This document shows, piece after piece, positions 1 through 28,350 of a stretch of 28,350 bases of DNA. Within the stretch, counting starts at the first letter, position 1, and the number at the start of each line of letters is the position of its first letter. A program made the position numbers and the translations under genes. The stretch is taken from IMG/VR virus record IMGVR_UViG_3300030331_002274, positions 1 to 28,350 of that record. The stretch is one strand, 5' to 3'. The notes beneath the pieces are model-generated. The model made no database searches. It was given only the letters and a program-made list of their open reading frames with translations, and was not told where the DNA came from. Source of the DNA: a virus.

Positions 1-222
1 TTGCTTGCCGATAAAGAACTCTCTTTGCGGCGGATTCTCCGCCTTTACTAGATATCTTTTGTAGGCTGATCGGATTGCGTCGGACTTCCGTTTTAAAGAG
101 TCCTCGGTTACGGGGATGTCGTATGCGTCTTTGTAAAACATTTCGTCCCACGGTATGGTTGGGATTGACTCCCTTGGTTCTCGCAGTTGCATGTCCACGT
201 TCTTTTTGATTTGTAAAGTCAT
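1..222 (-). CDS. Hypothetical phage protein, 5' part only
   Basis: The reading frame is open for 74 codons from an ATG at 222 leftward to the window edge, so the 3' end is missing. An AGGAG sequence sits about six bases before the ATG. The protein starts MTLQIKKNV and contains IPWDEM followed by a Lys/Arg-rich helical stretch. From memory this resembles a common small phage family of unknown role with a PW.EM motif near the N-terminus; this is a weak recall. It is divergent from the resolvase gene, so the 120 bp between 223 and 342 must hold start signals for one or both directions, but I see no clear promoter. A second frame from 298 also stays open here but looks like a shadow. Confidence 0.6.
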   Translation of the reverse strand, partial: MTLQIKKNVDMQLREPRESIPTIPWDEMFYKDAYDIPVTEDSLKRKSDAIRSAYKRYLVKAENPPQREFFIGKQ

Positions 223-342
223 AGCTCCTATCTCTCTCATTATAGACCGCGAAACCGCGATCCTCTTGATCGATCACAAAATCTCCTATCTTGCTCATCG
301 TTTTCTCCTGTTGGCTTGCGAAGTATAACGACCAGCGATACC

Positions 343-699
343 ATGCACAACATCTTTCGTACCACAATCATGGGTGAGCCTGCATCGAAAGCAAATTCGC
401 GCAGGATGGTCACGATTGCGGGGAGAGCTAGGTTCATCAAAAGCCAGAAGGCAATTGATTACGTCAAAGCTTTTGAAAAGCAGTGCCCAAAGCTGGATGA
501 ACTGATGCAGGAGGACGTGAAAGTCACGATAACAATCTACTATCGGACACGCAGACCAGATCTTGATGAGTCTGTGATCTTAGATTGCTTAGAGGGCTTC
601 GCGTATCGAAACGACCGACAAGTTAAGGAGAAACACATCTACCATGCAATCGATAAAGAAAACCCAAGAGCAGAGATTACCGTCGAGCCACTCGTTTAA
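343..699 (+). CDS. rusA: RusA-type Holliday junction resolvase
   Basis: A 118-residue protein, close to the usual ~120 residues of RusA. RusA enzymes are dimeric metal-dependent nucleases that cut four-way DNA junctions; phages use them to resolve recombination intermediates and trim branched DNA before packaging. Visible family marks are the N-terminal GEPASKANSRR segment, RPDLDE at 71-76 giving acidic residues D73 and D75, and NDRQV with D91, matching the spacing of the three catalytic aspartates of E. coli RusA as I recall them. The usual Asn after DxD is Glu here. The ATG at 343 was chosen over an upstream TTG at 316 because the family begins just before the GxPxxK motif; no good Shine-Dalgarno is visible for either start. 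It begins a plus-strand block leading into the primase-helicase. Confidence 0.88.
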   Translation: MHNIFRTTIMGEPASKANSRRMVTIAGRARFIKSQKAIDYVKAFEKQCPKLDELMQEDVKVTITIYYRTRRPDLDESVILDCLEGFAYRNDRQVKEKHIYHAIDKENPRAEITVEPLV

Positions 700-970
700 T
701 GCGGCTCGAGTTATTGTGGACTTAGCGTTTCGAGATCTGGGTCATTCAGACGATGACATCAGGCTTGAGTCGGCTCAGTTCCTTATGGGAAAAACATTAA
801 AACCTTTCACCGACATACTGAAAGTCAGTGAGTCGGAGATACAAGCGTTAGCAAAGATGGCTTTGAAAGAAGACGTGGGGGCTAGGAGGAGAGCCGCTGC
901 GAAGGAGGCTTCTAGAAAGTTCACCGCTCTTTGCGAACGTTCTCGGAGTACGTCCTCTACCAAACTTTAA
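644..970 (+). CDS. Hypothetical helical protein
   Basis: A 108-residue, largely helical, charged protein that I do not recognise. It overlaps the resolvase gene by 56 bp in another frame. AAGGAG lies about 12 bases before the ATG at 644, rather far but usable. The middle reads like an ordinary soluble protein (FNAARVIVDLAFRDLGHSDD) and the Lys/Arg-rich part around residues 80-92 could contact nucleic acid. The last dozen codons run through the ACGT-centred repeat at 933-957, and the stop codon lies inside the palindrome at 960-976, so the low-complexity tail (SRSTSS) probably reflects DNA signals rather than protein function. Confidence 0.6.
   Translation: MQSIKKTQEQRLPSSHSFNAARVIVDLAFRDLGHSDDDIRLESAQFLMGKTLKPFTDILKVSESEIQALAKMALKEDVGARRRAAAKEASRKFTALCERSRSTSSTKL
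933..957 (+). repeat. Paired ACGT-centred repeat, copy 1
   Basis: Two imperfect 12-bp dyads in tandem: GCGAACGTTCTC and GAGTACGTCCTC, with ACGT centres at 937 and 950, 13 bp apart. The same pair recurs at 12815-12840 directly before terL. The second unit recurs alone at 992-1004. Probably a protein-binding or promoter element ahead of the primase-helicase gene. Confidence 0.75.
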
Positions 971-976
971 GTTTGG
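960..976. promoter_or_regulatory. 17-bp perfect palindrome (operator-like)
   Basis: CCAAACTT and AAGTTTGG are exact inverted repeats around a single central T. The site overlaps the stop codon of the 644-970 gene and lies between two copies of GGAGTACGTCCTC (945-957 and 992-1004). It could be an operator for the primase-helicase gene or part of a replication start region. As RNA the arms could form a short hairpin, but no T-run follows, so a terminator is unlikely. Confidence 0.55.
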
Positions 977-991
977 GGGGCTGGCCTTCGT

Positions 992-1004
992 GGAGTACGT
1001 CCTC
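992..1004 (+). repeat. ACGT-centred repeat, single unit
   Basis: GGAGTACGTCCTC, identical over 13 bp to the second half of the repeat at 933-957 and matching 12 bases of the copy at 12829-12840. It is followed by an AT-rich stretch (1006-1025) and then the ribosome binding site of the primase-helicase. Confidence 0.7.
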
Positions 1005-1046
1005 AGATAAATATCATTTTTTTCAACGGTTCGCAAGGAGAATGCT

Positions 1047-2810
1047 TTGAACCAAGAAGACTTAGAATACTGGATAAAATCTAATGGAGTTGGGAGACAC
1101 ATCTGCCCCGTCTGCTCGCCGGACAGGAAAAAGAAGCATGAAAAAACACTGAGCGTCCACCAAGACGCTGATGCTTTCCTATATCAGTGTTGGCATTGCA
1201 CCATGTCTGGCAAGGTGAGTGCCAAAAACGATTGGGACATACCCGTCAAGGCACCCGTAAAAGCAATCAGTCTGCCCAAACAATCAGACAAAGCACTTGC
1301 TGATGCATTCCTACGCAACAGAGGAATAGATCCCGATCTGGTTAAAGGCTATCAGGTAGTCGCTGGCACCAAATACTTCGGCGGCGCAGGCGAGCACAGT
1401 GCTGTTGGCTTCGTTTATGGAGATAACGAGGCCATCAAATGGCGGTCTGTCGAAGGCAAGCAGTTTATTCAAGATGGCAGCGCAGGCACGTTGTGGGGCA
1501 TCGAGCATGCCGACGAAGAGAAGACCAAGACTATTATCATTACTGAGGGCGAATGCGATTGTCTGGCTATTGTGTCAGCGATAGAGCGATCCCCTGATAC
1601 TGTTGTCGTGAGTGTGCCGAATGGGGCACCACACAAGGTTAGCAATCGGCGCGTTGATCCGAGCGAGGACAGAAAGTTCGCATACCTCTGGAAATCAAAA
1701 TCTGTCCTTGAGTCTGCTGAAAGAATCATACTCGCAATGGATGACGATGAACCAGGCGAGGCTCTGGGTGAAGAGATCATGCGGCGTGTCGGCAGAGCCA
1801 AGTGCTACCACCTAGAACTGCCGGAAGACTGCAAAGATGCCAACGAGTTTTTGCAGAAGCATGGCCCTGAAGAGGTGTGCCGTGCGGTGGAGGAGCCAGT
1901 TCCGACGCCTCTGGTTGGCGTATATCAGGCAAACGACTACGCAGAAGACGTTAGTTTTCTCTATGACAAGGGTTTGATGGGTGGCCTTAGCACGGGGTTC
2001 AGTTGTTTAGACGGCCTTTACACGGTCTTACAGGGCCAGCTAACGGTGGTCACTGGTCAGCCTGGATCAGGCAAGTCAGAGTTTATAGACGCGGTTTTGG
2101 TCAATCTTGCGGAGCAACATCAGTGGAAGTTTGCTATCTGCTCTTTCGAGAATCCTCCGCCGATGCATATCATCAAGCTTGCAGAGAAGCATGCCCGAAA
2201 GCCTTTCTTCCAAGGACTGCATGAACGCATGTCTAAAGAGGAACTAGCTGACGCTAGTGCGTGGGTCAACAATCACTTTGCCTTTTTGGAGAGCAAGGAC
2301 AGTGAAGCGGCGACGATAGATAACATCATAGACCGCACAAAGATGGCGGTCATGCGCCTAGGTTGCAGGGGGTTAGTGATTGACCCGTACAACTATATCG
2401 CCCAAGGCAACACGGACAAAGAGCATCAAGCGATATCGGATATGCTGACGCGCATGGTTCAGTTTGCGAGGAGTCACGACCTGCACGTTTGGTTTATCGC
2501 ACACCCAGCTAAGATGCGAGCAAACGACTCAGGCGTGATGCCCATACCCAACGGCAATCACATCTCAGGCTCCGCCGCTTGGTTTGCGAAAGCAGATTGC
2601 GGGATTACCGTTCACCGTGCAGAGGAACATATTGAGGTTCACTCTTGGAAGTGCAGGTTTAAATGGGTCGGTACAGTGGGGCAGGCATCTCTGAACTATG
2701 ATCCCGTCACTGGGCGGTATCGAGATCGTGTGATAGAACCTGATGTATCCGACACAAAACTAATTGGGCAAGGGGATTACCATGAAACGAAAAGCGACTG
2801 GGACTGGTAA
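1047..2810 (+). CDS. Primase-helicase (T7 gp4-like)
   Basis: A 587-residue protein with the order zinc finger, TOPRIM primase, RecA-fold helicase, as in T7 gp4. It should prime lagging-strand synthesis and unwind DNA as a hexamer at the phage fork. The zinc site is C20/C23 with C48/C51. TOPRIM marks are TEGECD (E168) and the acidic MDDDEPG at 231-237. The helicase has Walker A GQPGSGKS (337-344), Walker B LVIDPYNY (443-450), an AHPAK histidine at 486 and ISGSAAWFAKAD (507-518). The C-terminus is acidic and ends in DWDW; T7 gp4 also ends in an acidic tail with a terminal aromatic that binds its polymerase, so a similar role is inferred. The start is TTG at 1047 with AAGGAG at 1036-1041. The last 29 bases overlap the next gene. 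Confidence 0.93.
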   Translation: MNQEDLEYWIKSNGVGRHICPVCSPDRKKKHEKTLSVHQDADAFLYQCWHCTMSGKVSAKNDWDIPVKAPVKAISLPKQSDKALADAFLRNRGIDPDLVKGYQVVAGTKYFGGAGEHSAVGFVYGDNEAIKWRSVEGKQFIQDGSAGTLWGIEHADEEKTKTIIITEGECDCLAIVSAIERSPDTVVVSVPNGAPHKVSNRRVDPSEDRKFAYLWKSKSVLESAERIILAMDDDEPGEALGEEIMRRVGRAKCYHLELPEDCKDANEFLQKHGPEEVCRAVEEPVPTPLVGVYQANDYAEDVSFLYDKGLMGGLSTGFSCLDGLYTVLQGQLTVVTGQPGSGKSEFIDAVLVNLAEQHQWKFAICSFENPPPMHIIKLAEKHARKPFFQGLHERMSKEELADASAWVNNHFAFLESKDSEAATIDNIIDRTKMAVMRLGCRGLVIDPYNYIAQGNTDKEHQAISDMLTRMVQFARSHDLHVWFIAHPAKMRANDSGVMPIPNGNHISGSAAWFAKADCGITVHRAEEHIEVHSWKCRFKWVGTVGQASLNYDPVTGRYRDRVIEPDVSDTKLIGQGDYHETKSDWDW

Positions 2811-3252
2811 TAAACCAATCAACGACGTTGGTAATAAGGCTCTCCATGATCAGTATGATGTGCAGCTAGAGGAGTCTGAGGACGGCTCTTTTCGCGCAAG
2901 GGTCACTAATCAGTTGCACATAGACAAGGTTCTGCTCAAAAGTCAGATCACTGTGGCCCAGCACAAAGCGGCAGAGTATCTTCTTCAGATCTTTGTAGAT
3001 GCAGGTGTCTTTGTCAAAACAGTTGATCACACATCGGCGCTATCGGGGATGACCGGCGGCAACCCACCAAGCATGTTTACATCTGGCCTAATGAAGCTCA
3101 GAGACGTTTCTCTATGTCTTGAGCAAGCGGTGGGTGAGGATGATGCGGTTAAGGTTTGCGTCACTGTTGCGAAGGACTATCCTATCCTTGATGAGGATTT
3201 AGAAGTGTTCCGAAAAGCGTTTAACGCCATTGATCAAGCGTACCTAACTTAG
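2782..3252 (+). CDS. Hypothetical protein downstream of primase-helicase
   Basis: A 156-residue protein that I do not recognise. The ATG at 2782 is preferred over a TTG at 2764 because AGGGG at 2771-2775 is well placed. The start lies inside the last codons of the primase-helicase gene, which suggests translational coupling and perhaps a role in replication. The N-terminus is basic (MKRKATGTGNK). The body is mixed alpha/beta with no Cys cluster, nucleotide-binding loop or membrane span. The central GMTGGNPPSMF stretch is the most distinctive sequence. Confidence 0.75.
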   Translation: MKRKATGTGNKPINDVGNKALHDQYDVQLEESEDGSFRARVTNQLHIDKVLLKSQITVAQHKAAEYLLQIFVDAGVFVKTVDHTSALSGMTGGNPPSMFTSGLMKLRDVSLCLEQAVGEDDAVKVCVTVAKDYPILDEDLEVFRKAFNAIDQAYLT

Positions 3253-3297
3253 TCCGCTGAGGTCTTGCATAATCCAAAGGCGTTTGAGATTCTTGGC

Positions 3298-3332
3298 TTG
3301 TCGGCGATTTATCTCCTTAACTTTTCCGACAA
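3298..3332. promoter_or_regulatory. Inverted repeat, 7-bp arms
   Basis: TTGTCGG at 3298-3304 pairs exactly with CCGACAA at 3326-3332 across a 21-nt loop. It lies just before a much stronger hairpin at 3340-3388, and both are in the leader of the small membrane-peptide ORF. On its own it is weak. Confidence 0.35.
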
Positions 3333-3339
3333 CCTCCCA

Positions 3340-3388
3340 GAACCCTGCCCGTCAAAAGCATTCTCCAGTTGGTTGACGGGTAGGGTTC
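3340..3388 (+). promoter_or_regulatory. Long hairpin, 16-bp stem
   Basis: The arms 3340-3355 (GAACCCTGCCCGTCAA) and 3373-3388 are complementary over 16 pairs, one of them G-U, with a 17-nt loop. No T-run follows, so it is not a simple intrinsic terminator. It ends 7 bases before the ribosome binding site of the 33-residue ORF at 3405. Plausible roles are RNase III-type processing, attenuation or a protein-binding RNA structure. Confidence 0.65.
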
Positions 3389-3404
3389 ACTCCAAAGGGA
3401 TCAA

Positions 3405-3506
3405 GTGAAAATTGATAAAGAAGTTAAGACTGGCGTCCTGATTGGGCTTGGCGTCGTTGCTTCGCTTTATGGGTTTGCGTTTGTCCTCTATCTGATCTCA
3501 GGTTGA
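3405..3506 (+). CDS. Small single-span membrane peptide
   Basis: A GTG-initiated ORF of 33 codons with AGGGA at 3396-3400, four bases upstream. The peptide has a charged N-terminus (KIDKEVKTG) and then an uninterrupted hydrophobic helix rich in Gly, Val, Leu and Phe running to residue 32 (VLIGLGVVASLYGFAF is its core), ending SG. This is a typical membrane-inserted small phage protein. Possible roles are a holin-like or pinholin-like peptide, a membrane anchor or an exclusion factor; nothing in the sequence decides. It is the last gene of the plus-strand left block. Confidence 0.6.
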   Translation: MKIDKEVKTGVLIGLGVVASLYGFAFVLYLISG

Positions 3507-3517
3507 ATCCGGCAGTT

Positions 3518-3564
3518 GGAGCGATTAAGAGTGATTTCTCATTGCCGCCTCCGATCATCGCTCC
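3518..3564. terminator. Possible weak bidirectional terminator
   Basis: GGAGCGAT at 3518-3525 pairs exactly with ATCGCTCC at 3557-3564 across a 31-nt loop, followed by TATTTCTC. It lies in the gap between convergent operons (3507-3636), where a terminator is expected. The long loop and short T-stretch make it a weak candidate. Confidence 0.35.
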
Positions 3565-3636
3565 TATTTCTCATAAGGAAGGGATATGACGATCCCGTCC
3601 GCCTGACGCTGCCGGTCGCCTGACGGCCCAAGCGGC

Positions 3637-3885
3637 TCATTCCTGCAAAAGTTTTCTCATCTTACGAACAGCCATAGACTCAACATCTCCAGACAAAACC
3701 TCTGGCAGTGTGCTGATGTCGCCTAGAGTAAGATCCTTGTACGACATGTGGCGTAGCTTGTCGTTGTGGGTGTAGAAGACGGTCACCTCGTACAGCGGCG
3801 CGTCTTCAATACCTTTTCTCAGCTTGCCTAATATCTCGTCAGCCAAGTTTTTCATCGCCTCCATCTCAGCCATAACAGTCATCAT
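3637..3885 (-). CDS. Hypothetical protein, last gene of minus operon
   Basis: An 82-residue protein that I do not recognise. The start at 3885 overlaps the upstream stop (ATGA), with GGAG upstream, so it is translationally coupled. The N-terminal half is a Met/Glu-rich helix. The middle has LYEVTVFYTHNDKLRHMS followed by DLTLGDISTLPEVL. The LYEVT stretch is shared with the next gene upstream, suggesting that the small genes here may be related by duplication. It is the final gene before the convergent junction. Confidence 0.65.
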   Translation of the reverse strand: MMTVMAEMEAMKNLADEILGKLRKGIEDAPLYEVTVFYTHNDKLRHMSYKDLTLGDISTLPEVLSGDVESMAVRKMRKLLQE

Positions 3886-4094
3886 AGATTCTCCACTTTA
3901 GTTTGTAGGGAAGTCCAGGTATCTTTGAAGTGCTTGTTGTCTTCTTCCAAGATACCGTGGAACCAAAAGCAAGTGCCGATGGTGCCGTGAAGTCTAGGGT
4001 CATCGGATGACGCGCTCATCAAACGCTGTAGCAAATCCACCTCAGACTGGGTCAGGGTCACTTCGTATAACCGTTCATCGACAACATCAGTCAT
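3882..4094 (-). CDS. Hypothetical small protein (RLYEVTLT motif)
   Basis: A 70-residue protein without a recognised family. It has ERLYEVTLTQSEVDLLQRLM near the N-terminus, a pattern of a short strand followed by a helix also visible in the flanking gene at 4087-4479 (ERLYLSVSEVCALLDLI). It overlaps both neighbours by a few bases, as in a tightly coupled operon. No membrane span or metal site is visible. Confidence 0.65.
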   Translation of the reverse strand: MTDVVDERLYEVTLTQSEVDLLQRLMSASSDDPRLHGTIGTCFWFHGILEEDNKHFKDTWTSLQTKVENL

Positions 4095-4479
4095 TTGCTA
4101 TCTCCAAAGATTCATTATTGGTCGGAGGGACTGCTGTATGCGTTTGAAGCGGTGAACTCCACTCATACTCGCCTCGACACTGATCCTTAATTGATTGCTC
4201 TAGACTAGAGAAACGGCACTGGTCTTTATATATCGCCGCTAGAGACGCTGAGGAAATATCAAGCCCTTCGTTCTCTTCGTTACGCATAGCATCGAAATTC
4301 AAAGAGATATGAGCACTATGGATAAGGTCAAGCAAAGCACAGACTTCGCTCACCGATAGGTACAGCCGCTCTGGCATATCGAACTCCTGAATAAGAGAAA
4401 TTTCTTTCTCCAGCCTTCTATTTGTTGCCAGCGCATTGTTCAATTGCTGACGCAGTTCGTTCTTTGTTTCCGTCCTCAT
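4087..4479 (-). CDS. Hypothetical coiled-coil protein
   Basis: A 130-residue protein, start at 4479 with AAGGAG eight bases upstream. Residues 5-35 form a heptad-like charged helix likely to be a coiled coil. ERLYLSVSEVCALLDLI then resembles the motif of the neighbouring 70-residue protein. The C-terminal third is Ser/Pro/Thr-rich and probably disordered. Function unknown. Confidence 0.65.
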   Translation of the reverse strand: MRTETKNELRQQLNNALATNRRLEKEISLIQEFDMPERLYLSVSEVCALLDLIHSAHISLNFDAMRNEENEGLDISSASLAAIYKDQCRFSSLEQSIKDQCRGEYEWSSPLQTHTAVPPTNNESLEIAND

Positions 4480-4503
4480 GGGTTCTCCTTATTGGTTTTG
4501 AGA

Positions 4504-4881
4504 TTAGTTAGATGTTGTGGCTTCTTGCCTAGCCTTTTCATTTTTCTTTCTGTCAATGAATTCAATGACAGACTCTTTACCAGACTCAATTCGGCGAATG
4601 TCTAGCTCCGAAACATAGATAGGGCTGGCGTCAAACTCCTCCACCTTCTCGATCTTTTTCAGCACCTTCTCAAGTTGCTCTACACTTTCGTCGTCGTAGC
4701 ACTCTGCCTCTAGATCTTCGACGGTTTTCTCAAACGTAATCACTTCTAAAAAATCACGAAGCACCGTCGTGATGGTGAACCATTCGTCCACAGTCAAGCT
4801 GGCTTCGTTCTCATTGTCGCCGCCAGCCATCACGGTCATAAATGCTTCGTACTGGTCTTCAGTTTTTTTGTGCCATTCCAT
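4504..4881 (-). CDS. Hypothetical acidic protein
   Basis: A 125-residue, strongly acidic, helical protein (long Glu/Asp runs between residues 55 and 85). Start at 4881 with AGGAG upstream. It follows the methyltransferase gene by 11 bp, so it is probably co-transcribed with it. Many phage anti-host proteins are small and acidic, but that is only a general resemblance. The C-terminal stretch IEFIDRKKNEKARQEA is basic, giving the chain a charge asymmetry. Confidence 0.65.
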   Translation of the reverse strand: MEWHKKTEDQYEAFMTVMAGGDNENEASLTVDEWFTITTVLRDFLEVITFEKTVEDLEAECYDDESVEQLEKVLKKIEKVEEFDASPIYVSELDIRRIESGKESVIEFIDRKKNEKARQEATTSN

Positions 4882-4892
4882 AGGGACTCCTA

Positions 4893-5972
4893 TTAGTTAT
4901 CTGTTTGTCGGGTTTCGTCCAATGTACCATAACTTTCGTCCAATGATACAACTATTTTTCCAATCACTTCCACAAGCCTTGGGACAACGCTGTTGCCTAG
5001 GGTTTTAACTCTGTCCACCCGATGGGGAACCCCATGAGCCATTCGAGGAAGGGCGGGTTCAAGGGGCCAGTCTCCCCCGCTTGCGAATTCACCAAGTCTG
5101 GGAGGCTGTTGGTTGGTAGTCTGCCCTTGGCTTCGAGTGTCTCGGCTTTCCTGCCGCCTTTGTAGTCCCTGGTCGTGGGGGTCGGGAACATTCCGGCCTT
5201 CTTCACTGCCGTTGCCAGACCATCGCCCGATTTCTGGCTGGCTCCCTTCGCGTTGTAGTTCCCGTTGACTGTTGGTGTGGGCCACAGAGCGGGATCTTTG
5301 ACCTGCTTTGACAGGCTGAGTTGGTTCGCGGTGTCCATGTTCTTCCAGTCCGAGTTCATCGGGGTGCGCCACATCCGCGCTTGATCGATCAACTGAGTCT
5401 GAAACTTCGAGCCGTCCGGCCTCCTCCAGTAGGAGCCCTCCCACCTCCACCCCTTGGCTTCTGCGTCCATCGGTATCCCGCCGCCGGTTCTCGCTGCCGG
5501 TGTAGCCCACAATCCAGACTCGGTCTCGTCGGTGGCGAGCATCGACGGCACAAGCTGGTAGTACAAACGTCCTGACTTCGTAGCCTTCGCGCTCCAGATC
5601 AGCGCACACATCGTCGAGTGCCATTCGGATGAACCCAGAAACGTTCTCGCCAATGACCCAGCGGGGCTGACACTCTCGTATAACTCTAAGCATCTCAGGC
5701 CAGAGGTGACGGTCATCGTCCTTCCCTTGTCGGAGTCCTGCGACTGAGAAGGGTTGGCATGGGAATCCTCCGCAAACAACGTCAACTGTTCCCCGATATG
5801 ATTGTCCATCTAAATCCCTTATATCTTCGTGTATGGGCATGTTAGGCCAGTGCTGGGCCAGTACCTTGCGGCAGAATGCATCCTTCTCACAGAAGGCGAC
5901 AGTCTCCATACCGGCAGCTTCCAGCCCCAAGGAGAACCCCCCTATCCCACTGAATAGATCCAGCACCTTCAT
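4893..5972 (-). CDS. DNA (cytosine-5) methyltransferase
   Basis: A 359-residue enzyme that transfers a methyl group from S-adenosylmethionine to cytosine C5 in a DNA target. C5-MTase motifs are in order: I DLFSGIGGFSLGLE (5-18, cofactor), IV GGFPCQPFS (68-76, catalytic C72), VI ENV (109-111), VIII RHRRDRVWIVG (147-157) and X LGNSVVP (325-331). Residues about 165-300 form a low-complexity, hydrophilic target-recognition region. A second ORF is nested there in another frame. No restriction endonuclease neighbour is visible, so this is probably a solo phage enzyme masking sites from host restriction or marking phage DNA. GAGGAT precedes the ATG. A 19-bp repeat lies 17 bp upstream of the start. 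Confidence 0.92.
   Translation of the reverse strand: MKVLDLFSGIGGFSLGLEAAGMETVAFCEKDAFCRKVLAQHWPNMPIHEDIRDLDGQSYRGTVDVVCGGFPCQPFSVAGLRQGKDDDRHLWPEMLRVIRECQPRWVIGENVSGFIRMALDDVCADLEREGYEVRTFVLPACAVDARHRRDRVWIVGYTGSENRRRDTDGRRSQGVEVGGLLLEEAGRLEVSDSVDRSSADVAHPDELGLEEHGHREPTQPVKAGQRSRSVAHTNSQRELQREGSQPEIGRWSGNGSEEGRNVPDPHDQGLQRRQESRDTRSQGQTTNQQPPRLGEFASGGDWPLEPALPRMAHGVPHRVDRVKTLGNSVVPRLVEVIGKIVVSLDESYGTLDETRQTDN
4997..5809 (-). CDS. ORF nested in the methyltransferase gene, other frame
   Basis: A 270-codon open frame lying wholly inside the methyltransferase gene, same strand, different frame, covering its residues ~55-325. An AAGGGAT sequence sits about four bases before the ATG at 5809. The product is not a random shadow by look: it has SLARTFLGSSEWHSTMC, repeated W-x-TP motifs (LWATPAARTGGG, LWPTPTVNGN, MFPTPTTRDYKGG) and the ending PLNPPFLEWLMGFPIGWTEL. 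From memory, ORFs with these same motifs recur inside phage C5-methyltransferase genes and are often deposited as separate hypothetical proteins. Either it is a true overprinted gene, or the motifs are the forced out-of-frame reading of a conserved methyltransferase region. I cannot decide from one sequence. Confidence 0.45.
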   Translation of the reverse strand: MDNHIGEQLTLFAEDSHANPSQSQDSDKGRTMTVTSGLRCLELYESVSPAGSLARTFLGSSEWHSTMCALIWSAKATKSGRLYYQLVPSMLATDETESGLWATPAARTGGGIPMDAEAKGWRWEGSYWRRPDGSKFQTQLIDQARMWRTPMNSDWKNMDTANQLSLSKQVKDPALWPTPTVNGNYNAKGASQKSGDGLATAVKKAGMFPTPTTRDYKGGRKAETLEAKGRLPTNSLPDLVNSQAGETGPLNPPFLEWLMGFPIGWTELKP

Positions 5973-5988
5973 CAGTCATCCTCAGTTC

Positions 5989-6007
5989 TGGGCGCAAGAT
6001 GTACCTT
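5989..6007 (-). repeat. 19-bp dispersed repeat, copy 1
   Basis: Plus-strand reading TGGGCGCAAGATGTACCTT. It lies 17 bp upstream of the methyltransferase start, between it and the 6016-6288 gene. One of four near-identical copies within 590 bp. Confidence 0.8.
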
Positions 6008-6015
6008 GATCATTG

Positions 6016-6288
6016 TTAACATCCGCTACACCTATAAAGAATCCAGTCACGTCTCAAATCACTCATTCGACGCCGCACTAGATCCAGTTTGTCCGATCTG
6101 TAGTGATAGTCGTAAACGCAATCAGAAGCAGCCCAGAAATCTTTTCGAGTCATAAAGCCAGACTGAATGAGGTCATGCAGTTGTCGGTAAGCTTTGACTT
6201 CAGCGTCTTCGTCGGCATTTGCTTTGCGGTTCTTGCAAGTTGAAAGACGAACGAGTTGGTACGCTTTTTTCCATTGCTCTCTATTCAT
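6016..6288 (-). CDS. Hypothetical basic protein
   Basis: A 90-residue, Lys/Arg-rich, helical protein that I do not recognise. Start at 6288 with AGGAGGT nine bases upstream, a strong site. The C-terminus (VRRRMSDLRRDWILYRCSGC) is highly basic and aromatic and could bind nucleic acid. Three cysteines do not form a clear zinc pattern. Two copies of the 19-bp repeat lie directly upstream of its ribosome binding site. Confidence 0.65.
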   Translation of the reverse strand: MNREQWKKAYQLVRLSTCKNRKANADEDAEVKAYRQLHDLIQSGFMTRKDFWAASDCVYDYHYRSDKLDLVRRRMSDLRRDWILYRCSGC

Positions 6289-6307
6289 AACTAGTCACCT
6301 CCTGTTT

Positions 6308-6347
6308 TGGGCGCAAGACGTACCTTTTTGGGCGCAAGACGTACCTT
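6308..6347 (-). repeat. 19-bp dispersed repeat, tandem copies 2 and 3
   Basis: TGGGCGCAAGACGTACCTT at 6308-6326 and again, identical, at 6329-6347: a 21-bp period, two DNA helical turns. They occupy the gap upstream of the 6016-6288 gene. Spacing by two helical turns is typical of sites bound cooperatively by a protein. Confidence 0.85.
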
Positions 6348-6361
6348 TATCAGAGGGTATC

Positions 6362-6502
6362 TCAATCTAATTGCCACGGTAGATCCCCCCACTTTTCAGA
6401 TTCTTTCTCGGCGTACTGTTGGGCTTCTTCCTCGCCCATGCCTTTCTTGATAGCTTCAAGGTAGAGGTTTTCGAGCAACATATCTCTGTATTCGTTAGAC
6501 AT
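6362..6502 (-). CDS. Small acidic hypothetical protein
   Basis: A 46-residue ORF. ATG at 6502 with AAGGAG about eight bases upstream; TGA at 6362-6364. The start overlaps the end of the 6495-6773 gene by 8 bp. The peptide is helical and acidic (GMGEEEAQQYAEKESEKWGD) and ends DLPWQLD. Good initiation signal, operon position and natural composition support a real gene; function unknown. Confidence 0.65.
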   Translation of the reverse strand: MSNEYRDMLLENLYLEAIKKGMGEEEAQQYAEKESEKWGDLPWQLD

Positions 6503-6773
6503 TTTGGCGCTCCTTAGCTATTGCTCCTTGGGCTGCTAGAATTTCAGCGTGTAGCTTCTTGGGCGCAAGATGTACCTGACTTGCTTGGTGTCGCCGCCGC
6601 AATTCAATCCGGCATACGTTCAAGGTGTCTAGCCATTGCTTGCTTTGCTCTTCGGTCGCGTCTGGGTAGCCCACCATTAATGATGCCATGTTGTGCAGCA
6701 TCTCCTGGATTTCAGAGATCCTCTCCATTGCGATTACCTTTTCACGCATTTCGTGAATGAATTGTTGGCTCAT
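6495..6773 (-). CDS. Hypothetical helical protein
   Basis: A 92-residue helical protein, start at 6773 overlapping the upstream stop (ATGA). Residues 10-35 look like an amphipathic helix. The C-terminal part (VHLAPKKLHAEILAAQGAIAK) is partly encoded by copy 4 of the 19-bp repeat, which contributes VHLAP. Not recognised. Confidence 0.65.
   Translation of the reverse strand: MSQQFIHEMREKVIAMERISEIQEMLHNMASLMVGYPDATEEQSKQWLDTLNVCRIELRRRHQASQVHLAPKKLHAEILAAQGAIAKERQNV
6560..6577 (-). repeat. 19-bp dispersed repeat, copy 4 (inside a gene)
   Basis: TGGGCGCAAGATGTACCT on the plus strand, 18 bases matching copy 1 exactly. It lies inside the 6495-6773 coding region, 58 bp upstream of the start of the 46-residue gene, so each of the three genes that follow has a copy ahead of it. 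Confidence 0.8.
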
Positions 6774-7105
6774 TGGATCTGCCTCAGATTGGCTTGGTTG
6801 GTGCGCTCTGCCTCGAATTCCATTCGTTTGATCTCTATCAGCTTGAGCGTCTTTTGCACCTTCAACCTAGCCAGTTGGAGTTCGCGGTACTTATCGGCCC
6901 ATTCAACGTCGGCTTGCACATGTGCCTCTGCTTTGGTCGCGGTTGCACCAGCGTCCATCAACGCCTTCTTTGTAGCAGAGCAGAATGCTTTGTAGCTGGT
7001 CTCGATTTCGATCACCTCCTCGCTGGCCTTGACCCACGACTCCCAAATGTCTTCTATCCCTTCGACGATCTGGTGAAGCTCGGTCTTATCGCTCGGTTCT
7101 GTCAT
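6770..7105 (-). CDS. Hypothetical coiled-coil protein
   Basis: A 111-residue, almost entirely helical protein with heptad-like charge patterning from about residue 12 to the C-terminus (WADKYRELQLARLKVQKTLK). It resembles from memory a phage family of ~110-residue coiled-coil proteins with a central region tolerant of many alanines, sometimes found with recombination genes. It is coupled to both neighbours by ATGA overlaps. No catalytic motif is visible. Confidence 0.7.
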   Translation of the reverse strand: MTEPSDKTELHQIVEGIEDIWESWVKASEEVIEIETSYKAFCSATKKALMDAGATATKAEAHVQADVEWADKYRELQLARLKVQKTLKLIEIKRMEFEAERTNQANLRQIQ

Positions 7106-7275
7106 TGGTTTCTCCCTAATAACTTGTCCACGTTATTTATCTGCACTTGCAAATCAGCAAGGTGCTGCTTCGACTCACTGGTCAGGTACGACTTGTCGCA
7201 GAGCTTTAGTCGTAACCCCTGAGACCCTTTCTCTTCCTTCAAATAGATTACTTGCGCCATCTGCATTCGCATCAT
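7102..7275 (-). CDS. Small hypothetical protein
   Basis: A 57-residue ORF: ATG at 7275 overlapping the upstream stop (ATGA) and TGA at 7102-7104 overlapping the downstream start (ATGA). GAAGGA lies upstream. Several Met codons at the N-terminus (MMRMQMAQ) leave the exact start open. The body is mixed strand then helix (QVIYLKEEK, then LADLQVQINNVDKLLG). Fills an otherwise empty gap in the operon, which supports it. Confidence 0.65.
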   Translation of the reverse strand: MMRMQMAQVIYLKEEKGSQGLRLKLCDKSYLTSESKQHLADLQVQINNVDKLLGRNQ

Positions 7276-7484
7276 TCTTCTTCCTTCTCTAGCTCAGGAT
7301 TCCTAAGTAGTTCGAGTGAAATCATCTTCCACTTCTTTCTTTTGTAGCGTTGGATGAAAAGCTTGTAGCCTTCACTGTCGCGCTCGTTGCACCATTCCAA
7401 CGCCACCTCTGTGCTGAACGTTGTTTTGTTCTGACCTGCCTGGTCATCATGGGTTGCGGTCAAGATGTAAAACGAATCGCTCAC
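7272..7484 (-). CDS. Hypothetical protein
   Basis: A 70-residue protein starting with GTG at 7484 (GTGA overlap with the upstream stop). An N-terminal beta-type segment (FYILTATHDDQ) is followed by ALEWCNERDSEGYKLFIQRYKRKKW, a basic aromatic stretch, and an acidic tail. Not recognised. Confidence 0.65.
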   Translation of the reverse strand: MSDSFYILTATHDDQAGQNKTTFSTEVALEWCNERDSEGYKLFIQRYKRKKWKMISLELLRNPELEKEEE

Positions 7485-7771
7485 CGTTTGAACCTATACA
7501 GATTCTCGGATTGACCTTCGTCTATCAGCTCACGCGCAAGTTCATCCATGTACATAAAGTGCGTATGGCCAGCCCCACAACTCCAGCACTTACGCTCGAA
7601 GTCATTACCGTTTTGGGCGTGATGCAACTGTTGTCGCTTGCACTGACTGCATACCAACCAATCTTTCAGCGGGGTGCCAAGCACCTTGTACCGTTTATTA
7701 TTGAGCACATCTGTTGGTGAGACCGCTTGGAGGTAATGACTGACCGCCTTGCCTTTCGCTGCTGCTTGCAT
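7481..7771 (-). CDS. Zinc-ribbon protein
   Basis: A 96-residue protein with two CxxC pairs, C41/C44 (CSQC) and C62/C65 (CWSC), separated by 17 residues: a zinc-ribbon pattern. A Lys/Arg-rich N-terminal helix precedes it. It follows the ArdC-like gene closely and overlaps the next gene by 4 bp. Zinc ribbons in small phage proteins often bind nucleic acid or host polymerase subunits; which applies here cannot be seen. Confidence 0.7.
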   Translation of the reverse strand: MQAAAKGKAVSHYLQAVSPTDVLNNKRYKVLGTPLKDWLVCSQCKRQQLHHAQNGNDFERKCWSCGAGHTHFMYMDELARELIDEGQSENLYRFKR

Positions 7772-7773
7772 TG

Positions 7774-8685
7774 TTACGCTGCCTCCTCAGTTTGGTTCTC
7801 AGGTTGTGCCTTGACGATGTAATCCACCGCCTTTTGCGCTTCGGATGCGGCCTTGAAGATGTAGTCGACATCGTTGCCAAGTGCGGTCAGCCATGAAGCA
7901 ACGTAGTGCCCGTGATCTTCTCGCGCTTCGTTGGTTACGCCTAACTCAACGCAGAGCATCGCTGCCGTAAGCTCTGCAATGAGTTCCTCGAAGGCGTACC
8001 CGCGCTTGCTCTTGTCTTCCAGTCGGTTGAGCCGTGACTTGTGTCCCGTTGAGTGACCTGCCTCGTGCAAGTGTGTGCTGTACATGTTCTCTGTGGCGGT
8101 GCTGGTGTGCGTGTCGTTGAACTGCTCCGGCTTCGGCATGTTGATGGTGTCGGTAGATGGCTGGTAGAAGGCACCGCCTACAGGGTTGCGGGTGAGCTTC
8201 ACGCCGGTAGCTTTGTGATAGTTGGCAATGAATGCGTCCACCTTGGCGTTGCGCTCAGTGGTGTTAATCATCTCGGGCGCTTCTATCGGGTAAGGTGACC
8301 CGTCCTCGAATGAGGCAACGTCCTCGGCACGGTAAACGATGGCGGAACCAAAGCCTTTGCCCTTGTATTTCTTCTGAACTGAACCATCGGGCTGTTCTTC
8401 CTTGTCGTACAGATTGAATCCCTTGGTAATTCTGATGCCAACGTTCTTGCCCTTCTCGCCTAGTCCCGCGCAGTTGTAGCCCAGTTGTGCCCACTGCTTG
8501 AGCGTAGCCACCTTGGTGCATCCAAAGAAGCCAAGCCAAAAGGCGTTGAATCCACGGTACTTGTCGCCCGTGAGTGCGTTGGTGGGCATTGCGGTGAGGG
8601 TAGAGAATCCTGCTTGAAACGATCCGCCTTCGCCGACTATCTCAATGATCTGGTCTACGATCTGCTTTTTAAGTTCTGCTTTCAT
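7774..8685 (-). CDS. ardC: ArdC-type antirestriction protein
   Basis: A 303-residue protein. The N-terminal part matches the ssDNA-binding ArdC domain by its pattern (GFNAFWLGF, then KQWAQLGYN and KGKNVGIRITKGF near 78-90, and VYRAEDV). The C-terminal part is a zincin-like metallopeptidase with HEAGH at 207-211 and a downstream Glu-rich helix (EELIAEL, 233-239) giving the third zinc ligand. ArdC proteins protect incoming DNA from restriction and are found on conjugative plasmids and in phages. Its place in the same operon as the cytosine methyltransferase fits a DNA-protection module. AGGGA precedes the ATG at 8685. Confidence 0.88.
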   Translation of the reverse strand: MKAELKKQIVDQIIEIVGEGGSFQAGFSTLTAMPTNALTGDKYRGFNAFWLGFFGCTKVATLKQWAQLGYNCAGLGEKGKNVGIRITKGFNLYDKEEQPDGSVQKKYKGKGFGSAIVYRAEDVASFEDGSPYPIEAPEMINTTERNAKVDAFIANYHKATGVKLTRNPVGGAFYQPSTDTINMPKPEQFNDTHTSTATENMYSTHLHEAGHSTGHKSRLNRLEDKSKRGYAFEELIAELTAAMLCVELGVTNEAREDHGHYVASWLTALGNDVDYIFKAASEAQKAVDYIVKAQPENQTEEAA

Positions 8686-8723
8686 GGGTTGTCCCTTATT
8701 GGTTAGTAGTTATGGTTTGAATG

Positions 8724-9209
8724 TTACGCTTGGTTGTTGCTTGGTGCAACCCTGAGTTCTTGCAGGAACACCCACATTTCGAGCATGTCTTCATCACCGA
8801 ACCCAAAGAATGGGGCGGTCTTCCTAAGCTGGGCCATCATCACTTCACTGGCGTTAGCAGGCTCCTGGAATGTCGGTAAAAACCAAGCATCAAGATAGTC
8901 CGAGTATTTCAGCCCCCGCATCTCGTCTGGCGCATACTTGTCTTGCGCTCTGTGAAGCAGTGCGAGCGCATACTCGGCCTCGTTCTTTGCCTTGGGCGGT
9001 TCGCCTAAGGCGTGCCAGTTGAGTGCCCACTCGGTGAGCGCGTGTATCGCGTCCTCTAGCGGAGTTGGTGCGCCTAGATCGCGCACTATCGGGTAGCCGT
9101 TATCGTCAAACCCGTTGGGGTTGTCCTCTTCAATGTAGGCAATAATCACGCCCACCGTGAGGTCAGTTGCTGTCTGTAAGATAGCTTCGGTCATCTCAGA
9201 ATGACTCAT
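8724..9209 (-). CDS. Hypothetical acidic protein
   Basis: A 161-residue protein. The ATG at 9209 was chosen because AGGGAG lies eight bases upstream; an ATG at 9257 would add a Cys-rich segment that looks like shadow sequence of the upstream gene. The chain is acidic and helical with several Trp (EWALNWHALGE, DYLDAWFLPTF). No metal or nucleotide motif. Overlaps the zinc-finger gene upstream by 14 bp. Confidence 0.65.
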   Translation of the reverse strand: MSHSEMTEAILQTATDLTVGVIIAYIEEDNPNGFDDNGYPIVRDLGAPTPLEDAIHALTEWALNWHALGEPPKAKNEAEYALALLHRAQDKYAPDEMRGLKYSDYLDAWFLPTFQEPANASEVMMAQLRKTAPFFGFGDEDMLEMWVFLQELRVAPSNNQA

Positions 9210-9750
9210 CGTGACGCACTCCCTTGTCCATGAGCAGCATGATGGTTCGCATGCCATCGGCTAGCGTGTTGTAGAAGAACAAGCTTCCACACCCGAACAT
9301 GCACCAGTCTTTGGTGCCGGTTGGCAGTCCCAACGGTTGGTAATGCGCGTTGCGTCCGCCTGAGACCGCCTTGTTGATGAGCCAATCGGTGTCTTCGTCT
9401 TTGAGCGTCAGGTGAAAGTTGCGTCCGCCTGAGTGGTACACTTCAAGCTCTGGAAAAAAAGGCTCAAGCTTCACTGCTCGCGGGTGGCTGACTCTGTCGT
9501 TGCCGTTGTCACTTAAACCCGCAACGCGGTCTGTGAATGCCAACGCGCAGCGGTTGCATATTTCCATAGACGGTATGCTATCGGTGATGTGAGTCTCGTC
9601 TGCTGGCACTTCGTCCTCGCAGTAATCGCACCAGACTGTTTTTTCATCGCGGCACGTCACGCACATCGCACTGTCTTCGAATGTCATGCTGCGCTCGTCG
9701 AAATACCCGCCGCACGAATCGCACTGTTCTTTGTCGTCGAAACTGCTCAT
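9196..9750 (-). CDS. Multi-zinc-finger protein
   Basis: A 184-residue protein with four CxxC pairs in its first 70 residues: C10/C13, C30/C33, C41/C44 and C65/C68. These can form two zinc ribbons or a treble-clef pair, as seen in proteins that bind nucleic acid or other proteins. The rest is a mixed alpha/beta domain (ELEVYHSGGRNFHLTL and a repeated GGRN). Its start overlaps the upstream stop as TAATG. Related by pattern only; no family name is given. Confidence 0.7.
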   Translation of the reverse strand: MSSFDDKEQCDSCGGYFDERSMTFEDSAMCVTCRDEKTVWCDYCEDEVPADETHITDSIPSMEICNRCALAFTDRVAGLSDNGNDRVSHPRAVKLEPFFPELEVYHSGGRNFHLTLKDEDTDWLINKAVSGGRNAHYQPLGLPTGTKDWCMFGCGSLFFYNTLADGMRTIMLLMDKGVRHDESF

Positions 9751-10211
9751 TAGTATTCTCCCTTTGTCAGGCCGGAGTCGGTCATCAACTGCTCGGCTTG
9801 CGTTACGAATTCCTCAAAGGCGTCTTGCCCTTTGTCGGTGTAGTGGGTGTCGCCGTCAGGGCACACATAGGTTTCCAGCACGACTCCTTCAGCACGGGCT
9901 AGGTCTTCGGCTACATCGCTGTACAAATCAATCCACACCTCAGGATGCAGCGTTAGCCAAGGGTGATCAGCGTTGGCGTTCAGCACGACACGGTCTACCA
10001 TCTTGAGACTGCCCTCGCCCTTGTAGATAAATCCATTGGCTGACCGCTCGCCGGTGTGGTGCCACAGTGACACCTCAGTCATGCCCTCAGATTGCACCGC
10101 GTAGCGCAGCGCGTCGAACTTGTTTGTGAACTCGCGGCGATCCTCGTATCTGTAGAACCCAGACCAAAACGATTCCGTAGCAGTCACGCGGTAGGTTTCG
10201 ATAGTCTCCAT
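9750..10211 (-). CDS. Hypothetical protein
   Basis: A 153-residue protein. The start at 10211 gives METIETYRVTATESFW and a TAATG overlap with the upstream gene; the longer frame to 10301 would be shadow sequence. Mixed alpha/beta, acidic, with many aromatic residues (YRYEDRREF, DHPWLTLHPEVW). No recognised motif. Confidence 0.65.
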   Translation of the reverse strand: METIETYRVTATESFWSGFYRYEDRREFTNKFDALRYAVQSEGMTEVSLWHHTGERSANGFIYKGEGSLKMVDRVVLNANADHPWLTLHPEVWIDLYSDVAEDLARAEGVVLETYVCPDGDTHYTDKGQDAFEEFVTQAEQLMTDSGLTKGEY

Positions 10212-10417
10212 TAGATATCTCCTCGTATTTGTAGAACCCAGACTACAACCATGCCGTAGCCTTGCAGGATGAATGCGGGCGCGACGAAGGAAAACATCCA
10301 ATGCGCCCCCTCGGGTGAGATGTAGTAGGCGTGAGTCAGGAATAGTCCTGACGTGATCAGCAGTAGCGACACTGCCAGCATGCCCAGCCCAAAAAGAATG
10401 TCTGCAAGTAAGCTCAT
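10211..10417 (-). CDS. Two-span small membrane protein
   Basis: A 68-residue protein with two hydrophobic helices, about residues 4-28 (ILFGLGMLAVSLLLITSGLF) and 40-64 (MFSFVAPAFILQGYGMVVVW), separated by a short polar loop. It should sit in the host inner membrane. The start at 10417 forms a TAATG overlap with the upstream gene. Small two-span phage membrane proteins include holins and superinfection-exclusion factors; its place in the accessory operon rather than beside an endolysin makes the lysis role less likely. Confidence 0.65.
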   Translation of the reverse strand: MSLLADILFGLGMLAVSLLLITSGLFLTHAYYISPEGAHWMFSFVAPAFILQGYGMVVVWVLQIRGDI

Positions 10418-10692
10418 TAGTTGACTCCTTCTATTAAGCAATTGGTCAAACCGCCAAGGTCTTCAATGACGGCGTCGATAGATTCATCCCACTCTGAGAA
10501 CATCTCGCACGTTCTAGCCCAAGCTTGGAATGTGCTAGTAGATCGCTCTATGTAGTCGAATGCGCGTTGTATGCACTCTGCTGGGGTGTCACCACCCCGT
10601 GCTGCGATATCGGCTGACGCGCCGAACACCTGAGAGTCGAAGTACATTTGTTGCAGTTCTGATCTGAACTCAGTTGATATGGTGACAGTCAT
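10417..10692 (-). CDS. Hypothetical protein
   Basis: A 91-residue protein, start MTVTISTEF at 10692 in a TAATG overlap with the upstream stop. Acidic, helical, with a Cys at the end of a helix (FQAWARTCEMF). It resembles a generic small phage protein with a conserved AECIQRAFDYIE segment. Not recognised. Confidence 0.6.
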   Translation of the reverse strand: MTVTISTEFRSELQQMYFDSQVFGASADIAARGGDTPAECIQRAFDYIERSTSTFQAWARTCEMFSEWDESIDAVIEDLGGLTNCLIEGVN

Positions 10693-11087
10693 TACTTGCC
10701 CCCCATCATCAGTAAGCCGCGATAGCAAGCCTCGGTGGCTTTGTGATACTCCGCGAGATCATAGGCACGTTCTGCAATATCGAACTGGTCTTGCGCTGCG
10801 GATATGTTCGTGTGCGTGGGGTTCTCGCAGATCTCAGCATGCAGTGCCATTTGCGCCTTGACGGCGTTGTCATGTGGTGCTGCTGCCTCGTCGCGGATAC
10901 GTAACTCTGTGGCGCAGTAGTGGATTTCGTCCATGTACTGCTCACACTTGGGATTCTCAGGCGTCGCTTCGATGGCTTCGCGGCAGTCTTTTATGACGTA
11001 TCGCAGTGAATCGGTGGACATGGTCTTCACTTTCGACATGTACTCACTGTGCCACTTACCGTCGGCTTGGGTATAGGTTTCGTTCAT
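10692..11087 (-). CDS. Hypothetical phage protein
   Basis: A 131-residue protein. The N-terminal GKWHSEYMSKVKTMSTDSLRY and PENPKCEQYMDEIHY segments are a pattern I recall from small conserved phage proteins of unknown role. The chain is helical and acidic with six scattered Cys that do not form a zinc pattern. GGAGTCC precedes the ATG at 11087, within the end of the upstream gene. Confidence 0.65.
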   Translation of the reverse strand: MNETYTQADGKWHSEYMSKVKTMSTDSLRYVIKDCREAIEATPENPKCEQYMDEIHYCATELRIRDEAAAPHDNAVKAQMALHAEICENPTHTNISAAQDQFDIAERAYDLAEYHKATEACYRGLLMMGGK

Positions 11088-11088
11088 G

Positions 11089-11403
11089 TTAGGACTCCTC
11101 GGTAAAAATGATTTTGTTGGGGTGGTATTCGACTCGCACCTTGGTTCCCGCTGGGAATATCTCTGCTACCTCTTTTGAGTGCAGATCAATTATCGGGCGA
11201 GGCTTACCCTTGCGGGTGGCTTTGGTCACTCGGCGGTCACCGTCGGTGTCTATCATCAAGACCAACGCATCGTCCCGCAGTTTTGAGAAAACATAGTAGG
11301 CGGTGTCGGGAGTGAATCCCGCTGCGTTGAGCTTCGCGCCTTCGATCCATAGGCGCACTGCACGAGCAGTGGCCTTGGCGGTGGTGGTTGATGTTGCGAT
11401 CAT
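11089..11403 (-). CDS. Hypothetical protein, possible SpoVT/AbrB-like barrel
   Basis: A 104-residue, mostly beta protein with a Thr/Ala-rich N-terminus. The second half (PIIDLHSKEVAEIFPAGTKV followed by a strand ending NKIIFTEE) has the strand-turn-strand and GTKVxV pattern of swapped-hairpin AbrB or SymE-like barrels. That is fold-level inference only. If correct it would be a DNA- or RNA-binding regulator near the front of the operon. GGAGG lies ten bases before the start. Confidence 0.6.
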   Translation of the reverse strand: MIATSTTTAKATARAVRLWIEGAKLNAAGFTPDTAYYVFSKLRDDALVLMIDTDGDRRVTKATRKGKPRPIIDLHSKEVAEIFPAGTKVRVEYHPNKIIFTEES

Positions 11404-11406
11404 GGG

Positions 11407-11754
11407 TTAAGCCTCCGTTACTTCTGCAATTTTTTCTTCTTGACTCTGTATGTGTCGCTGCATCACTGACTGCGCCCACCTCAAATCTCTTCCCGAGACG
11501 CGATTCTTGAGTGCCAACTCACGCAACTGTTTGTCATCGCCGGAGGCGAACCCATACGCTAATGACCAGCCAACGGGTACGACGCCGTCATCAACCAGCT
11601 TTGCAATAATGTCGTCGTTGCGCTTCTTTTGCGCCAACAAGCCGTGGGGGTTGAACGCTTCAAACTGTGCGCGTTCCCGCATGTTCTTCATCTCGTGAAT
11701 ACTGGTAGCGGTGTCGAAGACTACGTCGGTGCGTGAGGTGTATGTCTTAATCAT
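11407..11754 (-). CDS. Hypothetical protein, first gene of minus operon
   Basis: A 115-residue helical protein, start at 11754 with AGGAAA upstream. It is the promoter-proximal gene of the long minus operon, about 37 bp from the -10 box, so it should be among the first expressed. Basic middle (LLAQKKRNDDIIAKL) and charged C-terminal helix (QSQEEKIAEVTEA). Not recognised. Confidence 0.65.
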   Translation of the reverse strand: MIKTYTSRTDVVFDTATSIHEMKNMRERAQFEAFNPHGLLAQKKRNDDIIAKLVDDGVVPVGWSLAYGFASGDDKQLRELALKNRVSGRDLRWAQSVMQRHIQSQEEKIAEVTEA

Positions 11755-11791
11755 CAGGTTTCCTGTTTGCGTTTAATTATAAGATGAGCTG

Positions 11792-11819
11792 ATTTTAGGG
11801 TTGGGTAATACCATGTCAA
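11792..11819 (-). promoter_or_regulatory. Sigma70-like promoter of the minus operon
   Basis: Read on the minus strand: TTGACA (11819-11814), 16-bp spacer, TAAAAT (11797-11792). A perfect -35 box and a 5/6 -10 box, located 38 bp before the first gene at 11754. This suggests transcription by host RNA polymerase, as expected for an early operon. A second TATAAT at 11781-11776 lacks a fitting -35. Confidence 0.7.
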
Positions 11820-11838
11820 GTGTACAACGACCAATAAG

Positions 11839-11851
11839 TGTAATTATTACA
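11839..11851. promoter_or_regulatory. 13-bp palindrome, operator candidate
   Basis: TGTAAT and ATTACA are exact inverted repeats around a central T. It lies 19 bp upstream of the -35 box of the minus promoter, in the divergent gap 11755-11967 between the early operon and the packaging genes. A site for a repressor or activator is plausible; the regulator is not identified. Confidence 0.45.
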
Positions 11852-11967
11852 TCGTTTGTTTCTATCGAAAGCAGGCTTATTGATTGATAAAGGCTATGGT
11901 ATGTGGTGCGTGGGTTTGATGCACCTATATAGGCAAATGACAATGGCGTTTTGATCAGGAGTCGGCT

Positions 11968-12423
11968 ATGGCGGACAAACTCACACCAAAGCAAGAGCAC
12001 TTCGCGCAGTTAATCGCTGGGGGCAATGATCAGTCGGCAGCGTATCGCCAAGCATTTAACAGCAGTGGCAAGGATTCGACGGTTCACAGTGAGGCGAGTC
12101 GGTTAATGAAGAACCCCAAGGTTACCGCAAGGGTTGATCAGATTACGGAGCAAAAGCATCGGGCTATTTCCCGCAAAGCGGTCTCAGACAGAGAACTTGT
12201 CGTGGGCAAGCTTCGACGTTGGACTGAAGACGGCATTGATCCGACAACGGGAGATGAACCGACACAAGCTCAACTGACTGCGGCGCAGTTACTTGGTAGG
12301 ACGGTAGCACTGTTTAGCGACAAGGTAGAGCAAGTGACAACAGAGCGAACAGCAGAAGAAGTCGCTGCCGAAATTCAGAAACGATTAGCGAAAGTAGAAG
12401 AGTCGAACGAACCGCTCCACTAA
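11968..12423 (+). CDS. terS: Terminase small subunit
   Basis: A 151-residue protein starting MADKLTPKQEHFAQLIAGGNDQSAAYRQAF, the typical helix-turn-helix N-terminus of the Terminase_2-type small subunit. TerS forms a ring that recognises the packaging site and regulates the TerL ATPase and nuclease. The central part (ASRLMKNPKVTARVDQITE) is also typical. The C-terminal part is charged and helical. AGGAG precedes the ATG. A 425-bp noncoding region follows before terL, which could contain the packaging recognition site. Confidence 0.9.
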   Translation: MADKLTPKQEHFAQLIAGGNDQSAAYRQAFNSSGKDSTVHSEASRLMKNPKVTARVDQITEQKHRAISRKAVSDRELVVGKLRRWTEDGIDPTTGDEPTQAQLTAAQLLGRTVALFSDKVEQVTTERTAEEVAAEIQKRLAKVEESNEPLH

Positions 12424-12656
12424 CTCTAACAGTTTGTATCCAACGAACCACGAACCATAACGGTTATCATAAGGGGAGCCTGTTTTTCTGAGCCGTGCTC
12501 AAGGCAGGCCCTGGGCCACCCCCCCCTACGCCGTGCGCGTACCTAGCTGTATATACATAGTAAACCACACAAACGACCCCCAAAATTCTGGGCAAACTAG
12601 CAAACCAACGTACTACGACCCTTTTTTTCTCAGGAAGTGTGCCAGGAGTCCCATAC

Positions 12657-12684
12657 GCGAAAAAAATTTTTAAAAAATTTTGCG
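12657..12684. other. Phased A/T tract
   Basis: Three alternating runs, A7-T5, A6 and T4, bracketed by GCG on both sides. Such A-tracts bend DNA and melt easily, and are common at origins, promoters and packaging sites. Confidence 0.55.
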
Positions 12685-12691
12685 ATAGTTG

Positions 12692-12708
12692 TTGACATAC
12701 GTTGTCAA
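12692..12708. promoter_or_regulatory. Dyad TTGACA-N5-TGTCAA
   Basis: Exact 6-bp inverted repeats around TACGT. It reads as a -35 box on either strand and could be an operator. The spacer contains the first of the seven ACGT tetramers. Confidence 0.45.
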
Positions 12709-12765
12709 GAGACTCAATGTGCTAACGTGACGAAAGTTAACAGAGGACGTTCGAGATTACGGACG

Positions 12766-12794
12766 TAGGCCACCTAGGGGTGGTCGGTGGCCTA
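12766..12794 (+). promoter_or_regulatory. Hairpin with alternative pairing before terL
   Basis: TAGGCCACC (12766-12774) pairs exactly with GGTGGCCTA (12786-12794) across 11 nt. The inner CCACC (12770-12774) can instead pair with GGTGG at 12779-12783 across a 4-nt loop, so two exclusive structures exist. No T-run follows, so it is more likely a recognition or switching element than a terminator. Confidence 0.5.
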
Positions 12795-12805
12795 AGAAAC
12801 AGTTT

Positions 12806-12840
12806 ACGTTCTTAGCGAACGTTCTCAAGAGTACGTCCTC
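12806..12840 (+). repeat. ACGT-centred repeat cluster before terL
   Basis: Three units with ACGT at 12806, 12819 and 12833 (13-14 bp apart). The last two, GCGAACGTTCTC and GAGTACGTCCTC at 12815-12840, repeat the pair at 933-957. The cluster ends 8 bp before the terL ATG and takes the place of a normal Shine-Dalgarno. Confidence 0.75.
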
Positions 12841-12848
12841 ATAGCTTT

Positions 12849-14351
12849 ATGTCAAAAATAGATCCTAAGCTTCTCAAATCCATACCGAATCTTCCGATTG
12901 AAGAGCAAAAAGAGATCCTAGGTCTTTTAGAATCTTTGGAAGAAGCGGAGCGTAAAGAAGCTGCCCGTGACAGTTTCATGGGGTTCACCAAGTATGTCTG
13001 GCCTGCTTTTATTGAGGGACGGCACCACAAGATCATGGCAAGCGCATTCGAGCGTGTTGCTAATGGCGAGTTAAAACGACTGATCGTGAACATGCCGCCG
13101 AGGCATACCAAATCAGAGTTTGCTTCGTATCTGTTGCCTGCTTGGTTTCTAGGACGGTTCCCAGAGAAAAAGATTATTCAGACGGCACATACCGCAGAGT
13201 TATCTGTGGGTTTTGGTCGTAAGGTGCGAAACCTAGTCGATAGCGATGACTATAAGTCAGTCTTTCCCAGCTTGGGTTTGCGATCTGATAGCAAGGCTGC
13301 TGGTCGATGGAGCACCAGCAAAAATGGTGAATACTTCGCTATTGGTGTTGGTGGTGCCGTGACTGGTAAAGGTGCCGATCTGTTGATCATCGATGACCCG
13401 CATTCTGAGCAGGAAGGCCAGAGTGCAGACCCTAGCGTGTTTGATCGTGTGTATGATTGGTACACATCAGGCCCACGTCAGCGTTTACAGCCTGGTGGTG
13501 CGATCATTGTGGTGATGACCCGATGGCACAAACGGGATCTGACAGGACAGATTATAAAATCATCGGTGCAGCGTGCCGGTGTAGATGAGTGGGAGGTGAT
13601 TGAGTTTCCCGCCATCATGCCATCAGGCAAAGCCCTGTGGCCGGAGTTTTGGTCGCTAGAGGAGTTGACCGCACTTCGTAATGAATTACCGGCACCGAAA
13701 TGGAATGCCCAGTATCAGCAGAACCCCACTTCCGAGGAGGGTGCGCTGGTCAAACGGGAATGGTGGCAGGAGTGGCAAGAGGAAAGACCGCCACCCTGTG
13801 AGTTCATCATTCAGTCTTGGGATACAGCGTTTTTAAAAACACAACGCTCAGACTATTCGGCTTGCACAACGTGGGGCGTTTTCTACAGGCCCGACGATGA
13901 GGGGGTTACCCAACCAAACATTATTTTACTGGATGCTTTTAAAGAGCGTTTGGAGTTCCCAGAACTCAAGAAAGCAGCCCAAGAGTTTTATCTGGACTGG
14001 CAACCTGATGCCACTATCGTGGAGGCAAAAGCTGCCGGTACGCCGCTGATCTTCGAGCTACGAGCGATGGGTATACCTGTTGCCGAGTACACCCCATCTA
14101 GGGGTAACGATAAGATCAGTCGTGTTAATGCGGTGTCGGATTTGTTTGCATCTGGCATTGTGTGGGCACCTGGAACTCGATTTGCTGAAGAAGTGATCGA
14201 GGAGTTCGCCGCTTTTCCTTCTGGAGAGCACGATGACCTTGTGGACTCATCGACACAGGCGCTACTTAGATTCCGTCAGGGTGGCTTTCTAAAACTAAGC
14301 TCTGACGAAGAAGACGAACCCTTTTACTCAAGAAAAGCGAACTACTATTGA
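12849..14351 (+). CDS. terL: Terminase large subunit
   Basis: A 500-residue motor and nuclease that pumps DNA into the prohead and cuts it. ATPase marks: Walker A variant PPRHTKSE (83-90), Walker B LLIIDDP (178-184) and coupling motif VVMTRWH (221-227). RNase H-like nuclease marks: SWDTA with D325, VEAKAAG with E392 and HDDLVD with D462/D463. Length and order are typical. No ribosome binding site is visible before the ATG at 12849; the sequence there is the ACGT-repeat cluster, so translation may depend on an unusual leader. The next Met is at residue 44, within the family fold, so the upstream start is kept. Confidence 0.95.
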   Translation: MSKIDPKLLKSIPNLPIEEQKEILGLLESLEEAERKEAARDSFMGFTKYVWPAFIEGRHHKIMASAFERVANGELKRLIVNMPPRHTKSEFASYLLPAWFLGRFPEKKIIQTAHTAELSVGFGRKVRNLVDSDDYKSVFPSLGLRSDSKAAGRWSTSKNGEYFAIGVGGAVTGKGADLLIIDDPHSEQEGQSADPSVFDRVYDWYTSGPRQRLQPGGAIIVVMTRWHKRDLTGQIIKSSVQRAGVDEWEVIEFPAIMPSGKALWPEFWSLEELTALRNELPAPKWNAQYQQNPTSEEGALVKREWWQEWQEERPPPCEFIIQSWDTAFLKTQRSDYSACTTWGVFYRPDDEGVTQPNIILLDAFKERLEFPELKKAAQEFYLDWQPDATIVEAKAAGTPLIFELRAMGIPVAEYTPSRGNDKISRVNAVSDLFASGIVWAPGTRFAEEVIEEFAAFPSGEHDDLVDSSTQALLRFRQGGFLKLSSDEEDEPFYSRKANYY

Positions 14352-15064
14352 TCGAAGTCAACGGCTGGATCATAGAGAAAGCTTTCAGGCCGATGTTCAG
14401 AAGGTTTTCTAAACTAGGGAACAGGGTGTTTTTCGATAACGCTGACTTACCAGTGACCGCTGTTCTGGAACAGAACTATGATGTGATCAAGGCAGAGTTC
14501 GATAAGATGCAAGATCGCATCAAAGACTTTGCGCCGTTTCAGACCATCAGCCCAGATCAGACATACATCTCCAACGATGATAAGTGGAAGATGTTTTTCT
14601 TGAAAGCTGGCAAGGTTCGCTTTGATCGTAACTGCGAAGAGTTTCCGCAGACGATGAATATTATCGATGCGGAGAAGAATTTAGTTTCTGCATACTTCTC
14701 AGTGATCGGGCCGAGAAAGATGCTCATGCCACATGAAGGCCCGTGGTGTGGGGTGCTTAGGATACACTTGGGGCTACAGGTGCCAACAGAAGGAAAGGGT
14801 TGTGTGCTTGTGGTTAACCAGCAAGAGTATCGCTGGCAAGAAGGAAAGGCAGTGGTGTTTGATGACACCTACGAACATATGGCTGCGAACATGACCTACG
14901 ACGATAGAGTGGTTTTGTTTTTGGATTATATGCGTCCGTTGCCTTGGCCTCTGAGTTGGCTAAATCACTTTGTGGTTTATATGGCGAGATTCATGCCTTA
15001 CTTCAAAGAGCCTATTCGTAGGCACAAGGAGTGGGAAAAGACATTTTATAAGGACGCTGCTTGA
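14348..15064 (+). CDS. Aspartyl/asparaginyl beta-hydroxylase-like 2-oxoglutarate oxygenase
   Basis: A 238-residue protein of the AspH/LpxO family, Fe(II)- and 2-oxoglutarate-dependent hydroxylases. Visible are PHEGPWCGVLRIHLGL (128-143) and FDDTYEHMAANMTYDDRVVL (171-190), then DYMRP. Candidate iron ligands are H129 and H177; 2-oxoglutarate contacts are S118, R138, H140 and R187. The S-11-H-9-R-2-H and H-10-R spacings equal those of human AspH (S668, H679, R688, H690; H725, R735) as I recall them. Family members hydroxylate Asp/Asn in proteins or the lipid A acyl chain (LpxO); the C-terminal hydrophobic segment (PWPLSWLNHFVVYMARF) could favour a membrane substrate, but this is inference. The TTG start overlaps the terL stop; an ATG at 14393 is an alternative. 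Confidence 0.85.
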   Translation: MIEVNGWIIEKAFRPMFRRFSKLGNRVFFDNADLPVTAVLEQNYDVIKAEFDKMQDRIKDFAPFQTISPDQTYISNDDKWKMFFLKAGKVRFDRNCEEFPQTMNIIDAEKNLVSAYFSVIGPRKMLMPHEGPWCGVLRIHLGLQVPTEGKGCVLVVNQQEYRWQEGKAVVFDDTYEHMAANMTYDDRVVLFLDYMRPLPWPLSWLNHFVVYMARFMPYFKEPIRRHKEWEKTFYKDAA

Positions 15065-15759
15065 TGGCTTTCTTGCAAAGCAATATCCCGTACTTTAAGT
15101 GCTGGGTTAGGAAGGAATACACACACAACCACACCAAGTATCACGGTGAGTTCATACATGCGATGGCAATCGCTGTAACGACGATGCCGTGTCGTAGCTT
15201 GAGCTTTCAAGTGATATTCACTGGGGCAGAGACCTACGATGAAGACGATGAACCAAATGTTCATGGCGGCGCAATGTGGGCAAGGATGCCGATTACAGGT
15301 TTGGTAGCAGATACTCCGCTAGAGGAGTGGCCTGAACCAATGCCGACATGGGCAGCGCAGCCTTGGGATTGTAGCTCCAGAGAGCACTCCGTGTATGTGC
15401 TTGATCGGTGTACACCTTGCCCTTGGCTGGCAAAGATTGATGGTGAGATGTATCCGGCGAAGTATCTTTTCACCGTGGATTACACTGACAACGAGATAGC
15501 TGATGACCCTGCACAACACAAGCAGAGCCATGTTATGGAGCTTTTGGATGCAGGGCCGTGGACAGGAAACATCGTTGCTTTGCCCAACAATCGGGTTAGA
15601 GTGACGCATCCGGCATGGTTTGAGACAGGCGAAGGTGCCCCAGATTTCAGACCATCCCAGCACATTCATTACAGTAAGTCCGACCTGGACTACACATTAG
15701 ACGTGAATCAAGTATTCGATAATCTCTACGCAGGAGAAGATGATGAGGAAGAAGACTAA
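15064..15759 (+). CDS. Conserved marine-phage protein, unknown function
   Basis: A 231-residue protein, ATG at 15064 overlapping the upstream TGA. It begins MAFLQSNIPYFKCWVRKEY and contains HGGAMWARMPITGLV, AQPWDCSS, CPWLAKIDGEMYPAKYLFT and a block ending in RPSQHIHYS. I recall nearly colinear proteins from uncultured marine phage genomes, always without function and near terminase or portal genes. Trp- and Pro-rich, globular, no membrane span. The acidic tail (EDDEEED) overlaps the start of the next gene by 20 bp. Possibly a particle component or assembly factor, from position only. Confidence 0.75.
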   Translation: MAFLQSNIPYFKCWVRKEYTHNHTKYHGEFIHAMAIAVTTMPCRSLSFQVIFTGAETYDEDDEPNVHGGAMWARMPITGLVADTPLEEWPEPMPTWAAQPWDCSSREHSVYVLDRCTPCPWLAKIDGEMYPAKYLFTVDYTDNEIADDPAQHKQSHVMELLDAGPWTGNIVALPNNRVRVTHPAWFETGEGAPDFRPSQHIHYSKSDLDYTLDVNQVFDNLYAGEDDEEED

Positions 15760-16216
15760 AGGATACGCCAAAGGCAAGAAAACCAAGATGGGTATGGCTG
15801 GTGGTCGTAAAACAAAAATGGGCATGGCAGGCGGCAAGAAGACCAAAATGGGTATGGCTGGCGGCAGGAAGACTAAAATGGGCATGGCTGGCGGAAGACG
15901 AACCAAGATGGGCATGGCTGGTGGCAAAAAGACTAAGATGTCCACTAAGATGATGGCATCTGGCAAGAGCACAAAAATGCCTATGTCTAAAGATCCTAGG
16001 ACAGGTGAGATGGTGCCCTCCTTCACTGTAGACGGTAAAGGCAAGATGATGGGTGGTGGCAAGACAATGAACATGATGACCAAGGATGGTGTCAGAATGT
16101 CTCCTAAGATGATGGCTAATGGCGGCGGCACCATGATGGATCGAAAGAACGGAGGAAACACCGTTGCCCGTGGCTCTGGTGCGGCTCGAACTCAGAAGTT
16201 CACGAAGAACGGATAG
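15740..16216 (+). CDS. Met/Lys/Gly-rich tandem-repeat protein
   Basis: A 158-residue, strongly basic protein with about 28 Met. Residues 14-63 are five copies of a 10-residue unit, K/R-T-K-M-G-M-A-G-G-K/R, followed by looser Met-Lys-Gly sequence (STKMMASGKSTKMPM, KGKMMGGGKTMNMM). It has no hydrophobic core and is probably disordered, suited to binding DNA or acidic protein surfaces. Position between terL and portal suggests a minor virion or assembly role. AGGAG lies three bases before the first ATG at 15740 and six before the second at 15743, so the second may be used. Function unknown. Confidence 0.7.
   Translation: MMRKKTKGYAKGKKTKMGMAGGRKTKMGMAGGKKTKMGMAGGRKTKMGMAGGRRTKMGMAGGKKTKMSTKMMASGKSTKMPMSKDPRTGEMVPSFTVDGKGKMMGGGKTMNMMTKDGVRMSPKMMANGGGTMMDRKNGGNTVARGSGAARTQKFTKNG
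15779..15940 (+). repeat. 30-bp tandem repeat, about 5.4 copies
   Basis: In-frame 30-bp units encode the KTKMGMAGGR repeats. Third-base differences between units (for example GGT/GGC and AAG/AAA) show that selection keeps the peptide, so the array is not a recent duplication. Confidence 0.85.
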
Positions 16217-18658
16217 ATGGCTATTGATCGCCCTCTGGCTACGCCAGACACGATCTTTTCTCAGGGAACCGGCGATGAGCCAGACCTAGAGATAGAGATC
16301 GTTAATCCTGAAGCTGTTTCGATAGAAACAGAAGATGGCGGGATGCTGATTGATTTCGATCCCGATGTGTTGCCTATGGGCGCAGTTCCTCACGATGCCA
16401 ACCTCGCTGAGTTTATCGATGAGGGCGAACTGTACGGTATTGCCACTGACCTTATTGGCTCTTTCAAGTCAGACAAAGAAAGCCGGTCTGACTGGGAGCG
16501 CACTTACGTTGAAGGTTTAGATCTTCTAGGGCTGAAGCACGAAGACAGGACAACGCCGTGGGATGGTGCTTGTGGGGTGTTTCACCCGCTGCTCACCGAG
16601 TCTGTGATTAAGTTTCAGTCACAGGCGATACAAGAGTTGTTCCCCGCCAGCGGCCCTGTCAAAACTTCTGTCGTTGGTACCATTACCAACGAGAAAGAAA
16701 ACCAAGCAAACCGTGTTCAAGACTATCTGAACTATTTGCTGACTGAGAAGATGACCGAATATCGCTCAGAGACAGAGCGAATGCTGTTTTCTCTGCCGCT
16801 CGGTGGTTCCGCTTTCCGCAAGGTTTACTACGATCCCAACATGGGACGCCCTTGCAGCATGTTTGTACCGGCTGAAGACTTTGTTGTCAGCTATGGTGCC
16901 AGCGATCTGGCGACCTGTGAGCGTTCGACGCATGTGATGAAGCGTAGCTCGAATGAGATTCGCAAGCTGCAAGTGGCAGGATTTTATCTGGATGTGGAGT
17001 TACCTGCCCCATCTCCAGACTACGACGAGATCGAAAAGAAATATAACGAGTTGACGGGTGACTCTGCCAACTACGATATGGACTATCGGCACACAATCCT
17101 TGAGATGCACGTTAATTTAGACCTGCCAGGGTTTGAAGATACCGAGAAAGGTCAGCCTACCGGCATCATGTTGCCGTATGTGGTGACGATTGATCAGTCA
17201 TCACGCACGATTTTGTCCATCAGACGCAACTGGTATGAGAGTGATGAGCGCAAGATGAAGCGCGAGCACTTCGTTCATTACCAATATATGCCAGGTTTAG
17301 GGTTCTATGGCTTTGGTTTGATACACATGATCGGTGGATTGGCTAAATCTGCCACCTCTTTGCTGCGACAACTGGTCGATGCAGGCACTTTGGCTAACCT
17401 TCCGGGTGGTTTGAAGGCCAGAGGGCTACGAATCAAGGGTGATGATACCCCGATTATGCCTGGTGAGTTCCGAGATGTGGACGTTCCGGGCGGAACGATC
17501 AAAGAAAACATCAGTTTCTTGCCCTACAAAGAGCCAAGCACGGTTTTATACCAGCTTATGGGCGATATTGTGGAAGAAGGGCGGCGTTTTGCCTCCGCTG
17601 CTGACGTGAAAGCAGCCGATATGAACGCAGAAGCGCCTGTTGGCACCACCTTAGCCATCTTAGAACGCTCTATGAAGGTGATGAGCGCCGTTCAGGCGCG
17701 TATGCACGCCTCTATGAGGGCAGAGTTACGCCTATTATCGAATATCGTGCGTGATTTTGGGCCACAAGCGTACCCATACGACGAAGATAAGGAGCCATTG
17801 GTGGCTTCGGACTTCGATGACAGGGTAGATATCATTCCAGTAAGCGATCCTAACGCTGGAACTATGGCTCAGCGCATTATGCAGTACCAAGCGGCACTAC
17901 AATTGGCCCAGCAAGCGCCAGAAATGTACGACATGCCGTTATTGCACCGGCAAATGCTGGAAATCCTGAACATTCGGGACGCAGATAAGATTGTTCCGAC
18001 TGATGATGACCAACAGCCGACTGATCCTATCACTGAAAACATGAATATCATCAATGGTAAGCCAGTTAAGGCGTTTGCTTACCAAGATCACGAAGCGCAC
18101 ATACAGGCGCACATGTCGCTTTTGCAAGATCCCACCGTAATGGACATCATGTCAAAAAGCCCCAATGCGAAAAAGGCTCTGGCAGAGATGGCGGCACATA
18201 TACAAGAGCACTTGGCGTTCTTGTATAGGGGTCAGATTGAGAAGGAGCTTGGTTTTGAGTTACCTCCACCAGGTGAGCCGTTGCCAGAGGATATTGAGTT
18301 CAGAATCTCTAGGCTTGCAGGTCAAGCAGCAGAACAGCTAAAAGGTGTGAACCAGCAGAAGGCGCAAACTGAACGGGCGCAACAGCAAGCTCAAGATCCT
18401 GTCATACAAATGCAGCAAAAAGAGTTGCAAATCAAGGAGCTAGAGGCGCAAACAAGGGCGCAGTCAGAGCTTGGCAGATTGCAGCTTGATGCTCAGAAGG
18501 CCGCAGCAAGAGCAGATTTAGATCAACAAAGACTAGATCAGCAGGCTGATATAGAGTCTGCACGCTTGGGTATTAAGATCGCGGATCGGGAATCCAAAGA
18601 TCAAATCGAAGGATTAAAAGCTGGCATTGAGATCGCAAAAGAAGTATTAGATGACTAA
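16217..18658 (+). CDS. Portal protein (P22-like)
   Basis: An 813-residue protein, the dodecameric ring at the capsid vertex through which DNA enters and to which the tail attaches. Recognised by position after terminase and before scaffold and capsid, and by conserved stretches such as TPWDGACGVFHPLLTESV, FSLPLGGSAFRKVYYD, VPAEDFVVSYGA and GFYGFGLIHMIGGLAKSATSLLRQLVDAGTLA-type helices. The C-terminal ~130 residues are a long Gln/Ala/Glu-rich coiled coil (QQKAQTERAQQQAQ onward), like the helical barrel of P22 portal; this barrel senses DNA packing in P22. It is longer than P22 gp1 (725 residues). The N-terminal ~60 residues are acidic and disordered. The ATG directly follows the preceding TAG. 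Confidence 0.9.
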   Translation: MAIDRPLATPDTIFSQGTGDEPDLEIEIVNPEAVSIETEDGGMLIDFDPDVLPMGAVPHDANLAEFIDEGELYGIATDLIGSFKSDKESRSDWERTYVEGLDLLGLKHEDRTTPWDGACGVFHPLLTESVIKFQSQAIQELFPASGPVKTSVVGTITNEKENQANRVQDYLNYLLTEKMTEYRSETERMLFSLPLGGSAFRKVYYDPNMGRPCSMFVPAEDFVVSYGASDLATCERSTHVMKRSSNEIRKLQVAGFYLDVELPAPSPDYDEIEKKYNELTGDSANYDMDYRHTILEMHVNLDLPGFEDTEKGQPTGIMLPYVVTIDQSSRTILSIRRNWYESDERKMKREHFVHYQYMPGLGFYGFGLIHMIGGLAKSATSLLRQLVDAGTLANLPGGLKARGLRIKGDDTPIMPGEFRDVDVPGGTIKENISFLPYKEPSTVLYQLMGDIVEEGRRFASAADVKAADMNAEAPVGTTLAILERSMKVMSAVQARMHASMRAELRLLSNIVRDFGPQAYPYDEDKEPLVASDFDDRVDIIPVSDPNAGTMAQRIMQYQAALQLAQQAPEMYDMPLLHRQMLEILNIRDADKIVPTDDDQQPTDPITENMNIINGKPVKAFAYQDHEAHIQAHMSLLQDPTVMDIMSKSPNAKKALAEMAAHIQEHLAFLYRGQIEKELGFELPPPGEPLPEDIEFRISRLAGQAAEQLKGVNQQKAQTERAQQQAQDPVIQMQQKELQIKELEAQTRAQSELGRLQLDAQKAAARADLDQQRLDQQADIESARLGIKIADRESKDQIEGLKAGIEIAKEVLDD

Positions 18659-18845
18659 TAGTGATAACGTCTTTGATTACTTGAAGGACGTAATACGAAA
18701 GCAGATGAACGAATACGCAGATCACATTAGTGGTGGAGCGTGTAAAGATTACAGCGAATACGCCAAAGCATGTGGCGTGATCGAAGGTTTAGCTTTAGCG
18801 GAGCGTGAGATACTTGATCTCAAGTCTCGGTACGAGCAGGAGTGA
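18651..18845 (+). CDS. Small conserved phage protein
   Basis: A 64-residue helical protein starting within the last codons of the portal gene. The pattern DYLKDVIRKQMNEYADHISGGACKDYSEYAKACGVIEGLALAEREI, given here as a whole pattern only in outline (GGACKDYSEYA, CGVIEGLALAE), is a common one I recall from small phage ORFs after portal genes. Role unknown; coupling to the portal gene suggests a structural or assembly accessory. Confidence 0.7.
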   Translation: MTNSDNVFDYLKDVIRKQMNEYADHISGGACKDYSEYAKACGVIEGLALAEREILDLKSRYEQE

Positions 18846-18907
18846 TTCACCGCGATTGCGGTATTAGCGACTCTGGACGCTTTTTTCCAGTGCATAGGAA
18901 CTAACTA

Positions 18908-19324
18908 ATGTCTGAAGCATTAGCAAAAGGTGATGTCGGTGCGGTCTCCGTATCGATAGACACAACGAACGAGGATGAAGAGACTCGCAAGGCCGCGCAG
19001 TTGCCTGACCCTAGAGGTTACAAACTGTTGATTGCTCTACCAGAGCCGGATGAAATGACAGAGGGGGGCATACTCAAAGCCGCCAAAACTCTGCATGACG
19101 AAGAGGTAGGGTCTATTGTCGGCATGGTTCTCAAGCTTGGAGCCGATGCTTACAATGATCCTAACCGATTCCCGTCCGGGCCTCTGTGCAAAGAGGGTGA
19201 CTTTATCCTGATGAGATCTTACTCCGGCACACGGTTTAAGGTGCATGGCAAAGAGTTTCGGTTGATCAACGATGATTCAGTCGAGGCGGTTGTTGAAGAT
19301 CCAAGGGGGATATTGAAGGTATGA
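18908..19324 (+). CDS. GroES-like co-chaperonin
   Basis: A 138-residue protein with a Cpn10 fold signature: strand PRGYKLLIALPEPDE (35-49), mobile-loop region TEGGILKAAKTLHDEEVGS (51-69) with the GGI motif that contacts GroEL, VGMVLKLG, then CKEGDFILMRSYSGTRF and DDSVEAVVED. Phage co-chaperonins (T4 gp31 is the classic case; GroES homologues occur in marine phages) cap host GroEL, usually to fold the capsid protein. It lies directly before the scaffold and capsid genes. The first ~34 residues are an acidic extension not present in E. coli GroES. The stop overlaps the next start by 4 bp. Confidence 0.82.
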   Translation: MSEALAKGDVGAVSVSIDTTNEDEETRKAAQLPDPRGYKLLIALPEPDEMTEGGILKAAKTLHDEEVGSIVGMVLKLGADAYNDPNRFPSGPLCKEGDFILMRSYSGTRFKVHGKEFRLINDDSVEAVVEDPRGILKV

Positions 19325-20367
19325 GTGAAGCACAACTCAATTCCGATCAGGAGCAAATGACTAGCGCCGAGGATAAGTTTTTTGGCGTCAAGACTCAGAT
19401 TGGCAAAAAGACGGAAAGCTTAACTGATGATGATGCTCAGTATGAGTTAGAGATCATTGATGATCGTCCAGAAGAAGACCGTAGACCACCCAAGGCGGAA
19501 GCGGCTTCTGATGATATTGATGATGAAGAGCTTTCGGGTTACAGCGAAAAAGTTCAGAAGCGTATTAACAAGCTGCGTTATGAACAGCATGAAGAACGCA
19601 GGAAGCGTGAAGCTGCTGAGAAGATGCGCGAAGAGGCTGTACGATTTGCCGAGCAGCTAAGTCGCAAGAATCAAGAGAATGAGGCTCTCATCAATCGGGG
19701 TGAGGCAGCACTTGTTTCTCAGATAAAACAACGCGCAGAGCTTGCTTTGCAGGAAGCTAGAAACAGCTACAAGAAAGCTTACGAAGAGGGTGATACCGAT
19801 AACGTGGTCGGTGCTCAAGAGCGATTGATGCGAGCACAGGCAGAGTTATCTGAGGCGGAAAGATATGAGAACAATCTCGCATCACAACAAGCACAACGTG
19901 AACAACACGAACAGCAGGGCTATCAGCAGCAAATCGCCGAGCAAGCTGTTCAGAATGTTCAGCAACAAGCTGCACCGCAGGTAGCACCAGAGGCCCAAGA
20001 GTGGGCCGAAAAGAATAGTTGGTTCATGCAAGATGGCTATGAAGAGATGACTAGCCTAGCGTATGGAACCCATGCCGCACTGATAAAGCGTGGCATACAG
20101 CCTAACAGCCAAGAGTATTTTCGACAGATAGATACTCGGCTGCGACAGGCTTTCCCAGAACATGATTGGCAGGATGAAGGCGAACAAGATGGGCCTGACG
20201 CGACCGTGACTGCCAGTCAACCCTCGACGGTGGTGGCACCCTCTGCAAGGAGCAACGGTGCTAAACCGCGCAAAATACGGCTAAGGTCTACCCAACTCTC
20301 CCTCGCCAAGAGGTTGGGTTTAACCCCTGAACAGTACGCGAGACAACTTGAAAAGGAGGCTCGTTAA
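19321..20367 (+). CDS. Capsid scaffolding protein
   Basis: A 348-residue acidic protein dominated by charged helices: a disordered acidic N-terminus (1-80), a long coiled coil (85-205) and a Gln-rich stretch (YQQQIAEQAVQNVQQQ). A small globular part near 225-280 (WAEKNSWFMQDGYEEM, YFRQIDTRLRQAFPEHDW) precedes a basic C-terminus (PRKIRLRSTQLSLAKRLG) that would bind the acidic inner face of the capsid protein. Composition, size and place between GroES-like and capsid genes fit a scaffold that directs prohead assembly and then leaves. AAGGAGG precedes the next gene. Confidence 0.82.
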   Translation: MSEAQLNSDQEQMTSAEDKFFGVKTQIGKKTESLTDDDAQYELEIIDDRPEEDRRPPKAEAASDDIDDEELSGYSEKVQKRINKLRYEQHEERRKREAAEKMREEAVRFAEQLSRKNQENEALINRGEAALVSQIKQRAELALQEARNSYKKAYEEGDTDNVVGAQERLMRAQAELSEAERYENNLASQQAQREQHEQQGYQQQIAEQAVQNVQQQAAPQVAPEAQEWAEKNSWFMQDGYEEMTSLAYGTHAALIKRGIQPNSQEYFRQIDTRLRQAFPEHDWQDEGEQDGPDATVTASQPSTVVAPSARSNGAKPRKIRLRSTQLSLAKRLGLTPEQYARQLEKEAR

Positions 20368-20819
20368 TGTCTGAAGAGCGCACCCCAAGAACTAACACTA
20401 CTCGAACAGTAGAGCAACGACCGACTGATAGTTGGAAGCCTGCCTCGATCTTGCCTGATCCAAAGCCACAAGATGGTTATGTGTTCAGATGGGTCAAGAC
20501 GGCGCTTCTAGGTCAGTCCGACAACACGCATGTGTCCAAGATGTTCAGAGAAGGATGGGAGCCTGTACGGGCTGAAGATCATCCTGAACTGATGCTGGAG
20601 TCTGATATAGGCTCTCAGTTCAAGGGCAACATTGAGGTTGGCGGATTGCTGCTTTGTAAAGCTCCAGAAGAACTGATGGCAGCTAGAACGAAGCACTTCC
20701 AAGATATCGCGTCTAATCAGATGTCGTCGGTTGATAATAACTATCTGCGAGAGAGTGACCCTAGAATGCCTATGCTTAATCCAGAGCGTAGCACTAGGAC
20801 TACTTTTGGAAGAAACTAA
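20367..20819 (+). CDS. Hypothetical structural-region protein
   Basis: A 150-residue protein starting at the last base of the scaffold stop (TAATG overlap), with AAGGAGG upstream. Pattern: Thr/Arg-rich disordered N-terminus, WKPASILPDPKPQDGYVFRWVK, then MFREGWEPVRAEDHPEL and GGLLLCKAPEELMAAR. I recall this family from marine phage genomes beside scaffold and capsid genes, unnamed. A virion or assembly role is likely from position. Confidence 0.72.
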   Translation: MSEERTPRTNTTRTVEQRPTDSWKPASILPDPKPQDGYVFRWVKTALLGQSDNTHVSKMFREGWEPVRAEDHPELMLESDIGSQFKGNIEVGGLLLCKAPEELMAARTKHFQDIASNQMSSVDNNYLRESDPRMPMLNPERSTRTTFGRN

Positions 20820-20836
20820 CCTTTAGCAGGGTTAGT
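20815..20836 (+). promoter_or_regulatory. Hairpin over a stop codon
   Basis: ACTAACC (20815-20821) pairs exactly with GGTTAGT (20830-20836) across 8 nt. It includes the stop codon of the upstream gene and precedes the strong ribosome binding site AGGAGG of the 20861 gene. No T-run. It may stabilise the downstream capsid mRNA. Confidence 0.35.
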
Positions 20837-20860
20837 GGTTATTAACTAGGAGGCCACATT

Positions 20861-21448
20861 ATGGCTACTTCTGCTACCCCTATGGGTGCTGAACCAGTTG
20901 ATACCTTGAGTGCGAGCGGCTCTTTTACGGGTAAGGTTCGCCACATCAAGATTGCAAGTGGTTATGGCACCGCTATTTTCTACGGCGACTTCGTGAAGCT
21001 GGTTGCGGCCGGCACTCTCGAAAAAGCCGCAGTAACGACTGCTGTTGTTGCTGGCACGGTCGGTATCTTTGTAGGTTGCGCTTACACTGATCCAAGCACC
21101 AACCAAAAGACATTTAACCAACAGTTCCCTGCATCTACCGCAGCGGACGATATCGTTGGTTATGTTGTCGATGATCCTGACTTGTTGTTCCGTATGCAGG
21201 GTGATGGCTCCATCGCACAAACTGGATTGGGCAACAACGTATCAGCGGTAAGCACCGCTGGATCAACCTCAATCGGTCGAAGCAAAAATGCTATAGATGC
21301 CAGCACTATTGCTACGACTAACTCATTACCACTGCGTATCGTTGACTTCGTAGATGGGCCATCAAGCTCTGTTGGTGATTCTTTCACTGACGTGATTGTC
21401 ACCTATCTGCCTCTGAGTCACGCATACGAAACTGCACTCGGCGTGTAA
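20861..21448 (+). CDS. Putative capsid decoration or head protein
   Basis: A 195-residue beta-rich protein with small residues throughout (Ala, Gly, Ser, Thr). AGGAGG gives a very strong start, implying high expression. It directly precedes the major capsid gene. Pattern: FTGKVRHIKIASGYGTAIFYGDFVKL then VGIFVGCAYTDP and a C-terminal strand region with VIVTYLPLSHAYE. This resembles, from memory, head proteins that lie beside the capsid gene in marine podoviruses and siphoviruses. No transmembrane segment despite hydrophobic stretches. Confidence 0.65.
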   Translation: MATSATPMGAEPVDTLSASGSFTGKVRHIKIASGYGTAIFYGDFVKLVAAGTLEKAAVTTAVVAGTVGIFVGCAYTDPSTNQKTFNQQFPASTAADDIVGYVVDDPDLLFRMQGDGSIAQTGLGNNVSAVSTAGSTSIGRSKNAIDASTIATTNSLPLRIVDFVDGPSSSVGDSFTDVIVTYLPLSHAYETALGV

Positions 21449-21461
21449 GGAGTAATAGGCA

Positions 21462-22370
21462 ATGGCAATTTCAAGAGCGCAAATGCTGAAAGAACTCCTT
21501 CCGGGGCTTAATGCCCTTTTCGGGTTGGAGTATGAAAAATACGAAGACGAGCACACTCTCATTTATGAGACAGAAAGCTCTGATCGTTCGTTTGAGGAAG
21601 AGGTAAAGCTGTCAGGCTTTGCGGCGGCTCCTGTTAAGGCAGAAGGTGCGGCAACCAGCTATGACTCAGCGCAAGAGTCTTTTACAGCCAGGTATAATCA
21701 CGAGACAATTTCGATGGGCTTCGCCATTACGGAGGAAGCTATGGAAGATAATCTCTACGATTCACTTTCTGCTCGTTACACCAAGGCGCTTTCTCGCGCT
21801 ATGGCGTACACGAAGCAGGTGAAGGCGGCAAACTTGCTCAACAATGGTTTCGACACCTTCCAGTCTGGAGATGGCGTAACCTTGTTCAATGCTTCACACC
21901 CCCTAGTAAACGGTGGGACTAACTCCAACCGTCCATCTACTGGGGCTGACTTGAACGAGACATCTTTGGAAAATGCGATCATTGAGATCGCTGCTTTCAC
22001 TGATGAGCGAGGTCTTCTGATCGCAGCACGTCCTCGTCGTTTGATCGTACCACCCGCTTTGATGTTTACAGCAGATCGTCTGCTTGAAACCACTCAGCGT
22101 ACAGGTACCGCAGACAACGACATCAACGCAATTCGTAACATGGGTGCGATCCCAGAAGGCTACGCAGTCAATCACTACCTGACTGACAGCAACGCTTTCT
22201 TCTTGATTACCGATGTGCCGAATGGCATGAAGATGTTCGAGCGTACTCCGTTGGAAACGTCTATGGACGGTGACTTCGATACTGGTAACGTGAGATACAA
22301 AGCCAGGGAGAGATACTCTTTTGGAGTGTCCGACCCACTTGGAATCTACGGATCACCAGGCTCTAGCTAG
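21462..22370 (+). CDS. Major capsid protein
   Basis: A 302-residue protein with the sequence style of HK97-fold capsid proteins: N-terminal helix ISRAQMLKELLPGLNALFG, EEEVKLSGFAAAPVKAEGA (E-loop region), GFAITEEAMEDNLYDSL (spine-helix region), a central IVPPALMFTAD and C-terminal RYKARERYSFGVSDPLGIYG. The last motif is one I recall as a hallmark of capsid proteins in this type of phage. Forms the shell after scaffold-guided assembly, probably folded with the phage co-chaperonin. AAGGAG precedes the ATG, and a strong terminator follows, as expected for a highly expressed gene. Confidence 0.9.
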   Translation: MAISRAQMLKELLPGLNALFGLEYEKYEDEHTLIYETESSDRSFEEEVKLSGFAAAPVKAEGAATSYDSAQESFTARYNHETISMGFAITEEAMEDNLYDSLSARYTKALSRAMAYTKQVKAANLLNNGFDTFQSGDGVTLFNASHPLVNGGTNSNRPSTGADLNETSLENAIIEIAAFTDERGLLIAARPRRLIVPPALMFTADRLLETTQRTGTADNDINAIRNMGAIPEGYAVNHYLTDSNAFFLITDVPNGMKMFERTPLETSMDGDFDTGNVRYKARERYSFGVSDPLGIYGSPGSS

Positions 22371-22378
22371 AGCACTTT

Positions 22379-22407
22379 GGGTGGCCCTTCGGGGCCACTC
22401 GTTTTTT
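22379..22407 (+). terminator. Intrinsic terminator after the capsid gene
   Basis: GTGGCCC and GGGCCAC form a perfect 7-bp GC-rich stem with a stable TTCG tetraloop (22388-22391); one G-U and one G-C pair extend it to 22379-22400. TCG and six Ts (22402-22407) follow. It begins 9 bp after the capsid stop codon, so capsid mRNA can be ended here while some transcription reads into the next genes. Confidence 0.92.
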
Positions 22408-22419
22408 ATCCTGACTAAT

Positions 22420-22435
22420 TGTTCCACGTGGAACA
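22420..22435. promoter_or_regulatory. parS-like ParB binding site (16-bp palindrome)
   Basis: TGTTCCACGTGGAACA is a perfect palindrome. It matches the bacterial chromosomal parS consensus TGTTYCACGTGRAACA at every position as I recall it, with the C/G variant known from Pseudomonas-type sites. It lies 12 bp after the capsid terminator and 29 bp before the next gene, outside any coding region, and is the only copy in the window. It may attract host ParB. An alternative is an RNA hairpin (5-bp stem, ACGU loop) at the start of the downstream message. Confidence 0.7.
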
Positions 22436-22464
22436 TTAGACACTAACCCAGACAGGAGACTTAC

Positions 22465-22974
22465 ATGGGTACTACGACTTTTACTGGTGCGGTTCGCTCT
22501 GAAAGCACCTTCAAAACTGTAAGCAAAAACAGCACCTCTGGTGCTATCACTGAGGTTGCAACTATTGGTGACGGCCCTGTAAGCCTAGCTGACTCAGACG
22601 TAACTCTAACTAACGCAACCCACAGTGGAAGAATTTTACTGGTTCCAGACGGTGGTCAAGATAATACTTATACGCTTCCGGCTCCTATTGCTGGATCTGT
22701 TTTTAGGTTTATTTACGCTGGTGGCGCTGCTGATGCTACGGACGCGCTTATTGTTACTCCCAGCAACACTAATTTTTATATTGGTGGCGTTACTTTCCTA
22801 GATACGGATGGAAATGAGGTGAGTTCAGTATTCTCTGATGGCAACTCTAACAGCAGCATACAGTTGAATGTGCCTGCCGGATTTGATGTAACCATCGTTG
22901 GTTTGAACACAACGAACTATCAAATCTTCGGGAATGTTACGAGCACAACTGCACCTGCATTTGCCGATCAATAG
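22465..22974 (+). CDS. Putative virion surface protein
   Basis: A 169-residue, Thr/Ser/Gly-rich beta protein. AGGAG precedes the ATG. The core HSGRILLVPDGGQDNTYTLP and SVFRFIYAGGAAD segments, then SIQLNVPAGFDVTIVGLN, suggest a beta-sandwich or jelly-roll decoration domain. I recall similar small proteins downstream of capsid genes in marine phages. A head decoration or fibre role is inferred from composition and position. It is the first gene after the terminator and the parS-like site. Confidence 0.68.
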   Translation: MGTTTFTGAVRSESTFKTVSKNSTSGAITEVATIGDGPVSLADSDVTLTNATHSGRILLVPDGGQDNTYTLPAPIAGSVFRFIYAGGAADATDALIVTPSNTNFYIGGVTFLDTDGNEVSSVFSDGNSNSSIQLNVPAGFDVTIVGLNTTNYQIFGNVTSTTAPAFADQ

Positions 22975-22986
22975 TAGGAGGCAATC

Positions 22987-23391
22987 ATGGCTGATGCTGT
23001 AGCTACACAAACCATACAGGACGATGGCAACACAGCCATCTTCCGCTTCACTAACGTGAGCGACGGTTCAGGCGAGTCTGCTGTTACTAAGATTGATGTG
23101 TCTGCACTGGCTGTTGACCCTATGACTGGTGCGGCTTGCACGAAGGTTTCCATCCAAAAGATTTACTACTCAACAATCGGTATGGGTGTAAAGATTTTCT
23201 TTGATGCATCATCCGACGTGTTGGCTTGGCAAATAAAGGCGGATGACGCTAGAACCTTTGACTTTACCGACTTCACTGGCATTCCAAACAATGCTGGGTC
23301 TGGTGTTACGGGCGACATACAGTTTACAACTGTTGGTCACTCTAGCGGTGACGTATATAACATAGTTATGCAGGTTCGGAAGCACTTCTAA
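22987..23391 (+). CDS. Putative virion structural protein
   Basis: A 134-residue beta-rich protein (TAIFRFTNVSDGSGESAV, CTKVSIQKIYYSTIGMGV, GDIQFTTVGHSSGDVY). GGAGG lies six bases before the ATG. Composition and position suggest a head or tail surface protein; I do not recognise a named family. The sequence has no signal peptide or membrane span. Confidence 0.68.
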   Translation: MADAVATQTIQDDGNTAIFRFTNVSDGSGESAVTKIDVSALAVDPMTGAACTKVSIQKIYYSTIGMGVKIFFDASSDVLAWQIKADDARTFDFTDFTGIPNNAGSGVTGDIQFTTVGHSSGDVYNIVMQVRKHF

Positions 23392-23392
23392 G

Positions 23393-23584
23393 ATGGCTGA
23401 AAAAAAGAAGAGCAAGTCTCGGGTAAACGAAGCTGGCAACTATACGAAGCCAGCTTTACGCAAGAGGTTGTTCAATCAGATCAAGGCTAGCGGTAAGGGC
23501 GGAAAGCCTGGTCAGTGGTCTGCGCGTAAAGCGCAGATGCTGGCGAAGCGTTACAAAGAAGCTGGAGGCGGCTACAGGAATTAG
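23393..23584 (+). CDS. Small basic protein (GQWSARKAQ motif)
   Basis: A 63-residue, Lys/Arg-rich protein with NYTKPALRKRLFNQIKASGKGGKP as its core, followed by GQWSARKAQMLAKRYKEAGGGY. From memory the motif YTxPxLRxxI...KGGKPGQWSARKAQ...GGGY forms the first half of a bacterial, archaeal and viral family (I believe DUF5872). The second half of that family (SLKKWT...RYLPKKA...) is found here in a separate gene at 24034-24288. First of a run of very basic small genes; likely binds nucleic acid, but this is inference from charge. Confidence 0.72.
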   Translation: MAEKKKSKSRVNEAGNYTKPALRKRLFNQIKASGKGGKPGQWSARKAQMLAKRYKEAGGGYRN

Positions 23585-23601
23585 CCTGATATACGAACAG
23601 C

Positions 23602-23904
23602 GTGCCAAAGAAAGATCCTAAAGTCGGAACAGGCAAGAAACCCAAGGGCAGTGGTCGCCGTTTGTATACCGATGAGAATCCTAAAGACACTGTGCCGATC
23701 AAATACGCAACGGTTCAGGATGCGCGAGACACTGTTGCCAAGGTAAAGAAGATACGCAAGCCTTTCGCTAGAAAGATACAGATCCTAACTGTCTTGGAGC
23801 AACGAGCTAAGTTTGCTAAAAAGCCAAGGCAGGCAGAGATTGCTAGGAAAGGTAAAGAGGCGATCCGCAAGCAAAGGGGCAAAGATAGTGGTAGCAAGCG
23901 TTGA
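23602..23904 (+). CDS. Small basic protein
   Basis: A 100-residue Lys/Arg-rich protein starting with GTG at 23602 (MPKKDPKVGTGKKPKGSGRR). The pattern RRLYTDENPKDTVPIKYATVQDARDTVAKVKKI and a later FARKIQILTVLEQRAKF is one I recall in marine phages and cyanophages without known function. The middle is ordered alpha/beta and both ends are basic and flexible. No clear Shine-Dalgarno is visible. It overlaps the following gene. Confidence 0.7.
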   Translation: MPKKDPKVGTGKKPKGSGRRLYTDENPKDTVPIKYATVQDARDTVAKVKKIRKPFARKIQILTVLEQRAKFAKKPRQAEIARKGKEAIRKQRGKDSGSKR

Positions 23905-24034
23905 AACTATCAAAAAGAAACTAAAGCGCGGCGAGAAGCTGGGTGCTAGCGAGAAAGCGCAAGCAAAGGCTCGCGGCCTGATCGCTCGATCTGATGGCAA
24001 AAAGCGAAAGAGCGCCAAGTACAAGGGTAAGTAA
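23888..24034 (+). CDS. Very small basic protein
   Basis: A 48-residue protein, GTG at 23888 with AGGGG about ten bases upstream; a longer frame to 23813 would overlap the previous gene by over 90 bp and reads as shadow. Core ETIKKKLKRGEKLGASEKA then KARGLIARSDGKKRKS and a Lys-rich tail. The stop overlaps the next ATG (TAATG). Probably nucleic-acid binding from charge. Confidence 0.6.
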   Translation: MVASVETIKKKLKRGEKLGASEKAQAKARGLIARSDGKKRKSAKYKGK

Positions 24035-24288
24035 TGGCTCTCAAGAAATCACAAAAATCATTAAAGAAGTGGACTAAGCAAGACTGGGGCACCAAGTCGG
24101 GCAAACCGTCTACACAAGGAAAGAAGGCGACAGGTGAGAGGTATCTCCCGAAGAAGGCTAGAGAGGCTCTATCGGACAAGGAGTACGCTGCCACTTCCCG
24201 AAAGAAACGGGCAGACACAAAGAAAGGAAAGCAGCACTCCAAGCAGCCCAAGAAGATAGCTAAGAAAACAGCGAGGCATCGCAAATGA
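24034..24288 (+). CDS. Small basic protein (RYLPKKA motif)
   Basis: An 84-residue, highly basic protein: KKSQKSLKKWTKQDWGTKSG, GERYLPKKAREALSDKEYA, TSRKKRADTKKGKQHSKQPKK. From memory this is the second half of the family whose first half is the 23393-23584 product (KSLxxWT..W.T..GK...RYLPKKAWExL...E..AT.RKKR...KGKQ). The family is widespread in giant viruses, cyanophages, haloarchaea and bacteria. Start overlaps the upstream stop; the end overlaps the next start. Confidence 0.75.
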   Translation: MALKKSQKSLKKWTKQDWGTKSGKPSTQGKKATGERYLPKKAREALSDKEYAATSRKKRADTKKGKQHSKQPKKIAKKTARHRK

Positions 24289-24617
24289 GTTTGACCGATG
24301 CTGAGAAGAACAGGTTAAAAAAGGTCGGTCTGACTGGACTGAACAAAGTTAAGAGAACACCAAAGCATCCCACGAAGAAAGCAGTGGTCGCTGTCAGGGA
24401 TGGCGAGAAGGTGAAGATCATACGCTTTGGTGATCAGAAGATGGGCCACAACTATTCCAAGGAGGCCCGTAAAAGTTTCAAGGCTAGGCACGCCAAGAAC
24501 ATAGCCAAGGGGCCGACAAGTGCCGCCTACTGGGCAAACAAGACTTTTTGGAGCGGCCCTAGCGGTAGCAAGAAAAGTCCTCCTAAATCGCAAAAACAGA
24601 AGTTTGGGAAGAAGTAA
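24285..24617 (+). CDS. Small basic conserved phage protein
   Basis: A 110-residue Lys/Arg-rich protein: LKKVGLTGLNKVKRTPKHPTKKAVV, EKVKIIRFGDQKMGHNYSKEA, SFKARHAKNIAKGPTSAAYW. I recall the run RTPxHPTKK...VKxIRFGxQ...RxSFKARHAKNI...AAYWAxxxxW from many marine phages, with no known function. Conserved His, Cys-free. The tail is disordered (SGSKKSPPKSQKQKF). Coupled to both neighbours by overlaps. Confidence 0.75.
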   Translation: MSLTDAEKNRLKKVGLTGLNKVKRTPKHPTKKAVVAVRDGEKVKIIRFGDQKMGHNYSKEARKSFKARHAKNIAKGPTSAAYWANKTFWSGPSGSKKSPPKSQKQKFGKK

Positions 24618-24835
24618 TGCCGATCAGTAGAGCGCAAATGAAGAAGCAGATCAGCAGTTCACCAGCCAAAAAAAAGAAACAGGCCAAGGTGAAAAAGGTG
24701 ATGAAGGAGTTCAAAGAAGGCAAGCTGAAGGCTGGCGGCTCTGGTAAGAAAGTAAAGAATCGAAAGCAGGCTATCGCCATTGCCCTAAATGAGGCAGGCG
24801 TTAGCAAGAAGAAGCGAAAGGCTAGGAGGCCGTAG
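24617..24835 (+). CDS. Small basic DUF6496-like protein
   Basis: A 72-residue basic protein: SSPAKKKKQAKVKKVMKEFK, then EGKLKAGGSGKKVKNRKQAI and AIALNEAGVSKKKRK. The pattern MxEFKxGKLKSGSGKKVKxRKQAIAIALxEA is, as I recall, DUF6496, a small family in bacteria and phages of unknown role. It starts with the same ISRAQM stretch as the capsid protein, probably by chance or small-scale reuse. The stop overlaps the next GTG. Confidence 0.75.
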   Translation: MPISRAQMKKQISSSPAKKKKQAKVKKVMKEFKEGKLKAGGSGKKVKNRKQAIAIALNEAGVSKKKRKARRP

Positions 24836-25527
24836 TGGCTACAAGCGGCACGTTTACATTTAACCTAGATCTTTCCGATGCTATGGAAGAAGCGTTTGAG
24901 CGTGCTGGGCTAGAGCTTCGCAGCGGGTATGACTACAAGACTGCTCGCAGAAGCCTGAACCTAATGATGCTGGAGTGGCAGAACAGAGGGCTGAACCTGT
25001 GGTCTGTAGAGTTTGCTACACAGGCGCTCACCGCTGGCAGCAATCAGTATCAGCTAGATGGCAAGGTGCTTGATATTGTAGAGGCGTTTATCAGAACAGA
25101 CGCTGGGCAGCAGAACTCACAGTTCGATCAGTCCATGACTCGCATATCGGTGAGCCAATACTCTAACTTGTCGAACAAGTTGACCCGCAGCAAGCCGTTA
25201 CAGTATTACGTTGAAAAGAATGTGGACTCTATCACGATCAACTTGTGGCCCACGCCAGACGATCAGGAGACCTATCAGTTCGGGTATTACTACATGGAGC
25301 GGGTGCAAGATGCAGGAAGCCCAGCATCTAACAACATCGACATCCCAGCTAGGTTCTTACCGTGTTTGGTTAGCGGGTTGTCGTATCAGTTGAGTTTGAA
25401 GTACCCAGCGGCAGGCGCTAGGGCGCAAGCTTTGAAGGCAGACTACGAAGAGCAGTGGACGTTGGCATCTGATTCAGATCGAAACAAAGCGTCATTGTAT
25501 GTGTCACCAGGAGGATATTCGTTTTGA
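24835..25527 (+). CDS. Head-tail adaptor (P22 gp4-like tail accessory factor)
   Basis: A 230-residue protein, GTG start at 24835 with AGGAGG upstream. Pattern: helical N-terminus DAMEEAFERAGLELRSGYDYKTARRS, LNLMMLEWQNRGLNLW, VEKNVDSITINLWPTPDD and a C-terminal helix region SYQLSLKYPAAGARAQ. This matches the P22 gp4-type tail accessory factor that docks on the portal and closes the head after packaging. In P22 gp4 also has peptidoglycan hydrolase activity; no catalytic residues can be assigned here. It follows the basic cassette directly. Confidence 0.78.
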   Translation: MATSGTFTFNLDLSDAMEEAFERAGLELRSGYDYKTARRSLNLMMLEWQNRGLNLWSVEFATQALTAGSNQYQLDGKVLDIVEAFIRTDAGQQNSQFDQSMTRISVSQYSNLSNKLTRSKPLQYYVEKNVDSITINLWPTPDDQETYQFGYYYMERVQDAGSPASNNIDIPARFLPCLVSGLSYQLSLKYPAAGARAQALKADYEEQWTLASDSDRNKASLYVSPGGYSF

Positions 25528-25841
25528 GTTCATTTACTAAAGGCAAGTATGCGTTTGGTTACTGCGATCTCACTGGGTTTAGGTATCCGCTGAAAGACTT
25601 GGTGCCAGAGATAGTGAACCAGAGACCCACTGGGTTCTTGGTTGGTAGAGACGTTGTAGATCCAGATCAGCCTCAGTTGCAGTTAGGCAGGCTAAAGGTC
25701 GATGATCCAAAAGCTTTGCGTAATCCAAGGCCGGATCGAGGCTTGGATGAAAGCAGAATACTGGCGTCGTTTAATCCTGTAGGCCAAGTCGGACTAGACT
25801 GCGTTGGTCACGTCGGGAAAGTTACGGTGATAACAAGCTAA
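25524..25841 (+). CDS. Hypothetical conserved structural-region protein
   Basis: A 105-residue protein, TTG start at 25524 with AGGAGG about ten bases before. Contains CDLTGFRYPLKDLVPEIVNQ, GFLVGRDVVDPDQPQLQLGR and DDPKALRNPRPDRGL. From memory relatives have a CxxC zinc pair at both the CDxxGFRYP and the LVxxDCxDPxHPQ positions; here the second Cys positions are lost (only one Cys in each segment or none), so a degenerate zinc ribbon is possible. Between two adaptor genes, so it is likely part of the neck or tail. Confidence 0.7.
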   Translation: MSSFTKGKYAFGYCDLTGFRYPLKDLVPEIVNQRPTGFLVGRDVVDPDQPQLQLGRLKVDDPKALRNPRPDRGLDESRILASFNPVGQVGLDCVGHVGKVTVITS

Positions 25842-26479
25842 TGGCTTTCACGTTCACCACGCTCAAGCAGGCAATACAGGACTATCTGGAGACAGACGAG
25901 ACTACGCTCGTCAACAATCTGCCCACGATCATTACTCAGGCAGAGGAGCGCATACTGAAGACTGTTCAGTTGCCAAACTTCAGAAAGAATGTCACGGGCA
26001 CCACAACGCAATCGAACAGCTACTTAGAGACGCCATCTGACTTTTTGGCACCGTATTCTCTAGCTGTGGATAACAGTGGCTATGAGTATCTGATGTTCAA
26101 AGATGTGAACTTTATACGCCAAGCATATCCTGTGGAGTCAACGACTGGGATACCCAAGCATTACGCTATCTTTGATGACACGACGTTTATTCTCGGCCCG
26201 ACGCCCAGCGGCAACCTGACCGTCGAGCTACATTATTTTTACGAGCCACAGTCGATCACAGTGTCCTCAGATGGCACAAGCTGGCTGGGGTCAAATGCTG
26301 AAAACGCTTTGCTGTATGGATCGTTAGTTGAGGCATACACCTTCCTCAAGGGTGAGCCTGATCTGATGCAGTTGTACCAAGCAAGATACGACTCCGCTAT
26401 GCAGGAGTTGATTGCTTTGGGTGAAGGCTACAGTACAACAGACAGCTACCGATCAGGTGCTGTAAGGTCTGCTAGATGA
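25841..26479 (+). CDS. Head-tail adaptor / tail assembly protein
   Basis: A 212-residue protein: FTTLKQAIQDYLETDETTLVNN, ITQAEERILKTVQLPNFRKN, YLETPSDFLAPYSLAVDNSG, HYAIFDDTTFILGPTPSGNL, then ENALLYGSLVEAYTFLKGEP. The pattern (N-terminal helices, a beta domain with PTPSG, C-terminal helices) fits the phage adaptor family that joins portal and tail. The stop of the previous gene overlaps its ATG (TAATG). Confidence 0.8.
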   Translation: MAFTFTTLKQAIQDYLETDETTLVNNLPTIITQAEERILKTVQLPNFRKNVTGTTTQSNSYLETPSDFLAPYSLAVDNSGYEYLMFKDVNFIRQAYPVESTTGIPKHYAIFDDTTFILGPTPSGNLTVELHYFYEPQSITVSSDGTSWLGSNAENALLYGSLVEAYTFLKGEPDLMQLYQARYDSAMQELIALGEGYSTTDSYRSGAVRSAR

Positions 26480-26760
26480 CAGCAGTGGGTCACGTCGGCA
26501 CTGTGCTAGTTGCAACAACAGATAACGGAGGGCACGACGCAGAGTTTTGGACAGACGCAGCGACAAAAAGAATCGTAAGCGTTGGAGAAAACACGCATCC
26601 TTTGATTAAGGAGCAGGCGTTGGCGTTTCAAGATCACATACACAATGTAGTTGGATATTACATACGAGAAGCGATCAAGAGTGACCGTGCAACTTTAGCT
26701 GCTGAAGTTGAAGCTCAAGGGCAACCTGATCTGGCAAACATCATACGGAGACTTACATGA
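26476..26760 (+). CDS. Hypothetical protein
   Basis: A 94-residue protein: MTAVGHVGTVLVATTDNGGHDAEF, with the TTDNGGH..EFW region and HPLIKEQALAFQDHIHNVV, then an amphipathic helix. Overlaps both neighbours by 4 bp. I recall similar short proteins after adaptor genes in marine phages; role unknown. Confidence 0.68.
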   Translation: MTAVGHVGTVLVATTDNGGHDAEFWTDAATKRIVSVGENTHPLIKEQALAFQDHIHNVVGYYIREAIKSDRATLAAEVEAQGQPDLANIIRRLT

Positions 26761-27185
26761 GCATCACATCTGCACTTTGCACTTCGTTCAAGCAAGAGAT
26801 CCTTGTCGGAACACACAACTTCACAGCGAGTTCTGGCAATAGTTTCAAGTTGGCGTTGTACACAAGCTCTGCCACACTGAACGCAAGCACAACCGCATAT
26901 ACGACATCGAACGAGGTGTCGGGAACAGGATACACGGCGGCAGGCGCAGCGTTGACCAGTGTGACGCCCACAACATCAGGCACGACAGCGTTCTGTGACT
27001 TTGCAGATTTGACGTTCAGTTCGAGCACGATCACTGCAAACGGTGCCCTGATCTATAACGATACCCAGTCAGACAAAGCTGTTTGCACGCTAGCGTTTGG
27101 TGGCGACAAAACGAGTACGGCTGGCGACTTTACAATCCAGTTCCCCACTGCCGACGCAAGCAACGCAATCATTCGCATTGCTTAA
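26757..27185 (+). CDS. Putative virion structural protein
   Basis: A 142-residue Thr/Ser/Ala-rich beta protein: FKLALYTSSATLNASTTAYT, NEVSGTGYTAAGAAL, ITANGALIYNDTQSD, GDFTIQFPTADASNAIIRIA. I recall this as a common marine phage structural family (ALYTSSAxL...NEVxGTGYxAGG...GALIYN...GDFTIxFP). Probably a tail or fibre-associated surface protein. Confidence 0.75.
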   Translation: MSITSALCTSFKQEILVGTHNFTASSGNSFKLALYTSSATLNASTTAYTTSNEVSGTGYTAAGAALTSVTPTTSGTTAFCDFADLTFSSSTITANGALIYNDTQSDKAVCTLAFGGDKTSTAGDFTIQFPTADASNAIIRIA

Positions 27186-27188
27186 CAA

Positions 27189-27758
27189 ATGGCAATCGTC
27201 AATGGCTGGGGTAGAGGCACTTGGGGCGAAGGCGCGTGGAATGAAGAGATCCCTGTCACAGTTACTGGTCAGGCCGGTACCGGTGAGGTCGGATCGGTCA
27301 CAGTCAGCGCAAACGCAGATGTTTCTGTCACAGGCGTTTCTGGAACGGGGGCGGTCGGTTCCGTATCTATCGTTGAGGGAACGGGTGTTACGGTATCTCT
27401 CACAGGTGTGGCGGGAACTGGAGCAGTTGGGTCTGTATCGGTTTCTGCAAATGCGGATGTCAGCGTCACGGGCGTTTCTGCAACGAGTGCTTTGGGCACC
27501 GTTACGCTCAAGTGTGATAACAATATTGCGGTCAATGGGTTCGAGGCAAATGGTCGAGTCGGTGAAGTATCGATTACAGCCAGTGCCGTCGTTGCTGTTA
27601 CTGGCGTTTCTGCTACTGGTGCAACTGGCACAACAAATGTTTGGGGCCTTGTTATACCAGGTCAAACGGCAAACTATTCGGCTGTATCGGATAGTCAAAC
27701 ACCAAATTACTCGGCTGTATCAACAAGTCAAACAGCGAACTGGGAAGAGGTAGCCTAA
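27189..27758 (+). CDS. Repeat-rich virion surface protein
   Basis: A 189-residue, Val/Thr/Gly/Ser-rich protein. It begins with the aromatic-glycine motif GWGRGTWGEGAWNE, seen at the start of many marine phage structural proteins. Residues 20-150 are about five copies of a ~22-residue beta repeat (VTVTGQAGTGEVGSVTV, VSVTGVSGTGAVGSVSI, VSLTGVAGTGAVGSVSV and so on), suggesting a beta solenoid or stacked strands. The end has three copies of QTANYSAVS-type 10-mers (QTANYSAVSD, QTPNYSAVST, QTANWEEVA). Likely a tail or fibre protein. No clear Shine-Dalgarno is visible. Other long frames here are shadows of the repeats. Confidence 0.7.
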   Translation: MAIVNGWGRGTWGEGAWNEEIPVTVTGQAGTGEVGSVTVSANADVSVTGVSGTGAVGSVSIVEGTGVTVSLTGVAGTGAVGSVSVSANADVSVTGVSATSALGTVTLKCDNNIAVNGFEANGRVGEVSITASAVVAVTGVSATGATGTTNVWGLVIPGQTANYSAVSDSQTPNYSAVSTSQTANWEEVA

Positions 27759-27895
27759 TGGTACGAAGGGTCAAAAAGGTTATTAAGGGTTTAGAGAAAG
27801 CTTCTAAAACTCACAAGAAGCAAGCTGAAACGCTGAAGAAGCATGTGGCGTCTATGAAGAAGCCAAAGCCTAAGACGAAAAGTCGGAGAAGATAG
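27758..27895 (+). CDS. Very small basic protein
   Basis: A 45-codon ORF, ATG at 27758 overlapping the upstream stop (TAATG), TAG at 27893-27895, directly followed by the next ATG. Sequence begins MVRRVKKVIKGLEKASKTHK and ends PKPKTKSRRR; about half the residues are Lys or Arg. It continues the theme of the basic gene run at 23393-24835 but lies apart from it. Probably nucleic-acid binding. Confidence 0.6.
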   Translation: MVRRVKKVIKGLEKASKTHKKQAETLKKHVASMKKPKPKTKSRRR

Positions 27896-28350
27896 ATGGC
27901 AACTTATGTTAACGATCTGCGCCTGAAAGAGATTGCCACTGGCGACGAGGCAGGCACCTGGGGAACCAGTACAAATACTAATCTAGAATTAATTGCAGAG
28001 GCATTTAGTTTTGGTACAGAAGCTATTACGACTAATGCTGATACCCACACTACTACTATTGCCGATGGGTCTACTGATCCCGGCAGGAGCATGTTTCTTA
28101 AATACACTGGCACTCTTGATAGCACTTGCACCATCACTATAGGGCCAAACACGGTCAGCAAGCTGTGGTTTATTGAGAACGCAACCAGCGGATCGCAGTC
28201 GATCATTATCAGCCAAGGCACTGGCGCGAGTATCACCATCCTGAACGGTCAGACTAAAGCCATCTACAGCGATGGTGCAGGCTCTGGTGCTGCGATGGTT
28301 GATGCGTTTACTGATCTGTCTGTCCCATCGTTCTTTGTATCAGGCGACCT
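27896..28350 (+). CDS. Tail fibre-type structural protein, 5' part
   Basis: Open from ATG at 27896 to the window end, 151 complete codons. It starts MATYVNDLRLKEIATGDEAG, then TWGTSTNTNLELIAEAF, TTNADTHTTTIADG, MFLKYTGTLDSTCTITIGPN and ATSGSQSIIISQGTGA. This is a widely seen marine phage N-terminal domain (MATYVNDLRLKEI...GTWGTSTNTNLELI...), usually annotated as tail fibre or structural protein; the N-terminus is thought to attach to the particle and the missing C-terminal part would bind the host. The gene continues past the window. Confidence 0.78.
   Translation, partial: MATYVNDLRLKEIATGDEAGTWGTSTNTNLELIAEAFSFGTEAITTNADTHTTTIADGSTDPGRSMFLKYTGTLDSTCTITIGPNTVSKLWFIENATSGSQSIIISQGTGASITILNGQTKAIYSDGAGSGAAMVDAFTDLSVPSFFVSGD

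Follow-up and report, generated by a model that had tools for sequence, protein, structure and literature searches.

A conserved gene overprinted on a phage C5-cytosine methyltransferase probably encodes a second subunit of the same enzyme

The C5-cytosine methyltransferase gene of a viral record of 28,350 bases (hereafter referred to as the window) encloses the whole of a second open reading frame (ORF) on the same strand, and this nested ORF is a real, conserved, overprinted gene. We consider it likely that the locus specifies a C5 methyltransferase made of two subunits, like M.EcoHK31I, in which the nested subunit would supply motif IX together with a set of exchangeable recognition cassettes. 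The nested gene itself, its conservation beyond that expected from the methyltransferase protein alone, the division of selection between the two frames, the want of a visible recognition domain in the enclosing chain and the exchange of cassettes were each computed directly.

RESULTS

A gene within the methyltransferase gene

We refer to the product of the enclosing ORF as the alpha chain, and to that of the nested gene as the beta chain (Table 1). An initial annotation of this DNA had described a 270-codon ORF inside the methyltransferase, in another frame of the same strand, and that is exactly what we find. The ribosome-binding site it had claimed for the ORF is present as an AAGGG ahead of the nested ATG; the recurring W-x-TP motifs prove to be four (W-x-TP or F-x-TP, at residues 101, 147, 176 and 208), and the ‘conserved-looking’ C-terminal end, LNPPFLEWLMGFPIGWTEL, does indeed contain invariant core residues.

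Synonymous shuffling of the methyltransferase codons left the nested frame of the window free of stops in none of 2000 trials (mean 7.1 stops), with the same shuffle producing between 0 and 43 stop-free trials per 2000 in 10 further loci. With the alpha protein kept and its codons resampled, a profile of the nested protein scored 84 ± 16 bits (maximum 142), as against 306 bits for the real frame of the window; for two loci that were left out of profile building, the corresponding scores were 220 for the real frame versus 60 for the null (L130) and 240 versus 66 (L123). A Shine-Dalgarno-like motif is found 5–16 bases upstream of the nested start in 135 of 191 loci, compared with 19% at frame-matched controls; the starts used for this count were assigned by rule, and some will be wrong. 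ATG serves as the nested start in 180 of 195 loci.

Table 1. Features of the methyltransferase locus, in window coordinates
Feature	Position	Strand	Remarks
C5-cytosine methyltransferase ORF (alpha chain)	4893..5972	-	359 aa; motifs I–VIII and X
Nested gene (beta chain)	4997..5809	-	270 aa; ATG start; +1 frame of alpha
AAGGG, Shine-Dalgarno-like site of nested gene	5816..5820	-	7–11 bases upstream of ATG
Alpha catalytic domain, residues 1–167 (motifs I–VIII)	5472..5972	-	AlphaFold pLDDT mostly >90
Alpha overlap segment, residues 168–317	5022..5471	-	predicted disordered; amino acids drift, frame open
Alpha motif X segment (LGNSVVP...)	4938..5021	-	from sequence; G326 and N327 invariant in A5
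Beta N-terminal domain, residues 1–100	5510..5809	-	overprinted on alpha catalytic motifs; identity above null
Beta cassette 1 (WATP), residues 101–146	5372..5509	-	
Beta cassette 2 (WRTP), residues 147–175	5285..5371	-	closely similar cassette in L014, L018 and L020
Beta cassette 3 (WPTP), residues 176–207	5189..5284	-	
Beta cassette 4 (FPTP), residues 208–249	5063..5188	-	
Beta motif-IX-like end LNPPFLEWLMGFPIGWTEL, residues 250–268	5006..5062	-	w for beta 0.47, for alpha 1.09

The alpha chain

Working from the N-terminus of alpha onwards, motifs I, IV (PCQ), VI (ENV) and VIII of the C5-cytosine methyltransferase catalytic domain are all present, with matches to PF00145 (2.7e-46, over residues 1–164 only) and phrog_363 (2.3e-82). 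Taken as a whole, the AlphaFold model aligns with M.HhaI (2i9k; VIA-align) over 205 residues, with a Z of 22.8 and an rmsd of 2.5. Beyond the catalytic domain the prediction is of low confidence across residues 170–320, pLDDT being below 50 nearly throughout 186–320, before the chain closes with a final helix (331–358). The profile match to M.HhaI covers residues 12–178, a second match at 299–318 (motif X) falling below significance; motif X of the window was assigned to alpha by its position and by the invariant G326 and N327. As the profile match stops at 178, and as residues 170–320 are of low confidence, no target-recognition domain is visible in alpha, either by M.HhaI profile or in the AlphaFold model, although a prediction of low confidence does not prove that one is absent.

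In the Komagataeibacter phage phiKX1 (L037, 1107–2753) the alpha frame extends to 548 codons, running uninterrupted through an ORF (2245–2763), HNH-like by sequence reading, that sits between the stop of the nested gene and motif X; an arrangement resembling the out-of-frame HNH insertions of PMC11855218. At two other loci (L109 near 2469, and L195 near 2532) alpha stops, as judged by eye, precisely at the junction of GGFP and CQP in the catalytic motif, with an HNH-like stretch, also seen by eye, just before the stop in L195; both stops possibly represent the site of an insertion element or intron.

The beta chain and its cassettes

Residues 6–268 of beta match phrog_1008 (E = 9.4e-32), a group labelled ‘DNA methyltransferase’. 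The catalytic motifs are, however, absent from the beta sequence, and the nested protein is more likely to be the partner chain than a methyltransferase. Neither Pfam nor NCBIfam contains a match for the nested protein, and its profile finds no solved structure by sequence at E up to 10; a fold search of the beta model in the PDB gave no match at E up to 0.001, and the equivalent search of BFVD gave six, two of which are named methyltransferases. With no structural match and a weak AlphaFold model (mean pLDDT 63), a recognition-domain fold is not seen in beta.

Across loci, beta has a common layout: an N-terminal domain, then 0–7 cassettes, each starting with W-x-TP or a variant of it, then LNPxxxEWLMGFPxGWT. 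Within this last element P252, E256, L258, M259, G260 and P262 are invariant across 77 rows of the alignment. The LNPxxxEWLMGFP stretch stands at the position of motif IX; its hhalign match to 12 canonical methyltransferases is not significant, being a short one that pairs LMGFP with LQGFP alone at a probability of <5%.

The census of cassettes stands at 596 in 197 loci, with a median length of 38 residues. Their sequences indicate that cassettes are swapped between loci: with redundant loci counted, cassette sets differ in 29 pairs of loci whose N-domains are at least 85% identical, while 269 pairs of cassettes at least 75% identical (some 100%) come from loci whose N-domains are less than 50% identical. 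L014, L018 and L020 illustrate the first of these behaviours, having different sets despite N-domains that are 96% identical. Exchangeable recognition modules would be expected to move in this way.

In L062, L111, L122 and L158 alpha stops right after motif VIII, and beta can be read as cassettes, IX-like motif and motif X in succession, which places the nested frame within the normal order of a C5 methyltransferase; L184 is a fifth locus classed as having an early alpha end and motif X in the nested frame. Three more loci (L089, L185 and L186) are frame hybrids, with the cassettes, IX-like motif and motif X found in unusual frames, suggesting either natural frameshifts or assembly errors.

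Selection in the two frames

The two frames can be separated because position 3 of each nested codon is position 1 of an alpha codon, and nested position 2 is alpha position 3. We calculated rate ratios (w) for 46 non-overlapping pairs at 70–98.5% DNA identity, each locus being used once; the ratios are uncorrected for multiple hits, with the transition weight fixed at 3, and in divergent pairs the alignment of cassettes inflates changes in both frames. For beta and alpha, respectively, w was 0.66 and 0.35 in the N-domain, 0.54 and 1.45 in the cassettes, and 0.47 and 1.09 in the motif IX end. Pairs involving the window, with rates likewise uncorrected and the same transition weight, show the same pattern: across residues 0–95 the values were 0.58 for beta and 0.10 for alpha in the closest set (0.93 and 0.39 for the window with L004), and from residue 95 onward 0.14 and 0.58 (0.27 and 1.44 for the window with L004).

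A second measure compared the identity of each nested protein to that of the window with the identity seen in 100 nulls, for which the alpha protein of the locus was kept and its codons resampled. In the N-domain (here beta residues 1–95) the real identity was 0.458, versus 0.271 for the null, and was higher than every one of the 100 nulls in 165 of 171 loci; the figures for the middle region were 0.408 versus 0.203 (171 of 172 loci), and for the IX end 0.672 versus 0.306 (165 of 170). Turning to the other frame, alpha is open through the cassettes in all 170 complete loci, when 4.3 would be expected (about 2.5% per locus) were the nested protein alone kept, a result that is partly by construction since the loci were selected as complete. 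The alpha frame reaches motif X in 177 loci (171 nested and 6 overlapping) of the 186 that are uncut.

Selection acts on both frames, for the most part in separate regions. Where the catalytic motifs lie it is dominated by the alpha frame; in the W-x-TP region and at the LNPxxxEWLMGFP end, beta is conserved and alpha drifts freely, though remaining open. That both frames might be under selection in a genuine large overlap, as initially proposed, is upheld by the rates, by the nulls and by the 171 of 199 loci that are nested; such large same-strand overlaps, with selection on both frames, are rare. The accompanying idea that the low-complexity target region of the enzyme itself is constrained by the second protein is not supported, as w for alpha is approximately 1.1–1.45 there and the region contains no recognisable target-recognition domain. 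With the selected frame changing along the length of the gene, the reason for the overlap can be read directly.

Distribution of the arrangement

A tblastn search with the nested protein found 76 phage records, mostly of Paenibacillus larvae, and a search of IMG/VR with the single protein found 30 loci. With an alignment of 19 proteins, IMG/VR provided at least 457 relatives among 600 candidate stretches, and a genome search 356 among 493, 80 being kept from each; the titles of the genomes concerned cover Bacillota, Bacteroidota, Chlorobiota, several proteobacterial classes, Acidobacteria, Planctomycetes, Treponema, Calditrichota and others. Viral contigs, phages and bacterial genomes all contribute loci, and many of these sources are metagenome-assembled. 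One chromosome record of a Roseovarius metagenome-assembled genome holds five copies of the locus (L130–L134), with identical match scores, identity and length.

We classified the window plus 198 loci, a set of 199 that is in part redundant and was found entirely through the nested protein. Nesting is complete and in the +1 frame in 171; the nested gene overlaps alpha but ends after it in 6, alpha ends early with motif X in the nested frame in 5, 4 are disrupted or atypical, and 13 are cut by contig ends. The nested frame is therefore not often broken by stops, and the motifs do, as the initial annotation held, recur in many phage methyltransferase loci. None of the 199 has the nested gene in any other frame of alpha, and none has a standalone beta; since the loci were found through beta, this near-universal pairing is partly by construction. 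In the reverse direction, across 10 genomes holding such a locus (30 loci covered, of 45 places listed), beta accompanied 12 of 12 alpha-like ORFs and none of the other C5 methyltransferases, which accounted for 17 loci, with one intermediate (L202) showing a weak, partial match to beta. Among the 170 complete cases, beta has a median length of 247 residues and covers a median 75% of alpha.

In the phage records examined, the nested protein is unannotated, or appears as ‘hypothetical’ or ‘methyltransferase’; it is the ‘g50 internal gene’ of Redbud and a ‘DNA-cytosine methyltransferase’ in Tadhana, both Fernvirus phages of Paenibacillus larvae. We found no description of a nested cassette protein in phages within the accessible portions of the open-licence literature searched.

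Neighbouring features of the window

An ArdC-like antirestriction protein is encoded at 7774–8685 on the minus strand (PF18818, 3e-35; PF08401; phrog_7245); it shares a gene cluster with the methyltransferase, which suggests that this is an antirestriction region. The sequence TGGGCGCAAGAYGTACCT occurs in four exact copies, at 5989–6006, 6308–6325, 6329–6346 and 6560–6577, where 0.04 copies would be expected even allowing up to 3 mismatches. They are found shortly upstream of minus-strand gene starts (the methyltransferase at 5972, an ORF at 6288 and possibly an ORF at 6502), with two further copies in L003, and the repeat is possibly a shared regulatory or operator element.

DISCUSSION

Our preferred reading of the locus is as follows. 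Alpha would comprise a catalytic large domain (motifs I–VIII), then a floppy segment, then a closing helix bearing motif X. Beta, presumably translated from its own start, would assemble with alpha into one enzyme, to which it would bring an N-terminal domain, its tandem W-x-TP cassettes acting as the DNA target-recognition region, and its motif-IX-like end, should it be motif IX, docking it to alpha. The segment of alpha in the overlap would then serve as a linker, its residues nearly free; because motif X lies beyond this linker, it must nevertheless remain open. Each cassette would be acquired, lost or exchanged as a whole, with both frames kept intact, such exchange changing or multiplying the sites that are methylated, presumably to shield phage DNA from host restriction.

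The proximity of an ArdC-like antirestriction gene, and the fact that beta has no detectable family or fold outside groups of phage proteins named as methyltransferases, could also be accommodated by a nested protein independent of methylation (with a role in host-takeover or anti-restriction, for example) and overprinted by happenstance. We hold this to be improbable: a standalone beta is absent among the 199 loci, beta carries motif X in some of them, and the C5 methyltransferases that occur without beta are of a different, canonical type. Moreover, alpha is without a visible recognition domain exactly where beta is conserved, on which grounds the sequences argue that the nested gene is probably a subunit of the same enzyme and not an unrelated second protein.

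We judge it very unlikely that the catalytic half of alpha is joined to the cassettes and IX-like motif by a programmed +1 frameshift past motif VIII, to give a near-canonical single chain and no separate beta. The order of these elements (VIII, cassettes, IX-like) is admittedly that of canonical enzymes, and in L062, L111, L122 and L158 alpha stops just past VIII with IX and X in beta; against this, Shine-Dalgarno-like sites precede the nested start at 135 of the 191 loci (19% in the control), the nested N-domain, needless for a fusion made after VIII, is conserved above what alpha alone would give in 165 of 171 loci, and a fusion from the arrangement of the window would lack motif X. That the nested ORF passively shadows codon and residue conservation in the methyltransferase is barely credible, being rejected by the codon shuffles (none of 2000 permutations being stop-free in the window), by the profile nulls (the real scores lying far above them) and by the identity nulls (165 of 171, 171 of 172 and 165 of 170 loci in the three regions), with alpha the drifting frame in the cassettes; part of the similarity in the N-domain is shadow all the same, the alpha-only null averaging 47–84 bits with the beta profile, and the invariant S36, G37, W72 and L86 of beta overlying conserved motifs of alpha.

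A two-subunit enzyme of this sort has precedents. M.EcoHK31I recognises YGGCCR and M.AquI CYCGRG, and the small gene of M.EcoHK31I is said, by Lee et al. in 1995, to be nested within the large gene in another frame. According to PMC3404938, M.EcoHK31I is a C5 methyltransferase of two polypeptides, with motifs I–VIII and X in the large chain and motif IX in the small. The locus described here likewise has I–VIII and X in its large chain and a small gene nested in another frame, and the IX-like end of its small chain may correspond to motif IX. The likeness is one of architecture; the locus differs in the variable tandem W-x-TP array of beta and in an alpha seemingly without a recognition domain. 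In the same source, the target-recognition domain predicted for M.EcoHK31I lies in the large subunit, not the small, which by analogy counts against recognition by beta. In M.AquI, again from PMC3404938, the large chain has motifs I–VIII and the small chain part of the variable region plus IX–X, as matched by L062, L111, L122 and L158, whereas the window and the 171 nested loci have X in alpha and beta fully nested. Motif X in the small chain, a trait of the M.AquI type, is accordingly absent from the window and occurs in some relatives only. Searches of plasmids for M.EcoHK31I itself returned relatives, none of them named EcoHK31I or EaeI, and the locus on a Klebsiella aerogenes plasmid has no annotated restriction enzyme nearby.

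The cassettes recall a different group. The multispecific C5 methyltransferases of Bacillus phages SPR, phi3T, rho11 and H2 are single chains, encoded in a single frame, with a variable region reportedly made up of exchangeable recognition modules of ~40 residues (work attributed to Trautner et al. in 1996 and Gunthert et al. in 1986). Here too there are several exchangeable modules of ~40 residues, their recognition role being putative; unlike those of the Bacillus phage enzymes, they reside in a separate, overprinted chain. An out-of-frame HNH insertion in ShiLan likewise puts a second frame inside a phage methylase gene, but is, in PMC11855218, a homing insertion, whereas the overprinted protein here is an inherited part of the locus.

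Looking at the family as a whole, we give slightly better than even chances to a broader proposal: that phages and prophages possess a widespread class of C5 methyltransferase whose two chains come from different frames of a single gene, the overprinted one being a combinatorial series of target-recognition cassettes, shuffled from phage to phage in units that leave both frames intact, such that one small locus may reprogramme or multiply its targets. Across the cassettes the catalytic frame would persist as no more than an open linker leading to motif X, under almost no selection, and roles would be split by region instead of single residues carrying a double constraint. Nesting as a kind is already known; the cassette array, the breadth of distribution and the regional division of selection look new.

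Split methyltransferases are being engineered for targeted DNA methylation, and the locus offers a natural template for them. If the cassettes are recognition modules, then swapping them would allow the connection between sequence and DNA target to be tested, and phages would own a compact, recombinable code for evading restriction.

Follow-up and report, generated by a model that had tools for sequence, protein, structure and literature searches.

A parS-type palindrome behind the capsid gene

The window, i.e. the whole stretch of DNA analysed here, is a viral record (G000) taken at its complete length of 28,350 bases. The region of interest begins with a 302-aa Mu gpT-like major capsid protein gene on the plus strand (21462..22370), assigned by both PHROG and Pfam: its product matches PHROG 371 major head protein (E 1.4e-24) and the Pfam families Phage_capsid_4 (52.4 bits) and Mu-like_gpT (38 bits), both over the cut-off. 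A consensus scan places a terminator-like hairpin 3' of this gene on the same strand (22378..22401), with a stem of 10 pairs, 7 of them G-C, and a TTTTTT tail. Further downstream come a plus-strand match to the Mu-gpT-DE RNA (RF03012; 22409..22467) and a called plus-strand ORF of 169 aa (22465..22974) with no PHROG and no Pfam match; in phage DSL-LC04, the gene downstream of the capsid is annotated as a cement protein. A tRNA scan revealed no tRNA.

The 94-base gap that separates the capsid stop codon (22370) from the following ORF (22465) contains the 16-bp palindrome TGTTCCACGTGGAACA (22420..22435, no strand assigned). A pattern scan allowing up to 3 mismatches returned it as the sole match to TGTTYCACGTGRAACA in the window, and it agrees exactly with the 16-bp palindrome TGTTNCACGTGNAACA that defines a chromosomal-type parS. 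It is also letter for letter the parS2/parS3 sequence of P. aeruginosa, as given in the available part of a study of that species (PMC4368675). It is not near oriC or the parAB of its own replicon and adjoins the capsid gene instead. The number of exact matches to the four-variant consensus expected in the window is 2.6e-5 from base composition and 4.1e-5 from a first-order Markov model. A shuffle control at up to 3 mismatches to TGTTYCACGTGRAACA gave a mean of 0.50 and at least one match in 40 of 100 shuffles; since it was run at that tolerance, it says nothing on the exact match. A chance origin of the palindrome was rejected from the expectation of ~4e-5 together with the clustering of such sites near the capsid gene in relatives. 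These results agree with an earlier note on this DNA, which had described a perfect parS palindrome at this place, estimated its chance occurrence at the order of 1e-5 and located it between genes, just past the capsid terminator.

The palindrome is the tip of a predicted RNA hairpin

With cmscan, positions 22409-22467 match RF03012 with 41.6 bits (E 1.7e-8), which does not reach the gathering score of 49; accordingly, the Rfam search of the window at gathering cut-offs returned no match. The alignment spans model positions 1-53, with the outer helix, the hairpin and GACAGGAG all present after a Mu gpT-like capsid gene, and overlaps both the ribosome-binding site of the following gene and its start codon. 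The palindrome is the tip of the variable hairpin within this match. Among 12 searched relatives, six score at or above the gathering cut-off, for instance L138 (73.1 bits) and L074 (54.5 bits). The predicted fold of 22409..22467 has an energy of -12.7 kcal/mol (z -2.1), and 7 of 200 shuffles fold equally well. Within it, the palindrome forms a stem of five pairs in the minimum-energy structure, or six in the centroid structure, closed by an ACGU loop.

In many other capsid relatives, such as L482, L530, L574 and L323, Mu-gpT-DE is replaced 3' of the capsid gene by another recurring element (CTAGG ... GACTGACCTAGCAGAC ...), which by eye resembles a second structured RNA. Seemingly related elements from L150, L135 and L170 gave no Rfam match at gathering.

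The site recurs at the capsid 3' end in varying placements

Conservation was examined in two sets of capsid relatives. Among the first 80, selected by capsid similarity alone, 18 carry the motif within 250 bp 3' of the capsid gene; a search at this position in related phages had been called for in the earlier note. Against the strict TGTTYCACGTGRAACA, 3 of the 18 copies are exact, 14 have one mismatch and 1 has two. Against TGTTYCAYRTGRAACA, a consensus composed after the variants had been seen, 17 are exact and 1 has one mismatch. Elsewhere in these loci (612,954 bases in all), TGTTYCAYRTGRAACA occurs once with one mismatch and three times with two. The second set comprises 80 relatives of the capsid of L214, a locus itself picked up by the motif. 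Here, 21 exact and 4 one-mismatch copies of TGTTYCAYRTGRAACA are found near the capsid 3' end; these loci total 282,654 bases and have no copy with 0-1 mismatch at other positions.

Three placements can be distinguished. In the window's clade, the palindrome is embedded within the RNA hairpin. In L131, L185, L045 and L055, it directly follows the T run of the terminator and is not part of the RNA. In the third placement, it comes after the capsid stop codon and before the terminator, and the RNA further downstream retains an ordinary hairpin in several of these loci. When mapped at up to 2 mismatches on the 160 rows of a capsid tree, from which L533 (partial capsid) is omitted, the motif is present in 44: 17 embedded, 2 post-terminator and 25 pre-terminator; 114 rows are without it, which makes the site accessory, and 2 loci are too short for scoring. 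The embedded and pre-terminator forms belong to different clades separated by starred branches, and the presence of the site changed at least 14 times, this being a minimum. In the rows closest to the window's capsid (97-99% identical), the palindrome is centred on CG, CA or TG, and that of L125, one of these rows, is broken. The CG core is missing in 24 of the 25 pre-terminator copies. A search of whole records, mostly chosen for having the motif, found it at one place in 24 of 26 and at none in 2.

Many relatives retain the Mu-gpT-DE hairpin without the palindrome, and some hold unrelated hairpins there. The earlier note had regarded a hairpin kept without the palindrome as evidence against parS, and many relatives do fit that description; since the palindrome also occurs outside this hairpin, such cases fail to refute a parS.

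In a separate locus, L031, an exact parS (2493) directly follows the stop codon of a 307-aa protein and precedes a 168-aa ORF. The protein matches PHROG 11320 and, more weakly, PHROG 1623 virion structural protein, so that this is perhaps a convergent placement behind another capsid-like gene.

DNA and RNA constraints on the palindrome

To separate the two constraints, stretches with TGTTNCANNTGNAACA followed by GACAGGAG were collected: at least 120 stretches reduced to 86 distinct contexts, 78 of them inside the RNA, among the matches listed. Before pairs were counted, 34 duplicate contexts and 8 non-RNA contexts, the latter sorted by eye, had been removed. Among the matches listed, the centres of the 78 embedded contexts are CA (39), TG (24), CG (14) and TA (1), the CG core thus missing in 64 of 78. 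At positions 5/12 of the same 78 contexts, again among the matches listed, C/G occurs 47 times, T/A 13, T/G 18 and C/A 0. On DNA, T/G and C/A are one site seen on opposite strands; in the RNA, the former pairs as U-G and the latter is mismatched. The occurrence of 18 U-G against 0 C-A therefore indicates that RNA pairing is kept at embedded sites, the contexts being related and the split thus not representing 18 independent events. The C/A form is found outside the RNA, in L538 and, in other contexts, in L326 and L337. In L538 (TGTTCCATGTGAAACT), two of the six RNA pairs that could form are lost, and the parS letters are kept save at one end.

RNA alone is insufficient to explain the palindrome, because the 16-mer is found in other capsid relatives outside the RNA, before or just after the terminator. 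A pure RNA hairpin was accordingly rejected as a full account and retained as a second constraint. Judging from these alignments, the window's clade is under both DNA-site and RNA-pairing constraints, and solely the 16-mer is common to all placements. Since a DNA palindrome doubles as an RNA hairpin, it fits the variable hairpin without breaking the RNA.

Sites in named Pseudomonas phages and other viral contigs

BLAST with a motif-bearing query matched 11 records: the Pseudomonas phages phiPMW (two copies), Ep020 and UAVern, 2 Roseobacter records, 2 entries named 'Bacteriophage sp.', 2 Tortoise microvirus and 1 Enterococcus record. The two Roseobacter matches align to the RNA part of the query. 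Searched as whole records, phiPMW, Ep020 (a record marked unverified) and UAVern carry 3, 4 and 4 sites, respectively, of which the query selected one per phage, the remaining sites being unselected; the reversed-pattern control gave 0, and ~4e-4 sites per genome are expected by chance. The three phiPMW sites are at 15422, 20515 and 20735 of KU862660. The same whole-record search found zero sites in six named capsid relatives for which other hosts are stated. In Ep020 and UAVern, exact sites (L625 3002 and L626 3008) come, by eye, after a terminator-like hairpin and T run; they are also two bases 3' of a stop codon, like those of the window's relatives.

In viral contigs at large, two parS forms gave at least 120 matches each, and one permuted palindrome, a single control, gave 2. 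The CATATG form was found in 60 viral contigs, mostly in coding sequence by reading; two of these contigs (L446, L459) are Mu-gpT-DE sites, and this form is not a clean baseline. Among the matches listed, 73 of 127 places with exact 16-mers fall within ORFs by a naive ORF call.

Several contigs carry clustered copies. L105 has five exact TGTTCCACGTGGAACA in 11.5 kb (4324, 6308, 8135, 9161, 10442). Four of them precede an AGGAGG-like stretch and an ATG and have a GGACAACAA stretch in common; this looks like an operator or promoter array. In L049 (~310-350), L071, L099, L108 and L109, exact TGTTCCACGTGGAACA and TGTTTCACGTGAAACA start ~25 bases apart or less, and the L049 pair is, by eye, directly upstream of a terminase-like ORF. 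L642 and L669 show five TGTTTCACGTGAAACA copies within ~1 kb of one viral contig.

The same variants mark recF in a candidate host family

The nearest match of the window's capsid among GTDB genomes (94%, L472) belongs to a Cellvibrionales MAG; 20 loci were found in all. Host assignment through MAG binning of these 20 loci was discarded as too noisy, the bins belonging to many phyla and one being archaeal. Our guess is that the host is a gammaproteobacterium of the Pseudomonas/Porticoccaceae kind.

In G028, a Porticoccaceae MAG by its title, the contig with a ParB Pfam match bears TGTTCCACGTGGAACA and TGTTCCATGTGGAACA in one ORF, ~12 kb from parB. This ORF was read as recF from its neighbours, ORFs read as dnaA, dnaN and gyrB; recF, dnaA, dnaN, gyrB and parA were all assigned by reading translated ORFs, and ParB by the Pfam match. 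Among the 61 genomes of its family, 59 contain TGTTNCANNTGNAACA and 41 contain exactly two copies, spaced 621-881 bases apart among the pairs listed; the reversed-pattern control hit 4 of 61. HTH_ParB is present in 60 of 61. In all 21 fetched genomes with pairs (20 and G028), both sites fall within one ORF in the same codon phase. The second recF site has a CA (7) or TG (4) centre in 11 of 21, encoding FHME or FHVE, and both sites have CG in 10 of 21; only the free letters (5, 8, 9, 12) are informative in these pairs, because the genomes were picked by the pattern. Five further regions were inspected, one from G065 and the others from four genomes with a single site among the matches listed: a one-mismatch partner is present in 4 of 5, L623 is unclear, and L620, among the four, has a TA centre in its listed site. 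Hence, the phage-type variants (C/T at position 5, G/A at position 12; CG, CA, TG and rarely TA as the centre) also occur at the recF pair of this family.

At the level of the order, TGTTCCACATGGAACA was found in 21 of 390 genomes, 10 of them from the clade of G028. Of the sites in ten other genomes that were fetched, recF contains five, one (L614) is beside gyrB and four are elsewhere. The last of the 21 matches, G027:C16, is the phage contig of L472 itself. In a recF codon test, site-1 columns are codon-invariant in 5 of 5 cases, compared with 14 of 128 amino-acid-invariant degenerate columns overall, a test that is partly circular because its genomes were picked by the 16-mer. In L615 (G442:C2:330033), a bacterial genome, a CACATG form is the inner part of a seeming terminator hairpin.

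In P. aeruginosa, parS1 and parS2 are likewise situated in recF, according to the available part of PMC5521831. Available sections of another study (PMC4368675) judge an intact CACGTG core important in this species, parS5 (CACATG and another change) being the weakest site; the CA/TG copies may therefore bind ParB more weakly. P. aeruginosa ParB binds GTTCCAC half-sites, as described in the accessible part of PMC10419367, and each CA/TG copy retains one such half-site.

No par genes were found on the phages

Among phage records other than the whole records of the pre-terminator phages, ParB_N (PF02195) was found in 0 of 27, many of them fragments and the longest 57-65 kb. It was also absent from nine named phages, including phiPMW, Ep020 and UAVern. 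ParA (AAA_31, PF13614) was found in 0 of 31 phage records, many of them fragments, and no integrase was found in 31 records, most of them fragments. A phage-encoded ParABS cassette, i.e. parA and parB together on the phage, was thus not detected in these 27 (PF02195) and 31 (PF13614) records. When the ParB of G028 was compared with the ORFs of the fetched loci by phmmer, one weak match was obtained (L705, E 1.3e-5). The earlier note had offered a phage-coded ParB outside the window as one user of the site; that candidate was dropped on its absence from the 27 records and the nine named phages, with a single weak phmmer match. A plasmid-like or integrating lifestyle was set aside likewise, given no integrase and no ParA in the 31 records, most of them fragments. 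As neither ParB_N nor ParA was found, a site for the host ParB is the simplest account.

Interpretation of the phage site

Collectively, these comparisons suggest that the virus may borrow a chromosome-moving protein of its host. The identity of the site as a putative parS is well supported: it matches chromosomal parS and its variants, and it holds the capsid 3' end while its placement relative to terminator and RNA changes. We consider it probable, from sequence comparison, that the palindrome is a host-type chromosomal parS at which host ParB would load, most likely positioning or co-segregating phage DNA, with RNA pairing as a second constraint. Host ParB would load at the phage site as a CTP clamp and slide into the virion operon, and the phage DNA could then be handled by the host ParABS; the probable use would be positioning or co-segregation of phage genomes during a slow infection. 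The chromosomal type that the earlier note had assigned to the site gains support from the recF pairs, the varied placements and the Pseudomonas phages; the account of that note lacked the overlap with the RF03012 RNA. Counting against a host-type parS are the many copies without the CG core (most of them), the accessory nature of the site, the binning of the capsid relatives across many phyla, the RNA pairing kept at embedded sites, the selection of the recF genomes by the pattern itself, the frequent position of exact 16-mers within ORFs of viral contigs and the fragmentary state of most phage records.

That host ParB binds for another purpose, the phage copies titrating it from the host origin or repressing transcription at the capsid/decoration junction, seems to us rather unlikely. 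Indeed, the available part of PMC5521831 describes P. aeruginosa ParB repressing promoters beside the intergenic parS3/parS4, and the phage sites do adjoin terminators. However, one place per matching record (24/26) makes a weak sponge prior to replication, and sites on either side of the terminator do not fit any single roadblock geometry. It is quite improbable that the palindrome simply caps the Mu-gpT-DE regulatory RNA as its apical stem, the likeness to parS having no DNA function. The RF03012 match of the window, the pairing kept at positions 5/12 (18 U-G and 0 C-A in 78 contexts among the matches listed) and the unrelated hairpins occupying the same place in other relatives are what such an RNA would give, whereas the identical 16-mer also stands upstream of the terminator while the RNA retains an ordinary hairpin, L538 loses two of six RNA pairs with its parS letters kept except at one end, and identical 16-mers are chromosomal sites beside oriC genes.

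Very unlikely, in our opinion, is a reading of TGTTYCAYRTGRAACA by some other DNA-binding protein, such as a phage repressor or host regulator, with a coincidental likeness to parS. The relaxed YR centre, unlike the CACGTG core reported as important in P. aeruginosa in the available part of PMC4368675, could point in this direction, as could the AGGAGG-like stretch and ATG after four of the five L105 sites. On the other hand, the targets of a regulator would be spread over the genome, and 41 of 61 genomes in the family of G028 have exactly two matches, the recF pair where fetched. We know of no regulator that recognises TGTTYCAYRTGRAACA.

Beyond the preferred reading of a host-type parS on the phage, a broader proposal is that unrelated phages, including the named Pseudomonas phages, practise centromere piracy: they would carry copies of the host centromere and, while lacking par genes themselves, rely on the ParABS of the host for positioning and sharing out their genomes, some fitting the centromere into a regulatory RNA hairpin as a dual-use DNA/RNA element. 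We hold this generalization as tentative, a possibility that falls somewhat short of an even chance. If ParB does load, phages would exploit bacterial chromosome segregation while encoding none of it, which would alter views of ParABS and of phage DNA positioning; the named Pseudomonas phages make this testable in laboratory strains. Furthermore, one sequence would be both a protein-binding DNA site and an RNA hairpin, its strand-asymmetric variation marking the RNA role.

Comparison with known systems

In the openly licensed literature, we recognised among the best-ranked matches no report of a phage bearing a host chromosomal parS without par genes, and the term 'parS' is absent from the main text of the phiPMW paper. 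P1-type phage-plasmids and extrachromosomal mycobacterial prophages encode Par proteins for their own sites. Their ParABS systems likewise place a centromere site on a phage genome, whereas here no ParA (31 records), ParB (27) or integrase (31) was found. A nearby yet different case is a genus of Staphylococcus phages that carries a ParB-like gene and in which no ParA was found, as far as the available part of the report goes (PMC10286716), and an artificial parS in lambda serves as an imaging label, according to the accessible part of PMC13190303. Relative to the Pseudomonas chromosomal parS (parS1-parS4, with parS1/2 in recF), the palindrome of the window equals parS2/parS3 in the available portions of PMC4368675, but the phage site is beside a capsid gene, away from oriC/parAB, and the core in most relatives is CA or TG. 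With the Mu-gpT-DE RNA, the window shares model positions 1-53 and the overlap with the ribosome-binding site of the next gene, at a sub-gathering score; it differs in the tip of its hairpin, which is the parS palindrome and exceeds the consensus loop in length.
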